Source: Halostagnicola sp. A-GB9-2 (GTDB taxonomy: Archaea > Halobacteriota > Halobacteria > Halobacteriales > Natrialbaceae). Taken from it: DNA of 64,000 nucleotides. Of this stretch, positions 1 through 64,000 are shown one piece after another (within the stretch, counting starts at the first letter, position 1; each line of letters opens with the position of its first letter). The DNA lies in NCBI RefSeq assembly GCF_030068615.1, contig NZ_JASJOC010000003.1, positions 372,001 to 436,000 of the forward strand. Reading direction: 5' to 3'. The translations under genes and the position numbers were made by a program. Below the pieces are notes generated by a model, which saw only the letters and a list, made by a program, of their open reading frames with translations, was not told the origin of the DNA and made no database searches.

Positions 1-151
1 AGTACCGACCGTCCGTGCGTCGCGTCGCCGCCCGCCCGCAGACGCCACCTGACTTCTCGAGTACCGTACACTGCGCGTTCGGTGCGTCCTGCTGGATGGC
101 ATACGCCGCGGCCGCGCTTGCCGCACCCGCGCCGATGATCCCGATTTCCAT
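1..151 (-). CDS. FAD/NAD(P)-dependent oxidoreductase, N-terminal fragment
   Basis: Only the first 50 residues lie in the window; the gene continues past the left edge. The protein starts MEIGIIGAGAASAAAAYAI, a Rossmann dinucleotide-binding loop (GxGxxS) right at the N-terminus. It is followed by an acidic beta-2 end (VLEKSGG) and then GRAATRR, which resembles the renalase/amine-oxidase-like FAD proteins common in haloarchaea. The substrate cannot be told from this fragment. The ATG at 149-151 is the only reasonable start because the nucleotide loop begins at residue 3. Confidence 0.7.
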   Translation of the reverse strand, partial: MEIGIIGAGAASAAAAYAIQQDAPNAQCTVLEKSGGVCGRAATRRTDGRY

Positions 152-281
152 ACGCGAACGTACGAACTGCCGGAGTAACTGTCTAGGGCTCGCGATTGCG
201 CTGCCCGCTCAAACACTGCGGTGATGATATCCGCGATGTTTGGCCCCAACCACGACTGCTGGTGCGTCGTCAGTTGTGTTC

Positions 282-317
282 TAAATCAATGGCCTCGGCA
301 CTCGAACAGGAACGACT
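282..317 (+). repeat. Dispersed direct repeat, copy 1
   Basis: This 36-bp stretch matches 1706-1741 with one mismatch, and its core (ATGGCCTCGGCACTC) recurs at 10830-10844. It lies just downstream of the membrane-protein gene at 329-1333. Three direct copies bracket two segments of accessory DNA, so they may be attachment sites or recombination scars. No recombinase gene is visible beside it. Confidence 0.75.
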
Positions 318-328
318 GGTGTCCCGTC

Positions 329-1333
329 CTAGACGTTTCGGAGGATGAGCGGATCGATCGCCAGCGTTCGCTTCGCGACCGTGGCGATCCGGAGGATGTA
401 TACGGTCAACAGCAGGAACGGGACGAGCGAAAGTGTAAAAGCGGCTCCGATGACCCAGACGAGATTTTCGACCATCATCGTCTGTCCGGTAACCGTCGTC
501 GAATCGACGAACGCCAGCGTTACCGTGGATATGACGATTCCGGGGACTGCAGTGTAGAGGATGAGCCGTGACAGGTTGATTAACTGCCACTGGAAGTACA
601 GCGTCTTAATATGTTCGCGCACGGGCCCGAATATAACGAACGCCTGTTTCAACTCGTCCAATGCCGTGAGCTGGTCGTCGTTCAATACATCGGCGTATTC
701 GTGCTTGAGATGTTCGGTCTGGACGATCTTCCAGGAATAGTTGTAATCCAGGAGCGCAGACACCACTTCGAACGTTCCGAACTCTGCGCCGTCTAGTTTT
801 TGTTTCACGTGTTCGGTGTTCTCGAGTACACTGTCGAGAAAGTCTTCGACCGCCGACTCGAGCTCCGGCTCGTTGGTCGCGTCGATCGTTCGACGAACCG
901 TCTCCGCCCTCGATTCGGTCGCGATGATGATATCGCGAGAAAATTCGGCCGGTTCTGCCGGCAACGGTTTCCCAGTGAGTTCCGAGACGAATCCCCGGAC
1001 GGTCATCGCGTTACTCATTCGTTCGTGTTGGTCCCCGAGCGGTCCGTTTTCCTGCGAGATGATCAGCTGATTGATTGCGACGACGAGCGTCACCCCCAAG
1101 ATCAACGCGCTGATCATCGTTCCGAAGATGCTTTCGATAACGCTGCGCTCCCCGAGAAGCACGGCGACGGCCGGGTTAATCGAGCCGATCAGTACGAACA
1201 CGGCGAAGACGATGCCCGCGAGGAACATCGTGACGAGTAGTCGGTTTGCGACCAACAGAAGCCATATTTTCAGCGAACTTTCGTTGGCCCGATCACGCAT
1301 CGTATCAGCTGTCTCTCTCGAGCGATCACTCAC
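329..1333 (-). CDS. Four-helix membrane protein of unknown function
   Basis: This 334-residue protein has two hydrophobic helices near residues 25-55 and 65-90, a charged region of about 160 residues, and two more helices near 260-285 and 295-320. The middle part is probably extramembrane and helical. I recognise no catalytic motif or family. The start is a GTG that overlaps the end of the DUF4177 fragment upstream, so the two may have been cotranscribed. The gene lies between repeat copies 1 and 2 and looks like accessory cargo; function not assigned. Confidence 0.7.
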   Translation of the reverse strand: MSDRSRETADTMRDRANESSLKIWLLLVANRLLVTMFLAGIVFAVFVLIGSINPAVAVLLGERSVIESIFGTMISALILGVTLVVAINQLIISQENGPLGDQHERMSNAMTVRGFVSELTGKPLPAEPAEFSRDIIIATESRAETVRRTIDATNEPELESAVEDFLDSVLENTEHVKQKLDGAEFGTFEVVSALLDYNYSWKIVQTEHLKHEYADVLNDDQLTALDELKQAFVIFGPVREHIKTLYFQWQLINLSRLILYTAVPGIVISTVTLAFVDSTTVTGQTMMVENLVWVIGAAFTLSLVPFLLLTVYILRIATVAKRTLAIDPLILRNV

Positions 1334-1559
1334 TCGTCACACCCCGTCGACGCTTGAATACCAGATACTTCGTCCCACCGCCGACGTAGTCGATTGTTTC
1401 GGTAAGCTTCCACCCGTGCGTTCCAAATTCGTTCAACGTCATTTCCGGATCCCCGGCCTCTTTCAGCGCGACGCCTCGCTCCGGTCTGATGATCTTGTAC
1501 TCCCGCGAAAAATTTCCACTATCTGAGATACAAATCCCACTACGCCAGGAGAGATAAAC
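1326..1559 (-). pseudogene. DUF4177-like fragment lacking a start codon
   Basis: The open frame reads REYKIIRPERG, then LNEFGTHGWKL and GGGTKYLVFKRR, the pattern of the short DUF4177 proteins (about 60 residues, unknown function). Upstream the frame runs to a TAG at 1560-1562 with no ATG, GTG or TTG. A GTG in another frame at about 1517-1519 would enter this frame only after a length change in the T run near 1509-1513. The gene is therefore either frameshifted or cut at its 5' end. It ends 8 nt inside the next gene on the same strand. Confidence 0.5.
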
Positions 1560-1704
1560 CTAGTACAGAGCACACTAACTGGGCGCTGCTTCTGTCTTTC
1601 TCACACAGGACTCGATCGATCAAATGCCATATTCATCGAATTTCTGAGACTATTTACTGGCATTACCGGACGGTATCGTATTGTGGACGCAGAGTTCAGT
1701 ACGG

Positions 1705-1741
1705 GTAAATCGATGGCCTCGGCACTCGAACAGGAACGACT
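1705..1741 (+). repeat. Dispersed direct repeat, copy 2
   Basis: Positions 1705-1727 are identical to 10822-10844 (23 bp), and 1706-1741 match 282-317 with one mismatch. The similarity to copy 3 extends left through a shared GTAC. This copy marks the left edge of the AT-richer island that ends at copy 3. It carries a short open frame beginning MASALEQERL, which also occurs in copy 1, but that frame soon stops and is unlikely to be a gene. Confidence 0.8.
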
Positions 1742-1840
1742 TACCAGTACACGATATTATCTAAAAAGAACCGATAGCAGTAATCCACTTGTCGGTATCA
1801 TTATTATCTGATATAGCGCCTATCTATATGGTGTTTTCGT

Positions 1841-2065
1841 ATGTCCGAAGTCCCACCGGCACCACGGCGAGCAAGTGACGAGGTCAGAAATTCAGCCGAA
1901 GACACGACCAGTCTCGAGGTGTATTGCCATCGTCAGCACAAGGGCGAATGGATGAAAGAGGCTGAAGAACAGGGCTGCAGTCTCAGCCAGTATATCTACG
2001 ATCTAATCCAAGAAGCTCGATGGCATCGAAATGATGGTGAAATCCCGGTTAGTGTAGAGTACTGA
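1841..2065 (+). CDS. Small haloarchaeal protein, possible ribbon-helix-helix type
   Basis: This 74-residue protein has a variable N-terminus, then an EVYCHRQHKGEWMKEAEEQG stretch and a helix SQYIYDLIQEARWHR. That layout (strand, helix, turn, helix) resembles the small DNA-binding or accessory proteins found next to integrases and plasmid genes in haloarchaea. No integrase is present here. An AT-rich stretch (CTATCTATATGG, about 1821-1832) precedes the ATG. It is the first gene inside the island. The DNA-binding role is inference. Confidence 0.5.
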   Translation: MSEVPPAPRRASDEVRNSAEDTTSLEVYCHRQHKGEWMKEAEEQGCSLSQYIYDLIQEARWHRNDGEIPVSVEY

Positions 2066-2149
2066 CTTCGAGTATTGCTTACGTTCTCATCTTCACTTTC
2101 ACTTTGGATGGTGAACAATTTTTAATACTGTTATCATATCCTCCCTATA

Positions 2150-2478
2150 ATGTGGATCGAAGTCCTTCCGGCAGTAGTGATCGAAAACCTGGAAGTGATT
2201 GCCCTCATCGCGCTTGGGCTGTTAGTAGAAAAAAGGTACATCAGCAGACCTGCAATCTGGGCAAATGTCGCAGCAGTAAACGTCCATCTCTTTGACTATC
2301 TCGCAGTCGAAAATTGCTCGTCTGGTATGCGAATATCGGAATTGTCGTCGCACTCCTCGCATTTTTCACGTACGCTACGGAGGAGTCACTTCTTAGTTGG
2401 TACTATACGTTGGCATGGGCTTACTCTTCCCTCCCAGTTGCTGGCTTAGTATATCTAACTTGGGCGGGAGCATTGTAA
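2150..2478 (+). pseudogene. Membrane protein gene broken by a one-base frameshift
   Basis: The first frame starts MWIEVLPAVVIENLEVIALI and stays hydrophobic to about position 2312. Hydrophobic coding sequence then resumes one frame over as LLVWYANIGIVVALLAFFTY, through VAGLVYLTWAGAL, to a TAA at 2476-2478. The switch falls in an AAAA run; one extra A would join the halves into a protein of about 110 residues with three or four membrane helices. A sequencing error in the A run would give the same picture. Family unknown. Confidence 0.55.
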
Positions 2479-2575
2479 TGAACTCGTTAGATGATTTGAT
2501 CGATCACGTCCAGAAGCGATAGAGCCTTGATGCAGAAGAACGGAAACAATACGCCTCAATCAAGTCGAGTAGTAC
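2478..2575 (+). pseudogene. Short decayed ORF with internal amber codon
   Basis: An ATG overlapping the stop of the previous frame (TAATG) opens MNSLDDLIDHVQKR. An in-frame TAG at 2520-2522 follows, then SLDAEERKQYASI continues in the same frame. The composition on both sides looks coding, and the translational coupling suggests a former two-gene operon with the broken membrane protein. No homologue recognised. The evidence is thin because the piece is short. Confidence 0.3.
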
Positions 2576-2632
2576 TTGCTATTCCAGTTCAGAGATCAAT
2601 CTACCTGCTTCACGAACAGTGATCTGCTTTAG

Positions 2633-3493
2633 TTATAATCGTTTTACAAGATCGTCAACATCAGCACCCAACTCTGTCGATTCCTTTCCCTGAAACGTTT
2701 CTTTCTCTTTTTCAGCTGAGTGATCGATTTTCGCTCGCTTAGTTCGATCGACTGATTCCTTCTCGGCCGAGCGGTTGACTTTCACTCCTCTAGTTCGATC
2801 GGTCGAACCTTTTTCGTCAGCTCTCGGCTGTTTCCGGTCCAAAGCCACCTCAACTTCCTCTCCAAAGGTTGATTCATAACTTTTCCTATGAATTCTTTTC
2901 CAGACCAAGAATATTCCATCTGTGATCATCCAAGCGGCAATCCATACGATCCCCCCTGCAATCATTGACAAAATAAACATTGGAATCCCAAGAATCATCA
3001 ACAGGATTGCTTGTCCCATTATCCCAGGAAAGATGCCGGATAAACCTTCTTGATGGATCATCCATATCATTGGTGAAAAGAGAACTAATCCACCCGCAAT
3101 CCCACCAATTATCCGACCTATCCAGTCCCCAGGAGACTCACAATTTTCCCGCTTAAAGAATTCGTCCCCATCATTCTCGATGTTATCTTCATCAATATAA
3201 TTCTCGAGATTTTGCAATCCGAGAGCAGTCCACGAAACACCAGACCTGCTTGAAGAGCGGGATGATCCCGTAGTTGGTATTGGATGTCCATGTATTTTTT
3301 CATGACATGGATGACACACCGTTCGCAAATTCCTTAGATGATGTGATCCGCCTTTAGAAATTGGTTTGATGTGGTGGACGTGTAGCTGTCTGTTACTCGT
3401 GCCACAGTCTGTACACTGATATCCGTCCCGTTTGAGAACTCGTTTTCGGATAGAATTCCAATTTGAGGGATATTTGTCATTAGCCCATCCCAT
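2633..3493 (-). CDS. Membrane-anchored HNH endonuclease
   Basis: This 286-residue protein has an N-terminal HNH nuclease domain (about residues 10-70): Zn-type cysteine pairs C27/C30 and C60/C63, the HVHH motif at 38-41 and the closing H64/H68. A linker leads to hydrophobic helices near 127-147 and 155-197. A charged C-terminal tail carries two 17-residue repeats (230-246 and 247-263) of the form S-x-DRTxxxKxxxSAEKE. HNH nucleases cut DNA with one metal ion; membrane attachment is unusual and hints at action on incoming DNA or a stress-gated effector (inference). A TATA-like TTAAATAGAA lies about 20-28 nt upstream. Confidence 0.75.
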   Translation of the reverse strand: MGWANDKYPSNWNSIRKRVLKRDGYQCTDCGTSNRQLHVHHIKPISKGGSHHLRNLRTVCHPCHEKIHGHPIPTTGSSRSSSRSGVSWTALGLQNLENYIDEDNIENDGDEFFKRENCESPGDWIGRIIGGIAGGLVLFSPMIWMIHQEGLSGIFPGIMGQAILLMILGIPMFILSMIAGGIVWIAAWMITDGIFLVWKRIHRKSYESTFGEEVEVALDRKQPRADEKGSTDRTRGVKVNRSAEKESVDRTKRAKIDHSAEKEKETFQGKESTELGADVDDLVKRL

Positions 3494-3777
3494 CTATACC
3501 CCTTAGAGAATTCTATTTAAGATATTAAATATTTTGGTAAGAAGACGTTCTTCTCTATTTATCATATGGGGATCTCCGAGGCCATATACGCGGACGAGCA
3601 CTGACGATGTACATTCTATTATAAACTTAGCTGAATAATACTTACACCAGAACCGTCTAAATCGGTATATCATGTCTTCCGCGGGGACCAATCAGAATAC
3701 TACTGAACTGATCGAGATCGAAACCACAGGCTGACTGAACGGCTACCTGATGTCTCTTCGATCCAATAGAGTGAGAA

Positions 3778-4523
3778 GGCACTGTCTAGTTGAGTCAGTT
3801 TGAGAAGTGAGCAGGCCGTTGAGTTAATTTGGAATGAAGCTCGCAGACCTGCTTAGCAAGAGCTACGACGCGGATTTAGAAGAAGCTTGGGAGAACGAGC
3901 GGACGGCGACGCCCGCCAGGGCGTTCGCCGTCCGGCTCCACGCCACCGGTTGTTCGCTTCGGGAGACAACAACGATTCTCGCTGAATTAGGCGTTGAACG
4001 CTCTCATGGAGCGGTTTGGAATTGGGTACATCGGCTGGCTGACAGCGTTCCCGACCCGCCGAGGGCGAAGCCCTCGCGGGTCGCGGTTGACGAGACCGCT
4101 GTCAAAATCAACGTCAAATGGTCTTGGTTGTACGCTGCAATAGACCTCGATACAAAGTTAATTCTCGACGCCCAGTTGTTCGGACGCCACGGCACTGATC
4201 CGGCGGCTGCGTTCCTGCATGGACTCCGCGAGAAACACGATTTCTCCGAAGCAGTGTTTCTCGTCGATCAATTTGGGTACCGGACTGCACTTGCTCGATT
4301 AGGATTGAACGGCCGGGTTGACTATACCGATCGAAACCTGATCGAAAAGTGGTTTCACACCTTCAAAATGCGAGTTGACTGTTTCCATAACTCGTGGGTG
4401 GGCAGTCGGCGGAGTGCCCGCAAATGGATTGAGCAAGTTTGTGCATTACTACAACCATCAGAGACCGCATCAATCGCTCGATGGAAAGACGCCAGCTGAC
4501 GAGGTGCTAAACTAGACAGTGCC
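3778..4523 (+). mobile_element. IS6-family insertion sequence
   Basis: The element is 746 bp and bounded by perfect 14-bp terminal inverted repeats (GGCACTGTCTAGTT at 3778-3791 and its complement at 4510-4523). It contains one IS6-type transposase frame. The 8 bp on the left (AGTGAGAA) and on the right (GATGAGGC) do not match, so the usual 8-bp target duplication is missing. That suggests a deletion or rearrangement between IS copies after insertion. The right terminal repeat runs into the 3' end of mcrC. Confidence 0.9.
3834..4515 (+). pseudogene. tnp: IS6-family transposase, frameshifted near its C-terminus
   Basis: An N-terminal helix-turn-helix (about residues 25-60, LRETTTILAELGVERSHGAV) is followed by the DDE catalytic core: D in VAVDETAVK, D in FLVDQFGY and E in NLIEKWFH. 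After WIEQ the frame goes off register and ends at 4499. The expected tail FVHYYNHQRPHQSLDGKTP appears one frame over and ends at TAG 4513-4515 inside the terminal repeat. One extra base near 4435-4438 (CAAGTTTG) explains this. The catalytic triad is intact, so residual activity cannot be excluded. Confidence 0.8.
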
Positions 4524-5798
4524 GATGAGGCCATGGCCTAATAGAGAGAACAACTTCTCTTCTAGCTCACTACGAAGTCTCCGAGTATAGCTGTGGAATT
4601 TCTCCGTCGGCTTCGGAGTCGGCAGTTCAATCAGGCTAAGAGGATGCTGATCAACGACGGTATACTGACTAGCTATCTCTTCTCGCTGCTCTGGGTAAAT
4701 CAGAACTCCCGGTACATCGTGAGCGAATTGGTATGAGGTCATTTGATAGAAATCCGCATTAGCTGGGCGTCCAAGCTTCCATTTTGCATCTCCAACGAGT
4801 ATCGGATTTCGCTCTTCGTTTCGCACCAGGATATCCGGTCGGATCGAAATCGTATGCTTTCCATCAGTGACAAGATTTCGAGTTGTTGTTTGAGATTTAA
4901 CGGTACAGGATCCATAGTCGTCAAATACTTCAGTGACTGCCCGTTCAACTGTTCGTTCAAAAATCTGATTCATGTCGATAAGAAGAGCGAAGGAACGCTG
5001 AGTACCGGTAGTGAACTCACGGACGTAGATACTTCTCAGAACGAGCTTTGTCAGCCGTATCAAGTCCGAGTAGTGATCGTTGAGCCGTGTTAGCTCAACC
5101 TGATCTAATTCTGCCGGTCGTACTGGCTCGAGGGATACTCGTTGACGTAATCGATGGCAATGCTTCTCGAGTGCCCGCTCGAGGGTTTGATCTCGAACAA
5201 ACCGAGTAAGATGTGTTGCTGCGAAGAGGGCGGCTTTGTTAGGAATTGTGTCGTAGGTGAGTTCGTCATAGGTGCATTCAAACTGAGTAGGTGTAATTCC
5301 CTGGCGCTGGATCTGTTTTTGTACGTTCAGCCGGCCCCGCAGATTGTTCTCGACTTCCTCTACTCGCCGATAGTCGCGATGGAGTCCCTGACGAATTACT
5401 GCCTCGAGTTCGGCTTCAAACAGCGCTGCGAGCGCCTCGATAAACGTTCTGCCGGCGGAGATTGATGTTTCCTCTTCGATCGTCTCAGACTGTACGCCCT
5501 GAGCATATCGGAGGAGAGTGAGGAGGTTGGTCTGTCCAGCTTTCGGTCGGATCTGGAGTGTTGGCCCGTCTGGGAGTGAGATGATCCCGACATACTGTGT
5601 CGCTCGAAGGGTCGCCATTCCATTCCGATCGAAGGTCAGGTCTAGTCGTTCCGCTCCCTCGTTCACCTCCGACTTGATCATCCGAAGATCCAGTTCGCTG
5701 AGGTCCAACGGATCGGTTGACTCGTACTCGTTCAGAGTCAGATCGACACTGTTCGAGCGGTCGGAATCGAACAGCGGAGATGGTATAGACTGACTCAT
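4512..5798 (-). CDS. mcrC: McrC-family restriction subunit
   Basis: This 428-residue protein is the nuclease partner of the GTPase encoded just upstream. McrC proteins carry a PD-(D/E)xK nuclease that cuts modified DNA once loaded by McrB. Here the catalytic pattern is D312 (IRPDILV) followed by GDAKWK near residue 336. The ATG overlaps the mcrB stop by one base (TAATG), so translation is coupled. The last codons (after GHGL) and the TAG stop lie in the terminal repeat of the IS6 element, so the natural C-terminus has been replaced by a few residues. The nuclease core is untouched. Confidence 0.85.
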   Translation of the reverse strand: MSQSIPSPLFDSDRSNSVDLTLNEYESTDPLDLSELDLRMIKSEVNEGAERLDLTFDRNGMATLRATQYVGIISLPDGPTLQIRPKAGQTNLLTLLRYAQGVQSETIEEETSISAGRTFIEALAALFEAELEAVIRQGLHRDYRRVEEVENNLRGRLNVQKQIQRQGITPTQFECTYDELTYDTIPNKAALFAATHLTRFVRDQTLERALEKHCHRLRQRVSLEPVRPAELDQVELTRLNDHYSDLIRLTKLVLRSIYVREFTTGTQRSFALLIDMNQIFERTVERAVTEVFDDYGSCTVKSQTTTRNLVTDGKHTISIRPDILVRNEERNPILVGDAKWKLGRPANADFYQMTSYQFAHDVPGVLIYPEQREEIASQYTVVDQHPLSLIELPTPKPTEKFHSYTRRLRSELEEKLFSLLGHGLIGTV

Positions 5799-8700
5799 TA
5801 GTCCGTAGTCTGTTCCTCGAATGCAAGTTCCCCTGTTTGGATCTCGGTTCGTAGGTCTGCTAATCGCTTATCACCGAAGTCGGGATGGCACCAATAATCG
5901 GGCCCATTTACGGGTCCAGTGTGCTCTGAGACCTGCTCGAGAATCGTTTGAGCAAGGCCCGAGAACGAATACTCCTCATCATTATAGAGCCATCTGACAC
6001 CATCGCTTTGACCGGTCTTACCCGTAATCTCACACCGCCAGAAGCGTTCGGATGAATCGTATGGCTGATCCGCCTCAGCCGGTACCTTCGATTCGTCGAA
6101 AACGAGCTGATCACCGGGATCTACTACTTTTTTGTCTAGGAGTAGATTGAGCGTGTTCTGTGTGTCTTCTTCCGTTTCTGTTTCAGGCTCTGCGAGTGAG
6201 ATCCCCTCGAGATTTGCGAGAGTTCGACGGAGATCGTCAGCTGTGAAATCTGCGATCTCTTCCATATCCCAGTGGAACAGGCGATCACCGCTGCCCCTGA
6301 AGAGTTCCTCTCGAATCCGATCGAACTGCCCGAAGTAGTACTCCTCGAGTAGCGGAAGGATCTCGTACTTCCAGGCATCCAGAACATCTGGGACGTCCTC
6401 GAGACCCATTAGGTACGAATGGCCGATCTGCTTCCCTTTTCCGAGGTCTGGCGTATCTACGATCTGGTCATTGAGTTCGCGAAGGGCCAAAATCGAGAGG
6501 GCGACTAAGCTTCGGTGAAGATCCGGTTCAGTTCGAGCTGTTTCGCGTACATCCTCGAGGTCCTCGAAGTCATCATAATAGTCGATGAGAGCTGTGTAGT
6601 TCGGCGGGAACGAAACGAATCGGAATCGGCGTCGGAGAGCCGCATCTACGAGCGCGATCGATCGGTCTGCCGTGTTCATCGTTCCGATAACGTAGAGGTT
6701 CGGTGGAACGGAAAACGACTCTCCGGAGTGCGCTAACGTAATTTCGACTTCGTCTTCTTCTCCGAGCCGTTTATCGCTCTCGAGTAGCGTAATCGTTTCT
6801 CCGAAGATCTGAGCGAGGTTCCCGCGGTTGATCTCGTCGATTATCAGTACGAAGCGAGGCGGCTCATCGACGTCCTCGTTTTGTTGGGCGTGGTGATATG
6901 CTCGCTCCGCCCGAGTGCAGATCCGCTTGAATACGCCGTCTTTGATATTGTATTCGACTGCCCCGTCCTCAGCTTCGGCGGTCAATCCCTCGAGGAAGTC
7001 TTCGTACGAGAACGAAGGGTGGAACGTAACAGTCTCGAGCTGATTCGATGAGGGTGTGTATCCCGGTTGTTGGTTAAGCCACCAACGGGCGAAACGCTGA
7101 GCAGTATACGTCTTCCCGGTTCCTGGCGGGCCGTAAAACACGAGTTGGCCCGTGTTTTGGAGCTGTCGTTCGATCGTCTCAGCATCTCTTGGTCGCTCAT
7201 CGGGTGTTACCAGTTCATCGCCACCTCGCCCATTGTGGACTCCTCTCAGTAGCTGTCTGAACTTCCCATGGTCGAGATTCGGAGTGACACCACTCTCTTC
7301 CTGTAGTCCTCGGAGTGATGCGACGAATACAATCTGTCCGGCTGTGAGATCCGAATTCTCGATTGTCCCCGACTCGACTGAATCAGCGATCTCCTCGAGT
7401 CGATCAGCGTTCTCTTCGTAAAGCTGGACGATCTGATCGAATTTTACTCGATCCGTAGAGGAGACATCCCCCTCTATGAGATCGGCCCGGTCAAGAGCTC
7501 TGGTCCAATCTCGAATAATCGACCTCGCTACGTCTATCGTGGGCCACGTGTCGACCTCATCAGTTTGCTCGAGCCGGGCCTGAATGTCTTCCGTGGCTTC
7601 CTCAATACCATCGTAGGTGTCTGCAGGTGGTAGCCCGATCGATGATTCGAATTCGTACCCACGTTCCTCCAGTAGTTCAGCAAGATATGGAGACTCCTCA
7701 GCCAGGATTTCTACGAGTTTGTCGGGACACTGAGTGAAGTAGTGTCCTTGATTGAGCGATAGCCGCTTATCGTAGAAGATCTTCTCGCTGTCTTCACGAC
7801 TCTGGCGTAGTCGCTCCTGGTACTCCGGTTTTTCGAGAAGGTCATCATAGACATGTATCTGGGGCTCGATGCCTTCGTACTCTCTGAGCCATCGTAGGTA
7901 TCCCCCCTGCTCTTGTTGTTCCTCAGTCCAGCGATCATCTGGCGGCCCCTCAAAATCCTCGTGCAGCTCTGAGTCGATTACCGAGACGCTGGCAAATTGG
8001 TGCTGATCCTGTAGGAGGTGGATGACAATATCTCCAACCTCTGCTTCACGCATCGTCTCATACCGCTTCCTACCACCCTGATCCCGACTGGGCGACATGA
8101 GTGCTTTCCCCAACCTAAATTCACCCTCCTGTTTATAGGGGCGATTTTGCGTCTGCGTTTTCTCGATCCAAACTGTTGGATTAGAGCTAATCTTCTCTCT
8201 ATCCTCTCTATTAGCTTCGAATTCGTCAGAATCGTCCCCGGCATGGGCTGAATCAGGGTCTCGTTGGACAATGTTCTCGTCATCGAAGGCAGACAGCATT
8301 AAATCGTAGAATCCGGTGTCCACAATATTTTGATAGGCTGCTACGAGCTCACTGAGGTCGGTAATAAGGTCGTTTTCACCGGGGAATTGGCTAGCATCAT
8401 AGGAACGATAACAAATTGTTGAGTCGCCGTAGTACTTGCTTCTCCCTGTCAATAGTCGGCTTGGGAGGTCGATCGCCTCCATTTCAAAACGTTTGAGGTC
8501 AATTTGCGTTCTAAGTATCTTTGCCCGTCTTGAGAGAATTTCCTTCGTACGCTCAAGACCATAGTTCTCCTTGAGTTCGGTCATCCCCTGATTGAGTGTC
8601 AGGAAAAGCCGATCCTCAACCGTGTCGAATAGATATACAACATACAGTCCATCTTGTGGGTTATTAGCAATTCGAGTGTCAAAAACACCAATCCAGGGGA

Positions 8701-9769
8701 TATTCGCCATTCGACCTTTCCCGGTCGACCCTTGGATATTCAAATGCTCAGGCTGAATCCCGTAAGAGTCTGTATTTTTATGGTCTAATCGGGGTCGGAG
8801 TTCCTCTGGTAGTTCGGAATTGATCAGGGACACAACGGGATGATCCCAATTGCTCTCAGATTTTGCTTCCTCGTAGTGAGTTAGCGCGTATCGAATCTTC
8901 TCATTAAGTGTGGAATGAGGAACTGGCAAATCGATCGGTCTATTGCTGAAATTCAGTGCTTTTCTTCGGTAACGACCGTCACCAAGGAACTCTATTTCAC
9001 TATTGTCCCGTAGTTCTTGGAGTGTTCGTCGAGTAGATGCCTCTCTAGTATCGTTTTCAGGGAATTTATTCGTGAGGCTTTCGTTAGAAAACTCTAAAAA
9101 ATGTTTCAGGTCGAATTTCGTTGTCTCGTTTTCATCACAGTATCGAACAATTTCCCCTCGAATAACATCACGCCAACTACTGGCAGAAGAGGTGAGGTTG
9201 GTTTGAGGGTTATTTGACTCTTTAAGGGCGGAATCATCTTCATCACCGACGATTTCAGCGGCTAATTCATAGCCCTGCTCGGTTAGCTGATAGCGATCGT
9301 CTTCAGCCTCTGTTACGAAGCCGAGCATCTGTAACCACTCACGGTGGCGGCCAGCAACCCCTGTACCCCCTTCAAATTCTTCGTTCCGAGCGAGGACTTC
9401 CCGAAATTCTTCTTCAGAAAGTGGCTGCTCGAGGAGGGCATTGAGAAGCTGTTTGAACCCCTTGACGTTCTCTTGAAGCCCTTCGAAAATGACTCGCGTA
9501 TCACTTGTTTGGAGGAACTCTTCAGCCCGTGTGGTTAGCGAATAGTGTTCAGAAACCCTTTCCAAGAGATCGATCGTCTCGAGAAAACGCAATCGACGCT
9601 CTACACCGGTTTGGTTCTGAGCGTTTGTTGTCTCCAAAATCCACTCTGTTAGCTCCTTTTCAGATGGGTAATTGTCCCCAATGTACTCGAGAGCGACTTC
9701 TAGGTTGCTGAGACGAGTATCAAGGTCCCCAAAATAACGGTCTGTCGTGAGACGTCTTCCGTCTCCCAT
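5798..9769 (-). CDS. mcrB: McrB-type AAA+ GTPase with DUF3578 and EVE-like domains
   Basis: This 1323-residue protein drives McrC. Domains in order: a winged-helix-like region (about 1-170); an MrcB_N/DUF3578 domain (about 280-490, GRMANIPWIGVFD near 356); a likely EVE/PUA-type modified-base reader (about 535-700, starting TVWIEKTQTQNR); and the AAA+ motor with Walker A GPPGTGKT near 883, the McrB signature FHPSFSYEDFLEGL, Walker B VLIIDEINRGN near 978, sensor GTMNTADRSI near 1033 and RRRF arginines; then a 150-residue tail. Bacterial McrB is about 460 residues, so this is a greatly extended form. Two or three stacked N-terminal domains suggest modification sensing; the target is unknown. Confidence 0.88.
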   Translation of the reverse strand: MGDGRRLTTDRYFGDLDTRLSNLEVALEYIGDNYPSEKELTEWILETTNAQNQTGVERRLRFLETIDLLERVSEHYSLTTRAEEFLQTSDTRVIFEGLQENVKGFKQLLNALLEQPLSEEEFREVLARNEEFEGGTGVAGRHREWLQMLGFVTEAEDDRYQLTEQGYELAAEIVGDEDDSALKESNNPQTNLTSSASSWRDVIRGEIVRYCDENETTKFDLKHFLEFSNESLTNKFPENDTREASTRRTLQELRDNSEIEFLGDGRYRRKALNFSNRPIDLPVPHSTLNEKIRYALTHYEEAKSESNWDHPVVSLINSELPEELRPRLDHKNTDSYGIQPEHLNIQGSTGKGRMANIPWIGVFDTRIANNPQDGLYVVYLFDTVEDRLFLTLNQGMTELKENYGLERTKEILSRRAKILRTQIDLKRFEMEAIDLPSRLLTGRSKYYGDSTICYRSYDASQFPGENDLITDLSELVAAYQNIVDTGFYDLMLSAFDDENIVQRDPDSAHAGDDSDEFEANREDREKISSNPTVWIEKTQTQNRPYKQEGEFRLGKALMSPSRDQGGRKRYETMREAEVGDIVIHLLQDQHQFASVSVIDSELHEDFEGPPDDRWTEEQQEQGGYLRWLREYEGIEPQIHVYDDLLEKPEYQERLRQSREDSEKIFYDKRLSLNQGHYFTQCPDKLVEILAEESPYLAELLEERGYEFESSIGLPPADTYDGIEEATEDIQARLEQTDEVDTWPTIDVARSIIRDWTRALDRADLIEGDVSSTDRVKFDQIVQLYEENADRLEEIADSVESGTIENSDLTAGQIVFVASLRGLQEESGVTPNLDHGKFRQLLRGVHNGRGGDELVTPDERPRDAETIERQLQNTGQLVFYGPPGTGKTYTAQRFARWWLNQQPGYTPSSNQLETVTFHPSFSYEDFLEGLTAEAEDGAVEYNIKDGVFKRICTRAERAYHHAQQNEDVDEPPRFVLIIDEINRGNLAQIFGETITLLESDKRLGEEDEVEITLAHSGESFSVPPNLYVIGTMNTADRSIALVDAALRRRFRFVSFPPNYTALIDYYDDFEDLEDVRETARTEPDLHRSLVALSILALRELNDQIVDTPDLGKGKQIGHSYLMGLEDVPDVLDAWKYEILPLLEEYYFGQFDRIREELFRGSGDRLFHWDMEEIADFTADDLRRTLANLEGISLAEPETETEEDTQNTLNLLLDKKVVDPGDQLVFDESKVPAEADQPYDSSERFWRCEITGKTGQSDGVRWLYNDEEYSFSGLAQTILEQVSEHTGPVNGPDYWCHPDFGDKRLADLRTEIQTGELAFEEQTTD

Positions 9770-9790
9770 ATGAAATCAAATATCGGGTGA

Positions 9791-9800
9791 AGTATAAAAC
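9791..9800 (-). promoter_or_regulatory. TATA box of the mcrBC operon
   Basis: On the minus strand the sequence reads GTTTTATACT, centred about 26 nt upstream of the mcrB ATG (9769). That is the spacing seen for leaderless haloarchaeal transcripts. No other start signal lies between it and the gene. Confidence 0.5.
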
Positions 9801-9920
9801 ATGGTTACATTTGGTATTGAAAGCCGTATTGTGATTTATTGGTGTCACAGAACTCCTATACTGTATTTTGGGAGGAACTAGGCGGAGAGTTAACATAGAT
9901 GCGAAATAAGGAATTACATA

Positions 9921-10781
9921 ATGATCGGGTGTCCTGAATGTTCAGACCAGTTCTCAGGATCGGATGGACTTGTAACTCACTTATCTGACCAACATGGCCT
10001 CTCAAGAATTGAGGCCAGAAAAAGGATTGTACAAGGGACAATGGATGGATCTAACCAAATAGACTCTAATAGCTCTAGAACCGGTGAGATCTCCGAAGAG
10101 TCAGACTCTATACCAACCGATATTCCGAAGCGACAATGGATGTTAAACCAGTATCAAAACCTCTACAACAATCTCGGGTATTTACCATACCGAGCAGAGC
10201 TTGACAAATTAGAGCACTACGATGAAGAGGATTATGTTGATGAATTTGGCTCTTTGATGGGTGCTGCCGTACTTGCTGGTGTATCTTCGATTGATCCAGA
10301 GGAGTACAATCATGAGGCAGATGGCTCAAATCAGTACAGTGAATGGGAACTCATCAATGGTATCTGGAGGCTATACGAACTGACCGGAAAACCATCATCC
10401 CGAATGATGGATCAATATGGAGATTTCAGCCTACAGGCGTACCAATATCGGTTCGGAAGCTGGTCTGCTGCCCTAAAAAAAGCTCACATCAACGGTCAGG
10501 ACCCCTCGATACCATCAACACGAGATCCAAAGAATCGACACTATGCGAGCTCGAGATGGCAGCAATTACGGAAAAAAGCTCTCGAAAGAGATGGCTATCA
10601 ATGCCAGCGCTGCGGAATGGATGAGGGGACACATCAAGAGCAGTTCGGTGTTGGATTAAACGTCCATCACATCGACGATGTAGCCGAGTTTGAAGAACCA
10701 GAGGAAGCGGACTCGATCGATAATCTGGAATCGCTTTGTGTATCGTGCCACGGGAAAGAGCATCCCTTTACTTCTGAGTGA
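9921..10781 (+). CDS. Zinc-finger/HNR/HNH endonuclease
   Basis: This 286-residue protein has a C2H2 finger at the N-terminus (C4, C7, H20, H25). Two homing-endonuclease-associated repeats follow (about 75-120, with LGYLPYRAEL and DEFGSLMGAAV; about 125-190, with TGKPSSRMM and RFGSWSAALKKA). It ends in an HNH domain (about 205-283) with DGYQCQRCG, NVHHID and LCVSCHGKEH. HNR repeats bind DNA, so this is likely a site-specific nuclease of homing or defence type. It has a low-GC coding style and sits next to mcrBC at the right end of the island. No intron or intein host is visible. Confidence 0.8.
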   Translation: MIGCPECSDQFSGSDGLVTHLSDQHGLSRIEARKRIVQGTMDGSNQIDSNSSRTGEISEESDSIPTDIPKRQWMLNQYQNLYNNLGYLPYRAELDKLEHYDEEDYVDEFGSLMGAAVLAGVSSIDPEEYNHEADGSNQYSEWELINGIWRLYELTGKPSSRMMDQYGDFSLQAYQYRFGSWSAALKKAHINGQDPSIPSTRDPKNRHYASSRWQQLRKKALERDGYQCQRCGMDEGTHQEQFGVGLNVHHIDDVAEFEEPEEADSIDNLESLCVSCHGKEHPFTSE

Positions 10782-10821
10782 GCTTCTTTCTCTCGAGAGA
10801 TCACTGTCTGGTTGGTACATG

Positions 10822-10844
10822 TAAATCGATGGCCTCGGCACTCA
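10822..10844 (+). repeat. Dispersed direct repeat, copy 3
   Basis: This stretch is identical over 23 bp to 1705-1727 and shares 15-20 bp with copy 1 at 282. It lies 40 nt after the HNH gene. To its right the base composition returns to that of the core genome, so it marks the right border of the island. Confidence 0.8.
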
Positions 10845-11002
10845 TAGGGCTCGTCACAACCGGTTGCCGAGACCGGCTCGGAGCGGAGGCATCGTCATCG
10901 GCCACTCGAGCCTACAGCCTCCGTCGAAAAGTCAGTTCGGATCGCCAGCCAGCGAGGTCGGTCGTCCGTTCGGGTCACAGACGACGACAGGATTCCGGAG
11001 AT
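10845..11002. other. Gene-free stretch at the island border
   Basis: I see no convincing gene between repeat copy 3 and the small frames that start at 11003. Both strands hold only short frames with Arg/Ser-rich translations typical of shadow reading. High GC content suggests core or decayed DNA. Together with the two doubtful small genes that follow and the 212 bp before the glycosyltransferase, it makes about 770 bp with little solid coding sequence. Confidence 0.4.
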
Positions 11003-11212
11003 TCAGTCGGACGATGGCTTCGAATTGCCGGTGACGAACGCGGAGTTACACTCGTCGATCAGGTTCTCGAGTCGGTTCGTCTGCTGTGTCGAAAACGTCT
11101 GTTGAACGCGCTGGGATGGATTCCGTCGATCTCGAGTCGGCTGATAATCAGGTGTGGTTGGCGTTCGGTTCGGCGTTCGCGTCGTCTGGGAGTGTAGATT
11201 TTGTGTGCTCAT
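11003..11212 (-). CDS. Possible small Thr/Arg-rich protein
   Basis: This 69-residue frame begins MSTQNLHSQTTRTPNRTPTT and ends with TNRLENLIDECNSAFVTGNS. It overlaps the stop of the frame upstream as ATGA, the usual sign of translational coupling. No known family is recognised, and the N-terminal half is of low complexity. Its 3' end faces repeat copy 3, so it could be the truncated start of a longer gene cut by the island. Confidence 0.35.
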   Translation of the reverse strand: MSTQNLHSQTTRTPNRTPTTPDYQPTRDRRNPSQRVQQTFSTQQTNRLENLIDECNSAFVTGNSKPSSD

Positions 11213-11343
11213 GTCGGTCGGGTGATGGATGGTGTCCGCGGCTTCAGTCGGTGAAACCCTGCGGGAATCGATACGTTGGCTCGAGAATCGTCTGGGGGCG
11301 GCGTTTTCACCGTGCTACGTGTACGACCGACATCTGTACTCAC
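11209..11343 (-). CDS. Possible 44-residue protein, first gene of a mini-operon
   Basis: A GTG start at 11341-11343 lies about 22 nt after a TATA-like CTTTTATGG (11361-11369 on this strand), which fits a leaderless message. The frame reads MSTDVGRTRSTVKTPPPDDS and ends TGA overlapping the next ATG. Its N-terminus resembles that of the following frame (MST, then T/R-rich). The function is unknown and it may not be a real gene. Confidence 0.3.
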   Translation of the reverse strand: MSTDVGRTRSTVKTPPPDDSRANVSIPAGFHRLKPRTPSITRPT

Positions 11344-11555
11344 CCCTACAGAGTCGACCACCATAAAAGTTCATGATAAACCAATTCTGGCCGCGAAGTG
11401 GCGTGAAAACAATGCACACGGTCGTTTCGAGCGACCGGCCGTTCCGTTTCTTCGATCGCAGTGTCGCCACCTCGAGCGAGCCACTAGTTCAACTCGTCAT
11501 AAGGCACTAGTCAGGTCGTCATAGTTACAACGCGTGCCGCTAAACTGTCGACCGA

Positions 11556-12263
11556 ATGACTGCGAGCGAGTCGACTGTCGGTTCGGATTCCCCAAACGGG
11601 TTGGGAGCTCCGGTCGCCAGTTTCGTTATCCCGGCGCGAAACGAGGCCGACTACCTTCGAGGCACCCTCTCGAGTATCGCCGCGTTGGATACCGCCTACG
11701 AGTACGAGGTGATCGTCGTCGACGGCGGCTCGACCGATGGAACGGTCGACATCGCACGCGACTACGACACAACGGTTGTTTCCGACGGCGGAGCCGGAAT
11801 CGGTGCCGCGCGGACGCTGGGCGCTGAACACGCCGACGGCGAGTGGCTGGCGTTTATCGACGCCGACACGAGAGTCCGGGCGAACTACCTCACGGCGATG
11901 CTCGGAGTCGTCGAGGCGAACGGGCTGGCCGGGGCGAGTTCCGCCTGTCGAATCACGGGTCCCCTACGGGCGAAGCTGATGGAAGCGACGATCAACCACG
12001 TCTTTCCCAGACTCGAGTATCCAATTCTTCCCGGATTCAACTGTTTCGTCCACCGACGGGCCTTCCACGACGTTGGCGGGTTCCCCGACGTAGCCAACGA
12101 GGATACGGCGTTCAGTCGTCGACTCGCTCGCTCCTATCCCACGGGCTACTGCTCGCAGGTGCTCGTCGAGAGTTCCGGCCGAAGGATCGCCGAGTCGGGG
12201 CTCACGGGAACGCTCTGGCATTACGGTCGACTGGATCTCGAGCGTGTTCGCACACGGTCGTGA
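11556..12263 (+). CDS. Family 2 glycosyltransferase
   Basis: This 235-residue protein has the GT-A fold signature: VIPARNEADYLRGTL (about 25-39), VIVVDGGSTDGT (about 52-63) and the metal/nucleotide-sugar DxD motif FIDADTR (about 106-112). Family 2 enzymes transfer a sugar from a nucleotide or dolichol donor to lipid, glycan or protein acceptors. There are no clear membrane helices, so it probably works at the inner face of the membrane. It is the first core gene after the island and stands alone, so no pathway can be assigned. The start ATG follows a TAAAC-rich leader. Confidence 0.85.
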   Translation: MTASESTVGSDSPNGLGAPVASFVIPARNEADYLRGTLSSIAALDTAYEYEVIVVDGGSTDGTVDIARDYDTTVVSDGGAGIGAARTLGAEHADGEWLAFIDADTRVRANYLTAMLGVVEANGLAGASSACRITGPLRAKLMEATINHVFPRLEYPILPGFNCFVHRRAFHDVGGFPDVANEDTAFSRRLARSYPTGYCSQVLVESSGRRIAESGLTGTLWHYGRLDLERVRTRS

Positions 12264-12369
12264 GCGAATCGGTAGCTGTTCTCTTTCGTTTCGAATCACG
12301 TTCTATCGACTGTCCAACTCGAGGAGCGGTCGGGAGAGTGAAATAGTTCACCTGTCTATCAATGGGTAG

Positions 12370-13548
12370 ATGGAGTACGACCGCACCTTTGCCCGCCGGT
12401 TCGTCGTCGGGTTGGTAGTCCTCGCGCTCTTCGCGCTCGTCGCGTACGTCGCCGTTCGGTTCATCGCAGTGCTCGTCTTTGCGGTCTTTCTGTACTACGC
12501 GGTTCGGCCTATCCACAGGTTTCTCGAGCGGTTCGGGCTCCCGCGGCGAGTCAGAGCGGGACTCGCGCTGGTGCTCTTCGGGGTGCCCTTCATCATCCTG
12601 GTCGCGTACACCATCGCGATCATCGCGCTGGAAACGCAGACGCTTCTCGAAGCTTACGACGTTCAGGGACAGATGATCGATCAGATCCTTGATGAAGCCG
12701 GCATCGCCGATTTCGAGGAATTCCAGAATCTTCTCTCCGGAGCGGTCTCACAGGCATCGCTCGGCGTCCTCGGGGTGACCCTCCTCGGAACGATCAATCT
12801 ACTCAGCAGTATGTTCGTTCAGTTGCTGATCCTCGTTGTCCTGACCTACTACATGCTCGTCGACGGACCGCGGTTCGTCTCGTGGCTCCTCGAAACATTC
12901 GACGAGTCCGGGGTGATGGACGAGTACGTTCGGGCCGTAGATCCCGAACTGTCGATGACACTCTTTGGAAATATCGTCAACGTGTTCGTCACGGCTATTG
13001 TCGGCATCGCGACGTTTTACACGTACAATCTGTTCGCGCCCGCCGCCGTTCAGGTTCCGTTTCCGGCACTGATCGGTGCGCTGGCCGGAATCGGCAGTCT
13101 CATTCCGGTCGTCGGCATCAAACTCGTCTACCTCCCGGTAACCGCCTTACTGGCGGTTACCGCGTGGCTCACTGGTGGTCTCTCGCTTTTGGTTCCCGTC
13201 GGCGTGTTGCTCGTCGTCAGCGCCGTTCTCGTCGACTTTATCCCCGATTTCTTCATCAGGGCGCATATCAGCGGCGACCAGACCCACACCGGGATGTTGC
13301 TGGTTTCCTACATCGTCGGACCGGTCGTGTTCGGCTTCTACGGTCTCTTTTTGCTCCCAATCCTGCTTATCCTCGTGATCAACGCCGCACACGTCCTCCT
13401 TCCGTACGTGCTCTCTGGCAATCGACCTCCCAGCCGGCAGTCGCGTCTTCGGGAGTACACGGACGGTGAATCCGATCCAACGACATCTGATCCGACGCCA
13501 TCCGACCGGCCCGACGGGGACCCATCGAAGGTGAGCAAAGAGCCCTAA
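12370..13548 (+). CDS. AI-2E family (PerM-like) transporter
   Basis: This 392-residue protein has about seven or eight membrane helices: two close to the N-terminus (residues 10-50), one at 60-85, a pair near 140-165 and the C-terminal set at 205-340. The family hallmark is a soluble segment after the third helix (about 90-135), then the PALIGALAGIGSLIPVVG loop and the VDFIPDFFIRAHISG region. Members export small molecules or act in Na+/H+ exchange, so the substrate is open. The last 40 residues are acidic and Pro/Ser-rich, probably cytoplasmic and disordered. Confidence 0.85.
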   Translation: MEYDRTFARRFVVGLVVLALFALVAYVAVRFIAVLVFAVFLYYAVRPIHRFLERFGLPRRVRAGLALVLFGVPFIILVAYTIAIIALETQTLLEAYDVQGQMIDQILDEAGIADFEEFQNLLSGAVSQASLGVLGVTLLGTINLLSSMFVQLLILVVLTYYMLVDGPRFVSWLLETFDESGVMDEYVRAVDPELSMTLFGNIVNVFVTAIVGIATFYTYNLFAPAAVQVPFPALIGALAGIGSLIPVVGIKLVYLPVTALLAVTAWLTGGLSLLVPVGVLLVVSAVLVDFIPDFFIRAHISGDQTHTGMLLVSYIVGPVVFGFYGLFLLPILLILVINAAHVLLPYVLSGNRPPSRQSRLREYTDGESDPTTSDPTPSDRPDGDPSKVSKEP

Positions 13549-13654
13549 CGAGGACGACCGAAGCGACTGTCGACCACGAGGTACTCGACACGACGCTTTT
13601 TTGTTCGGTGACTGACGGATCGTTTGATTCCGTCTCGAGAAGCTTACATGGGTT

Positions 13655-14425
13655 TTACATGTACATCCGATTTTCCGGGAAATCTCGGTTTTCGACTGAC
13701 TGTTCGTTCTGTTGAAGGACGTTCAATCGAGCGGCGAGTTCTTCGTAGTAGCGGTGCATCTCTTCGGAGCGTGCCTGTAGTTCCTGCTCGTCGACGTCGA
13801 TTTCGTACAGCCGCGCCAATGCGTCTAAAAGTCTGAGCGCAGCGTCGATGTCGGGTCCCGGTGGATGCGAGGGTGTGGTGAGTACGCCGACCGACGGGTC
13901 AGTTTCCTCGAGACTGCGAACGAGAATCTGGGCGTGGACTCCGTCGAGGACACCGCCCGGAAGCGCCTCGATATCGGCAGTGCTCTCGTTTGTGAAGTGT
14001 GTCCGGCGATATGCTTCGGTGCCGACGTGAAAGACCAGGTGTTCATCCTCACTGTGTGGAAACGGTGTTCCTTGCACTAGCGTTATTTCGCCGATTCCGT
14101 TGGCATTCGTCCACTCGAGGACTGCGTCGACGAACGGGGCCGCGACCGGAACGGGGACGAATAGTTCGCTGAGAAGGATCGTGATCCCCGTGTCGTTGAC
14201 GGAGTACAGTCGGATCGGATGGCGCGGTTCTCCGTCCGAGACCGGGGCGACGACGGGAAGGTTGCGCGTGCTGACCCACCCGATCTGCGTGGTCTCGAGG
14301 TGATCGACGAGGTAATCGATTCCCGTGAGTCCCGCAGCACCGATGTCGGCGATACCACCGAGGAGCACGGTTCCGGCGTCGGCGTCGTCTTTCGTGTGTA
14401 CCTCGAACGATGGAGTTCGTGTCAT
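13655..14425 (-). CDS. PAC2-family proteasome assembly chaperone homologue
   Basis: This 256-residue protein has the PAC2 fold pattern: LLGGIADIGAAGLTGIDYLV near 21-40, strand PIRLYSV, then FPHSEDEHLVFHVG and SVGVLTTPSHPPGPDIDAALRLLDAL. The C-terminal 50 residues form a predicted helix (ELQARSEEMHRYYEELAARL). Archaeal relatives (PbaA type) help assemble the 20S proteasome or dock on it through a C-terminal HbYX tail. Here the chain ends M-Y-M, which fits hydrophobic-Tyr-any. The gene is transcribed alone, convergent with the AI-2E transporter. Confidence 0.85.
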   Translation of the reverse strand: MTRTPSFEVHTKDDADAGTVLLGGIADIGAAGLTGIDYLVDHLETTQIGWVSTRNLPVVAPVSDGEPRHPIRLYSVNDTGITILLSELFVPVPVAAPFVDAVLEWTNANGIGEITLVQGTPFPHSEDEHLVFHVGTEAYRRTHFTNESTADIEALPGGVLDGVHAQILVRSLEETDPSVGVLTTPSHPPGPDIDAALRLLDALARLYEIDVDEQELQARSEEMHRYYEELAARLNVLQQNEQSVENRDFPENRMYM

Positions 14426-14596
14426 GTCGGCAGTACACTGTGTGTGACTATAGCTCTGTTAGGGTACAGACTGCTTCCTACAGAACCGATGCCCATCAAA
14501 TCAACTCGTTCTCGAAACTCGTGTGAGCCGTGATCTACTTGCGACGGCTAGACGCGAGTCGGAACGCTGATAGGGTCACTGTCTAACCGTTCTCGT

Positions 14597-15061
14597 ATGG
14601 TCGATTATCTCGTCGCGACGACGGTCCATCTCATCTTCGCCGCACTCTGGGCCGGAAGCGTCTTTTTCGTCGCGTTCGTCGTCGTTCCGCTGGCTCGAGA
14701 CGGCGCGTTCAACTCCACGTCGCCGCTGGAAACGATTTCCGGCAAGCTGACGACGATCTCCCGCGTGAGCTCGCTCGTGCTTTTAGCGTCGGGTGGCCAC
14801 CTCGCGGGAACTTCCTACACCTCCGAGAGCCTCTTTTCGAGCTTCAACGGCCGGCTAGTACTGCTGATGGTCGCGCTCTGGCTCGTACTGACCGCGCTCG
14901 TCGAAGTCGCAACCAAGCGATTCGAAGCGGGACTCAACGGGAAGAAACTCCGAGAACCCGCTCGAGACGCGCTTCCGCTGTTCCGCGGGGCGGCGGTCGT
15001 CGGCGTGGCGCTTCTGGTCGTCGCCGGAGCGCTTTCCGGCGGCCTCGTCGGTCTCGTATAA
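14597..15061 (+). CDS. CopD-like integral membrane protein
   Basis: This 154-residue protein has four membrane helices at about 5-30, 55-75, 85-108 and 130-152. The N-terminal VHLIFAALWAGSVFFVAFVV, with its conserved His and Trp, is typical of the CopD/DUF2269-type family, whose members are linked to copper handling or haem-containing oxidases. No copper chaperone lies nearby, so the role is not established. Basic residues between helices 3 and 4 suggest a cytoplasmic loop. Confidence 0.65.
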   Translation: MVDYLVATTVHLIFAALWAGSVFFVAFVVVPLARDGAFNSTSPLETISGKLTTISRVSSLVLLASGGHLAGTSYTSESLFSSFNGRLVLLMVALWLVLTALVEVATKRFEAGLNGKKLREPARDALPLFRGAAVVGVALLVVAGALSGGLVGLV

Positions 15062-15145
15062 GCACGAAATTGGTCGGGGAGCTAACTATTGTCTGACGTA
15101 TGTCTGCTTTCCGGACCGAAGACGTATCAAACGGAGATATTTTGA

Positions 15146-15158
15146 CGAAAGATACTTA
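15146..15158 (+). promoter_or_regulatory. BRE/TATA promoter
   Basis: The BRE-like CGAAA (15146-15150) is followed directly by GATACTTA. The centre of the box is 26-28 nt before the ATG at 15182. This is a textbook leaderless haloarchaeal promoter and supports that start. Confidence 0.6.
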
Positions 15159-15181
15159 GTTGATTGCTATAACGTAGGTTC

Positions 15182-15613
15182 ATGATGATCAGGGGGAAAG
15201 ACGTGGCACTGTCCGCACTCGTCGTCGGCTCAGCTGCGGTCGCAGGCTACGTATTTCGGTCGGGTCGGACGAGAACCACCGGCGCGCGCTCGAAGGCCGA
15301 CCTCGGCGCGCGCGTCGTCGAGGACGTCCCCGTCGATGCGACCGTTATCGACGCCTCGAGTCGATCGCTCCACGAAATTCCGGGCGCGAGAAAGGCTATC
15401 CGCCGAGCGATTCGAAACGATGCCCGCGAAGAATGGGAGCACGTCACGTTAGAACGCGATGGCGCCTGGTCGATCGTCGACGCGATCCGGGGGTCGCTTC
15501 CCTACCACGAGGGACGACGCGGCGGATACAACGGCGTCTACGTCCGCTACAAGGGCCGTATCGTCGTGCTCGACGCGATCGGCTGGGCCCGTCTCGAGGA
15601 ACCGATTCAGTAG
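15182..15613 (+). CDS. Membrane-anchored haloarchaeal protein of unknown function
   Basis: This 143-residue protein opens with MMIRGKDVALSALVVGSAAV, a single hydrophobic segment that looks like an N-terminal anchor. A soluble part of about 110 residues follows, including ARVVEDVPVDATVIDASSR, WEHVTLERDGAWSIVDAIRG and YNGVYVRYKGRIVVLDAIGW. I do not recognise the family. A clean BRE/TATA at the leaderless distance argues for the first ATG. The next gene starts 124 nt on and is probably separately transcribed. Confidence 0.65.
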   Translation: MMIRGKDVALSALVVGSAAVAGYVFRSGRTRTTGARSKADLGARVVEDVPVDATVIDASSRSLHEIPGARKAIRRAIRNDAREEWEHVTLERDGAWSIVDAIRGSLPYHEGRRGGYNGVYVRYKGRIVVLDAIGWARLEEPIQ

Positions 15614-15736
15614 CTCGCTGAACCCGATTTACCGACGAAGGTAGTTCTCCCGGCCGATTTCCGTATCCAGAATCTCACGTTCGAGAGCCATCGGCGAATC
15701 ACAACCACTACCTCACCCGCCCGCCCAGCCACTGGT

Positions 15737-16636
15737 ATGCAACTGGGCGTAATCGGACTCGGACGGATGGGACAGATCGTCGTTGACCGCGTGCTTGAGG
15801 CCGGACACGATGTCGTGGCCTTCGACCTCGACGAGGAAGCGGTCGCGGCGGCCGCCAATGTGGGTGCCGAGCCCGCCGACTCGATCGCAGACTTTCTCGA
15901 GCAACTCGGCGAGACGAAACGAATCTGGCTGATGGTTCCCGCGGGCGAAGCTGTCGACGTAACGCTCGAGGAACTCGAGCCGAACCTCGACGGCGACGAT
16001 ATCGTCGTCGACGGCGGGAACTCGAAGTTTCAGGATTCGGTTCGACGCGCCGAATCCTGTCCCGCCGCGTACCTCGACTGTGGCACCTCCGGCGGCCCTG
16101 CGGGTGCGGAACTGGGTTTCTCGCTAATGATCGGCGGCCCGACCGAGGCCTACGCGGAACTCGAGCCGATCTTCGACGCGGTCGCGACCGGTCCCGACGG
16201 CCACGGGCACATGGGTCAAGCGGGCTCGGGCCACTACGTCAAGATGGTCCACAACGGCGTCGAATACGCACTGATGCAGGCCTATGGAGAAGGATTCGAA
16301 CTCCTCCACGAGGGCCGGTACGACCTCGATCTCGAGGAAGTCTCTCGGGTCTGGAACAACGGCGCGGTGATCCGTTCGTGGCTCCTCGAGCTCTGCGAGG
16401 AAGCGTTCCGCGAGGAGGGAGCGGATCTGGGCGACGTGGCGGACCGCGTCGAGGGCGGCTCGACGGGAACGTGGACGGTTCAGGAAGGACTCGAGCAGGA
16501 AGTGCCCGTTCCGCTGATCTACACCGCGCTCTCCGAACGGTTCGGCTCCCGAGCTGACGACGGTCGATTTTCGCGCCGGCTCGCGAGCCGACTACGGTAC
16601 GGATTCGGCCGCCACGAGGTCCCGCGGCGGGAGTAA
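15737..16636 (+). CDS. gnd: 6-Phosphogluconate dehydrogenase (decarboxylating), short form
   Basis: This enzyme oxidises and decarboxylates 6-phosphogluconate to ribulose 5-phosphate, the last oxidative step of the pentose phosphate route. At 299 residues it is the short bacterial/archaeal class, usually NAD-dependent. Motifs: GVIGLGRMG at 4-12 for the dinucleotide, VVDGGNSKF near 93, CGTSGGPAGAELGFSLMIGG near 116 and HYVKMVHNGVEY near 166 (catalytic Lys and substrate Asn). The acidic D31-D33 after beta-2 supports NAD over NADP. There is no zwf-like gene nearby. Confidence 0.92.
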   Translation: MQLGVIGLGRMGQIVVDRVLEAGHDVVAFDLDEEAVAAAANVGAEPADSIADFLEQLGETKRIWLMVPAGEAVDVTLEELEPNLDGDDIVVDGGNSKFQDSVRRAESCPAAYLDCGTSGGPAGAELGFSLMIGGPTEAYAELEPIFDAVATGPDGHGHMGQAGSGHYVKMVHNGVEYALMQAYGEGFELLHEGRYDLDLEEVSRVWNNGAVIRSWLLELCEEAFREEGADLGDVADRVEGGSTGTWTVQEGLEQEVPVPLIYTALSERFGSRADDGRFSRRLASRLRYGFGRHEVPRRE

Positions 16637-16706
16637 CCGCTCTCTTTTTCTGCTCGTCGAAGACCCTTCAAAATATTGATCACCTCGCCACTCTTTGGTC
16701 GGGACA

Positions 16707-18422
16707 GTGTCTGACGATCCCCGCGAGCCGGACGATAGTCCGTCTCGGCGAGAAGATAGCGCCTCTCCTCCGCCCGATGACGCTTCTACTGGCGATTCGA
16801 CGCCGTCGGACGATCCTCCATCGGGCCCGGCAGATGATTCACTCGAGGACTCGGATGTAGATTCAGGCGAGACGGACTCGAGTTCGGAGTCGGACGAAGA
16901 CGACTCGGGCGTGTCGTTCAGTCCGTCTAGTTCGATCACGGAGGGGTCGCTCATCGGGCCGCTGTTTCACCTGGCCTGGCCGATCGTCGTTATTCAGCTG
17001 TTGCAGGTCACCTACAACGTCGTCGATACGCTCTATCTCGGTCGACTCTCTGCGGAGGCGGTCGGGGCTATCAGCCTCGCGTTCCCGCTCATCTTCCTCC
17101 TGATCGCGGTCGCCGGCGGGTTCACGACCGCGGGTGCGATCCTCGTCGCCCAGTACATCGGTGCGAAAGGGAGTCGTTCAGCTGGGCTGGTCGCGGGCCA
17201 GACGGTCTCGTTCGTTTCCCTCCTTTCGGTCGTGATCGGCGTCGTCGGCTACTTCTACACCCGACCGGCGCTCGAGATTTTGCCCAGCGATCCCGACACC
17301 GCGGCGTCGGTCGTGCCGCTGGCCGCCGACTACATGGAAATCATCTTCCTCGGTATGCCGCTGATGTTCGGCTTCTTCGTCTTCTCGGCGCTCATGCGAG
17401 GCTACGGCGACACCCGGACGCCGATGCTCGTGATGGTCATCTCCGTCGTCGTCAACGTTGTCCTCGACCCGCTGTTCATCTTCGGGTTCGACGATAACCC
17501 GCTCACGGGTTGGCTCGAGGCCACGCCAATCATCGGGGCGTTCGACTTTGCCGGTACTGAGGCCTTTTTCTACGCCGCGACCGGCTTCAGCGGTTGGGGA
17601 ATCGAGGGTGCCGCGTTGGCAACGATCGGCGCTCGCGGCGCGGCCACCGTCGTCGGCCTCTGGATCCTGTTCGCGACGACGCGCGGCCCCGCCGTCTCGA
17701 TCGATCACCTTCGACCCGACTTCGAGTTCATCGAGGATATCGTTCGCCTCGGCGTTCCGAGCATGGTCGAGCAGTCGACGAGCGCACTGGCGATGATCTC
17801 CCTGACGGCGATGGTCGTCACGTTCTCGCCGCCCGTGGTCGCCGCCTACGGGCTCGGCAACCGGCTCATCTCGCTGGTCTTTCTCCCGGCAATGGGTCTC
17901 GGACGAGCGATCGATACCGTCGTCGGGCAGAACCTGGGTGCCGACAGGGCGGACCGCGCCGCGCGTGCCGTTCGCCTCGCGGCCACGACCGGCGCGGGGG
18001 TGATGATCCTCGTCGCCGTGGTCGCGGTCTCCTTTACCGAACCGATCGTCAGCGTGTTCCTCGGAGATGTCGAGGACGCTCCCGAAACCATCGCACTGGG
18101 CGTCGAGTACGTGCAGATACGCTCGGTCGAGTTCGCGTTCATCGGGGTCTCGCAGGTCGTTCTCGGTGCCTTCCGGGGAGCCGGAAACACGAAGACCGCG
18201 ATGGTCATCTCCATTCTGACCCTCTGGGTCGGGCGGGTCTCGAGCGTCTTCGTTCTCGTCTTCGTCCTCGATATGGGCGCGACAGGAATCTGGATCGGGA
18301 TGGCCGTCGGGAACGTCCTCGGCGCAATCGTCGGCGCTGGCTGGTTCGCTCGAGGAACCTGGCGAAACCGATACATCGACGATCCGGATCCGGCGACCGG
18401 GGCCGAGTCCGAAGAAGACTGA
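16707..18422 (+). CDS. MATE-family multidrug efflux transporter
   Basis: This protein is about 571 residues. The first 85 are acidic and Ser/Asp/Pro-rich (disordered, cytoplasmic). Twelve membrane helices follow, with the MATE N-half start GPLFHLAWPIVVIQLLQVTYNVVDTLYLGRL and the mirrored C-half start FEFIEDIVRLGVPSMVEQ near residue 345. MATE proteins expel cationic drugs or metabolites using Na+ or H+. I prefer the GTG at 16707 (MSDDPREP) over the TTG at 16695. Its stop codon touches the hairpin repeat at 18422. The tail-to-tail neighbour is a small zinc protein. Confidence 0.9.
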   Translation: MSDDPREPDDSPSRREDSASPPPDDASTGDSTPSDDPPSGPADDSLEDSDVDSGETDSSSESDEDDSGVSFSPSSSITEGSLIGPLFHLAWPIVVIQLLQVTYNVVDTLYLGRLSAEAVGAISLAFPLIFLLIAVAGGFTTAGAILVAQYIGAKGSRSAGLVAGQTVSFVSLLSVVIGVVGYFYTRPALEILPSDPDTAASVVPLAADYMEIIFLGMPLMFGFFVFSALMRGYGDTRTPMLVMVISVVVNVVLDPLFIFGFDDNPLTGWLEATPIIGAFDFAGTEAFFYAATGFSGWGIEGAALATIGARGAATVVGLWILFATTRGPAVSIDHLRPDFEFIEDIVRLGVPSMVEQSTSALAMISLTAMVVTFSPPVVAAYGLGNRLISLVFLPAMGLGRAIDTVVGQNLGADRADRAARAVRLAATTGAGVMILVAVVAVSFTEPIVSVFLGDVEDAPETIALGVEYVQIRSVEFAFIGVSQVVLGAFRGAGNTKTAMVISILTLWVGRVSSVFVLVFVLDMGATGIWIGMAVGNVLGAIVGAGWFARGTWRNRYIDDPDPATGAESEED

Positions 18423-18499
18423 TACTGCCGGCTGTACGTCGTTCACAATTCTCGTCGCCCCGGGTTCGAAAATACTCACACAGTTACAGCCGGCAGTAT
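18422..18499. repeat. Hairpin-forming intergenic repeat, copy 1
   Basis: A perfect 14-bp inverted repeat (ATACTGCCGGCTGT at 18422-18435, complement at 18486-18499) encloses a 50-nt loop that contains ACGTCGTTCACAATTCTCG. A second copy with the same stem pattern and a nearly identical loop segment is at 25018-25098. Here it lies between two convergent genes and begins at the last base of the MATE stop codon, so it could act as a shared terminator. It may equally be a REP or MITE-like element. Confidence 0.75.
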
Positions 18500-18509
18500 G
18501 AACGCCCCC

Positions 18510-18674
18510 TCAGGACGGGTGTTGGTGACTGAGTTTTTCGCCGATCATCCCCGGCACTGGCGTCGCACAGTCTTTGCATCGCCACGTTCGACTCGTCGCG
18601 CCGCGGTCCGATTCGATATCCTGTTTGTACTCGAGAAGCGCGCCACAGGCGCATCGATACGTTGCGCGGGACAT
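18510..18674 (-). CDS. Small zinc-ribbon protein
   Basis: This 54-residue protein begins MSRATYRCACGALLEYKQDI and carries a second pair in WRCKDC, giving C8-x-C10 and C33-x2-C36 as likely Zn ligands. This is the pattern of the very small zinc-finger proteins that are abundant in haloarchaea and often act in regulation or biofilm formation. The function is not known here. It faces the MATE gene across the hairpin repeat. The ATG lies 55 nt after an AT-poor stretch, and I see no clear promoter. Confidence 0.7.
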   Translation of the reverse strand: MSRATYRCACGALLEYKQDIESDRGATSRTWRCKDCATPVPGMIGEKLSHQHPS

Positions 18675-18844
18675 CGGTGTTTTCTACGTTCGACGGGCGC
18701 TTAAACGCCCAGCCAGCGTTTGACGTCCGAATACGTGCGTCTTTGGCAGGCGGTCTGAACTCCACTCGGCGATTGTAACCTCTCGGCAACGGCGACTTCC
18801 GCCAGCACGGTTGACTCACCGACCGCCGCTCTTTCGTCCGACCG

Positions 18845-18852
18845 TTTATATA
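18845..18852 (+). promoter_or_regulatory. TATA box
   Basis: TTTATATA is centred about 27 nt before the ATG at 18875 and preceded by ACCG. This suggests a leaderless transcript for the Tat-exported protein. Confidence 0.55.
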
Positions 18853-18874
18853 CCAAACCGCGGCCAACGAGCCC

Positions 18875-19297
18875 ATGGCAGAACGACCGACCGTCGACCG
18901 CCGAACCGTCCTGCAAACCATCGGCTCGAGCACTATCGCCGGGGGCGCACTTGCCTCGAGTGCCGGTGCAACCGACGACGCTCCATCGGATTCTAACGCT
19001 TCGGAGTCACGGGCAACCGGAGCCGATTGCGACGACATTCCCTCTGTGACCGAGGCGGCGGCGAACCCGCCCGAATCGTACGTCTCGACCGTTGACCGCG
19101 TCGTCGACGGCGAACACGTCGTCATCTTGCTCGAGGACGGCACCCAGACCGTCGGCCAGATCGTCGTTCCCTCGTCGGAGTACCCGTGTCTCGAGGAACG
19201 CGACAGGATCGTCGCGACCGTCGAGGACGACGATCTCACGTGTTATCGGTGGCTCGAGGAGCAAACCTCGGACCGTCTATCCGAGTTACTCGACTAA
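18875..19297 (+). CDS. Tat-exported DUF3006-like protein
   Basis: This 140-residue protein has a twin-arginine signal (DRRTVLQTIG at 8-17, then a weakly hydrophobic stretch to ASSAGA). After an acidic Ser-rich spacer comes a compact domain, YVSTVDRVVDGEHVVILLED then GQIVVPSSEYPCLEERDRIVATVEDDDL, that resembles the small beta-barrel DUF3006 proteins. Three cysteines in the mature part could form a disulfide. It has no lipobox Cys, so it is probably secreted. Role unknown. Confidence 0.7.
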   Translation: MAERPTVDRRTVLQTIGSSTIAGGALASSAGATDDAPSDSNASESRATGADCDDIPSVTEAAANPPESYVSTVDRVVDGEHVVILLEDGTQTVGQIVVPSSEYPCLEERDRIVATVEDDDLTCYRWLEEQTSDRLSELLD

Positions 19298-19346
19298 CGG
19301 GTTACTCGACTGAGTCGAGTAATCTGGCTCACTCTACTGATCCGAC

Positions 19347-20102
19347 TCACTCGAGTGCGTTCCGATACTGCTCGACGACGTCGGCTTCGGGTTCGCCGTC
19401 GGCGCGCAGTGTTCCGTCGACGAGGACCGTCACGCGATCCAGCGCCGATTCGAACGCGTCGACGTTGTGCGTGGAGATGACGACGGTTCGATCGCCCGAG
19501 TTCGGCTCCAACGCCGACTCGTCTCCGCGCCCACCCTCAATCGTTCCCGACTGGTACGACTCGAGGAACGCTCTGATACGCCGCCTCGAGTGGTCGTCGA
19601 CGTCGGCCAGCGGCTCGTCGAGCAGGAGGAACTGCGGGCGCTTGACCAGCGCCAGCGAGAGGTCGAGCTTCTTCCGGAAACCGCCGGAGAGCTCGTCAGC
19701 CCGTCGGTGGGCGGCGGGTTCGAGTCGAAGCTCCTCGAGGAGCGTCTCGATCCACGAGTCGGGCGGTGGATCGCCGACGAACCCGCGAAACACCTCGAGG
19801 TTCTCTCGAGCGGTCAGGGAGGGATAGAACCGGGGTTCCTGAAAGCTGTATCCAACGGTGGCCTCGCCCCGTTCGAGGGTTCCGCTCGTCGGCCGTGAAA
19901 GGCCGGTGAGTAACCGAAACAGCGTCGTCTTGCCGGAGCCGTTCGGACCGACGAGGCCGTGGAACTCGCCGGGGCGGAACGCGAGCGTGGCCCCCTCGAG
20001 ATCGAGCGCCGTCGTTTCGCCGTAGCGTTTCGTCACGTCCGTGAGTTCGAGGGGTGTCGTTGGCATGGCTTGCTGGCTTGAATCGGGTTCTGCCATCGTC
20101 AT
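19347..20102 (-). CDS. ABC transporter ATP-binding protein
   Basis: This 251-residue nucleotide-binding subunit has Walker A GPNGSGKTT, the signature LSGGFRKKL, Walker B FLLLDEPLAD and the switch His in VVISTHNVD. Its start is the ATG at 20100-20102, which overlaps the permease stop (ATGA); the longer upstream frame is unlikely. The GFRKK form of the signature is common in ABC-2 type exporters (antibiotic, Na+ or copper export). It is the third gene of the lipoprotein-permease-ATPase operon. Confidence 0.9.
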   Translation of the reverse strand: MTMAEPDSSQQAMPTTPLELTDVTKRYGETTALDLEGATLAFRPGEFHGLVGPNGSGKTTLFRLLTGLSRPTSGTLERGEATVGYSFQEPRFYPSLTARENLEVFRGFVGDPPPDSWIETLLEELRLEPAAHRRADELSGGFRKKLDLSLALVKRPQFLLLDEPLADVDDHSRRRIRAFLESYQSGTIEGGRGDESALEPNSGDRTVVISTHNVDAFESALDRVTVLVDGTLRADGEPEADVVEQYRNALE

Positions 20103-21163
20103 CGCCTCCGTCGATACAGCGCGATCGTTAGCAGGAGTACGATCAACGAGACGCCCGCACTGCCCGCGAGCCACAGCAGGTAATCGGCGTACACCGAGGG
20201 CGGTGTGTCACGCAACAGCGCGCTTCGCAACGTGATCGCCGAGTAGTGTGTCGGGAGCGCCCGCGAGATGGTCGTCTGGGTTGAGGAAAAGAACCCGACG
20301 GGATAGACGAGACTCGAGAGCGCGAAGACGCCGAGTGTGAGCCCGAGGTTGACGAATAGCGCGGTCTTCCGGAGCTTCAGCAAGAAGAGGACGGCGAGTC
20401 CGGTTGACGCCAGCAAAACGAACGTGAGCGCGACGACGCCGAGCGCCATCGGCGAAAACGCCGCGACGGAGTAACCGAGCCACGACGTTACGGCGGTGAT
20501 AACCCCGACCGGAACGACCAGTAACAGGCCGTAGAACAGCAGTTTGCTGGCGACGACCGTCTCGAGTCGCGATTCGGTCTGCAACCGATCGAGGACCAGC
20601 CGCTCGGAGTGAAGCTGATAGGGGAGATAGACCAGTCCGTAGAGCGCGACAAATGCAAAGAGGCCGGTCGGAACGAGGAACTCCGAGAGGCTTCGTTCCT
20701 CGCCGATGCCCTCGCTTTCGACAGCCACGTCCGCGGGGAGCGAGCTGTCGAACTCGGATTCGATAACACCGGCGCTCTCGTTGACCGGTTCCTCGAACGG
20801 TACGAACGCGCGGTCGGAAGTGACGGTGTAGTTCGCCTCCGAACCCGGTTCCATGAGATCACCCGGTACGTGGACCACGATGTAGACCTCCTCACGCTGG
20901 AGCGCTTCGGTCGCTTCCTCGGAACTGTCGTAGGTCTCGGGGGTCGAAAACGCGGTGATTCCGGCTCGAGTGATATCCACTTCGTCGCTCGAGGCGTCAC
21001 CTTCGGCGACGAGGCCGACTGGAACGTCCTGGGGAATCGTCTGCTCGAATACGACTGTCCCGCCGGCGAGTGCACCGGGGATCAGTATCAACAGAACGAC
21101 GACGAGGCCCAGGTTTCGTCGGACCGCGATCGCCTCCTTGGACAAGAGGGCCAGTAGATCCAC
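20099..21163 (-). CDS. ABC-2 type permease
   Basis: This 354-residue protein has one helix near the N-terminus (residues 17-38) and a 130-residue outer domain with the NYTVTSD and GIGEERSLSEF segments. Five further helices follow between about 165 and 350, the ABC-2/CcmB-type exporter layout. It begins 1 nt after the lipoprotein stop and overlaps the ATPase start. Together they form an exporter whose substrate is not evident. Confidence 0.85.
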   Translation of the reverse strand: MDLLALLSKEAIAVRRNLGLVVVLLILIPGALAGGTVVFEQTIPQDVPVGLVAEGDASSDEVDITRAGITAFSTPETYDSSEEATEALQREEVYIVVHVPGDLMEPGSEANYTVTSDRAFVPFEEPVNESAGVIESEFDSSLPADVAVESEGIGEERSLSEFLVPTGLFAFVALYGLVYLPYQLHSERLVLDRLQTESRLETVVASKLLFYGLLLVVPVGVITAVTSWLGYSVAAFSPMALGVVALTFVLLASTGLAVLFLLKLRKTALFVNLGLTLGVFALSSLVYPVGFFSSTQTTISRALPTHYSAITLRSALLRDTPPSVYADYLLWLAGSAGVSLIVLLLTIALYRRRR

Positions 21164-21164
21164 G

Positions 21165-22271
21165 CTACACCTCTTCGATCAGGTCGATGACGGCCGCTTC
21201 GTCGCCCTCGTATCGTATGCTGACGACGGTTTCCGCTCGCTCGAGGTCGACCTCCTCGAGTGCGTTGCCGAGTTCGTCGTCGCTGGTCGATCGCAAGGCC
21301 GCGATGGCACCCCTGAGGACCTCCTCGAGTTCCTCGGCGTCGCTTTCGGCGTCGGTGTAGAGACCGGCCTCGAGACGCATGCCATCGTCGACGACGTCGT
21401 ACGCCCTGCTGACCACGGCCACTTCCTCGAGGATGTCGAAGCTGACCGGGATCGGAATGTCGAACGCATCCAGTTCGTCGGGATCGAGTGTCCCGTCCGC
21501 TCGTGTCACCACCGTAAACTGAGCGTCCTGCTCGTCGTGGGCCTCGAGGACCTGTCCCGAGACCGGGTCGTCGTCGCCGTATCGAACCTCGAGGGAGTCG
21601 CGAACGGCGGCTTCGTTGCCGAGGGCGAATTGCCCCTCCCCGATGACGCCGACGGCGGGGGCGGTCGCCGACCCCGATTCGCCGGTTGGCTCGTACAGGT
21701 TCCCGTCGAAGTCGGTGGCCTCGTATTCGGTGCCCTGCCGAGCTTCGATACTGTCGATCACGTCGTCGGTGTTCCAGTCTCCGTCCACGGCCGCGGTGAC
21801 CGTCGTGGAATCGAGGAACGAAGGCCCGCCACTGGCCCCATCTTCAGACTCGTCACCAGATTCGGCTTCAGATTCGCCACCGGATTCGCCTCCGGACTCG
21901 TCGTCGAATACCAACACTCTAGTTGCACTCCGAGTGTCGATGTCCGTCTCGGCCTCGAGTCCATCCAGCGTTTCCACAATGCCAATCGCTCCGCCTTCGA
22001 TATCATCGAGTTCCTCGAGCAGTCGGTCGTATTCGTCCGCTTCGAGCGCGCCTCCGTTCAGTTCGGCGAGCAGCTCCGTCTCCGCCGGAACGATCTCCTC
22101 GAGGGCTACTGGTTTAGTATCGTCATCTCCGTTTCCCAGGAGGGTATCGGTACAGCCTGCGGTTCCGACGGCGACGGCAACGCCGAGACCGCCGGCGAGT
22201 AACTGCCGTCTCGAGCGTTGTCGTCCCGACAGGGCTTCCTCTGGAGAGCGAGACAGAGACCGTTCGATCAT
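21165..22271 (-). CDS. Tat lipoprotein with Asp/Glu-rich spacer
   Basis: This 368-residue protein has a Tat motif, RSRRQLLAGGLGVAVAVG, ending in the lipobox TAGC at about residue 40, so it is anchored by lipid outside the cell. The mature part has a low-complexity Gly/Glu/Ser insert (about 125-150) and otherwise mixed alpha/beta sequence with no recognised enzyme motif. Because it heads the ABC-2 operon, it may be an outer sensor or substrate partner of the exporter; that is inference. Haloarchaeal relatives are annotated hypothetical. Confidence 0.7.
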   Translation of the reverse strand: MIERSLSRSPEEALSGRQRSRRQLLAGGLGVAVAVGTAGCTDTLLGNGDDDTKPVALEEIVPAETELLAELNGGALEADEYDRLLEELDDIEGGAIGIVETLDGLEAETDIDTRSATRVLVFDDESGGESGGESEAESGDESEDGASGGPSFLDSTTVTAAVDGDWNTDDVIDSIEARQGTEYEATDFDGNLYEPTGESGSATAPAVGVIGEGQFALGNEAAVRDSLEVRYGDDDPVSGQVLEAHDEQDAQFTVVTRADGTLDPDELDAFDIPIPVSFDILEEVAVVSRAYDVVDDGMRLEAGLYTDAESDAEELEEVLRGAIAALRSTSDDELGNALEEVDLERAETVVSIRYEGDEAAVIDLIEEV

Positions 22272-22362
22272 GTTGGTTTATCTCACTGACGTGATCTCTT
22301 AACTATGGGGGTATCTCACTACCAGTCGGCGTCGGCTAACAGCTGACCTGCGGTCGTCGGAA

Positions 22363-23136
22363 CTACTGCCCCTGAAAGTCCGGATCGCGGTCTTCGGTGA
22401 AGGCCGCGACACCTTCCATCATGTCCTGCGTGTAGAACATCCGCTCCTGTTCGCGCGCCTCGAGTTCGAGCTGTTCTTCGAGGGTGTTGGCGTTCGATCG
22501 AAGGAGGAGCCGCCGAAGCGAGGAGTGGACTCGAGTCGGTCCGTTCGCGAGATCTGTTGCCCGTTCGTGCACTCGTTTGTCGATGTCGCCATCATCGACG
22601 ACTTCGGTCAGGAGTCCTGCCTCCTCGGCTTCGGGTGCGGGAAGGATGTCCCCGCTCATCAACAACTCCGCGGCGGTACGGACGCCGACCAGTCGCGGGA
22701 GGATAAACGTCGCCCCCGTATCCGCCGTGAGCCCAATGTTCGAGAACGAGAAGCCGATTCGTGCGGATTCGTCGGCGTAGACGAAGTCACAGGCCGTCGC
22801 GAGCGATGCCCCTGCGCCGATCGCCGCGCCGTCAACTTTCGCGATCACCGGCTTCGAACAGGTCATGATCGCCTCGACTGCGGCGTGAAAGCCGCGATCG
22901 ATGGATTCTGCGGTGGGTGTGGAGCCGACCGAGGTGAGGTCCGCGCCCGCACAGAAGGCGTCTCCGTCGCCGGTCAGGACGAGACAGCGGACGTCGTCGT
23001 TTGCATCGAGTTCACGGAAGGCGGCCGCGAGTTCCTCAGTATCCGACTCGCTCACCGCGTTTTCCCGTTCCGGGTTCGAGATCACGACGGTCGCGTACGG
23101 TTCGTCCTCGGCGATCTCTGTTCGAATGGTTGTCAT
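22363..23136 (-). CDS. Enoyl-CoA hydratase/isomerase family protein
   Basis: This 257-residue crotonase-fold protein hydrates or isomerises enoyl-CoA in fatty acid or aromatic acid breakdown. The oxyanion-hole motifs are visible: GDAFCAGADLTSVG near 57-70 and KVDGAAIGAGASLATACDF near 100-118. The family segment FSNIGLTADTGATFILPRLVG is near 130-150. The usual second catalytic Glu position is not obvious, so an isomerase such as PaaG is possible. A single gene with its own 90-nt leader region. Confidence 0.85.
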   Translation of the reverse strand: MTTIRTEIAEDEPYATVVISNPERENAVSESDTEELAAAFRELDANDDVRCLVLTGDGDAFCAGADLTSVGSTPTAESIDRGFHAAVEAIMTCSKPVIAKVDGAAIGAGASLATACDFVYADESARIGFSFSNIGLTADTGATFILPRLVGVRTAAELLMSGDILPAPEAEEAGLLTEVVDDGDIDKRVHERATDLANGPTRVHSSLRRLLLRSNANTLEEQLELEAREQERMFYTQDMMEGVAAFTEDRDPDFQGQ

Positions 23137-23254
23137 AGTACACAGTCACTCTCGATAATCGTATAAAACCCCGCGAACAGCTTTCAATCGGCGTTCAGTT
23201 TCTCTACGGCTCGACCAGGTCGGGATGATCTTGGCTTCTCGAGGCTGGATGTGT

Positions 23255-24847
23255 TCAGAGATAGCCTAAGTCAGCCAGTCGCTCTTTGGTCCCTGCACGC
23301 ATCGAAACGTTCTCGCTGCCCGCCTCGGTCCCGATCGAATCGATGTCTCCGAGTTGGTCATCGAGACGGCGGCGCAACTCCTTGAGTCGGTCGCGACACG
23401 ACGGCTCGTGGTGTTGGTGCCTTTTGGACTGGTGTCGGTCGTGTTGCTGGCGTTTACCCTGTTGTCGACCGCTTTCGGCTTCTCCGGCTGTCAGCTCCTC
23501 GAGTAAATTCCGCTGTTCGTGCGGATCCATTTCGAGGTCGTGGAACCGCTCGAATCCGTCGTCGCCGCGGACGTACTTCGCGTCCTGGGTCCGAACAGTC
23601 TGTAGCCGGCGGTCGAACGAGCGGACCCGATCCGGAACGTCGCCGAACCGCGCCTCGAGTCGGTCGATCGATGGTTGTGGGGCGACGTACTCCGCGAAAA
23701 CGGCGTCCCGTGAATCGGTTTCCGAGGCCGGATGCATCGATTGACCTCGACTCTGCTCGACGAACGCTCGATCCTCGACGCCGGTCGCCTCGAACAGCGT
23801 TTCCGGCAGGTCGAGCAACTGGACGAGATCGCGGCGTTTCCCGCCGCCGGTGAACTCGCCGCCGTGAAGAACCAGTGGGACGTGAAGTAAGGTGTCGTAC
23901 AGGTTGTACTGGTGTCCGAAAAAACCGTGTTCGCCGACGTGTTCGCCGTGATCTCCGCAGACGACCAGGAGCGTGTCCTCCCACTGGCCCGTCCGCTCGA
24001 GCGCGCGTTGCAATCGCGCGATCTGTTCGTCGACGTAGGCGAGTTCGGCCCGATAGAGACCGCGAAGCATGGCGAACTCTCGGTCGTCGATCTCGTAGTC
24101 GCCGCAGTCGTAGGCTCGAGGGTCCTGTCGAATCGTCGCGGCTTCCTCGTAGCTCGCGCCGTCCGGAAGGTGCTGTTCGGCGAGTTCCTTCGGCGGATCG
24201 TACTTGACGTGTGGTTCGATGTAGTTACAGAACAGAAAGAACGGTCGGTCGTCGTCTCGTCCCTCGAGCCAGTTCTCGACCCACGACGTGGTTCGGTCGG
24301 CTCCGTCGTCTCCGGCCGGTTGAATCAGCTCGCTGTAGAGGATGTTCGTGGCGTTGACCAGCGGATTGCCGTTGAAGAGATTGTCTCGAGTCGCGTCGAG
24401 TTTCTCGCGAAGGTCCTCACCGCGAACGACCGCGCCCATATCGTCGTCGGATTGAATGTACTGCCAGCCTCGCCGCAGGCGGTCGAACCCGCGGTCGAAG
24501 CCAAACTCTTCGGTGATCCAGGTGTTGTTCGAAACGCCGACGGTCTCGTAGCCGGCGTCGGAAAACGCCTCGGAAAGGGTCCGCAGCGATTCGTTCAAAA
24601 ACGGGTGGTCTCCGTGTGTTCCGTGCTCCGAGGGGTACGTTCCGGTAAACATCGACGCGTGGGAAGGAAGCGTCCAGGGTGCGGTCGCGAACGCGTTTTC
24701 GAACGACGAACCCGCCGATGCGAGCTTCGAAAGGGCCGGCATCGTCCGATCACTCACGCTCGTCGCTCGAGCGGTATCGAGGACGACGAAGACGACGTTT
24801 CGCGAACGCTCATGTGGCTCCGGATCACTGTCAGCTTGTGACTCCAT
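23255..24847 (-). CDS. Sulfatase/alkaline-phosphatase-fold hydrolase with threonine nucleophile
   Basis: Start chosen at MESQAD (24847) behind a purine-rich GGAGGTGGAGGGGG leader, giving 530 residues. Metal-site motifs are VVLDTARA (D24) and VVCGDHGEHVGEHGFFGH. The nucleophile box reads TAPWTLPSHASMFTGTYP, so the residue that is Cys or Ser in true sulfatases is Thr59. Thr is the nucleophile of phosphoglycerol transferases such as LtaS, so a phospho-group transferase or hydrolase is more likely than a sulfatase. A Gln/His/Arg-rich insert lies near 455-485. No signal peptide is seen, so the enzyme may be cytoplasmic. Confidence 0.8.
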   Translation of the reverse strand: MESQADSDPEPHERSRNVVFVVLDTARATSVSDRTMPALSKLASAGSSFENAFATAPWTLPSHASMFTGTYPSEHGTHGDHPFLNESLRTLSEAFSDAGYETVGVSNNTWITEEFGFDRGFDRLRRGWQYIQSDDDMGAVVRGEDLREKLDATRDNLFNGNPLVNATNILYSELIQPAGDDGADRTTSWVENWLEGRDDDRPFFLFCNYIEPHVKYDPPKELAEQHLPDGASYEEAATIRQDPRAYDCGDYEIDDREFAMLRGLYRAELAYVDEQIARLQRALERTGQWEDTLLVVCGDHGEHVGEHGFFGHQYNLYDTLLHVPLVLHGGEFTGGGKRRDLVQLLDLPETLFEATGVEDRAFVEQSRGQSMHPASETDSRDAVFAEYVAPQPSIDRLEARFGDVPDRVRSFDRRLQTVRTQDAKYVRGDDGFERFHDLEMDPHEQRNLLEELTAGEAESGRQQGKRQQHDRHQSKRHQHHEPSCRDRLKELRRRLDDQLGDIDSIGTEAGSENVSMRAGTKERLADLGYL

Positions 24848-25017
24848 TGTTCCCCCTCCACCTCCCTGGGGGAAGGTCACCGACCCGGAGTGTGCAGGCC
24901 GCTCATACCAAATCGGCCTTGCGGCTCGCCGAACACGCCCGATATTGCCACTCGTTCGGGCGTTGGTGGGTTCGATAGCGATGTTGGCGAATCAGTAGTG
25001 GCGCTCCATCCGCGCTG

Positions 25018-25098
25018 ATACTGTCGACTGTACGTCGTTCACAATTCTCGTTGCCCCCGTGGATGTGAAACGCTTCACAGAGGGACAGCCGACAGTAT
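25018..25098. repeat. Hairpin-forming intergenic repeat, copy 2
   Basis: Left arm ATACTGTCGACTGT (25018-25031) pairs with ACAGCCGACAGTAT (25085-25098) with one mismatch that a G-U pair would tolerate in RNA. The segment after the left arm matches copy 1 over about 26 nt with one or two differences. It lies between two divergent genes, the sulfatase-fold gene and truA, so it is not simply a terminator. Confidence 0.75.
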
Positions 25099-25156
25099 GA
25101 GGGCCGGCACCCGACGGAGCTAACAGACAGGGGGTTCTCGGTCGAATCGAACAGTG

Positions 25157-26020
25157 ATGCGCGCCTTTCGGATCGCCTACGACGGCACTGACTACTTCGG
25201 CTTTCAGCGCCAGCCCGACGTGGACACCGTCGAGGATACGATTTTCGACGCACTCCGACGTCTCGAGGTACTCCCAGCCGATGCCGACAAACCCGACGGC
25301 TACGCCGCCGCCGGTCGCACGGACGCCGGCGTTTCGGCCCTCGAGCAAACGATCGCTTTCGAAGCCCCGGACTGGCTCACCCCTCGAGTGATCAACAGCG
25401 AACTCCCCGCGGACGTGCGAGCCTGGTCGTTTGCCGATCCTCCTGTAGAATTTCACGCCACGCATCACGCGACCAGGCGAACGTACACCTACCACCTCTA
25501 CGCACCGCCTGTAAGGGGGTTGGCGGACGACGAATCACCTCCTTCTGAAGGGGTACTGGAGAGGGCGGTACGGATCGAAGATGACCGATTCGACGCCGCG
25601 CTCGAGGCGCTTTCGGGCTCGCATGACTTCCACAATCTCACACCGGACGAGCGAAACACCGAGCGGTCGCCGACGCTCGAGTCGGCTCGCGACGACGATT
25701 TTCTCGTCGTCACCGTTTCGGCGGGCGGCTTCTCGCGCGAACTCGTCCGCAGACTCGTCTCGCTCGCACGCGCAGTCGGGACGGGAAAAGCCCCGCTCGA
25801 GAAAATCGAGCGAGCGCTTGAGGGCGAACAGTTACCGGGCCACGAGGGTATCGCCCCCGCACCGCCGGAACCGCTCGTGCTGACGGCCGTCGACTACCCG
25901 GACCTCAAGTTTCGTGTGGATGAGGAGGCGGCGACGAGCGCACGACAGATCTTCGAGCGGCGTCGAATCGAACAGCGAACCGCGGATCGGGTCTCGAGAC
26001 AGCTTCGTGACGGGATGTGA
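25157..26020 (+). CDS. truA: tRNA pseudouridine synthase A
   Basis: This enzyme converts uridine to pseudouridine at positions 38-40 of the tRNA anticodon arm. The 287-residue protein starts MRAFRIAYDGTDYFGFQRQP, has the catalytic Asp in AGRTDAGVSA near residue 57, and keeps the later motifs FHATHHATRRTYTYHLY and GSHDFHNLT. The in-frame GTG just before the ATG is an alternative start. The length matches archaeal TruA. Confidence 0.93.
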   Translation: MRAFRIAYDGTDYFGFQRQPDVDTVEDTIFDALRRLEVLPADADKPDGYAAAGRTDAGVSALEQTIAFEAPDWLTPRVINSELPADVRAWSFADPPVEFHATHHATRRTYTYHLYAPPVRGLADDESPPSEGVLERAVRIEDDRFDAALEALSGSHDFHNLTPDERNTERSPTLESARDDDFLVVTVSAGGFSRELVRRLVSLARAVGTGKAPLEKIERALEGEQLPGHEGIAPAPPEPLVLTAVDYPDLKFRVDEEAATSARQIFERRRIEQRTADRVSRQLRDGM

Positions 26021-26123
26021 GCGCGGGTCGGGATCAGTTATGACCCGTCCGATTTGAGGCGGGGTACTGCTCGGAGACAGATTGGCGAGTGGGTTTATTA
26101 GATTCGGGCGACGACGACGGGGT

Positions 26124-26366
26124 ATGGAACTGTCGCCCGAGGAGTACGGCGCGTACTGGCGAGCGTCGCTTCTGGTCGCCGCCGGTGTGCTCGTCGGCTA
26201 TCTCGGTTATCGCGTCGCCGCACCCCTTCTGACGCATTCGGAGGCAGGTGCCACGCTGTTCGGACTCTTCTTGCTGATCGCACTCATCGTCGCCGGGAGC
26301 TATCTCGTTACGCTCGGCGTCGCCAGAACGGTTCGGACTGCCGTCGATGCCGAGATGCGCGGTTGA
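26124..26366 (+). CDS. Small two-helix membrane protein
   Basis: This 80-residue protein starts MELSPEEYGAYWRASLLVAA. Two hydrophobic helices at about 13-38 and 45-70 are joined by a short loop with THSEAG. The C-terminus is polar (VRTAVDAEMRG). No family recognised. I chose the ATG at 26124 because residues coded upstream are basic and look non-coding. Its stop overlaps a GC-rich hairpin followed by TTTT. Confidence 0.6.
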   Translation: MELSPEEYGAYWRASLLVAAGVLVGYLGYRVAAPLLTHSEAGATLFGLFLLIALIVAGSYLVTLGVARTVRTAVDAEMRG

Positions 26367-26393
26367 ATCCTCCCCGCCCTGAGGCGAGGTTTT
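26363..26393 (+). terminator. GC-rich imperfect hairpin and T run
   Basis: CCTCCCCGCC, then CTGA, then GGCGAGG followed by TTTT could fold and end transcription of the small membrane gene. The sequence also resembles the terminal hairpins of haloarchaeal IS200/IS605 elements (AATCCTCCCCGCCCTGA-type), so it may be a scar of one. No tnpA or tnpB is nearby. Confidence 0.35.
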
Positions 26394-26476
26394 GTGCCTG
26401 TTCCTCACAACTCCCATCCGCCTACCTCTGCGACGGTTCATATGGTCGGTTGTCCGTCATTTCCGGCTATTCACTA

Positions 26477-27874
26477 TCAGTCCCAGCTGTCGGGCCAGAT
26501 GTTCGCCGCGCGCATGCCCGACTCGTAGTGTTGTTCCTCGAGTGCGCTCAGGAGAACTTCTTTCCCGACTCGAGGGATGTCGGCTCGAGCGGATGCGAGT
26601 TCCCGAATTAGGAGGGCGGTCACCATCGCGTGCTCGCGGAGATTCCGCGAATCGACTTTATCGCGGGTGTCGGCTTCGGTGTGACCCCATCCGCGTCCGC
26701 GCTCGCTCCCCGAGGGAGGTTCGCTGTGAAGTTGCAACGCCGGCACGCCGTCTCGAAGAAACGGCCAGTGATCGCTGAAGGGATGCGGTTCGGGAACGTG
26801 ACCGATCGGCTGGCCGAACTCGTCGGCGACCCGTTCGGCAAGTTCCTCGATCGACTCCGATCCGTGGCTGAACGCCCGCAGGTTTCGGTATCGTCCGGCC
26901 CCGTCGACGTTGACGACCGCCCGAACCGACTCGAGATCCGTCCTCGTCGCGAGGGATTCGGCTCCCAGCAACCCGACCTCTTCGCAGCCGACCGCGACAA
27001 CCCGAACCCGACACTCGAGGTCTGTGGAGAGAGCCGAGAGGATGGACGCCGCGCCGAGGGCGGTTGCGATTCCACAGCCGTTGTCCAGTGCTCCCTCGGC
27101 GATGTCGTGGGCGTCGTAGTGGGCGAGCAGAAGGATCTCCGCTGTCGGTTCGTTCGTCTCGGCCGCTTCGGTCTCTTCCCCGTCTGCGTTCTTTCGGTCG
27201 GGTTTTACCACGCCGTGGACGTTCTGACTCGAGCCGTCGATCGTCGTCGCCTCGACCTCGAGACGTGCACTGCCGTCGCGGTCGGCGTACTCGCGAAGCC
27301 AGTCGCGGGTTTCGTTACTCACGCCGATCCCGGGGATAGGGACTTCGCCGTCGAAAGAAAGCGCGCCGGTTGGGGGCAACTGGCCAGAAACGTGATTCGC
27401 GAAGACGAACGCCTCGGCTCCCGCGTCGACGGCGTAGCCGTACTTCTCCATCCGATGGACGAACCGCTGACCCGGCGGCGTCGTCGTACTCGCGACCGCG
27501 ATCGCCCCCTGTACCGCGTCTCCCGCGGCATCGATCTCTTCGGGGGTTCCGTGGCCCACATCGACCAGCGGCCCCTCGAGATCGCCCGACGGCGAGTAGG
27601 GAAGCGAAATCGCGTCGAACGATCGCTCAATGGGTTTCGTAACGGCGAACGACGTTTCTCCGCGTTCCCAGTAGGGCATCGAAAACGCCCTGAGACGAAC
27701 CTCCTCGAGGCCGGCGTCCCTGAACGAGTCGCCGACCAGTTCCGCCGCGCGCCGTTCGCCCGGCGAACCGGCCATTCGATGCGGGAGTTCGGTCAATTCA
27801 GTGAGGAGCTCCCACGGCCGATCGTCGTGCCACGCCCGCCCGAGGACGCGCTCGAGCTGAATGCTCTCGTTCAT
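26477..27874 (-). CDS. M28-family zinc aminopeptidase
   Basis: This 465-residue peptidase has an inserted protease-associated domain (about 110-190, with GAEAFVFANHVSGQLPPTG). Zinc ligands are visible in LLAHYDAHD (His/Asp), EGALDNGCG (bridging Asp), VGCEEVGLLG (catalytic Glu pair), VNVDGAG (Asp) and WGHTEADT (His). There is no signal peptide from the start MNESIQLERVLGRAW, so it probably trims peptides in the cytoplasm. It is divergent from the oligoendopeptidase gene, giving a small peptide-breakdown locus. A longer frame upstream is in-frame but lacks a good start context. Confidence 0.88.
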   Translation of the reverse strand: MNESIQLERVLGRAWHDDRPWELLTELTELPHRMAGSPGERRAAELVGDSFRDAGLEEVRLRAFSMPYWERGETSFAVTKPIERSFDAISLPYSPSGDLEGPLVDVGHGTPEEIDAAGDAVQGAIAVASTTTPPGQRFVHRMEKYGYAVDAGAEAFVFANHVSGQLPPTGALSFDGEVPIPGIGVSNETRDWLREYADRDGSARLEVEATTIDGSSQNVHGVVKPDRKNADGEETEAAETNEPTAEILLLAHYDAHDIAEGALDNGCGIATALGAASILSALSTDLECRVRVVAVGCEEVGLLGAESLATRTDLESVRAVVNVDGAGRYRNLRAFSHGSESIEELAERVADEFGQPIGHVPEPHPFSDHWPFLRDGVPALQLHSEPPSGSERGRGWGHTEADTRDKVDSRNLREHAMVTALLIRELASARADIPRVGKEVLLSALEEQHYESGMRAANIWPDSWD

Positions 27875-28050
27875 ATCCCGAATTGCACGACGAACGGCAA
27901 TACGCTGCCGGTGAAAGGTGGTGCGATTGTCGTTTCCGAGAACGGAAGTTCTTCCTCGGGAAGCCGAAACGAACGATCGAGATGCACGTTTGGTCTCTCC
28001 CGCTGACCGGCTTCGGTAGCTTTTCACAGCTTCGTTCCGAAATACGGTGT

Positions 28051-29862
28051 ATGAGTTCTGTACCCAACCGCTCCGAAATCGACCAGGAATATACCTGGGA
28101 TCTCGAGAGCATCTACGCGACCGACGAAGACTGGGAGGAGGCCTACGCGACGGTGAGCGAGCGCGTCGACGAACTGGCCGACTACGAGGGTCAGACGACC
28201 GACGACGCGGAGACGCTCTACGCCGTTCTCGAGCTTCGCAACGACATCATGCGCGAAGTGTCGACCGTCGCGGCCTACGCCAGAATGCGCCGCGACGAGG
28301 ATACGACCGACCAGGAGTACCAGGCGCTGACTGCGCGCTCGCAGTCACTTGCCGCCGAGGCCCAGTCCGCGGCGTCGTTCATCGAACCTGAACTCCAGAC
28401 GCTCACCCGGGAGGAGTTCGAGTCGATGGTCGAGACTGAGTCGGCGCTCGAGACCTACGAACACTACGTGGACGACGTGTTGCGGATGAAACCCCACACG
28501 CGCTCGGCCGAGGTCGAGGCCCTCCTCGCGGACCTGAGCGAGGTCACGGGTGCCACCGGCGAGGTGTACAATATGCTCTCGAACGCGGACATGACGTTCC
28601 CAACCGTCAAAGATCCGGACGGAGACGCCGTCGAGATAACCCAGAGCAACTTCACGAACCTGCTCAAACAATCCGACCGCGAGTTCCGAACGCGCGTCTA
28701 CGAGGGCTACTTTGACGAGTGGGAAACGGTGCGAAACACCGTCGCGGCGTCGTACAAGAACAGCGTCAAAGCGGATGTCAAGACCGCACGGGCTCGAAAC
28801 TACGACACCGCTCGCGAGGCCGCACTCGACGGACCAAACGTCCCCGTCGACGTCTACGACACGCTGGTCGACAGCGTCAACGACAACCTCGATAAACTCC
28901 ACCGCCACGCCGAACTCAAACGGGACGCGCTGGGGGTTGAAAACCTCCAGATGTGGGATATCTACATGCCGCTGACGGGCGGCGAAGGGCCTGACCTCGA
29001 CTACGACGATGCAACTGACCACGTCGTCGAGGCGGTCGCACCGCTGGGTGAGGATTACCAGTCCCGCGTCGCCGAGGGACTCGAGTCACGCTGGGTCGAC
29101 GTCTACGAAAACGAGGGCAAACAGGCGGGCGCGTACTCCGGGGGGACCTACGACACGCAGCCGTTCATCCTGATGAACTATCAGGACGACATCACCTCGA
29201 TGTACACGCTGGCACACGAACTCGGTCACTCGATGCACTCCGAACTCACGAAGGAAGAACAGCCCTACGTCTACTCGGGCTACGAGATCTTCGTGGCTGA
29301 AGTCGCTAGCACGGTTAACGAGGCACTGCTGACGAACCACCTGCTCGAGACCGTCGACGACCCCGCGTTCCGAAAGGCCGTCCTCAACGAGTTCTTAGAG
29401 CGTGTGCGCTCGACGCTCTATCGCCAGACGCTGTTCGCTGAGTTCGAGCACGAAACGCACCGACTCGAGGAGAACGGCGAGCCACTCACCGCCGACCGTC
29501 TGGACGAACTCTACCACGGGCTCAAAGCGAAGTACTACGATCCGGCCGTCGTCGACGATCGCATCGCCCGCGAGTGGATGCGCATTCCGCACTTCTACCG
29601 GGCGTTCTACGTCTACCAGTACTCGACAGGGATCTCCGCCGCACTCGCGATCGTGGACAATATCCTTCCGGACGGTCCCGGTAGCGACCCGAACTGCGCC
29701 GCGGCAGAAAACTACCTCGAGTTCCTCCAGCGGGGCTCTCGAGAGTATCCCCTTGAGCTCCTCCGAATCGCTGGCGTCGACATGAGCACCAGCGATCCGA
29801 TCGACCGCGCGCTCTCGACCTACGGCGACCGACTCGACGAGATGGCGACCCTGCTCGAGTAG
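28051..29862 (+). CDS. pepF: Oligoendopeptidase F (M3 family)
   Basis: This 603-residue zinc peptidase cuts short peptides in the cytoplasm. The zinc site HELGHSMHSE is near residue 390 with the downstream Glu in FVAEVASTVNE. The N-terminal all-helical domain begins YTWDLESIYATDEDWEEAY, as in other PepF proteins. The start ATG at 28051 removes a non-coding extension. It is about 177 nt from the divergent M28 peptidase start. Confidence 0.93.
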   Translation: MSSVPNRSEIDQEYTWDLESIYATDEDWEEAYATVSERVDELADYEGQTTDDAETLYAVLELRNDIMREVSTVAAYARMRRDEDTTDQEYQALTARSQSLAAEAQSAASFIEPELQTLTREEFESMVETESALETYEHYVDDVLRMKPHTRSAEVEALLADLSEVTGATGEVYNMLSNADMTFPTVKDPDGDAVEITQSNFTNLLKQSDREFRTRVYEGYFDEWETVRNTVAASYKNSVKADVKTARARNYDTAREAALDGPNVPVDVYDTLVDSVNDNLDKLHRHAELKRDALGVENLQMWDIYMPLTGGEGPDLDYDDATDHVVEAVAPLGEDYQSRVAEGLESRWVDVYENEGKQAGAYSGGTYDTQPFILMNYQDDITSMYTLAHELGHSMHSELTKEEQPYVYSGYEIFVAEVASTVNEALLTNHLLETVDDPAFRKAVLNEFLERVRSTLYRQTLFAEFEHETHRLEENGEPLTADRLDELYHGLKAKYYDPAVVDDRIAREWMRIPHFYRAFYVYQYSTGISAALAIVDNILPDGPGSDPNCAAAENYLEFLQRGSREYPLELLRIAGVDMSTSDPIDRALSTYGDRLDEMATLLE

Positions 29863-29918
29863 GACGAACCGACGACCCAATGGTTGTATTTTAGTCACTT
29901 AACCAACTATAGCACGGT

Positions 29919-30305
29919 ATGCCCACCTCGAAACGTCTCCGCGCTTTGATAGCCTCACTCGAGTGGACGCCTGTCTCCATCCTGCTCGCCGCACTCATGG
30001 CGGTACAGATCACGGTATTCTACGGAACCATCGGCGGCGAACCGGACGACATTGCCCTCTCGTTGGCCGCATTGTACGTCACAGCGCTAATTCTCGTTGT
30101 CTCGCTCGTAGACGGCCTTCACCAATCGAACGTGTTCTTCTTCGCATTGTTTGCTGGCTGGTCAGTCTTCATGTGGATCTCATTCATATTCGACCCGTCC
30201 ACCGTCGCGGCGATTATCGGAACGTTCACCGCCGTCTACACGCTCTATTACGCGTTCAAATATCGGTACGACGGGTGTTTCTCTCTTGTCACAGCCGTTC
30301 GTTGA
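29919..30305 (+). CDS. Four-helix membrane protein of unknown function
   Basis: This 128-residue protein has helices at about 15-40, 45-65, 70-90 and 95-115. The sequence TVFYGTIGGEPDDIALSLAA, between helices 1 and 2, is polar. I know no family for it. It lies 57 nt after pepF but an AT-rich stretch with TATTTTAG (about 29886-29893) before it suggests its own promoter. Confidence 0.6.
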   Translation: MPTSKRLRALIASLEWTPVSILLAALMAVQITVFYGTIGGEPDDIALSLAALYVTALILVVSLVDGLHQSNVFFFALFAGWSVFMWISFIFDPSTVAAIIGTFTAVYTLYYAFKYRYDGCFSLVTAVR

Positions 30306-30466
30306 CGCCGATCTGACTCCTCTAGCACGCACTTTTGGTAGGCTCGGTTGCCTCCTTGAGACGCCAGTTCCGCCCGAAACCGCTCGAGCCTCATCTTCGA
30401 CTGGTTCGTGACAACATGCCTCCCGGTTGTCGTCCACCCGAAAACCAACCGCGACCCAAAGGCACA

Positions 30467-30476
30467 TTTATCGTGG
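30467..30476 (+). promoter_or_regulatory. Likely TATA box of the PAN gene
   Basis: ACATTTATCG is centred about 28 nt before the chosen ATG at 30500, matching leaderless spacing. It supports that start over an ATG 12 nt upstream. Confidence 0.45.
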
Positions 30477-30499
30477 GTATCTTATCGATGTACATCACG

Positions 30500-31732
30500 A
30501 TGTCTCGAAGCCCATCTGTTCCTGAGCGACCACATCGAGAGATCGATCCCGATCTCTCCGATGACGAACGGCTCGAGGCGCTCCGTGGACACTTCGAAGA
30601 TCTCACCGACGTTCGAGATCAGCTGTCCGAGCAGCTCGATTCTGCACAGGAGCGCCGCGAACGGTTACAAGAGAAAGTCAACACCGTCGAACGCGAAAAC
30701 GAGACGCTCAAAAGCTCCTCGTTGTACATTTCGACGGTCGAAGACGTTCTCGACGACGACGAAGTGGTCGTCAAACAGCATGGAAACAATCAGGAGGTCC
30801 TCACGGACGTCTCTCCACGAATCGCAGAGAAAGTCGAAAGCGGCGACCGCGTCGCCGTCAACGACTCGTTTTCCATTCAAACGGTTCTGGACGCGGAAAC
30901 CGACGCCCGCGCACAGGCCATGGAAATCTCCGAAAAACCCGATGTCGATTACGACGAAATCGGCGGAATCGACGAACAGGTTCAGGAGGTCCGCGAAGCG
31001 GTCGAACAACCCCTCGAGGATCCCGAACTGTTCGAGGATGTCGGTATCGATCCGCCGAGTGGCGTCCTGCTCCACGGACCGCCGGGGACGGGCAAGACGA
31101 TGCTCGCGAAGGCCGTCGCGACCGAAACCGACGCCACCTTCATCAAGATGGCCGGCTCGGAACTCGTCCGCAAGTTCATCGGCGAAGGCTCCCGCCTCGT
31201 TCGGGACCTCTTCGAGATGGCTCGCGAGCGCGAGCCGGCAATTATCTTCATCGACGAAATTGACGCCATTGCGGCGACCCGAACCGAATCGAAGACCTCC
31301 GGCGACGCCGAGGTCCAGCGGACCATGATGCAACTGCTCTCGGAGATGGACGGCTTCGAAGCCCGCGGCGAAATCCGCATCATCGCCGCAACAAACCGCT
31401 TCGATATGCTCGACCGCGCTATCCTCCGTCCGGGGCGCTTCGACCGCCTCATCGAAGTCCCCGAACCGAATCGGGAGGGCCGCGAACGGATCCTCGAGAT
31501 CCACACGCGGGATATGACCGTTTCCGAGGAGATCGACTTCGCCGATCTCGCGGACGAAACCGACGGCTACTCGGGTGCCGAAATCGAGAGTCTCGCGACC
31601 GAAGCCGGCATGTTCGCCGTTCGAGACGACCGCACCGAAGTCCGTCACGAAGACTTCACCGACGCCATCGAGAAGATCGAAGACGACGACTCGAGCGACG
31701 TGATCTCCTCGGCCGGATACTTCTACCAGTAA
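30500..31732 (+). CDS. pan: Proteasome-activating nucleotidase (PAN)
   Basis: This AAA+ ATPase unfolds proteins and feeds them to the 20S proteasome. At 410 residues it has an N-terminal coiled coil (about 25-75), an OB domain (about 75-130, DDDEVVVKQHG and SGDRVAVNDSFSI), then Walker A GPPGTGKT, Walker B IIFIDEIDAIAA, sensor ATNR and arginine fingers RPGRFDR. It ends YFYQ; the last three residues F-Y-Q form the HbYX motif that opens the proteasome gate. The same type of tail (M-Y-M) ends the PAC2 protein at 13655. Confidence 0.95.
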   Translation: MSRSPSVPERPHREIDPDLSDDERLEALRGHFEDLTDVRDQLSEQLDSAQERRERLQEKVNTVERENETLKSSSLYISTVEDVLDDDEVVVKQHGNNQEVLTDVSPRIAEKVESGDRVAVNDSFSIQTVLDAETDARAQAMEISEKPDVDYDEIGGIDEQVQEVREAVEQPLEDPELFEDVGIDPPSGVLLHGPPGTGKTMLAKAVATETDATFIKMAGSELVRKFIGEGSRLVRDLFEMAREREPAIIFIDEIDAIAATRTESKTSGDAEVQRTMMQLLSEMDGFEARGEIRIIAATNRFDMLDRAILRPGRFDRLIEVPEPNREGRERILEIHTRDMTVSEEIDFADLADETDGYSGAEIESLATEAGMFAVRDDRTEVRHEDFTDAIEKIEDDDSSDVISSAGYFYQ

Positions 31733-31746
31733 TCGCAATCGGACGG

Positions 31747-32691
31747 TTACGACGTTTTCGACGGCCGCTCCGAGATGTGAACGGCGAGCACCGATTCACC
31801 TCTCCGCCAGTAACACCACGCGATCACGAGCCCAAAGGCGACGAGGAGACCGGGGACCATCGTGAGACCGGCGATCGGATGCCACAGTTCCGGAGCCGTG
31901 ATCTCTGTCCGGAGAACGGTCGGGAACAGGTCGGAGCCGAAAAAGATGCTGTTCGTCGCATAGTTCACGGCGAAATGTAGTCCGATGGGAAGAGCTAGCT
32001 GGCCAGAGAGGACGTACGCGAGACCCAACAGTCCACCCAGAGAGAGCCAGACACCGAGCATGCCGACGGTTGACGCCTCTCCCGGAACGGTGCCGAGCGG
32101 GAGGTGGAGGACACCGAACAGAACGGTGCTCACCGCCCAGGCCCCGAACAGCGCTTGCCGGGAAGACAGCCGTGTCCGCAACCCCTCAGCAACGTTCGTC
32201 ACGACGACGCCCCGAAAAATCGTCTCCTCCCAGAACCCGACACACAAAAATACGATTGCCATGAGTACGAGTCCGCCGACGACGGTACTGCCATCCCCGG
32301 TCGACCACATCTCGAGGACGGTAACCCACTCGAGACTGTACGCGAAAATGAACGCTGTCCCGACGAGAATACCACCGATTACGACGCCGGCGACGAAGTC
32401 GAACCACCACGCCCGAGACAGGGAAAATCCATATGCCCGAAGCGGTCGGTGATCGAGATACCACGCGGAGACGGCGATAGCACCGAGGGTAGCGAGGGCA
32501 AACGAGGCATTGCTGACGAACGCCATCGACAGAGAACCGAGCGAAAGTGTCTCGGAAACGATACCTGGAATGGCGATCCCACCGACGAGAACCGTGAGGA
32601 CGATCGGAACGAGAATTCGCCAGACTGACCGAGGACGGTTCGATGTGTCTGATCCTCGTAGCAACCACCTCGAGTATGCTCGTATATCCAT
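31747..32691 (-). CDS. CPBP-family intramembrane metalloprotease
   Basis: This 314-residue protein has about eight membrane helices and the three Abi/CAAX-protease motifs: EETIFRG (motif 1, paired Glu and Arg) near 163, FGVLHLPLG (motif 2) near 202 and LHFAVNYATNS (motif 3) near 247. Members cut prenylated or other membrane proteins; the substrate here is unknown. It converges with pan, ending 15 nt away. AT-rich sequence with TTAGTTAATA lies about 25 nt upstream of the ATG. Confidence 0.88.
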   Translation of the reverse strand: MDIRAYSRWLLRGSDTSNRPRSVWRILVPIVLTVLVGGIAIPGIVSETLSLGSLSMAFVSNASFALATLGAIAVSAWYLDHRPLRAYGFSLSRAWWFDFVAGVVIGGILVGTAFIFAYSLEWVTVLEMWSTGDGSTVVGGLVLMAIVFLCVGFWEETIFRGVVVTNVAEGLRTRLSSRQALFGAWAVSTVLFGVLHLPLGTVPGEASTVGMLGVWLSLGGLLGLAYVLSGQLALPIGLHFAVNYATNSIFFGSDLFPTVLRTEITAPELWHPIAGLTMVPGLLVAFGLVIAWCYWRRGESVLAVHISERPSKTS

Positions 32692-32836
32692 GGAAAATTT
32701 ATATAGATATTAACTAATATTCATTGCCATCTACGTTTGCTGGATTCGCGACACGAATTCGATCGATTCGTCGCGAGCCGAAATGCCGTCACCTGCGAAT
32801 CGCAACGCCTTACGCCGTCGAACCCCGAACGCGACT

Positions 32837-33316
32837 ATGAGCGTAATTCGTGTCGTCTGGGGGACCGCGTCGGCCCCGACGGCGATGGCATCTTACGACG
32901 CCGCACTCGCCGAAGCCGGCATCGAGAACTACAACCTCGTCGCTGTCTCTTCCGTTGTTCCCGCAGACACTGCCGTCGAGGCCGTCGGCACCGCGCCCGA
33001 TCTCGGCCCCGCCGGCGACCGGCTCACCGTCGTCGAAGCTCGAGCCACGACCGCCGGACCGGGGCGGGTAAGCGCGGGATTGGGTTGGTCCCAATCAGCC
33101 GACGACGGGCCGGGGATCTTCTACGAAGCCGCCGGCGAAACCGACAGCGAGGACGTCGAAACTCGAGTCCGAGAGGGACTCGCGGCCGGCCAAGAGCTTC
33201 GGGAGTGGGAGTTTGCCGATCCTCGAGTTCACGTCGAGAGCGCGCAAGCGAACACGGGGACGTACACGACGGCAGTCGTGTTGGCGGTCTACGGAACGAG
33301 CGAGCCGATTTGCTGA
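32837..33316 (+). CDS. pdaD: Pyruvoyl-dependent arginine decarboxylase
   Basis: This enzyme makes agmatine from arginine, needed for polyamines and for agmatidine in archaeal tRNA-Ile. The 159-residue proenzyme starts MSVIRVVWGTASAPTAMASYD. It carries the self-cleavage site in NLVAVSSVVPADTAV near residue 40, where cleavage before the second Ser would create the pyruvoyl group. The GIFYEAAG segment near 95 holds the active-site Glu. The length matches archaeal PvlArgDC. Confidence 0.9.
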   Translation: MSVIRVVWGTASAPTAMASYDAALAEAGIENYNLVAVSSVVPADTAVEAVGTAPDLGPAGDRLTVVEARATTAGPGRVSAGLGWSQSADDGPGIFYEAAGETDSEDVETRVREGLAAGQELREWEFADPRVHVESAQANTGTYTTAVVLAVYGTSEPIC

Positions 33317-33374
33317 ATTGTCGGAAGCCGAATCCTTTTTATTGCCCGTCCCCATTAGACAGGTAGGACTTCTC

Positions 33375-33779
33375 ATGAACGGAAATACGCCGTACGCGGG
33401 CTTGCCGGGTGTCACTGGGGCTGGAAAGCGTGCAGCGGCGGATATCCCCGATCTGTCGAACACACAAAAACGAACGCTTCACCGCGACGTCTCGCGGATC
33501 GCCGCCCGAACGCGGGAGTTCCTTCCGAACGAGTACATCGTCGATTCCGATATCTCGCACGGTACCGGCGGTCCGCAGGTAACCGTCGCCGTCCGACCAC
33601 CCGTCGGTCACGCCGTCAGCGCTGGCTTTACGCCGGACCTCGAGGCAGATATCGAGAACGCCGCCGAAGAAGTGATCGACGCCGACGAGCGCGACGAGGT
33701 CGCTCGCGGGCTCGCCGCGAGCGCCGCGCTCCAGGTCAAACAGGCGCTGAGCAACAACGTCACGCCAACGGCGAGATAG
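33375..33779 (+). CDS. DUF5811-like haloarchaeal protein
   Basis: This 134-residue protein of unknown function begins MNGNTPYAGLPGVTGAGKRA and contains LHRDVSRIAARTREFLPNEY and GPQVTVAVRPPVGHAVSAGF. These match what I recall of the haloarchaeal family DUF5811. It has no membrane segment. A TATA-like CTTTTTATTG lies about 38 nt upstream. It follows the arginine decarboxylase by 58 nt and probably has its own promoter. Confidence 0.7.
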   Translation: MNGNTPYAGLPGVTGAGKRAAADIPDLSNTQKRTLHRDVSRIAARTREFLPNEYIVDSDISHGTGGPQVTVAVRPPVGHAVSAGFTPDLEADIENAAEEVIDADERDEVARGLAASAALQVKQALSNNVTPTAR

Positions 33780-33820
33780 CGGATACACAGATCGCCACTC
33801 ACCTCGTTTTGCTGGCCGAT

Positions 33821-34240
33821 TCAGTACACGAGCTGCTCGAGCTGATGGAGCCGACGCTCGAGATCGATCGCCGGCTCAACCGAAGGATCCTTACACACTC
33901 TTTCGAGCGTCAGTAACGGATCCGTTCCCGTCCGTTCGAGGTCGGTAAGTAGTTCCTCGAGGGCGGTCCGATTGCGCGCGAGCGACGAGCATAATCCGAT
34001 TACGAGTGCGATCCCGGCGGCCGGCTCCGCACGAGTCGGAAACGCGTCGCTGACGCTCGTAAAGTCGGTCGGATTCCGAGAAACCGTCCATGAATCCGTC
34101 TCGTCATCTTTTTCGAGTGCATCGACGGTCAGACACTGCGAGCAGATCGCGGCCGCAGGTGCTTCTGACTGCGAAAACTTACGATAAGATTCCGGAACGG
34201 CGAACGAAACGGTCGACGAACCGCAGGTACAACAGCGCAT
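33821..34240 (-). CDS. DUF6276-like zinc-ribbon protein
   Basis: This 139-residue protein starts MRCCTCGSSTVSFAVPE and has a second cysteine pair in AICSQCLTVDAL, giving a four-Cys zinc ribbon (C3/C4-x2-C6 and C32/C35). The rest is helical (LLTDLERTGTDPLLTLERVC). It resembles the haloarchaeal family DUF6276, of unknown function. The shorter start avoids 14 residues upstream. It converges with the DUF5811 gene. Confidence 0.65.
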   Translation of the reverse strand: MRCCTCGSSTVSFAVPESYRKFSQSEAPAAAICSQCLTVDALEKDDETDSWTVSRNPTDFTSVSDAFPTRAEPAAGIALVIGLCSSLARNRTALEELLTDLERTGTDPLLTLERVCKDPSVEPAIDLERRLHQLEQLVY

Positions 34241-34300
34241 AGGTTTCGGGTATCCGCAGATCGAGTCCCGAGCCGAACGCACGGCACGGAATCGAGGTCC

Positions 34301-35023
34301 TCAGTTGCCGCCCGCCGCGCTTCCGACCGGCGGCGCCTGTCCGCCCTCGAGGTCCTCTGCTTCTTCGGCTTCCTCCGCTTCGGCTTCTTCTTTTTCTTCC
34401 TGTTCTTTCTTCTCCTTGATCTTCTTCAGGCGGAACGTCTCCTCGCGTTCCTGTTCCTCGAGCGACTGCTCGATGTACTCCTGGCCCTCGTAGAGCTCCG
34501 GTAGGAGTTTGAACTCGAGGGCGTTGACGCGCCGTTTGGTGGTTTCGATCTCTCGAAGCATCTTCTTCATCGCCGTTTCGACTTCGGCGGCGAGGATGAT
34601 GCTCTCTAAGAGGTCCTCGTAGGCTTCCGCGGCTTCGTCGATGCGCGCGGAGGTGCCCATGATCCCGTAGCCTCGCTGACCGAGATCCTTCGAGACGCGC
34701 GAGGATTCGATCTGTGGCACGACGACGCCCATGATGTTCTTGGACTCGGTCGTGATCTCCGGGTGCTCTTGCAGGGCCGCCGCGGCTCCGCGGACGGCGA
34801 CGTCGCCTTCCATGGCTCGAGCCATGTTGATCTTCTTTTGTGCCTCGTCGTAGTCCTCGGAAAGCTCGCCGCGGACGTCCTGGGCCTTGTCCAAGATGTC
34901 CATGAACTCCATGATGAGACCGTCTCGTTTCTTCTCGAGAGTGCCGTGGCCGCGCTCGGAAAGCTCGATGCGATCCTCGATCGCCATCAAGTTTTTGCGG
35001 GTCGGCTTGACGTCCTTGGCCAT
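34301..35023 (-). CDS. atpD: A-type ATP synthase subunit D
   Basis: Subunit D is the central rotor stalk that couples the membrane ring to the catalytic A3B3 head. The 240-residue protein starts [25 protein letters not shown] and is almost all coiled coil, with [20 protein letters not shown] in the middle. An acidic Glu/Ala-rich C-terminal tail (about 195-230) is longer than usual and typical of haloarchaea. It is separated from atpB by three genes, two on the same strand and one opposite, so it is probably transcribed separately. Confidence 0.92.
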
Positions 35024-35119
35024 GTTGTGGAGAGGTTGCGCCCCCAGTCGGATAACTGTTTACAGTTGCTCTCGAGGGAGGCTGTTTCGAGAGTGGTCAG
35101 CTTCAGCGACACCGATCGG

Positions 35120-35863
35120 TCACAACAATTCCGCGCCCACGATCACAACGCCAAACGCACTCGCTGCGAGTCCTGCAAGAGCGTAGCCCGCTCCGCGCAT
35201 CAGGAGTCGCATTCGCGTTTCTTTCTCGGTGGCGTCCGAGAGCATAAACGTGGGTGCCCCGGTGCCGACGATCGCGACATCGGCGTCGACGCCGGCGGGC
35301 GGCCGTTCGGCCGTCCCGACCGCGTAGCAGTGGCCCCCGACGTCGAGTCGTTTCTCAGTGTATCGTTTGTTTCCGATGCCGACGCTTCCTAACCCGGGAA
35401 TGTTAGCCGACACGTTGAGATTCCACGAGCCGTCGTCCGGAACCGGCTCGCCTTGCGCGTTCGTCTTTCGCGTTCGCTCCTTCTCGAGCGAGAACAGCGC
35501 TCCCTCGGGATCGACGTACGCTGTCCCCGACTCGTCTTCGAGGACGAACGGCCGGAACGCCTGTCCGGAATCGATCGTTCGCCAGTTCGAGCCCGAGTTG
35601 TTCGAGCTGTGACGACGTTTTTCGACTTCGTACTCGTAGGCAACGCAGTCCTCGCCGAAGTGGACCGACTCGAGGGTCGAATCGTGGCCGCGAATATCGC
35701 CCTCGACTTCGACCGTTCCGGATGCGGTGATCGCCTGATTGATCGGGACCGGATCGTTCGCGCTGAGCTGTCGCCACTGCCGGAGCGCCTTTCCCCCCAC
35801 TACGAGACCGGCGATACCGAGTCCGGCGATGACCACCCCGATGAGTACCGTTACGATGTCCAT
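35120..35863 (-). CDS. GIDE-domain membrane protein
   Basis: This 247-residue protein has an N-terminal helix (5-25) and a C-terminal helix (about 225-245). The middle has the E3-ligase-like GIDE pattern: GTVEVEGDIRGHDSTLESVHFGEDCVAYEYEVEKRR, then FVLEDESGTAYVDPEGA. GIDE domains occur in mitochondrial MUL1/MULAN and in prokaryotic membrane proteins of unknown role. There is no RING finger here, so ligase activity is not implied. It lies upstream of atpD on the same strand with a 97-nt gap. Confidence 0.75.
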   Translation of the reverse strand: MDIVTVLIGVVIAGLGIAGLVVGGKALRQWRQLSANDPVPINQAITASGTVEVEGDIRGHDSTLESVHFGEDCVAYEYEVEKRRHSSNNSGSNWRTIDSGQAFRPFVLEDESGTAYVDPEGALFSLEKERTRKTNAQGEPVPDDGSWNLNVSANIPGLGSVGIGNKRYTEKRLDVGGHCYAVGTAERPPAGVDADVAIVGTGAPTFMLSDATEKETRMRLLMRGAGYALAGLAASAFGVVIVGAELL

Positions 35864-36051
35864 ATCGCTTCCCCCGCAGGCCAGGTACTATTAGGTTTCG
35901 CGCTGTTTCCGGGCGAGTAACTCGGTTTTCGACCGACCGTCCGGAACTCGAAGTCGGCGCTTGGCGACCGCGCGAACCAGTATCATCGACGACCGGTTGG
36001 CCGTAGCCGCTTGGGCGACGTTCTCGAGCGGGTCCTAACGCGTTCTGTGGC

Positions 36052-37671
36052 CTACCCCTGTCCGACCATCCGATCCTCGTCCTCCCACTCCTCCTGGCGA
36101 AGTTCGTACTTCTGGACCTTGCCGGTCGCGGTCGTCGGCAGTTCCTCGACGAACTCCGTCCGCCGAACTGCCTTGTAGCCGGCCAGATTGTCCCGCGTGA
36201 ACTCGAGGAGGTCCTCGGTAGTTACTCCCGGTTCCTCGAGGTCGCCGCTTTCGGGGACGACGAACGCTTTCGGCGTCTCGCCCCACTCGTCACTCGGCGC
36301 AGGGATCACCGCGACGTCTGCGACCTCGGGGTGATCGAACAGCGTGTCCTCGAGTTCGATGCTCGAGATGTTCTCGCCCCCGGAGATGATGATGTCTTTT
36401 TTGCGATCCTGAATCGAGATCATGCCGTTTTTGTCGATGGTCGCGAGGTCGCCCGTGTGGTAGTAGCCTTCGATGCGATCGGAGAAGGCCTCCTCGGTCG
36501 CGTCGGGTTTGTTCCAGTATTTCTCCATGATCTGGTTCCCCCGGACGACGACCTCGCCGAGCGTCTCGTCGTCCCGCGGGACATCCGCTCCGTCCTCGCC
36601 GACGACCCGAATCTCGGTTCCCAAGTAAGCTAGCCCCTGTCGTTTCTTGATTCGGAACCGATCGTCGCTGTCGTCCTCGAAGTGTCGGCGCGCGTCGGAG
36701 GTGGTGATCAGCGGCCCCGTCTCGGTCGCCCCGTAGACGTGCTTTAAGTACCAGCCGAACTCCTCCTCGACGGTTCGGATGGTCGCCTCGGGCGGCGCGC
36801 TCCCGGCTGTCGCGAGTCGAACGTCCGATTCGCCGGTCGTCTCGAGTTCATGTTCGCCGTAGTAGTCGACCAGCATGTTCAGAACCGTCGGCGCGCCGCA
36901 CATGTAGGAGACGTCCTCGGTTCGGACCGCCTCGAAGATGTCTCCGGCGTCGACGCCGCGCGTGCAGACGTGGGTCGCCCCCACGCCGGTCACGGCGAAG
37001 ATGTGGCCCCAGCCGTTGGCGTGAAACATCGGCAACGTCCAGAGGTAGGTGTCGTCGTCGCTGATCTCCTGGTGGGCGACCACCAGATACGCGTGAATCG
37101 TTTCACAGCGGTGGGTTCGACAGACGCCCTTCGGTTCGCCCGTCGTTCCGGAGGTGTAGTTGATCGTGATGATCTCGTCTTCGTCCATCTTCGGGCGGTC
37201 GTACTCGGTGCCGACCGACTCGATGACCTCATCGAACTCTTCCCACGCTCCATCCCCACCCACCTCCTCCGCGTCGTTCGTGATGAACGTCTCCGTGGGA
37301 ACCTCATCGCGAACTGCCTCGATGGCGTCTGCGAACTCGTAGTCCGCGTAAATCGCGTCGACGCCCGCGTCAGAAAGGATGTATTCGAAATCGTCTGGCG
37401 TCAACCGATAGTTCAGCGGCGTGTGAACCCCACCGACCTGCATGATCCCGTAGGCCGCCTCGAGGTGATAGTGCGTGTTCGGATCCAACACCGCGACGCG
37501 GTCTCCCTTCTCGATACCTCGTTCCTGCAAGGCCGCGGCGAACCCGTCGGCGCGCGATCCGACCTCGTCGTAGGTCAGTCGCTCGCCGGTCGTAGCGACC
37601 ACCGCCTCTTCGTCTCCGTAGTGGCTCCGCGCCCGGTCGAGGAACTCCGTCACGAGCAGTGGTTTGTGCAT
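36052..37671 (-). CDS. Acyl-CoA synthetase (AMP-forming)
   Basis: This 539-residue enzyme of the ANL superfamily activates a carboxylic acid to acyl-AMP and then acyl-CoA. Motifs: P-loop YTSGTTGEPKGV near 173, FHANGWG near 215, YGATETGP near 315, the hinge YHTGDLATIDKNG near 400 and the C-terminal Lys in PTTATGKVQKYEL near 515. It resembles medium/long-chain fatty-acid ligases. It would feed acyl-CoA oxidation together with the enoyl-CoA hydratase at 22.4 kb and ETF at 56-58 kb (inference). Confidence 0.9.
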   Translation of the reverse strand: MHKPLLVTEFLDRARSHYGDEEAVVATTGERLTYDEVGSRADGFAAALQERGIEKGDRVAVLDPNTHYHLEAAYGIMQVGGVHTPLNYRLTPDDFEYILSDAGVDAIYADYEFADAIEAVRDEVPTETFITNDAEEVGGDGAWEEFDEVIESVGTEYDRPKMDEDEIITINYTSGTTGEPKGVCRTHRCETIHAYLVVAHQEISDDDTYLWTLPMFHANGWGHIFAVTGVGATHVCTRGVDAGDIFEAVRTEDVSYMCGAPTVLNMLVDYYGEHELETTGESDVRLATAGSAPPEATIRTVEEEFGWYLKHVYGATETGPLITTSDARRHFEDDSDDRFRIKKRQGLAYLGTEIRVVGEDGADVPRDDETLGEVVVRGNQIMEKYWNKPDATEEAFSDRIEGYYHTGDLATIDKNGMISIQDRKKDIIISGGENISSIELEDTLFDHPEVADVAVIPAPSDEWGETPKAFVVPESGDLEEPGVTTEDLLEFTRDNLAGYKAVRRTEFVEELPTTATGKVQKYELRQEEWEDEDRMVGQG

Positions 37672-37823
37672 GCACAGTAACCATCATTATCGATTGGCAC
37701 GTTTGTTTCGGTCAGTCCACTCGCTCGAGAGCCTCTCCGGCGAGGCAATTCCTCATAATCTCGAGATGAACTGCCCTCGAGCAAAGATTTTGTAATCATC
37801 ACTCGTACGAACTACCACACTCC

Positions 37824-38795
37824 GTGTCACGTCGAACACAGACCGGGACGCTTCCGGAGACGCTTGAGGAACCCGACGTCGGATTCGTCGCTATCGCGGG
37901 CGTCTACGCAGGTGCTGTCCTGCTGGCACTCTTGGTCACCGGCGGACTCGCAGTCGGCGCGTCGGCTCCGGCTATCGTCGGGAGTATTTCGACCGCCGGA
38001 ACGGTCGGACTCATTGCCGGTGCCGTGCTCGCACGCCGAGCGAACGGCTTTCCCGAGCGACTCGGTCGCAGAACGCGATCGGTGGCGCTCCCGTTCGTGA
38101 TTCCAGGACTGTTCGCCGTCGTCGCGGTCGCAGGAGTTGTTTTTTCGTCGGTTTCCGGACTCGTGACGCTCGCGGCTGGTGCCAGCGCCGTCGTCACCGG
38201 CTCCGTCGCCGCGGTCGTCGCGAGGATGGCGAAGACTCGGTACGCTCGAGCGGTAACCTCGACGAACCCGATCGTGACGGTGCCCTGGCTACTCCCGAAC
38301 CGCGGTCTCTACTGGATCGGATTCGGCGTGGTCTGTCTCGCCATCGCCGGGCTGTTCGTCCTTCGAGATGGATCGATCCTTCGAGGACGCCCGCTGTGGT
38401 GGTCCGTACTCATCGGAGCGTTCTCCATCTTCTTCGGCGTCTCGATCAGGGTAAACAGAAGGGGTGGCATTCGAGAGGCGATCCGGTCCAGTCCGCCTCG
38501 TCGCAGCGTCCTCGACGCGGAGTGGGGGATGGCCGGTTCCGGCACTCTCGAGACGGCAACGAAACTGCAGATACACGACGCGGGAATAGTCCTCAAGCGG
38601 CCGATGCGCCGTACGTTTGTCCCGTGGTCTGTCGTCGACGATATTCGATTGACCGACACCAAACTCGTAATCGAGCGCCGCCGCTGGTTCGATATCCGGT
38701 GTGATCGTCTCGTGATCGACGACGCCGAGGCGGTTCTCGAGACGATTACCGAGGCGTGGACTGATGCCGTCCGTTCACCTGATCGGGACAAATAG
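37824..38795 (+). CDS. Six-helix membrane protein with C-terminal PH-like domain
   Basis: This 323-residue protein begins at a GTG. Helices lie at about 20-45, 48-68, 90-110, 112-135, 160-180 and 190-208. The final 100 residues are soluble (ATKLQIHDAGIVLKRPMRRTFVPWSVVDDIRLTD, then KLVIERRRWFDIRCDRL) and read like a bacterial PH-type domain. No enzyme motif is present. It interrupts the minus-strand ATP synthase neighbourhood. Function unknown. Confidence 0.6.
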   Translation: MSRRTQTGTLPETLEEPDVGFVAIAGVYAGAVLLALLVTGGLAVGASAPAIVGSISTAGTVGLIAGAVLARRANGFPERLGRRTRSVALPFVIPGLFAVVAVAGVVFSSVSGLVTLAAGASAVVTGSVAAVVARMAKTRYARAVTSTNPIVTVPWLLPNRGLYWIGFGVVCLAIAGLFVLRDGSILRGRPLWWSVLIGAFSIFFGVSIRVNRRGGIREAIRSSPPRRSVLDAEWGMAGSGTLETATKLQIHDAGIVLKRPMRRTFVPWSVVDDIRLTDTKLVIERRRWFDIRCDRLVIDDAEAVLETITEAWTDAVRSPDRDK

Positions 38796-38856
38796 GGTTC
38801 CTGTTGGTCGATATCTACCCAAGAACAAGCAGAATCGGAATCGAAATAGAGCGAAT

Positions 38857-40281
38857 TTAGTCGGCCGAAACGGCTTCGGCTTCTTCGCCGTCTTCTTCTT
38901 CGCGGTAGTGCTCTTCGATGAGGTCTTCGTCGATACGGTTGAGAGCCTCTTTCGGCAGCATCGAGAGCAGATCCCAGCCGATCTCGAGGGTTTCCTCGAT
39001 CGAACGGTTGGTGTCATAGCCCTGCTGGACGAACTCCGTCTCGAAGCGGTCGGCGAAGTCGAGGAACTTGTTGTCTCGTTCCGAAAGCGCTTCGCGACCG
39101 ACGATGTTCACGAGGTCGCGCAGGTCCTCACCCTCCGCGTACGCGGCGTACATCTGGTCGGAGACATCGCCGTGGTCCTCTCGAGTGAGGCCCTCGCCGA
39201 TACCGTCGTCCATCAGCCGGGAGAGGCTCGGAAGTACGTTGACCGGCGGTTCGATACCCTGACTGTTCAGATCCCGATCCATCATGATCTGGCCTTCCGT
39301 AATGTAGCCGGTCAGGTCCGGAATCGGGTGGGTGTCGTCGTCGCCGGGCATCGTGAGGATCGGAATCTGGGTGACCGATCCCTCACGGCCTTCGATTCGA
39401 CCCGCCCGCTCGTAGAGCTGGGCCAGGTCGGTGTACATGTATCCGGGGTAGCCACGTCGACCCGGAACCTCCTCACGTGCGGCACCGATCTCTCGGAGCG
39501 CCTCACAGTAGTTGGTCATGTCCGTCAGGATGACCAGCACGTGGTAGTCCTTCTCGAAGGCGAGGTACTCGGCGGTCGTCAGGACGAGCCGCGGCGTGAC
39601 CTGGCGTTCGACTGCCGGGTCGTCCGCGAGGTTCATGAAGACGACCGAGCGCTCGAGTGCGCCCGTTCGCTCGAAGTCCTGCATGAACTCGTTTGCCTCT
39701 TCTGCGGTGATTCCCATCGCGCCGAAGATGACTGCGAACTCCGATCCGTCCTCGTCGTCTCCTTCCTCCTCTTCAGGCACGGTCGCCTGACGGGCGATCT
39801 GGAGTGCGAGTTCGTTGTGCGGCAGACCCGATCCGGAGAAGATCGGAAGCTTCTGGCCGCGAACCAGCGTGTTCATGCCGTCGATGGCGGAGACGCCGGT
39901 CTGAATGAACTCCTCTGGATACTCCCGGGAGTAGGGGTTGATCGCTTCGCCGACGATGTCGTGTCGTTCGTCGGGGACGATTTCCGGACCGCCGTCGATC
40001 GGGTTGCCGGAACCGTCTAACACCCGTCCGAGGAGGTCCTCGGTGACGGGCATCTTCATCGTCTCGCCCAGGAAGCGAACGGAGGCGTTGCGGTCGATTC
40101 CGCCCGTCCCCTCGAACACCTGGATCGAGACGATCCCTTCGCTCGATTCCAGCACCTGACCGCGCAGCGTTCGACCGTCCTCGGTCTCGATCTCGACGAT
40201 CTCGTCGTAACCGACCGGCTCGTCGACCTCGGCGAACACCAGCGGACCGCTGATTTCCGTGATAGTCTGGTACTCTTTCAT
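38857..40281 (-). CDS. atpB: A-type ATP synthase subunit B
   Basis: This 474-residue non-catalytic regulatory subunit of the A3B3 head starts [20 protein letters not shown]. It has [26 protein letters not shown] and [13 protein letters not shown], diagnostic of V/A-type B subunits, and it lacks a Walker A lysine. It follows atpA by 2 nt. It is the last gene of the H-I-K-E-C-F-A-B cluster. Confidence 0.97.
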
Positions 40282-40283
40282 TG

Positions 40284-42047
40284 TTAGTACAGTGCTCGCA
40301 GTTGTTCTTTGAGATCGTTCTGAATCTCGTCGATGAACTCCTCGTACTCCTCGGCCGTTCCCATTCGGTTGAGCCGCGGTGCGGCGTCGACGTCCTGGAT
40401 CTCTTCGACGGGAATGCCCGCCTCGAGGGCCTCGAAGGCCTCGTCGTTGAACGTCTTGATCGCTCCGAGCATCTGGTAGGTCTTTTCGGGTTCGCAGTAG
40501 GTGTCAACGTCGTGGAGCGCGTTCTGCTGGAGCCATGCTTCACGCAGGTAGCGTGCGACCTCGAGGGTCAGCTGCTGGTCCTCCGGCAGGGCGTCCTTGC
40601 CGACGAGCTGAACGATCTCCTGAAGTTCGCCCTCCTCGTCGAGGACGTCGACCGCCCACTGGCGAACGTCCGACCAGTCGCCCGCGATGTTGTCCTCCCA
40701 CCACGGATCGAGCTGGTCCTTGTACAGCGAGTAGGACTCGTTCCAGTCGATCGACGGGAAGTGCCGACGTTCCGCGAGGTCGGCGTCGAGCGCCCAGAAC
40801 GTCTTGACGATACGCAGGGTGTTCTGGGTGACCGGCTCGGAGAAGTCCCCGCCGGGTGGCGAAACCGCACCGACGACCGAAATCGATCCTTCGCCGCCGT
40901 TGATCAGCTGGAACTTGCCGGCGCGCTCGTAGAACTCCGAGAGCGACGCGGCGAGGTACGCCGGATACCCTTCTTCGCCGGGCATCTCCTCGAGTCGACT
41001 CGAGATTTCGCGCATGGCCTCTGCCCACCGTGAGGTGGAGTCGGCCATCAGCGCAACGTCGTAGCCCATGTCGCGGTAGTACTCTGCGATCGTAATTCCC
41101 GTGTAGATACAGGATTCACGCGCCGCGACGGGCATGTTCGACGTATTGGCGATAAGGCAGGTCCGGGCCATCAGCGGGTTCCCGGTCTGTGGGTCGGGCA
41201 GTTCCGGGAAGTCTTCGATGACCTCGGTCATCTCATTGCCGCGCTCGCCACAGCCGATGTAGACGACGATGTCCGCGTCGGACCACTTGGCGAGCTGTTG
41301 CTGGGTGACGGTCTTCCCGGATCCGAACGGACCGGGAATCGCCGCCGTCCCACCTTTTGCAAGCGGGAAGAGTCCGTCCTGAACGCGCTGTCCAGTGACG
41401 AGCGGCTCGGTCGGGGTCTCCTTGTCACCAGCGGGTCGGGCCTGACGGACCGGCCACTCCTGGTGCATTTGGATCTCCTCGCCGCTGTCCAGTTCGACGA
41501 CGGTCTCCTCGACCGTGAACTCGCCGCTTTCGACGCTCGTGACTTCTCCGCCCTCGTAGTCCGGCGGGACCATCACTTTGTGTTCGATGGTGACCGTCTC
41601 CGGCACGACGCCGACGACGTCACCGGGTTCGACCGAATCGCCTTCCGCGACTTCGGCCTCGAACTCCCACTCTTTCTCGAGGTCGATACCGGGGGCGTCG
41701 ACACCGCGGTCGAGAAACGCCGTCCCCATCTTGTCCTCGAGGACATCGAGCGGGCGCTGGACGCCGTCGTAGATGGAGTCCAGCATTCCCGGTCCGAGGT
41801 CGACGCTGAGCGGTTCGCCCGTGTTCTCGACGGGTTCGCCGGGGCCGACGCCGGAGGTTTCTTCATACACCTGAATCGTGGTCAGGTTCCCTTCGATTTC
41901 GATAACCTCGCCCATCAGCCCTTCGTCGCCGACGTAGACGACGTCGTTCATCCGGGCGTCGAGGTCCGCGGCGGTCACGACTGGACCGCTCACGCTTTCG
42001 ATGACACCGCCAGATTCGGCGGCTTCCGTATTGTCTGCCTGACTCAT
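40284..42047 (-). CDS. atpA: A-type ATP synthase catalytic subunit A
   Basis: This 587-residue catalytic subunit makes ATP from ADP and phosphate at the A/B interface. Walker A GPFGSGKT is near 235, the catalytic Glu lies in [11 protein letters not shown] near 262, and [15 protein letters not shown] and [12 protein letters not shown] are conserved. The extra non-homologous region typical of A subunits (about 110-200) is present. There is no intein. Translation is closely coupled with atpF (1 nt) and atpB. Confidence 0.97.
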
Positions 42048-42048
42048 A

Positions 42049-42390
42049 CTAGTTCTCGTTATCGTCTTCGTCCTCTTCCATCAGGTCGATACCGATCGCG
42101 CGCTTGATCTGGTCGCGGAGTCCGCCGCCACCGGTACCGCTTCCGATGGTGACGACGACCGGTTCGACGCTCGTTTCGACGTTCTGTCGGACGTTTCGAG
42201 AGAGGTGCTCGAGATCGTCGTCGTGCATGACGACGATGCCAACGCCGTCGTCGTTCAAGACTGTGGTGACGGCGTCGTCTAAGTCTTCTCCCTTCTGGTC
42301 GTCCGGCACGTTCTCGAACCGGCGGACACCCGCCAGCCGAAAGCCGGTGGTAAACTCCGAACTGCCGACGACTGCGATTTCCTGGCTCAT
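42049..42390 (-). CDS. atpF: A-type ATP synthase subunit F
   Basis: This 113-residue subunit has the Rossmann-like start [24 protein letters not shown] and the [23 protein letters not shown] region. Subunit F sits on the central stalk and regulates rotation. It overlaps atpC by 4 nt, and atpA starts 1 nt after its stop. The tail is acidic. Confidence 0.93.
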
Positions 42391-43439
42391 AGGATCACCA
42401 GTTCCTCTTCGATCTCGGTTTCGTCCAGTCCGACTTCGCGACCTCGTGCAATCGCGCGAATGTTCTCGACTTCGCGTTCTTTTGCGAGGATGTAGGACAA
42501 CACTGCCGATACCGAGACCGGGTAAATACTCGAGAGTCGATCCGAGTACTCGAGGAGTGCGGCATCGAGTGCGTGTTCGAACTGGATGAGGCTCTCTGCG
42601 TTACGAAGTCGTCCGAGCGCGGTCGAGAGGCGATCGCCGTATCGGCCGCTCTCTGCGATGTGATCGACGAGTTCGTCGTAGTCCGTGACGAGTCGGGAGA
42701 GTTCGGACTCGTCGAACAGGACGCCGCCTTCGATGTAGTACTCCGCCGGATCGAGGCCGGAGCCACTTCGTGCGAGCCGAAGCGCGTTCCGAGCGTTCCG
42801 GAAGTCGATCTCCGCCTGCAGGAACTCGACGTAGAGGGCGTCCGGCCCTTCGGACGGTCGTCCGAGGTCGTCGAGTAAGTGCTCGTAAAACTCCCTGTCA
42901 AGTGCGTTCTCGAGCGGAACGAGAACGCCGGTCTCCTCGTACACCTCGTAGGCTTCAGAAAGCGGCTCGTAGTACATCGTTCGACCGAGCACCTCGATCG
43001 CGTCTTCGATCTCGTCGACCTCGAGCAGTCGATCGATCGTCGCTTCCTCGAGTTCGCCGGCGCGGATGAGGTCGGTTTCGATCTCTTCGGCGGGCGTGTC
43101 CGTGTAGATGCCGCGGATGATCGTCTTCAGGTTCCAGACGTCGAACTTTCTGAGGTAGCGGGCGATACGGTCGTAGACGCGACCGTTCGACCAGTCTAGC
43201 AAGTCCTCGAAGTGTCTTGCAAGGTTCTGGTTCAACGCGTATTCGATCAGGTCGACGCCGGAAAACCGCGTGCCGAGCTGGTTGATTTCGCGTTCGTACT
43301 CCGTCTCCTCCATAAACCGTGCGATCCCGCTCGGCCCCATCCGGACCAACTTCCGATAATCCTCGTCTGCGAACAGCGCGGCTCGGCGTGACCGAACACG
43401 TGCGTTCACGTATTCCGGATTTGAGGCACCTGCGCTCAT
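42387..43439 (-). CDS. atpC: A-type ATP synthase subunit C
   Basis: This 350-residue subunit joins the central stalk to the membrane ring. It starts MSAGASNPEYVNARVRSRRA and has the V-ATPase C/AC39 pattern of three repeated helical modules (YDRIARYLRKFDVWNLKTIIRG near 95). The ATG overlaps the atpE stop (ATGA), and this sets the start; the longer frame upstream is excluded because it lies within atpE. Confidence 0.93.
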   Translation of the reverse strand: MSAGASNPEYVNARVRSRRAALFADEDYRKLVRMGPSGIARFMEETEYEREINQLGTRFSGVDLIEYALNQNLARHFEDLLDWSNGRVYDRIARYLRKFDVWNLKTIIRGIYTDTPAEEIETDLIRAGELEEATIDRLLEVDEIEDAIEVLGRTMYYEPLSEAYEVYEETGVLVPLENALDREFYEHLLDDLGRPSEGPDALYVEFLQAEIDFRNARNALRLARSGSGLDPAEYYIEGGVLFDESELSRLVTDYDELVDHIAESGRYGDRLSTALGRLRNAESLIQFEHALDAALLEYSDRLSSIYPVSVSAVLSYILAKEREVENIRAIARGREVGLDETEIEEELVIL

Positions 43440-44017
43440 TGCTCGAATAGTTGGTCGCTGATCTCCCGGAGGTTGTCTTCCCAGACGTTCTCGAGCAGCG
43501 AGTCGAACGTGTTGTTCACGCGGACTCGCGATTGCTCGCTCTCGACGACGACGCCACCGAGACAATCGTAGTCTCCGGCGAACGTGTAGCCGTCGTACTC
43601 CTCGAGGATCGACTCGAGAAGCTCCTGGTCGTCGGATCGACCGTAAACGCTCACGTCTTCGCCATCGTCGAACTCGACTGCCGCGGCGTCGAGGAGTGTT
43701 CGCGTGAGTTCTTCACGGGTGTCTCCCTCGAGCGTTGCGAGTTCGTCTTCGACGGTTTCGTGAACGTCGTTGAGGACGTCGCGTCGCGCCTCCAGGCGCT
43801 GTTGTTTCGCCTCCAGTTTCGCACTGGAGAGTCGCTGTTCGCGAAGCTGCTCAATCTCACGTTCGACCTCGTGCTCTGCTGAGGCTGTGATCTCCTCGGC
43901 GTCTGCCTCGGCTGCCGATTCGATCTCCTCGGCGCGGGCGTCACCCTCTGCGCGTATGTCTTCCGCACGCGCGTGGGCTTCTTCTCGAATGTCTTCAACG
44001 ACTGTGTCCAAACTCAT
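43436..44017 (-). CDS. atpE: A-type ATP synthase subunit E
   Basis: This 193-residue peripheral-stalk subunit is a long coiled coil in the N-terminal half (EEAHARAEDIRAEGDARAEEIE) followed by a globular end with VSVYGRSDDQELLESILEEY and LGGVVVESEQSRVRVNNTFDS. It pairs with subunit H. It begins 19 nt after atpK ends. Confidence 0.92.
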   Translation of the reverse strand: MSLDTVVEDIREEAHARAEDIRAEGDARAEEIESAAEADAEEITASAEHEVEREIEQLREQRLSSAKLEAKQQRLEARRDVLNDVHETVEDELATLEGDTREELTRTLLDAAAVEFDDGEDVSVYGRSDDQELLESILEEYDGYTFAGDYDCLGGVVVESEQSRVRVNNTFDSLLENVWEDNLREISDQLFEQ

Positions 44018-44036
44018 TGTGAGAAAAGGGGGGCGA

Positions 44037-44303
44037 TTACAGGGCGAGGATGACGATGAGGAGCGCGAAGATAACGAGTGTCTCCGGAAGCACCGTCAGG
44101 ATGATCCCTGGGATCAGCATGTCTCGGTCCTCGGCGACAGCACCGACGGCAGCGGCGCCGATACCACGTTCTGCGTATCCTGATGCAAGCGCTGCCAGTC
44201 CGACAGCGATCGCTGCGGCACCGTAGTCAGTGAGGAACGGCGATTCTTCGACGGCTCCGTTCTGCAGTACGACCTCGGTAAGTGCGGCTCCAATTTCAAT
44301 CAT
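44037..44303 (-). CDS. atpK: A-type ATP synthase subunit K (c-ring proteolipid)
   Basis: This 88-residue subunit has two membrane helices (about 26-50 and 62-86). The ion-binding Glu lies in LTVLPETLVIFALLI of the second helix. It is a single-hairpin form, as in other haloarchaea, so the ring is made of many copies. A strong candidate promoter stands before it, which would allow the extra transcription that a multi-copy subunit needs. Confidence 0.93.
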   Translation of the reverse strand: MIEIGAALTEVVLQNGAVEESPFLTDYGAAAIAVGLAALASGYAERGIGAAAVGAVAEDRDMLIPGIILTVLPETLVIFALLIVILAL

Positions 44304-44364
44304 GTGTTAGGTAGTTCTCGGTGTCGTTCAACGGCTTCGAACAGGCTATTCTCGCCACGCGGAC

Positions 44365-44373
44365 ACTATAAAT
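44365..44373 (-). promoter_or_regulatory. Internal TATA box before atpK
   Basis: On the minus strand the sequence is TTTCGGGGGATTTATAGTG, a BRE-like TTTCG then ATTTATAGT. It is about 65 nt before the atpK ATG, in the 210-nt gap after atpI that is by far the longest in the operon. Confidence 0.5.
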
Positions 44374-44512
44374 CCCCCGAAAGAATTCGACATAGCTAAG
44401 CTCTCTCATTAGGCCTTAGACCGCTGTGTTTGGGAGTAACACGAGTATTGATTCGAGTCGTTCCGTGACTTCGAACGAACGATGAGAAAAACGAGATTCG
44501 ACGCAAACGCGC

Positions 44513-46807
44513 TTAATCGGCTGTGTGTGTTCGATCGTCACCGAACGGCTCGTACTCTTCGCCGCCGCCCTCGTAGAACTTCTGGAAGAACTCGACATAC
44601 TCGAGGCGGAGCATCTGAATGCCCGCCGCGGTGATGCCGAGCAGGAGGACGACGATGTGGCCGACGACGAACACTATGACACCGAGGATGATGCCGAGAG
44701 CCGAGAGCGCGATCCCGTCACCGAGGTGGATGAGTCCGACGAACTGTTGGGAGAGGTCTCCTGTCCCTGCGACAGTTTCTGCCCCAACGCCTGGGATGTC
44801 GAAGTACATGTAGCCGTTGGGAGCCTCGTAGGCACCGAACACCAGGAGGTTCACGACGAACGCCATGACACCCTTTGCGAGCAAGACGGCCACGATTCGT
44901 AGGTACGAAAGGACGTGACCGAACGCCCAGGCTGGCGTTTCGGCGACACCTGCAATTCCCTCACCGACGGCCACCATGACGAAGCCGACGAGGAACGCGA
45001 CGAGGCCGATCACACCGACGAGTTCGGGGAACCCGGCGAAGCCGAGATCCATGAAGTAATCGGAACTGTGGAGCACCGCTTCCTCGCCGCTACCGACGAG
45101 GAACGGCGGTTTGTACTCCGCTGCCGTCAGGTCTGGGCCGAGCCCGAGAGTTCCCGCGTCCTGATGGCTGAAGATCCAGATGAACAGCCCGTTGAGCGCG
45201 AGGATCCACGAGAACTTCTCGAAGATCGCGGCTTTCAGGCCGTGATCAAGCTCGTTAATGAAGCCGATGATCAGCCCAATGTTCAAGTGGACGAGGCCGA
45301 AGATGACGCTCACGACCGCCCACAGTAGGACCCACTCGACGGTCTGGATACCCTTCGAGAGCGAGCCAGCGAGCGGCAAGTACAGGCCGAGATCGGCCAT
45401 GTGGACGCCGAAGATATCGTCGAACAGATAACCGAAGAAGACGGTAAATCCGCCGGCCCAGACTGCGATCGACCCGATCGCGCTCATCGCGTCCGAGTCA
45501 AAGAACTTCCAGCAAGCCCAGCCCATAGCCATGTAGAGGATACCGTAACCGATGTCCCCGATCATGAACCCGAACGCGGCCGGGAACGTTAGGAAGACGA
45601 GCAGCGTCGGATCGAGCTCCCTGTATTTTGGCTGGCTGACCATCTGCACCATCATCTCGAACGGCTTGGCTGGCGTGAGATTGTCGAGGACGACCGGTGG
45701 ATCCTCGTCCATCGTCACGGCACCGTCGTCGCGGTTCGCCGTGCCGCCGTCCGTTGCCGCCTTGGGTTTCTCGCCGTCTTCTTCGGCGGCCGTCTCGTCG
45801 GTGTCCTCTTCGTCACCGACGACGCCTCCTTCCTCAGCTGGAACCGGAGCCGAGTGCGTCGGCGCGCCGTGTCGATCGTACTCGGCGCGCTCGAGCTCTT
45901 CGATCTCGACGCTGTCGCCGACCGCGTCGTTCAACGATGTAACGAGTTCGTCGTACTCCCCGGAGGGAATCCATCCCTCAGCGATGAACGCTCGACGCGT
46001 CGTCGCGAACTGGAGCGGGGCATCGGCCCGTTGTGCTTCGATGCGAAGCTCCTCCTCGATCCGCAGGAGGAATCCGCCTTCCTCGAGTTTGATCTCGCCG
46101 AGTTCGGCGTCGGTCGCGTCGAGTTCGTCCTCGAGGGTTGCTTTGCGCTCCTCGAGTTCGCTGACGTACTCCTGTGGACTCTTCTCGGTGTCCGGGACAG
46201 CGTAGCGATTGAACTCGATCCCGACGAGCGCGTCGTCGATGATTCCCGCCGGCTCGTCACCCTCTGCAGGTGACGCGACGATTGCGACGATGTCGCCGCC
46301 CGTAAACGTCTCGTAGGCGCCGATCTCCTCGGCATTGTCGAGCACCGCGTCGACTTCCTCGGGCGCTCCTTCGCCGACGAGCACGTCGACGTGCTCGTAG
46401 CCCGAAAGCAGATCGAGGTCGATTCCGAGTTCGGCGAACGGACCGACCCGGTCGAGTCGCTCCTCAACTTGCCGGAGCTGTTCGCGGACCTCGCTTCGCT
46501 CGTCGTCGAGCTCGTTTACACGGGTCCGGACGCGCTCGAGGCGCGCCTCCCAGTCGTCAACGAGCGTTCCCGGGGCGACGTCGTCGGCCGACAGATCGAG
46601 CGTACTCTCGAGCGCTCGAACCGTCACCAGCTTCTCGGAGACGTTGTCGGCTCCTTCCATGGGGTTGCCGTTTTCGAACCCCTCCCAGGTGCCGTCATAG
46701 TCCGAGAGGTGGACCAGGTTGAGCTCGTGAATCGTCTCGATGACCGTGGGCATGACGCCCTTCGAGCCGGTCACCGAGATCTTGCTCATCTGCTCAGGTC
46801 TGAGCAT
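44513..46807 (-). CDS. atpI: A-type ATP synthase subunit I (a subunit)
   Basis: This 764-residue stator subunit carries the ion half-channels. The soluble N-half is coiled coil (about 90-140 and 215-245), with an acidic Glu/Asp/Ala-rich insert near 330-375. Eight membrane helices follow, and the essential Arg is in GHVLSYLRIVAVLLAKG near 660. The start overlaps atpH by 14 nt. The acidic insert is a salt adaptation not present in non-halophile homologues. Confidence 0.93.
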   Translation of the reverse strand: MLRPEQMSKISVTGSKGVMPTVIETIHELNLVHLSDYDGTWEGFENGNPMEGADNVSEKLVTVRALESTLDLSADDVAPGTLVDDWEARLERVRTRVNELDDERSEVREQLRQVEERLDRVGPFAELGIDLDLLSGYEHVDVLVGEGAPEEVDAVLDNAEEIGAYETFTGGDIVAIVASPAEGDEPAGIIDDALVGIEFNRYAVPDTEKSPQEYVSELEERKATLEDELDATDAELGEIKLEEGGFLLRIEEELRIEAQRADAPLQFATTRRAFIAEGWIPSGEYDELVTSLNDAVGDSVEIEELERAEYDRHGAPTHSAPVPAEEGGVVGDEEDTDETAAEEDGEKPKAATDGGTANRDDGAVTMDEDPPVVLDNLTPAKPFEMMVQMVSQPKYRELDPTLLVFLTFPAAFGFMIGDIGYGILYMAMGWACWKFFDSDAMSAIGSIAVWAGGFTVFFGYLFDDIFGVHMADLGLYLPLAGSLSKGIQTVEWVLLWAVVSVIFGLVHLNIGLIIGFINELDHGLKAAIFEKFSWILALNGLFIWIFSHQDAGTLGLGPDLTAAEYKPPFLVGSGEEAVLHSSDYFMDLGFAGFPELVGVIGLVAFLVGFVMVAVGEGIAGVAETPAWAFGHVLSYLRIVAVLLAKGVMAFVVNLLVFGAYEAPNGYMYFDIPGVGAETVAGTGDLSQQFVGLIHLGDGIALSALGIILGVIVFVVGHIVVLLLGITAAGIQMLRLEYVEFFQKFYEGGGEEYEPFGDDRTHTAD

Positions 46808-47126
46808 GGACGTCCTCCTGGAACAGGGAAACGACGTGATCGGTCACGTCGTCGACCCGCTCTTCGGCTCGTTCGACGAGTGCCTCGCGATCCGCCTTCC
46901 CCTCCTCGAGGACGCGTTCGCACTCGTCGTCTATTTGTTCGCGCGCCTCCTCAAGCCGGCGCTCTTTGAGTTCACGCGCTTCCTGTTCAGCGTCTGTGCG
47001 AATCTCCTCGGCGCGTTCCCGGGCCTCGGCTATTCGCTCGTCGCGGTCGTTTTCTGCCTTTGCGACGATGTCGTCGGCCTCGTGTTCGGCCGACTGAAGT
47101 CGTTCGAGAACCTCTGGCCTCGGCAT
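46794..47126 (-). CDS. atpH: A-type ATP synthase subunit H
   Basis: This 110-residue peripheral-stalk protein is one long charged coiled coil from MPRPEVLERLQSAEHEADDI to the end, rich in Glu, Asp and Arg. It is the partner of subunit E. It is the first gene of the operon. Confidence 0.88.
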   Translation of the reverse strand: MPRPEVLERLQSAEHEADDIVAKAENDRDERIAEARERAEEIRTDAEQEARELKERRLEEAREQIDDECERVLEEGKADREALVERAEERVDDVTDHVVSLFQEDVHAQT

Positions 47127-47154
47127 AATCTAAGCAAGCGAACGTTTGCTCAAG

Positions 47155-47166
47155 CGCGTATATGGT
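47155..47166 (-). promoter_or_regulatory. Likely promoter of the ATP synthase operon
   Basis: CTACCATATACG on the minus strand is centred about 35 nt upstream of the atpH ATG, with CTTTCGCAA (BRE-like) just before it. This would give a very short 5' leader. Confidence 0.45.
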
Positions 47167-47302
47167 AGTTGCGAAAGTGATCCACTGATTGGGCCGTCAA
47201 AACGCCTAAATCATGACATGGTTACTCAATACACAATCCCGAAATTCGTCCAAAAGGATAGAACAGCAAGCATATTGCGTTCGAACTGAAACCTCACGAC
47301 TA

Positions 47303-47929
47303 ATGGGAATCCTCGAGAACAAAGCCAGGGCTCGATTCTTTTATAAGTACCTCTCGACGGTGTACGACCGGATCAACCCGTTCATCTGGAACGAACAAAT
47401 GCGAACCGAGGCCCTCGATTTGCTCGAGTTCGAGGAGGATATGACGGTGCTCGATGTCGGTTGTGGGACCGGGTTCGGGACCGAGGGATTACTCGAGGAA
47501 GTCGATCACGTCTACGCGCTCGATCAGAGCGAACACCAACTCGAGAAGGCCTACGGAAAGTTCGGCAAACGAAATCCGTCCGTCCAGTTCCACCGTGGGG
47601 ACGCCGAGCGGCTCCCCTTCGCAACGGATACGTTCGACGTCGTCTGGTCCTCGGGATCGATCGAATACTGGCCGAATCCGATCCTGGCGCTTCGAGAGTT
47701 CCGTCGCGTCCTGAAACCGGGCGGACAGGTCCTCGTCGTCGGACCGAACTATCCCGACCGCCTCGTCGCACAGAAACTCGCCGATGCGATGATGCTCTTT
47801 TACGACGAGTACGAGGCCGACCGGATGTTCAAGACCGCCGGCTTCGAGGAGGTCAAACACAAGTTCATGGGGCCGTCTTACGAACCCGACGTTGCGATCA
47901 CGACGATCGGTCGTGCCCCCGAGAATTGA
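47303..47929 (+). CDS. SAM-dependent methyltransferase, MPBQ/menaquinone type
   Basis: This 208-residue class I methyltransferase has motif I VLDVGCGTGFGTEG near 50 and DAERLPFATDTFDVVWSSGS near 95, then RVLKPGGQVLVVGPNYP. The segments SIEYWPNP and MLFYDEYEADRMFKTAGFEEVK closely follow the plant VTE3 (2-methyl-6-phytylquinol) methyltransferase, a family with archaeal relatives. In haloarchaea the likely substrate is demethyl- or menaquinol; this is inference. The start at MGILENKARARFFYKYL matches that family. It is divergent from atpH. Confidence 0.8.
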   Translation: MGILENKARARFFYKYLSTVYDRINPFIWNEQMRTEALDLLEFEEDMTVLDVGCGTGFGTEGLLEEVDHVYALDQSEHQLEKAYGKFGKRNPSVQFHRGDAERLPFATDTFDVVWSSGSIEYWPNPILALREFRRVLKPGGQVLVVGPNYPDRLVAQKLADAMMLFYDEYEADRMFKTAGFEEVKHKFMGPSYEPDVAITTIGRAPEN

Positions 47930-48027
47930 CTCGACGCGTTTCGCTTACCGCGTCGCGTTTGGTCTCTAGCTTGCATCGATCGGCGTCGCATTCTCTTTTC
48001 TGTTAGGTTGCCATCTTCTCGAAGCCG

Positions 48028-48594
48028 TCAGGTTGCCGTCTCCTCGAGTACCGCGATTCGATGGGTGTCAACAGCGAGCGTCACGGTAACCGTATCACCC
48101 GTCCCTAATCGCGGTTCGTTCGTCGACGCCAGTCGGACGCTCGCAGATTCTCCTCCGCGCCAGATCGAATCGCTTCTGGCATTGAACGGTCCGGTCGGCG
48201 TCTCATCGAACCCCTCCGCACCGACGAACGGAACGGGCGGCTGTGATTCGAGGGGGTCGCCGTTTATTTCGATGGTTATCGCGAGTTTGTCGACGTCGAT
48301 CGAGTTTCCGCCGATGTGTTCGAGTACGATCGTCGACTGCTGACCGTCGGCAGCGAGATCGAATCCGGCCGCCGGCGGAGACGGTGCCGTTCCAATCGAG
48401 TTTGCACCGGCTGCGACGACGGCTGCGAGAACGATGGTAACGACGAGCAACGTCAGTATCCCGACGAGCGAGCTGACCGCTCGAGTCTCCGCTTTCGTTC
48501 CCCGCGGAAAGTCTGAATTTCGCGTTTGGAACGCCCTATCGTTCGAAGCCACATGGAACGATGGATCCGTTATCCGGAATAAACCCTCGGCCAA
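48028..48594 (-). CDS. Archaeal type IV pilin-like protein
   Basis: This 188-residue protein has the pilin signature KAETRAVSSLVGILTLLVVT: a basic stretch, a likely prepilin-peptidase site just before the hydrophobic helix (about 38-68), then a beta-rich domain with GFDLAADGQQSTIVLEHIGGNSIDV. PilA-type pilins are cut by PibD and assemble into pili for adhesion. The N-terminal leader of about 35 residues is long, so the real start may be further in. Its ATG directly abuts the stop of the secreted protein upstream (48595), so the two form an operon. Confidence 0.75.
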   Translation of the reverse strand: MAEGLFRITDPSFHVASNDRAFQTRNSDFPRGTKAETRAVSSLVGILTLLVVTIVLAAVVAAGANSIGTAPSPPAAGFDLAADGQQSTIVLEHIGGNSIDVDKLAITIEINGDPLESQPPVPFVGAEGFDETPTGPFNARSDSIWRGGESASVRLASTNEPRLGTGDTVTVTLAVDTHRIAVLEETAT

Positions 48595-49812
48595 CTAGGG
48601 TATCGTCAGCTCGACTTCCCCACCGTTTGCCTCGACTTCGACGGTGTACTCTTCGTCCGGTGGCAAGAGCCAGATTGTCCCTTCGTCGTCGGTCTCACCG
48701 GCCTCGATTCCGTCGATAGAAACGGTTGCAGACTCGACGGGATCATCTGACTCCGAGTCGTTGACGATGATCTCGATCGGACCGTTCGACGGCGTCTCGT
48801 TGTGCGTGAGAACCAGGCCGTTGTCTGTCTCCGTCGTCGTTTCGGAAATCGGTAACGAATCGAGGCTCAACTCCTGGACCTCGTGGTAGATCTCGCCGGA
48901 GTTACTGTCGAGGAACGTAGAGAGGACTCCCTGACTGTGGGATATTTCGGCGTGATAGAAGTTCGCTGGGTCCTCGTTGCGATCGCGGAAGCTCGTTTCA
49001 CCGTCTTCTGCCGCCCACGGGTACAGGTCTTCCGTGTGATGGAACGCATCTATCGTTTCATCGAACTCGTCCCAACCATCTCTATCTCGGTTGTCGAAGC
49101 GAGTCGTTTCGACGACGTACGTGTCATCGACTATCGTTTCGAGTTGATACCCGTTTTCGGAGGTTTCGATCTCGATAGTCTGTCCCGTTGCAGTTTCCTG
49201 CGTCGTTCCATCGGCTAGCGATCGAACCGACCCCTGTTGCATGTCGAGTCGATGTTCGTCTTCGGTGAGGTCGATGCTGTAGCCCAGAATCTGGTCCTCT
49301 TTGTCGTCAATTTCGTCGATCGTGTCAGCGAGCGAGTTCGCCTCGTTGTGGTTCCTGATGAGCTTTTGGATGAACTGTTCGCTAGAGATTTCGTTGTTCG
49401 CGTGAGCGGCGGCGGCCGTGTGCGAGCGGTCCTCGAGCTCGTTCGTTCGGTTCTGGACGTACTCTCTTGCCGACCTGATCATCGAGATCTGCTCGTCGCT
49501 CGTCGCTTCGTCGAACTCGTGGTCGAGGATTGTGTATCGATCGTATTCGCTCCGCAGTTCGTCGTCAGCGGTCGCGAGTTCGGTCCCTAATGTTGTGCTA
49601 TAGTCGACCGTGTCCGTCCGAGTCTCCCCGGTTAGTTCGAGGCGGTTCGTCGTGCCGTCGAGGGCCGTCGGTTCGACGGATTGGACGGTCGTCGCCTCGT
49701 ATCTCTCATCAACGTGGCTACCAGCGGCTGATGGATTCGCCGCACTGACGGCCATCGCTGGGAGGGAGAAGACGAGAAGCAACGCGAGGAGGGCGGGCAT
49801 CGCGTTCGTCAT
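48595..49812 (-). CDS. Secreted haloarchaeal surface protein (DUF7096-like)
   Basis: This 405-residue protein has a Sec signal (ALLALLLVFSLPAMAVSAAN, cut near 25). The middle is helical and Asp/Glu-rich with NRTNELEDRSHTAAAAHANN, followed by a beta-rich part. The C-terminus is a carboxypeptidase-regulatory/Ig-like module (VESATVSIDGIEAGETDDEG). There is no membrane anchor, though it may bind the partners next door. It resembles conserved haloarchaeal proteins of the DUF7094/7096 kind, function unknown. The 157-bp region to the divergent HTH gene is shared. Confidence 0.65.
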   Translation of the reverse strand: MTNAMPALLALLLVFSLPAMAVSAANPSAAGSHVDERYEATTVQSVEPTALDGTTNRLELTGETRTDTVDYSTTLGTELATADDELRSEYDRYTILDHEFDEATSDEQISMIRSAREYVQNRTNELEDRSHTAAAAHANNEISSEQFIQKLIRNHNEANSLADTIDEIDDKEDQILGYSIDLTEDEHRLDMQQGSVRSLADGTTQETATGQTIEIETSENGYQLETIVDDTYVVETTRFDNRDRDGWDEFDETIDAFHHTEDLYPWAAEDGETSFRDRNEDPANFYHAEISHSQGVLSTFLDSNSGEIYHEVQELSLDSLPISETTTETDNGLVLTHNETPSNGPIEIIVNDSESDDPVESATVSIDGIEAGETDDEGTIWLLPPDEEYTVEVEANGGEVELTIP

Positions 49813-49969
49813 TACATTACTCTATAACCCTCTGGTACAAAAATGAGTCGACAAGTGACGATCGATAGTAATCGCGGACTACCACCAGACTGCGAACGCA
49901 CCCGACGAAGTAATACGTGATTTTCCGATGGAAAGTGTTTTTTCCCCTGGGAAACCACCGATTGTACGT

Positions 49970-51217
49970 ATGCGGTTATCGACCGCCTTCACGCTTGCCC
50001 TCACAGCCCTCCTCGTTACGTCGACGCTCGGAGCAGTGGCCGCCTCTCCATCTACGCCCGCACCGACGGTGGACGATCGAACCGCCGTCCACGCTTTCAC
50101 CGCAACGACTGTCCAACACTCGGACAGTTTCGGGGCCGCGGATCCGAAACAGGTCTTCACCATCAACATAACCGAATCTGGAGACGCTGAATGGACCGTC
50201 GAAAGTCGCTTCATTCTGGAAGACGACGACGAGACTGAACGGTTTATGCAGTTCGCTACCGACCGGGTCTCCAACGACGACTACCCCATAACGGCGTTCG
50301 ATCAGGCCAGAGCAAACGCCGAGCAGGCGGTCGATCGAGAGATGTCGATTGAGGACGACCAGTGGAACGAGCCCCGTACCGAGGCACCGACAGAAGACGA
50401 ACACGACACGATCGAGGCCGATGACGACCTCGATGTCGAAGACGCGAAAATCGGAGTCATATCCTATTCGTTTACCTGGACGAATTTCGGGAAGGTCGAC
50501 GGTGACCGTATCTACGTCGACGATGTGTTCCAGAACGATGACGGTAGTCTGTTCTCCTTCCTCAACAGCAACCAACAACTCGTTATTCAGGTCCCGCCAA
50601 ATTACGAAGGGGCGACCCCGGGCGAGGACGACGGTGTCTACACCTGGACCGGTCCCACGGAATTAGACAACGAACCCGACCTCGTCTTCCTGTCGTCGGT
50701 CGGTACGAACGGTGGTGGCTTCGACGTCGGATGGATCGGGGGTGGACTCCTCCTGTTCGCGCTCGTGTTCGGCATCGGCGGTTATCTTCTCGCTCAGCGC
50801 CGCTCGGATCTCGAGAAGCTTTCCGAACGCGTTCCGTGGGCTTCACTGCCGGGAACTGCGGGCGGCGCGGACGGTGATGCCGGTGCGGAGGGCAACTCTT
50901 TCGGGACGAATCGCTCGGTTCCGCCAGCGAGCGAGACTCCGGTTTCTGACGGCCGTCGCGACGCCGAACTCGAGTTTGACGAGGTCGAGGATGTCGATCC
51001 GTCGCTGTTGAGTGACGAGGAACGCGTCCACAGAATGCTCAGTGATAACGGCGGTCGAATGAAACAGGCGACGATCGTCAAAGAAACCGGATGGTCGAAC
51101 GCGAAGGTTTCCCAACTGCTCTCGAAGATGGACGACGACGAGGAGATCGAAAAACTCCGAATCGGTCGCGAGAACCTGATCACGCATCCTGAAGTCGACC
51201 CAACCGAGATCGACTGA
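49970..51217 (+). CDS. Membrane-anchored sensor with cytoplasmic winged helix
   Basis: This 415-residue protein has a signal peptide (MRLSTAFTLALTALLVTSTLG), an outer beta-rich domain (about 30-245, FTINITESGDAEWTVESRFI, then EDDQWNE), one membrane helix (about 250-275, GWIGGGLLLFALVFGIGGY), and an acidic linker. It ends in a winged-helix domain (about 345-405) with ERVHRMLSDNGGRMKQATIV and SNAKVSQLLSKMDDDEEIEKL. The layout (outer domain, single helix, DNA-binding domain inside) is that of one-component receptors (DUF7345/DUF7343 types in haloarchaea). It may control the divergent surface-protein/pilin operon (inference). Confidence 0.8.
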   Translation: MRLSTAFTLALTALLVTSTLGAVAASPSTPAPTVDDRTAVHAFTATTVQHSDSFGAADPKQVFTINITESGDAEWTVESRFILEDDDETERFMQFATDRVSNDDYPITAFDQARANAEQAVDREMSIEDDQWNEPRTEAPTEDEHDTIEADDDLDVEDAKIGVISYSFTWTNFGKVDGDRIYVDDVFQNDDGSLFSFLNSNQQLVIQVPPNYEGATPGEDDGVYTWTGPTELDNEPDLVFLSSVGTNGGGFDVGWIGGGLLLFALVFGIGGYLLAQRRSDLEKLSERVPWASLPGTAGGADGDAGAEGNSFGTNRSVPPASETPVSDGRRDAELEFDEVEDVDPSLLSDEERVHRMLSDNGGRMKQATIVKETGWSNAKVSQLLSKMDDDEEIEKLRIGRENLITHPEVDPTEID

Positions 51218-51313
51218 CGAACGGCTGGCGCTTCGAACGGAATTTTACCCAACTATCACATCCAACCGTCGACAAAAAGTTGCTCGTCTACCGGCCGGTC
51301 GCGGTCCAAGACA

Positions 51314-52321
51314 CTACGCGAGCGGCGTTCGTTCGACCACTTGTCCGTCATACGTGGGATACTGCTCGACGATTTCCCCGTCCTCGAGGTCGCCCTCGTC
51401 GATCATCTCCTCTAAGAGCCACCAGGCGACTTCGACGTGGTTCGTCTTGACGGTGTAGAACTCCTCCGGAACGCCGAGATCCGCGAGTCGATCCGGTTCG
51501 GCGTACGTTTTTCCGTAGACGAGCGTGCCGTCGTCGGTGACGTCGTCGAACTCCCTGCGAACGTTCCGTGCGACTCGTTTGAGTCGCCGTCGGTGCTGGG
51601 CGGCGTCTTTGAACACGGAGGTACAGAAGTAGGTCCGTTCGTGATCGCCCATTACGTCGAGGATCTTCTCGCGGTCGTTGTCCACCGCACTCATGTGATC
51701 CTCTTTGAGTTCGTACCCCTCTTCTTGCATCCGGCGGAAGTTCCCGTCGCTCATCTCGAACTCGTTGATGTTACAGAACTCGGCCGCGCCTTCGTCGAGG
51801 AACTCGAGGAACTCCGGTTCGGGGCGGATGCCCGGAATCTCGAAGGCGGGTGTGAGTCCTTCCTCACGCGCGATGTGGAGAATATCCTCCCATTCAGTCC
51901 CGTGGAGGTCGCCCCACTGTTCGAGCGGCGGGTGGAACCGTATCTCGTCGAGACCCGCCTCGGAGAGTCGGCGCATGTTCTCTCGGCCGCCCGGAATCCC
52001 GGTGTAGAGGTGGGTGTGGTGGTCCTCACCGAACTCGTCTTTGAGCAATTCGAGGTAGTGACAGGTGCGCTCTAAAGCTTCCTGGGGTTCCCCGCCCGTG
52101 ATCGACGTTCCGAGCGCGTCCATCCGATGGGCTTCGGTGAGCACGTCCTCGTCGTCCTCGACGAGCCGTTCGTTCGCGTAAACGTCCGTGACGTTCTTGC
52201 GGTTCTCGCCGAGCGGGCAGTAAAAGCAGTCGCGCTGGTCGCAGTAGCCGTAGACGAACAGCACCATCTTTCCGCCTTTCGCACACTGCTCACAGCCCTT
52301 CGAAATCATTCGACTCTTCAT
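51314..52321 (-). CDS. Radical SAM protein (COG2108-like)
   Basis: This 335-residue protein starts MKSRMISKGCEQCAKGGKMV and has the Fe-S cluster motif in YGYCDQRDCFYCPLG, a Cx4Cx2C spacing instead of the usual Cx3Cx2C. It also has the glycine-rich SAM strand TSITGGEPQEAL. A further CxxC pair (C10/C13) precedes the cluster and may bind another metal. It resembles the archaeal proteins distantly related to pyruvate formate-lyase-activating enzyme, of unknown substrate. Confidence 0.8.
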   Translation of the reverse strand: MKSRMISKGCEQCAKGGKMVLFVYGYCDQRDCFYCPLGENRKNVTDVYANERLVEDDEDVLTEAHRMDALGTSITGGEPQEALERTCHYLELLKDEFGEDHHTHLYTGIPGGRENMRRLSEAGLDEIRFHPPLEQWGDLHGTEWEDILHIAREEGLTPAFEIPGIRPEPEFLEFLDEGAAEFCNINEFEMSDGNFRRMQEEGYELKEDHMSAVDNDREKILDVMGDHERTYFCTSVFKDAAQHRRRLKRVARNVRREFDDVTDDGTLVYGKTYAEPDRLADLGVPEEFYTVKTNHVEVAWWLLEEMIDEGDLEDGEIVEQYPTYDGQVVERTPLA

Positions 52322-52435
52322 ACTGTCTCGAGGGTCAAAAGCCGTGCGAAACGTGCAATGGGTGTGTTGCATGTTCACGCCGCGGTCGTCGCTCGCGTCC
52401 GAAAGCGGCCGTCGATTCCCGCTCTGGGCGGGTCG

Positions 52436-52996
52436 TTACTCGAGGAGGGCGGCGGTCTCGAGAACCGTCGCGAACTCGCCTCGAAGATGTGCCAGCGCGT
52501 GCTGGTGGGTCGTCTCGGCGTCGAAGGTCGTTCCGTCGTTCCCTTCGCGGTCGAACGTCGCGGTGGCGTCCGCGACGACGATTGGGTCGAAACCGCGGTT
52601 CTCGGCCATCCGGGTCGTCGTCGACACGCAGTGGTCTGTCGTAAACCCACAGCAGACGATCGTCTCGATGTCGCGCTCTCGGAGCCACGACTCGAGTTCC
52701 GTTCCGACGAACGCGCAATTGACCCGCTTTTCGACGATGGGTTCGTCATCTCGAGGCTCGCCCACTGGCTTGAACGCGTTGCCGGGTTCGTCCGGTCGAA
52801 GCGGCGACTCGGGTTCGGTCGAGCTGTGTTTGACGTGGACGATCGGCTGTTCGGCCTTGCGCCACCGCGAGCGCAACTCCCCGATCTTCGCCTCGGCGTC
52901 GGGATTGTTCCGCTCGCCGTAGACGGGATTGTCGAATCCCTTCTGCACGTCGATGAGGAGGAGTGCGACCGGCCGGTCGCTCGCGAATAGGTTCAT
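52436..52996 (-). CDS. Isochorismatase-family cysteine hydrolase
   Basis: This 186-residue enzyme has the family triad: Asp in [11 protein letters not shown] (D17), Lys in IVEKRVN and Cys in [11 protein letters not shown]. Members cut nicotinamide, isochorismate or ureidoacrylate; the substrate cannot be read from the sequence. The start [20 protein letters not shown] fits the family; the longer frame upstream overlaps the divergent DUF373 promoter region. Confidence 0.88.
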
Positions 52997-53193
52997 ACCG
53001 GCTCTTGGCGGGTCGATGGGTTGAACGCTTCGACCGGGGGCCCTCGCCCGATCGGCTGCTGTCTGCCCGATCGCCGGCCCCTCGAGGGAGTCTTTTCGAC
53101 CGTGGTTCGATCGATTGGCGGTCCGTCGCTTCACCTCCCTTCGAGGGGCCGTACCCCGAAGATGGAAATACCACGCCCCCGTACCCCGAGGCG

Positions 53194-54294
53194 ATGCTGT
53201 TGGTCCTGTGCGTCGATCTCGACGACGATCTCGGCCGCAAGACCGGCTTCTCGACGCCAGTTATCGGCCGCGAGCCAGTCGAGGAGGCGGCTGTCGCGCT
53301 GGCGACCGCCGATCCCGAGGACTCGGACGTCAACGTCATTTTTCAGGGGATCCACGTCTACGACGACCTCACAGAGCGCGACGAGAGCGTCGAGGTCGCG
53401 GTCGTGACGGGTAACGATGGCGGCGACGTCGACGCGAACCGAGAAGTCGGCGACGAGGTCGATACAGTCCTCGCGAGCCTCTCGACTGCAGAGGACGTCA
53501 CGACGCTGGTCATCACCGACGGCGCACAGGACGAGTCCGTTATCCCGATCATCCGCTCGAGGGCCCCCATCGACGGCGTTCGGCGGGTCGTCGTCCGCCA
53601 GGCACAGAACCTCGAGTCGATGTACTACACAATCAAGCAGGTGCTAAACGACCCCGAGACGCGCGGAACCGTCCTGATTCCGATCGGGATCCTCCTGCTG
53701 ATCTACCCGCTCGCGCTGATCGGCGCGCTCCTCGAGCTCCCGGGGCTCGTCCTCGGCGTCACCTCGACGTTGCTCGGGTTGTATCTCATCTCCCGAGGTC
53801 TCGGGCTGGGCGAGTACCTCGATGCGACCGTCGAGTATGGCCGCAGATCGCTGTACGCGGGTCGAACGACCCTGCTCGCGTACGTCGTCGCCGCCGCGTT
53901 GTTCGTCCTCGGCGGCGTTAGCGGCGTCAACATGCTCGAGGACACTCGAGCGGCGTCCTCGAGCGAGCTCGGGATCCCCATGATGCTCGCCGCGCTGGTT
54001 TACGGCTCGGTTCAGTGGTTCGCAGCGGCGGGGATAACGACCAGCCTGGGCCAGATCACCGACGAGTACATCGCCGGCCGGCTCGAGTGGCGATACCTCA
54101 ACGCGCCGTTTTACGTGATCGCGATCGCGGTCGTTCTCTATGCGGTCAGCGGGTTCTTCCTCGACGAGTTCGGGATCGCGACGCTCGCGACCGCACTCAC
54201 CGCGGGCACCCTGCTCGGTATCGTGAGCACGCTCGCGTTCGCGGTCGCAGAATCGAGGTTCTCGGAGGGTTCCCGGCGGGCGGATAGCGCGTAG
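53194..54294 (+). CDS. DUF373-family membrane protein
   Basis: This 366-residue protein has an N-terminal soluble domain (1-150, [18 protein letters not shown] then [19 protein letters not shown]) followed by about six or seven membrane helices (155-355). This matches the archaeal DUF373 (COG2237) family, of unknown function. The acidic DLDDDLG and DGAQDE motifs are conserved and could bind metal or a nucleotide. The start ATG (53194) removes an unlikely upstream stretch. Confidence 0.85.
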
Positions 54295-54361
54295 GAACCC
54301 GAGATATCGGCACGAACACGGTTCGCAAAAAACTATTTTCTCTCCCTTCTGTACGTCGGCT

Positions 54362-54841
54362 ATGGCTCCGATAAACGCGGACGACCTCGAGTGGACGAAC
54401 CTGAACCAGGGAACGATGAACGTCCGACGAAAACAGTTGGGCGAGGCGGCGGACGGCAACCAGCTCGGATGTAGTCTCTACGAAATCCCATCCGGGAGTG
54501 AATCGTGGCCGTACCACTACCACACAGCAAACGAAGAAGCGATGTACGTGCTCGCGGGGACCGGAACGCTTCGACTCGCGGACGAGATGTACGACCTCGA
54601 GGACGGCGACTACGTCTCCTTCCCGGCCGACGAAACGGGCGGGCACAAGGTGATCAACGACTCGGGCGGTCCCCTCCGGTACCTCCTGTTCTCGACGATG
54701 AACGAACCCGATGTCTCCGTCTACCCGGACTCGGAAAAACTCGGCGTGTTCGTCGGCGCACCGCCGGGCGGACGCGAGGAACGGTCCGTTCAGGGGTACT
54801 ATCCGATGAACGGCGACGTCGACTACTGGCAAGGAGAGTGA
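54362..54841 (+). CDS. Cupin-domain protein
   Basis: This 159-residue single cupin has metal-binding motif 1 WPYHYHTANEEAMYVLAGTG (two His and Glu) and motif 2 DETGGHKVIN. Cupins of this type act as sugar-phosphate isomerases, dioxygenases or binding proteins; I cannot choose. It is 67 nt after the DUF373 gene, perhaps in the same transcript, though CTATTTTCTC about 30 nt upstream of the ATG may be a separate promoter. Confidence 0.85.
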   Translation: MAPINADDLEWTNLNQGTMNVRRKQLGEAADGNQLGCSLYEIPSGSESWPYHYHTANEEAMYVLAGTGTLRLADEMYDLEDGDYVSFPADETGGHKVINDSGGPLRYLLFSTMNEPDVSVYPDSEKLGVFVGAPPGGREERSVQGYYPMNGDVDYWQGE

Positions 54842-54868
54842 GCCCGATATCCACGGATGGGCCAGCGA

Positions 54869-55711
54869 CTACCGCTCGCGCTCGACGACGAACTCCGCCA
54901 GCTCGAGCAGGTAGTCTCGTGCCTCCGCATCGACGACATCGACCGTTCCCAGGGCGTCGATCGCCCGATCCGCTTCCGTGCGTGCACGCGTGTTCGCTTC
55001 TTCGGGCGTCAGATCGGTTACCTGCACGACGGAGGGTCGCTCGAGGGCGGCGTCGTGGCCCGTCGGTTTCCCGAGTTCCGACGCGTCGGCCGTGGCGTCT
55101 AACACGTCGTCTCTGATCTGGAAGGCGACGCCGACGCGTTCGGCGTACTCCCCGAGCGCTTCGACCGTGAATGGGTCGGAGTCGGCCGCGATCGCACCGA
55201 GTTCGGCCGCGGCGCGAAAGAGCGCGCCGGTTTTTCGTCGCGCGAGGGTCATGTACTCGGCTTCGTTCGATGGCTGTGAGGAGAGCTCGGTCGCCTCGCC
55301 GACGCCGAGTTCGACCATCGATTCGGCGACGACCTGCGTCGCTTTGGGATCCGCCGAAAAGAGCGCGAACGCCTCGCCGAGCAACCCGTCGCTGGTGATA
55401 ATTGCGGGCCCGTGGCCAAACTCGGCCCAGGCGCTGGTCGTCCCCCGGCGAAGTTCCGAGCGATCGATGATATCGTCGATCACGAGCGACGCGCTGTGGA
55501 CGAGTTCGATGCCGACGCCGAAGTCGACGGCGTCCGTCCGATCGCCGCCGACGGTTTCACATGCCAGTATCGTCACCATCGGCCGCACTCGCTTCCCCCC
55601 CGAGAGCGTCACGTGGCGAACTTCCGACCTGAGCGTCTCGGGGTCGACGCCGTCGACGACCTCGAGGAGACGCTCCTCGATCAGCGCCCGGCGGCGCTCG
55701 AGAAGTTCCAT
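54869..55711 (-). CDS. Polyprenyl (geranylgeranyl-type) diphosphate synthase
   Basis: This 280-residue trans-prenyltransferase builds allylic diphosphates for archaeal lipids and quinones from IPP. Motifs are GGKRVRPM near 39, the first Asp-rich motif DDIIDRSELRRG near 77, RRKTGALFRAA near 158 and the second Asp-rich motif DDVLD near 202. The residues before DDIID (SASLV) lack a bulky aromatic, so products of C20 or longer are possible. The start MELLERRRALIEERL is preferred over the longer frame. Confidence 0.88.
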   Translation of the reverse strand: MELLERRRALIEERLLEVVDGVDPETLRSEVRHVTLSGGKRVRPMVTILACETVGGDRTDAVDFGVGIELVHSASLVIDDIIDRSELRRGTTSAWAEFGHGPAIITSDGLLGEAFALFSADPKATQVVAESMVELGVGEATELSSQPSNEAEYMTLARRKTGALFRAAAELGAIAADSDPFTVEALGEYAERVGVAFQIRDDVLDATADASELGKPTGHDAALERPSVVQVTDLTPEEANTRARTEADRAIDALGTVDVVDAEARDYLLELAEFVVERER

Positions 55712-55831
55712 TGCCAGCGCTTTGGACGGGGGAAAAAAGTACGTGACGGTTGTGGCCGAAGCTGTTCGGTTTCTCGAGACTGTTCGCACGAATTGGCAAA
55801 CGGCCGGACAGTGAAAATAGCGCTCGTTTAT

Positions 55832-56043
55832 CGCTATACCGTGGTTCTCGCTTTGGTCAAACCACGCGGCTCACGGGCGTTCGCCCGTTCGCTATACCGT
55901 GATTCTCGCTTTGGTCAAACCACGCGGCTCACGGGCGTTCGCCCGTTCGCTATATCGTGGTTCTCGCTTCGCTCGAACCACGCAACTCGCGGGTCGTTCC
56001 TCCCCGCTCGCTATATCGTGGTTCTCGCTTCGCTCGAACCACG
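55832..56043. repeat. Four tandem hairpin units
   Basis: Four copies of CGCTATAYCGTGGTTCTCGC begin at 55832, 55890, 55948 and 56009 (periods 58, 58 and 61). In each, GTGGTT pairs with a downstream AACCAC across an 11-13 nt loop; the last two copies form the perfect 8-bp stem CGTGGTTC/GAACCACG. The spacers of copies 1 and 2 share GGCTCACGGGCGTTCGCCCG, itself a small hairpin. The array ends 3 nt before the etfA stop codon. Confidence 0.85.
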
Positions 56044-56046
56044 CTC

Positions 56047-57003
56047 CTACTGAAACTCCTCGGTCAACGCCGGCACGACGTCGAAGAGGTCGTCGTAGAT
56101 CGCGTAGTCTGCAATGTCCATGATCGGCGCGTTCTCGTCGGTGTTGATCGCGACGATCGTGTCCGAGCCTTTCATCCCGGCGACGTGCTGAACAGCGCCG
56201 GAGATACCGATAGCGATGTAGACGTCGGGCGTGACGACCTTGCCGGATTGGCCGACCTGACGATTCTTCGGGAGCCAGCCGTTGTCGACGATCGGGCGCG
56301 ACGATGACAGCGTCGCGTCGAGCGCGTCCGCGAGGTCGCGGATGATGTCGAGGTTCTCCTCCTCTTCGATCCCGCGGCCGACTGAGACCAGCACGTCGGC
56401 CTCGCTGATGTCGACGTCGCCGCCGCCGACCTCCTCGAAGCCGTTGACGCTCGAGCCGACCGCGTCCTCGTCGATATCGGCGTCGAAGGCTTCGATCGAA
56501 GCGTCGCCGGTACCCTCTGCGGTGGGCCACTCGGCGCTTCGGATGGTGGCGACGGCCGGACCGGAATCGACCTCGACGGTCGTTTCGACCTTTCCGCCGT
56601 ACATTTCGCGGTTGGCAACGAGCGTTTCGCCGTCTGATTCGAGTCCGACCGTGTCGGTGACGATGGGGAGGTCGAGTTCGTTCGCGACGGCGGGTGCGTA
56701 GTCGAGTCCGTTGACGCTGTTGGGTGCGAGGACGAACTGTGGGCCGCACTCGTCGTAGAGCTGGCTGATTGCCTGCGTGTAGACGTCGTGGTTGAACTCC
56801 TCGCCGTGGTCGACGGTGTGGATGACGTCGACGCCATCGCGGTTTGCCTTCTCGGCGAACTCGTCGACGGTGCCACTAATGATCACGAGGTGGAGTTCGC
56901 CGCCGGTCTGGTCGGCGAGTTCCCGTCCGGCAGTGATGATCTCGTAGCTGACGTCTCGCAGTTCGCCGCGTCGGTGGTCGGCGACGGCCAGGATATCGCT
57001 CAT
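56047..57003 (-). CDS. etfA: Electron transfer flavoprotein alpha subunit
   Basis: This 318-residue subunit binds FAD and passes electrons from acyl-CoA dehydrogenases to the quinone pool. The C-terminal FAD domain has GQSGKVVTPDVYIAIGISGAVQH (about 227-249) and AINTDENAPIMDIADY. The N-terminal domain begins MSDILAVADHRRGEL. Its start overlaps the etfB stop by 4 nt (ATGA). The tandem hairpin array follows at its 3' end. Confidence 0.93.
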   Translation of the reverse strand: MSDILAVADHRRGELRDVSYEIITAGRELADQTGGELHLVIISGTVDEFAEKANRDGVDVIHTVDHGEEFNHDVYTQAISQLYDECGPQFVLAPNSVNGLDYAPAVANELDLPIVTDTVGLESDGETLVANREMYGGKVETTVEVDSGPAVATIRSAEWPTAEGTGDASIEAFDADIDEDAVGSSVNGFEEVGGGDVDISEADVLVSVGRGIEEEENLDIIRDLADALDATLSSSRPIVDNGWLPKNRQVGQSGKVVTPDVYIAIGISGAVQHVAGMKGSDTIVAINTDENAPIMDIADYAIYDDLFDVVPALTEEFQ

Positions 57004-57791
57004 GGCGCCACCCCCTTCTCGCGGAGGAGATCAGCGAGCTGTCCGGCAGTGTTGTCTGCACCGCCTTCGAAGACGGTGACGTCGCTCTCGGTTTCCGGTT
57101 CGAACATTCCGGTGAGCGTCAGGTCGCCCTCGACGACGCCTTCGTCGACGCCGAGGTCGGCGAGACTCTGTACGTCGAGTTCCTTTCGCTGGGCCTGTCG
57201 GATGCCCCGAAGGCTCGCGTACCGGGGCTCGTTGATCCCGGTCTGGATCGTCAGGACCGCTGGCAGTTCGATATTCGTCAGCTCCTCGACGCCACCCTCG
57301 AGTTCGCGTCGAACCGAGGCGGTGCCGTCCTCGAAGTCGTGCTCGAGGTCGTTGACGACGGCTCCCCACTGGAGGCCGAGGTCCGCGGCCAGAGAAACGC
57401 CCGTGGCACCGAAGCTGTCGTCGCCGGACTGAACGCCCGACAGAACGAGGTCCGGGTCTTCTTCTTCGACGACGGCTCGGAGGATATCCGTTTTCGCACC
57501 GACGTCGAGCAGGTCGACGCCCTCGAGGGAGTCGTCCCAGACGCGGATGGCGCGGTCGGCACCCTTCGCGAGCGCCTGGCGGATGGTCTGTTCGCAGTCC
57601 TCGGGGCCGATCGTGACCGTGACGACCTCGTCGGCGACGCCGTCCTCTTGAAGCTGGACGGCCTCTTCGATGGCGTAGTCGTCCCATTCGTTGAGATCGG
57701 CACCGAGGTACTGGTCGGCGATCGCAGTACCGTCGATGTCGAACTCGTCTTCGACGGTCGCGACTTCCTTGACCGTAACGAGAATCTTCAT
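57000..57791 (-). CDS. etfB: Electron transfer flavoprotein beta subunit
   Basis: This 263-residue partner of EtfA starts MKILVTVKEVATVEDEFDID. The nucleotide-binding regions GPEDCEQTIRQALAKGADRAIRV (about 68-90) and SGVQSGDDSFGATGVSLA (about 120-137) are clear. The ATG at 57791 is chosen because MKILVTVK is the standard start. It is the first gene of a two-gene operon on the minus strand. Confidence 0.92.
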   Translation of the reverse strand: MKILVTVKEVATVEDEFDIDGTAIADQYLGADLNEWDDYAIEEAVQLQEDGVADEVVTVTIGPEDCEQTIRQALAKGADRAIRVWDDSLEGVDLLDVGAKTDILRAVVEEEDPDLVLSGVQSGDDSFGATGVSLAADLGLQWGAVVNDLEHDFEDGTASVRRELEGGVEELTNIELPAVLTIQTGINEPRYASLRGIRQAQRKELDVQSLADLGVDEGVVEGDLTLTGMFEPETESDVTVFEGGADNTAGQLADLLREKGVAP

Positions 57792-58037
57792 CATTGTTTC
57801 GTGCGTTGCCATCCCCGTAAACGTTTTCGAAACCCTGTTTCATACACAAGCAGTTGACTCGATATCTTTTCGAGGGGGCGAGGACGTTCGTTGGACTGGT
57901 CGGCGACAATCGTAACGGCTCCCCGTTTCGGCGGCTCGGTTCGAGTCATTCGCCGGAAAAACCGGGAGTTCGCTATCGAGAGCAAACGTCGTTTCCAAGA
58001 CGCAAGCGGTTTAACGCCGCCGCTGATAGGGAATCAT

Positions 58038-58511
58038 ATGGCAGACTGTCCACTTGCCGACGACTGTCCGAGCTTTTCGGAGCGGATCTCGGGTATGGGG
58101 TGTCAACACTACGGTGACCGTGGTGGAAAGGAGTGGTGTCAACACTACAACCAGCCGATCGACGATCTGAAGAGCCAACCGATCAAGCGCGGGGAAGAGG
58201 TCGTCGTCGACATCGTCGATATGCACGAAAGTGGTGCCGGAGTTGGGCGAACCGAAGACGGCTTTATCGTGATGGTCGACGGCGTGCTCCCCGAAGCTCG
58301 TTCTCGGGTCGAAATTCAGCGCGTCCACAGCAGCCACGCTCGAGCCGAAGAGATCGAACGGCTTCCGATGGACTCGGACGAGGACGGCGAGTCGGACGGG
58401 AGCGACGGCGAACGCGCCGATGGCGCTGACAGCGAGACGACTGACGACAACCGAAGTGGGCAGCCGGACCGTGAGCGACTCGGAAGTCGCGACAACTTCT
58501 GGGGATCGTAA
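58038..58511 (+). CDS. TRAM-domain RNA-binding protein
   Basis: This 157-residue protein has a cysteine-rich N-terminus (MADCPLADDCPSFSERISGM, later GCQHYG and WCQHYN) that may bind zinc. A TRAM OB-fold follows (about 52-112: IKRGEEVVVDIVDMHESGAGVGRTEDGFIVMVDGVLPEARSRVEIQRV). The tail is acidic and disordered. Small archaeal TRAM proteins act as RNA chaperones. The ATG at 58038 follows the CAT ATG typical of haloarchaeal genes. Confidence 0.85.
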   Translation: MADCPLADDCPSFSERISGMGCQHYGDRGGKEWCQHYNQPIDDLKSQPIKRGEEVVVDIVDMHESGAGVGRTEDGFIVMVDGVLPEARSRVEIQRVHSSHARAEEIERLPMDSDEDGESDGSDGERADGADSETTDDNRSGQPDRERLGSRDNFWGS

Positions 58512-58835
58512 CGCTCTCGCAGCGACAGCCGTTTACCGTGGACAGTTGCTTCCATGGAGTCGGTATCGGAGATCGATTGGACAGTTCTGGATGTTCGTCT
58601 GGCAGTTTTTATGAAGGTGCTGACAGCCACCGTTCGTTCTCGAGTCGTTCGGGCATTGTTTAGATGAGGCGGTTCTAGTAGTATGCGTAGCCGCCGAAAC
58701 GTTCATGCTCGTTTCACTCGCCCACGCTCCCCAAATACGGTTCGGCCACCCGATTCGATCGTAGACGCTTTGAGCCCGCCGACACGTAGTAGACCATATG
58801 AACACGCTCACGAACCTGCTCGGGAGGCCATCGTC
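58512..58835. other. Intergenic stretch without a recognisable gene
   Basis: There are about 320 bases between the TRAM gene and the Tfx gene. Both strands lack a frame with haloarchaeal coding style. I see TTTTTATGAAG near 58606-58616, a possible TATA element, and a GGGAGG ribosome site at 58822-58827 belonging to the next gene. No tRNA fold was found. Confidence 0.4.
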
Positions 58836-59294
58836 GTGATCGACGACATCGAGGAGCTGCTTGAGGATATCGGGTTCGAGTCCGAGACGAGCATTCTGAC
58901 CCACCGACAGGCACAGGTCCTCGCCTTGCGGGAGCGAGACGTTTCTCAGGCCGACATTGCTGATGCCCTGGGAACCTCGCGGGCGAACGTCTCCTCGATC
59001 GAGTCGAGCGCTCGAGAGAACCTGAACAAGGCCCGCGAGACCGTCGCCTTCGCAGAGGCGCTTCGAGCGCCGGTGCGGGTTCGGGTTCCGTCCGGAACGG
59101 ACCTGTACGACGTGCCGCAGCTGGTCTACGACGCGTGCGACGAAAACGGCGTCAAGGTCGATCACACCGCCCCCGATCTGATGAAGGTTGTCAGCGATGC
59201 GGCCGGACCGGCGGTGAAAGGTCGGAAGATTTCCACCCCGCTCATCGTCGGTGTGACCTCGAACGGGCTCGTTCGGGTTCGACATCGGGAATAA
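58836..59294 (+). CDS. Tfx-family DNA-binding protein
   Basis: This 152-residue protein has a helix-turn-helix LTHRQAQVLALRERDVSQADIADALGTSRANVSSIE (about 20-55), the Tfx signature, followed by a C-terminal ligand-binding-like domain with VRVPSGTDLYDVPQLVYDAC. Tfx of Methanothermobacter binds the promoter of the fmd operon for molybdenum formylmethanofuran dehydrogenase. A moeA gene lies 1 kb downstream, so a link to molybdenum is possible (inference). I prefer the GTG at 58836, about 8 nt after GGGAGG, over upstream in-frame codons. Confidence 0.85.
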   Translation: MIDDIEELLEDIGFESETSILTHRQAQVLALRERDVSQADIADALGTSRANVSSIESSARENLNKARETVAFAEALRAPVRVRVPSGTDLYDVPQLVYDACDENGVKVDHTAPDLMKVVSDAAGPAVKGRKISTPLIVGVTSNGLVRVRHRE

Positions 59295-59384
59295 TCTGTT
59301 CGCTACCCTTTTGGGCTGCGCCCCTTCGATTGCGCTCGGTCGGCTTCCCTGAAGCCTTTGTCCTCCCACCTCGTTTGCCCCCGC

Positions 59385-60188
59385 ATGGATCTGGACGTAG
59401 ACGGTAACGCGGCACTGGTAACGGCATCCTCGAGCGGTCTCGGGCTCGCGAGCGCGACGGCACTGGCCGAAGCGGGAGCGAACGTCGCTATCTGCGGCCG
59501 CACCGAGGAGAAACTCGAGAGCGCCAAAAAGTCGATCGAGGACGCCCGCGAGTCCGCAGATGGAGCGTCCGGAGACGTCCTCGCGGTGCAGGCCGATCTC
59601 ACGGTACCCGAAGACATCGCCGATCTGGTTGAGGAGACCGTCGACGCGTTCGGCGGGCTCGACCACCTGGTAACCTCTTCTGGCGGCCCGCCGAGCACGA
59701 CGTTCCTCGAGACCGAACAGAGAGAGTGGTATCAGGCCTACGACCTGCTCGTGATGAGCGTCGTCTGGACGATCGAGGAGGCACACCCGCACCTGCTCGA
59801 GTCCGAATACGGCACGATCACCTCGATCACGTCGCGGACGGTCCAGGAGGTCGCGGACGGGCTCCTCCTCTCGAACGCGGTTCGCCGGGGCGTCATCGGA
59901 CTCATCAAAACTGTTTCTCGAGAGTTCGCACCCGAAATCAGGGCCAACGCCGTGCTTCCGGGGACCATAGAGACGCCCCGAATCGAGGAGCTGATCGAAA
60001 CCGGAATCGAGCGAGGAACCTACGAGGACTACGAGGCGGGACTCGCCGATCTCTCCGATGAAATCCCGATGGACCGAATCGGTCAACCCGAGGAACTCGG
60101 CGAGACCGTCGCGTATCTCTCGAGTCCGCGTGCAAGTTACGTCAACGGAGCTGAGATCCCGATCGACGGCGGCTTGCTCCGGAGTTAG
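59385..60188 (+). CDS. Short-chain dehydrogenase/reductase with altered active site
   Basis: This 267-residue Rossmann-fold SDR has the cofactor motif TASSSGLGLA (13-22), an NNAG-like position reading TSSGGP (97-102), Ser147/Ser150 and a C-terminal GAEIPIDGG. The usual YxxxK catalytic pair is missing: the aligned segment reads LLLSNAVRRG (160-169), placing Ser163 and Arg167 where Tyr and Lys should be. A group of FabG-like proteins has this LxLSNxxR form. Activity is uncertain. Start ATG 59385 rather than the in-frame codon 9 residues earlier. Confidence 0.85.
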   Translation: MDLDVDGNAALVTASSSGLGLASATALAEAGANVAICGRTEEKLESAKKSIEDARESADGASGDVLAVQADLTVPEDIADLVEETVDAFGGLDHLVTSSGGPPSTTFLETEQREWYQAYDLLVMSVVWTIEEAHPHLLESEYGTITSITSRTVQEVADGLLLSNAVRRGVIGLIKTVSREFAPEIRANAVLPGTIETPRIEELIETGIERGTYEDYEAGLADLSDEIPMDRIGQPEELGETVAYLSSPRASYVNGAEIPIDGGLLRS

Positions 60189-60273
60189 GGTGTTTTCGAG
60201 ACCTCGATAGCCCCACGAAACGCGACCGCGACGGTCCCGCACGTTTTTCCCCTCCGCCCGCGCGTTTTCGAGT

Positions 60274-61545
60274 ATGAAAGGTGCCGACCACGAGCGAACC
60301 GAAGCGGGGTTCAAGGTACGCACGCCCGTTGACGAGGCGCGCACCGTTTTGAAAGACGCTCTCGAGTTCGACGAGCGCGAACCCGATACCGAAGCGCTCC
60401 CCATTGAACAGGCCAGCGGACGCGTAATCGCCCAATCGGTGACGGCGTCGCGAAACGTCCCGCACTACCAGCGCGCGGCGATGGACGGCTACGCGGTCCG
60501 CGCGGCGGACACGTTCGGAGCCAGCGACCGGTCTCCCGCCGTTCTCCGGATCGCCGACGACGAGTCTGTCACCCCCGAGACCGCCGTCCGAGTCCACACC
60601 GGGAGTTCGATCCCGGAGGGGAGCGACGCCGTCGTGATGATCGAACACGTCGAAGAGTTCGACTCCTCGAGCGAACTCGAGGTCGCCGACGCGGTCGCCG
60701 AAGGGGAAAACGTCGCGCCGGTGGGCGAAGACGTCGAATCGGGACAGGTGCTCTACGAACCGGGACACCGCCTCAGGCCGTCGGATCTGGGCCTGCTCAA
60801 ATCCGTCGGACTCGCGCGCGTCCTGGTCGCCAAGGAACCTCGAGTGGGCGTCATCCCAACGGGCGAGGAACTCGTCCAGCACGATCCCGACCCCGGAGAG
60901 GTCATCGAAACCAACGGTCTTACTGTCTCGAGGTTGGTCGAAGACTGGGGCGGACGAGCGACCTATCGAAACATCGTGACCGACGATCACGACGCGCTCC
61001 GGGCCGCCATCGAACGGGATCTGACCAAAGACGTCGTCGTCACGTCCGGCGGCTCGTCGGTCGGCGAACGCGACCTGATCCCGGAGGTCATCGACGACAT
61101 CGGTGAGGTCATCGTCCACGGCGTCGGGCTCAAACCCGGCCACCCGGTCTGTCTCGGCGTCGTCGAAGAGACCCCCGTTCTCGCCCTGCCGGGCTATCCT
61201 GTCGCCTGTATCGTCAACGCCGTCCAGTTCCTGCGTCCGGTGATGCGCTGGCTCGAGGGCACCGAACCCGAACCCCACCCGACGACGATGGCCCGACTCG
61301 ATCGCAAGATTCCCAGCGAACCCGCGACGCGGACCTTCGCGCGGGTCACACTCGAGGAACGCGACGCGGACGACGCGGCGGATACCGCTTCCAAGAACGA
61401 ACCGGATTTCGACGCAGTGCCGACGAGAGCCAGCGGCTCGGGCGTGCTCTCGAGCGTCTCGCTCGCGGACGGATGGGTCGTCGTCGACGACGACCGCGAG
61501 GGGATTCCGGCGGGCGAAACCGTCGCGGTACAGCGCTGGGAGTAA
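60274..61545 (+). CDS. moeA: Molybdopterin molybdenumtransferase MoeA
   Basis: MoeA inserts molybdate into adenylated molybdopterin to finish the molybdenum cofactor. This 423-residue protein has YQRAAMDGYAV near 69, VHTGSSIPEGSDAVVMIEH near 109, VIPTGEELVQ near 195, VTSGGSSVGERD near 257 and ALPGYPVACIV near 305, then the C-terminal beta domain with SGSGVLSSVSLADG. A 25-residue N-terminal extension is acidic. There are no other moa/moe genes in the window. Confidence 0.93.
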   Translation: MKGADHERTEAGFKVRTPVDEARTVLKDALEFDEREPDTEALPIEQASGRVIAQSVTASRNVPHYQRAAMDGYAVRAADTFGASDRSPAVLRIADDESVTPETAVRVHTGSSIPEGSDAVVMIEHVEEFDSSSELEVADAVAEGENVAPVGEDVESGQVLYEPGHRLRPSDLGLLKSVGLARVLVAKEPRVGVIPTGEELVQHDPDPGEVIETNGLTVSRLVEDWGGRATYRNIVTDDHDALRAAIERDLTKDVVVTSGGSSVGERDLIPEVIDDIGEVIVHGVGLKPGHPVCLGVVEETPVLALPGYPVACIVNAVQFLRPVMRWLEGTEPEPHPTTMARLDRKIPSEPATRTFARVTLEERDADDAADTASKNEPDFDAVPTRASGSGVLSSVSLADGWVVVDDDREGIPAGETVAVQRWE

Positions 61546-61837
61546 CCCACGCGAGCCGTCTCGCGCTCGAACGACACGACGTTTGGAAGGCCGCCGTCTG
61601 CCTGCGCGCGATAACTGTCTGCAGCCCTCTCTGATACGGTCGGTTGGGGGAATAGCGTCAGAAACCTCCCGAGCGACGGTTCTCGAGGATTGTCTGTGTA
61701 CTCTGCTACACACAAAACTTATTTCAGAGTCGGACACAGAAACGATCAGATTCCACGAATGATCGAGCCGTTGAACGGAGTAGCCTGCACACAATCGACG
61801 TGGAGCCACTCGGCCGCGTCTACCGGGAGCGCCTAAC

Positions 61838-63403
61838 ATGGGCGTCGCGTCGAAGTTGGGACAGATCGGGCCGAATACTGAACGGTACCAGCGATTTCTC
61901 ACCCACCTCGAGCCGGTTCGCCGGCGGATTCGATCTCGGTTCTCGATCGATACGCGCGCACTCGCCGCCCTTCGAATTTCGCTCGGGCTCATTCTTCTGG
62001 GCGACCTGCTCTACCGTGCCGGAAACATAGAGCGGTTTTACACCGACGACGGGGCCTATCCCCTCGCGGCCTACGAGGGGACCTACGGGCAGGTCATCGA
62101 CTTTTCGCTTCATGCGATGTCGGGGGAGCTGTGGGTGCAACAGCTGCTGTTCGGTATCGCAGGGGTGTTCGCCATCGCGTTCGTGCTCGGCTATCGGACG
62201 AGGCTGGTCGGCGTCGTCTCGTTGCTTCTCTTGCTCTCGTTGCAGGCGCGAAACCCGACGATTCTCAACGGCGCGGACCGACTGCTCCGGGTCATGTTGC
62301 TGGTCGCGCTCCTGACGCCGCTGGGTGAGCGGTGGTCGATCGACGCGCTTCGTCGCGGTTCGGCCCGGTCGACCGCCCTTAGCTTCGGAACCGCCGCGCT
62401 CCTCATCCAGCCGCTGATGGTGCTCTCGCAGAACGCGGTGCTCAAGTACGAAGGGGACACCTGGTACGAGGGCGAAGCGGTCCAGATCGCGCTCTCGAAC
62501 GACGTGATGACCGTATTTCTGGGCAACTACCTCGTCTCGTATCCCGGACTCCTCGAGGTACTCAACTGGATTTGGGTCGGTTTGCTCGCCGGGTCCGTCG
62601 TTTTCCTTCTCCTGACCGACGGGCGGCTCCGGGCGTTTTTCGCGCTCGTCTATATGGGTGCGTTCACGGGGATGGTGACTACGATGTCGGTCGGGCTGTT
62701 CCCGTTTGTCCTGTCGGCAACCATGCTCCCGTTTCTCACGGCCCCGTTCTGGGAGACCCTCTCCCGTCTGGCACCTGCCGCGCTGACGGACCGGCGACCG
62801 TCCGCGTCACAGCTCGGGCCGCTCGGCCGACCGCCCGTCGAGCGCCGCGTTCTCGACGCGCTCGACCGGCGTGGGTACGAGTCCAAAACGTCGTTCGTCC
62901 GCGCGTACAGCGGCGCGTTGCTGACCGTCCTCGGCGTTATCGTTCTCGCGTCGATACTGCTGTACGGGACGACCTACGTGACGGGACACGACGTGCCGGA
63001 CGAACTCGACTCGAGTTACCTCAACGAACAACACTGGGGATTGTACTCGCCGAATCCGTCGGAAGCCTACAGCTGGTACAGCGTCGAAGCGGAACTCGAG
63101 TCCGGCTCGCAGGTCGACGCGTTCGGGGGTGGAAACGTCACCGCCGATCGCCCGCCGGACGCTTCGCAGGAGTACGATACCTTCCGCGATCGGAAGTTCA
63201 TGGAATCAGTTCGCGACTCCGGACAGGGTGATTCGAACGGCGTGATCTCCCGAAGTTATGCCGAGTGGGCGTGCGAAGAGGCCAACGCGAATCACGACGA
63301 GTCGGTCGAAGCGGTGACGGTGTACCGGTTCTATCAGCCCAGTCCGATCGACGGCGAGTACGAGGATACGGGGCAACTCACCGTCATCGAGAGGGAGTGT
63401 TAG
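61838..63403 (+). CDS. HTTM-domain membrane protein
   Basis: This 521-residue protein has the HTTM pattern found in vitamin K-dependent gamma-carboxylases: a first helix with LAALRISLGLILLGDLLYR near 45, the NIERFYTDDGAYPL loop, and LGYRTRLVGVVSLLLLLSLQARNPTI, then about six more helices to residue 380. The last 140 residues are soluble (DELDSSYLNEQHWGLYSPNP, NVTADRPPD) and probably outside. Haloarchaeal HTTM proteins are uncharacterised, and carboxylase activity is not implied. The start at 61838 lies just after a short open frame. Confidence 0.8.
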   Translation: MGVASKLGQIGPNTERYQRFLTHLEPVRRRIRSRFSIDTRALAALRISLGLILLGDLLYRAGNIERFYTDDGAYPLAAYEGTYGQVIDFSLHAMSGELWVQQLLFGIAGVFAIAFVLGYRTRLVGVVSLLLLLSLQARNPTILNGADRLLRVMLLVALLTPLGERWSIDALRRGSARSTALSFGTAALLIQPLMVLSQNAVLKYEGDTWYEGEAVQIALSNDVMTVFLGNYLVSYPGLLEVLNWIWVGLLAGSVVFLLLTDGRLRAFFALVYMGAFTGMVTTMSVGLFPFVLSATMLPFLTAPFWETLSRLAPAALTDRRPSASQLGPLGRPPVERRVLDALDRRGYESKTSFVRAYSGALLTVLGVIVLASILLYGTTYVTGHDVPDELDSSYLNEQHWGLYSPNPSEAYSWYSVEAELESGSQVDAFGGGNVTADRPPDASQEYDTFRDRKFMESVRDSGQGDSNGVISRSYAEWACEEANANHDESVEAVTVYRFYQPSPIDGEYEDTGQLTVIEREC

Positions 63404-63449
63404 TCGGGTTCCACGACCGGTTGGCTCGAAAATCCGTTGGTCCGATCGG

Positions 63450-64000
63450 TCACTGCTCGAGCGCTAATCGAACCGCGTCCGCGAGCGTGCTCACTCGAGT
63501 GATGTGTTCGTAGGTTTCCTCTCGGACGCCGTTTGTCACGTATGAGAAGGCGACGTTTCGCTCCGGGTCGGCCCAGCCGACGCTACTGCCAAGCCCCGCG
63601 TGGCCGAACACGCGCGACGGCGTGAGCGACCCGAACGGATCCGCACTGGTTCCGCCCTTCCAGACGCCGAGGCCGTACCGCGATGGCCGGTGAAGCGTGC
63701 CGTCCTCGTCCGTCGCGGCCCAGAGTGTCGTCATCGCCTCGACGCTGTCTGGCTCGAGGACGCGTGTTCCGTCGAGTTCGCCGCCGTTCGCGAGGCAGGC
63801 GTAGAAACGAGCCATGTCCCGAGCCGTGCCGATCCCGTTCGCGGCGGGGATCACGGATCGATGGATCGCCTCGTCGTTGAACGACTCCGCGACTTCGGCG
63901 TGGTTGCCCAGTCCTTCCTCGAGTTCGCGACAGCTATCGAACGGCGCGAATCCGGTGAGCGTCGCGACTGGATCGTCCTCGTCGTCCCGGAGCCCGATCC
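63450..64000 (-). CDS. Serine hydrolase (beta-lactamase class C fold), C-terminal part
   Basis: The frame runs unbroken to the right edge, so the N-terminal part with the SxxK motif lies outside the window. Visible are DSCRELEEGLGNHAEVAESF, the NGIGTARDMARFYACLANGG segment (as in AmpC-like esterases), YGLGVWKGG and the HAGLGSSVGW triad-like HxG motif. Members are EstA-type esterases or penicillin-binding-like peptidases; substrate unknown. Confidence 0.82.
   Translation of the reverse strand, partial: IGLRDDEDDPVATLTGFAPFDSCRELEEGLGNHAEVAESFNDEAIHRSVIPAANGIGTARDMARFYACLANGGELDGTRVLEPDSVEAMTTLWAATDEDGTLHRPSRYGLGVWKGGTSADPFGSLTPSRVFGHAGLGSSVGWADPERNVAFSYVTNGVREETYEHITRVSTLADAVRLALEQ

Follow-up and report, generated by a model that had tools for sequence, protein, structure and literature searches.

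Transmembrane transcription regulators, including those that act together with companion proteins, constitute a described class (PMC10269533), and in Halobacteria the membrane-bound arCOG00381 proteins have been predicted to regulate arCOG02425 pilins (Makarova et al. 2016; PMC4858521). In H. volcanii, HVO_0307 is an AglB-dependent N-glycoprotein, while HVO_0306, named 'Probable transmembrane glycoprotein/HTH domain protein', is an O-glycoprotein candidate (PMC8241124). Little is known about haloarchaeal sensing of the envelope and of surfaces, and studies of membrane-bound transcription factors in archaea are few. The locus described here, which combines the genes of a membrane-bound regulator, a secreted protein and a pilin with a conserved DNA site, was initially thought to have no described counterpart; in view of the 2016 pilin-regulator prediction (PMC4858521) and the known class of transmembrane regulators (PMC10269533), that statement was too strong. 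Judged from sequence and models, the locus is nevertheless likely to encode an unstudied surface-sensing switch present in almost all haloarchaea.

The locus lies within a stretch of 64,000 nucleotides from Halostagnicola sp. A-GB9-2 (the window) and comprises a type IV pilin-like gene (48028..48552, minus strand), a gene encoding a secreted protein with a helical DUF7096 domain, a DUF7094 domain and an Ig-like Fn3_arc domain (48595..49812, minus strand) and, facing them, the gene of a membrane-bound winged-helix regulator (49970..51217, plus strand). Open reading frames, Pfam domains and structure models confirm that the three genes are real and that their order, their strands and the 157 bp divergent intergenic region (49813..49969) are as given by the sequence-only reading; in many distant families this region is close to 150–160 bp. 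The same reading held that the two minus-strand genes abut at 48594/48595. The open frame of the pilin indeed reaches its first possible start, a TTG at 48594 that touches the stop codon of the DUF7096 gene. Translation more probably begins at the GTG at 48552, in agreement with a congeneric relative. The regulator most likely starts at the ATG at 49970, not at the ATG of the reading frame listed from 49928, which belongs to a conserved DNA element. The trio is flanked on one side by menG-like methyltransferase and A-type ATP synthase genes and on the other by radical SAM, isochorismatase-like, DUF373 and prenyl synthase genes. Elsewhere in the window, positions 2001–4000 and 8001–10000 have a GC content of about 0.45–0.46, compared with about 0.62 over most of the window, and could represent a mobile or foreign region.

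The regulator had been described as a receptor with an outer domain, one helix and a winged helix, an architecture supported by Pfam matches far above cut-off to DUF7345 (118 bits) and DUF7343 (103 bits) and by a structure model built from a 57-sequence alignment. In the model, the signal peptide is followed by an ordered alpha/beta outer sensor domain (DUF7345; 50126..50710, plus strand; residues about 53–247), a hydrophobic transmembrane helix with a basic inner flank (50729..50830, plus strand; residues 254–287), a linker modelled with low confidence and a confidently modelled winged helix (DUF7343; 51005..51190, plus strand; residues 346–406). The protein therefore possesses both the DNA-binding domain and the membrane-spanning segment expected of a transmembrane transcription regulator, and its topology fits outside sensing and inside DNA binding as candidate functions. 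The winged helix is nearly invariant: of the 35 columns without variation in the class-wide alignment it holds 29, including a large part of the putative recognition helix WSNAKVSQLLS, and it resembles MarR/ArsR-type and Z-alpha folds (Z 9–10 over 57–73 residues). Beyond the winged helix, Foldseek searches with the whole regulator model returned just weak, partial matches, and the VIA structure-match list for the regulator covers the winged helix alone. Profile searches against solved structures yielded nothing convincing for the regulator or the DUF7096 protein, no NCBIfam model fits either of them, and a scan of genome contigs returned just two close relatives. The linker of ~55 low-confidence, probably disordered residues that joins the transmembrane helix to the winged helix could also serve a release mechanism, in which a ligand would trigger proteolytic cleavage close to the membrane and so release the winged helix as a soluble factor; the conserved block, however, includes no protease gene, and we regard such a mechanism as unlikely.

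The DUF7096 protein has a Sec-type signal peptide, is without a C-terminal anchor and matches DUF7096 (168 bits), DUF7094 (106 bits) and Fn3_arc (79 bits) far above cut-off. Its model is built of helical and beta parts and an Ig-like C-terminus, for which a structure of E. coli alpha-2-macroglobulin is the best match (Z 12.1 over 73 residues). The pilin combines a Pilin_N domain (52 bits, far above cut-off) with a class III signal, R-A↓V-S-S, that precedes a hydrophobic helix, and hence has the sequence features of an archaeal type IV pilin. In the pilin alignment R37 is present in 57/57 sequences and position 41 is occupied by P in 50/57 (S in the window), while the H-domain is hydrophobic. 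The C-terminal beta domain is strongly conserved (QPPVPF..GF..P.GPFN...W..GE), which appears to differ from the expectation for a variable adhesive major pilin, and no pilus assembly genes are found in the conserved block.

Among 195 Halobacteria genomes, taken evenly across the order, DUF7096 was found in 188 and DUF7345 in 193. Where the places of both genes are listed (121 genomes), the two are divergent in 120, with domain edges 227–506 bp apart, and the pilin adjoins DUF7096 in 57 of 61 loci, so that the genes are not, as would have spoken against a signalling system, rarely neighbours in relatives. In the sole exception among the 121 genomes (G063), DUF7096 and the pilin are kept, an unrelated gene occupies the place of the regulator and the DNA element is gone. 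In a whole-phylum sample merely three genomes outside the order match DUF7096, and marginally, which suggests that the family is essentially confined to Halobacteria. Adjacency alone proves little, since synteny is general in this part of halobacterial genomes: ATP synthase, menG, pilin, DUF7096 and regulator follow one another in this order in most of 60 loci from across families, in which the far side is rearranged. The trio might accordingly be three unrelated genes held in place beside ATP synthase and menG, the regulator having an ordinary core promoter, and the fixed position of menG and the ATP synthase subunits in most loci is what such frozen synteny would produce. Weighing against it is the joint absence of the whole block beside menG in families f9 and f11 and in one f10 genome (f10:g22), the DUF7345-DUF7343 proteins remaining in these genomes being located elsewhere, and so are four loci (L063, L070, L088 and L186) in which the trio is intact and no menG or ATP synthase was found beside it.

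The earlier proposal left open whether the surface protein or the pilin would be the signal. Losses, paralogous clusters and rate correlation point to the DUF7096 protein as the likelier of the two. No pilin stands between DUF7096 and the methyltransferase, which adjoin each other with the regulator/DUF7096 pair kept, in loci L177, L179, L201, L077, L048 and L086 (families f2, f3, f4 and f10), corresponding to loss in at least four lineages; locus L049 ends too early for the presence of the pilin to be judged. A second cluster in the same genome (contig C23, 75151–78129; L192:7151–10129) encodes a DUF7345-TM-DUF7343 regulator paralogue and a DUF7096-like secreted protein with a low-complexity tail, as well as a DUF7345 protein with a transmembrane helix and no winged helix; all genes of this cluster lie on one strand. 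Similar pairings of regulator and DUF7096-like protein occur in four further genomes (G003, G012, G015 and G037), a repetition elsewhere that again argues against frozen synteny. Rates were compared by partial correlation of pairwise distances after removal of housekeeping divergence, with four controls and 35–43 loci. The sensor-DUF7096 correlation (partial r 0.47–0.58), although moderate and based on 35–43 loci, was the highest under each control, compared with 0.30–0.48 for the sensor and its own winged helix and 0.14–0.33, near the control pairs, for the sensor and the pilin. These results, drawn from sequence comparison, point to the regulator and DUF7096 as the core of the system and to a dispensable pilin. 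They also bear on the possibility that the regulator senses membrane stress, ions or a small molecule, with DUF7096 and the pilin as mere targets and the DUF7096 protein as a structural surface protein or pilus-associated adhesin. Such an arrangement would be in keeping with the commonness of divergent regulator/target pairs, the repeated detection of HVO_0307 as a glycoprotein in proteomes and the predicted helical, beta and Ig-like fold of the DUF7096 protein, but it does not account for a sensor whose divergence tracks DUF7096 as strongly as its own winged helix, or for second clusters that again pair the two families; we consider it possible, though rather doubtful.

The divergent intergenic region contains a class-wide element, ATRGAAAGNNTTTT (49928..49941, plus strand), which mostly starts 39–44 bp upstream of the regulator ATG (range 38–49, with one outlier) and is found in nearly every genome, even where the remaining intergenic DNA is unalignable. 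It scores at least 10 of 12 in 59/61 loci, compared with 0.4 % in Markov-shuffled sequence; the remote members L179, L181 and L183 score poorly (8–9 of 12). At 21.9 bits, the 14-mer is about 10 bits stronger than the menG promoter (11.7 bits) and the DUF7096 promoter (12.7 bits) of the same loci, the latter represented in the window by the TATA-like TTTTTGTA (49836..49843, minus strand), whose position is kept in relatives. A motif upstream of atpI reaches 19.3 bits, but at 16 bp before the start it lies where a ribosome-binding site would sit or the gene upstream ends. Exact copies of the ATRGAAAGNNTTTT pattern number 21 in 31 whole genomes, with 14 at this locus and seven elsewhere, the latter number being that of a reversed control pattern (7) and thus the chance frequency. 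As the element occupies the core-promoter position of the regulator gene, it may be an operator that overlaps BRE/TATA, or else a core promoter that is unusually fixed. Its BRE/TATA distance is also what frozen synteny with an ordinary promoter would predict, yet its strength far exceeds that of the neighbouring promoters, and together with the joint losses, the trios without a nearby menG and the repeated pairing this makes frozen synteny very improbable. Related motifs are located at −20 to −24 from the T run in 25 loci (0.2 expected) and at −40 to −46 in 12 loci (0.3 expected). In a subset of families (L040–L099), [GA]A[CT][GC]TTT is repeated ~22 and ~42 bp upstream of the T run of the element, a spacing of two helical turns. 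At promoter distance, ~44 bp ahead of its start, a Drg-type GTPase gene also carries the element as ATGGAAAGGGTTTT (L111; C1:407168–407181 of the same genome). Other interpretations of the intergenic DNA were discarded: the dyad TTTCCCCnGGGAAA, which recurs in just part of the window's own family, and the dyad TTTTCC-GAT-GGAAA seen in the window were rejected as class-wide operators, and the idea that a reading frame, upstream or extended, begins at ATRGAAAGNNTTTT was dropped, given that the element's distance to the ATG is no fixed multiple of three and its own ATG is often ATA.

These data are best read as a transmembrane one-component regulator that would control its own gene and have DUF7096 for its extracytoplasmic partner or main target. 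We infer from homology, models and topology that one helix anchors the regulator, with DUF7345 outside and, inside, the MarR/ArsR-like winged helix tethered by a flexible linker. The winged helix would bind ATRGAAAGNNTTTT, and in some families also the phased copies 22 and 42 bp upstream, thereby setting the transcription of its own gene as well as of the DUF7096-pilin operon that diverges from it; such direct control from the membrane is in keeping with a conserved element that overlies the regulator promoter. DUF7345 would read the secreted DUF7096 protein, either directly, as a co-sensor or ligand, or through its cell-surface state, so that the switch would report on the cell surface and tune DUF7096 and pilin output, the pilin, judging from its losses, presumably being an accessory output. 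That a class-wide haloarchaeal transmembrane one-component switch reads DUF7096 outside and controls the divergent operon and its own gene is, on balance, probable. Counting against it are the core-promoter position of the element, its recurrence ahead of the Drg-type GTPase gene, the low element scores of L179, L181 and L183, the general synteny of the region and G063, which keeps DUF7096 and the pilin in the absence of the regulator. The more specific proposal of a surface-sensing switch that defines the class, in which the secreted, glycosylated Ig-like product of the divergent operon would be the dedicated ligand of the regulator and a single site per genome would serve across Halobacteria, is advanced tentatively, with an appreciable chance of being correct.

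In H. volcanii, a control genome that carries both the DUF7096 and DUF7345 families, HVO_0306, HVO_0307 and HVO_0308 lie between idsA2 (HVO_0303) and menG (HVO_0309) with the ATP synthase genes (HVO_0311-0317), and by gene order and description they are the apparent counterparts of the regulator, the DUF7096 gene and the pilin, respectively. The candidate O-glycosylation of the apparent regulator counterpart fits an outside location of DUF7345. No function of HVO_0306/HVO_0307 is reported, and no mention of these DUF numbers was found, in the literature retrieved. A near-universal gene set thus comes with a putative operator and ligand as well as with tractable H. volcanii counterparts (HVO_0306-0308), and the question is therefore directly testable.

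With regard to described systems, CsmR (PMC13286277) was considered and rejected as the present regulator, being a different one. HVO_0306-HVO_0307 share the genomic position and fitting descriptions, although they are known as glycoproteins alone (PMC8241124). The predicted arCOG00381/arCOG02425 pair likewise ties a membrane-bound regulator to haloarchaeal pilin genes and probably represents the same association, but the prediction occupies one sentence and includes no DUF7096 protein, operator or partner analysis (PMC4858521). ArnR/ArnR1 of Sulfolobus are a further case of membrane-bound one-component HTH regulators in archaea and control type IV pilus-like structures (PMC6396743); they possess an N-terminal HTH, a HAMP-like and sensing domain and two C-terminal transmembrane helices and have no DUF7096 partner, whereas the C-terminal winged helix and single transmembrane helix of the haloarchaeal regulator place it outside the ArnR family. 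ToxR/ToxS, TcpP/TcpH, PsaE/PsaF and MyfE/MyfF (PMC10269533) similarly unite a DNA-binding domain and a transmembrane helix in one protein, often with a companion gene and often in the control of pilins or fimbriae. As regards a companion that would act on the sensor domain, the haloarchaeal locus shows a conserved pairing and a correlated divergence with DUF7096, which is thereby a candidate for such a part. In contrast to this group, the haloarchaeal DNA-binding domain is C-terminal and MarR/ArsR-like, following a signal peptide and an outer domain, and the candidate partner is a large, secreted protein with helical and Ig-like parts that is divergently encoded.
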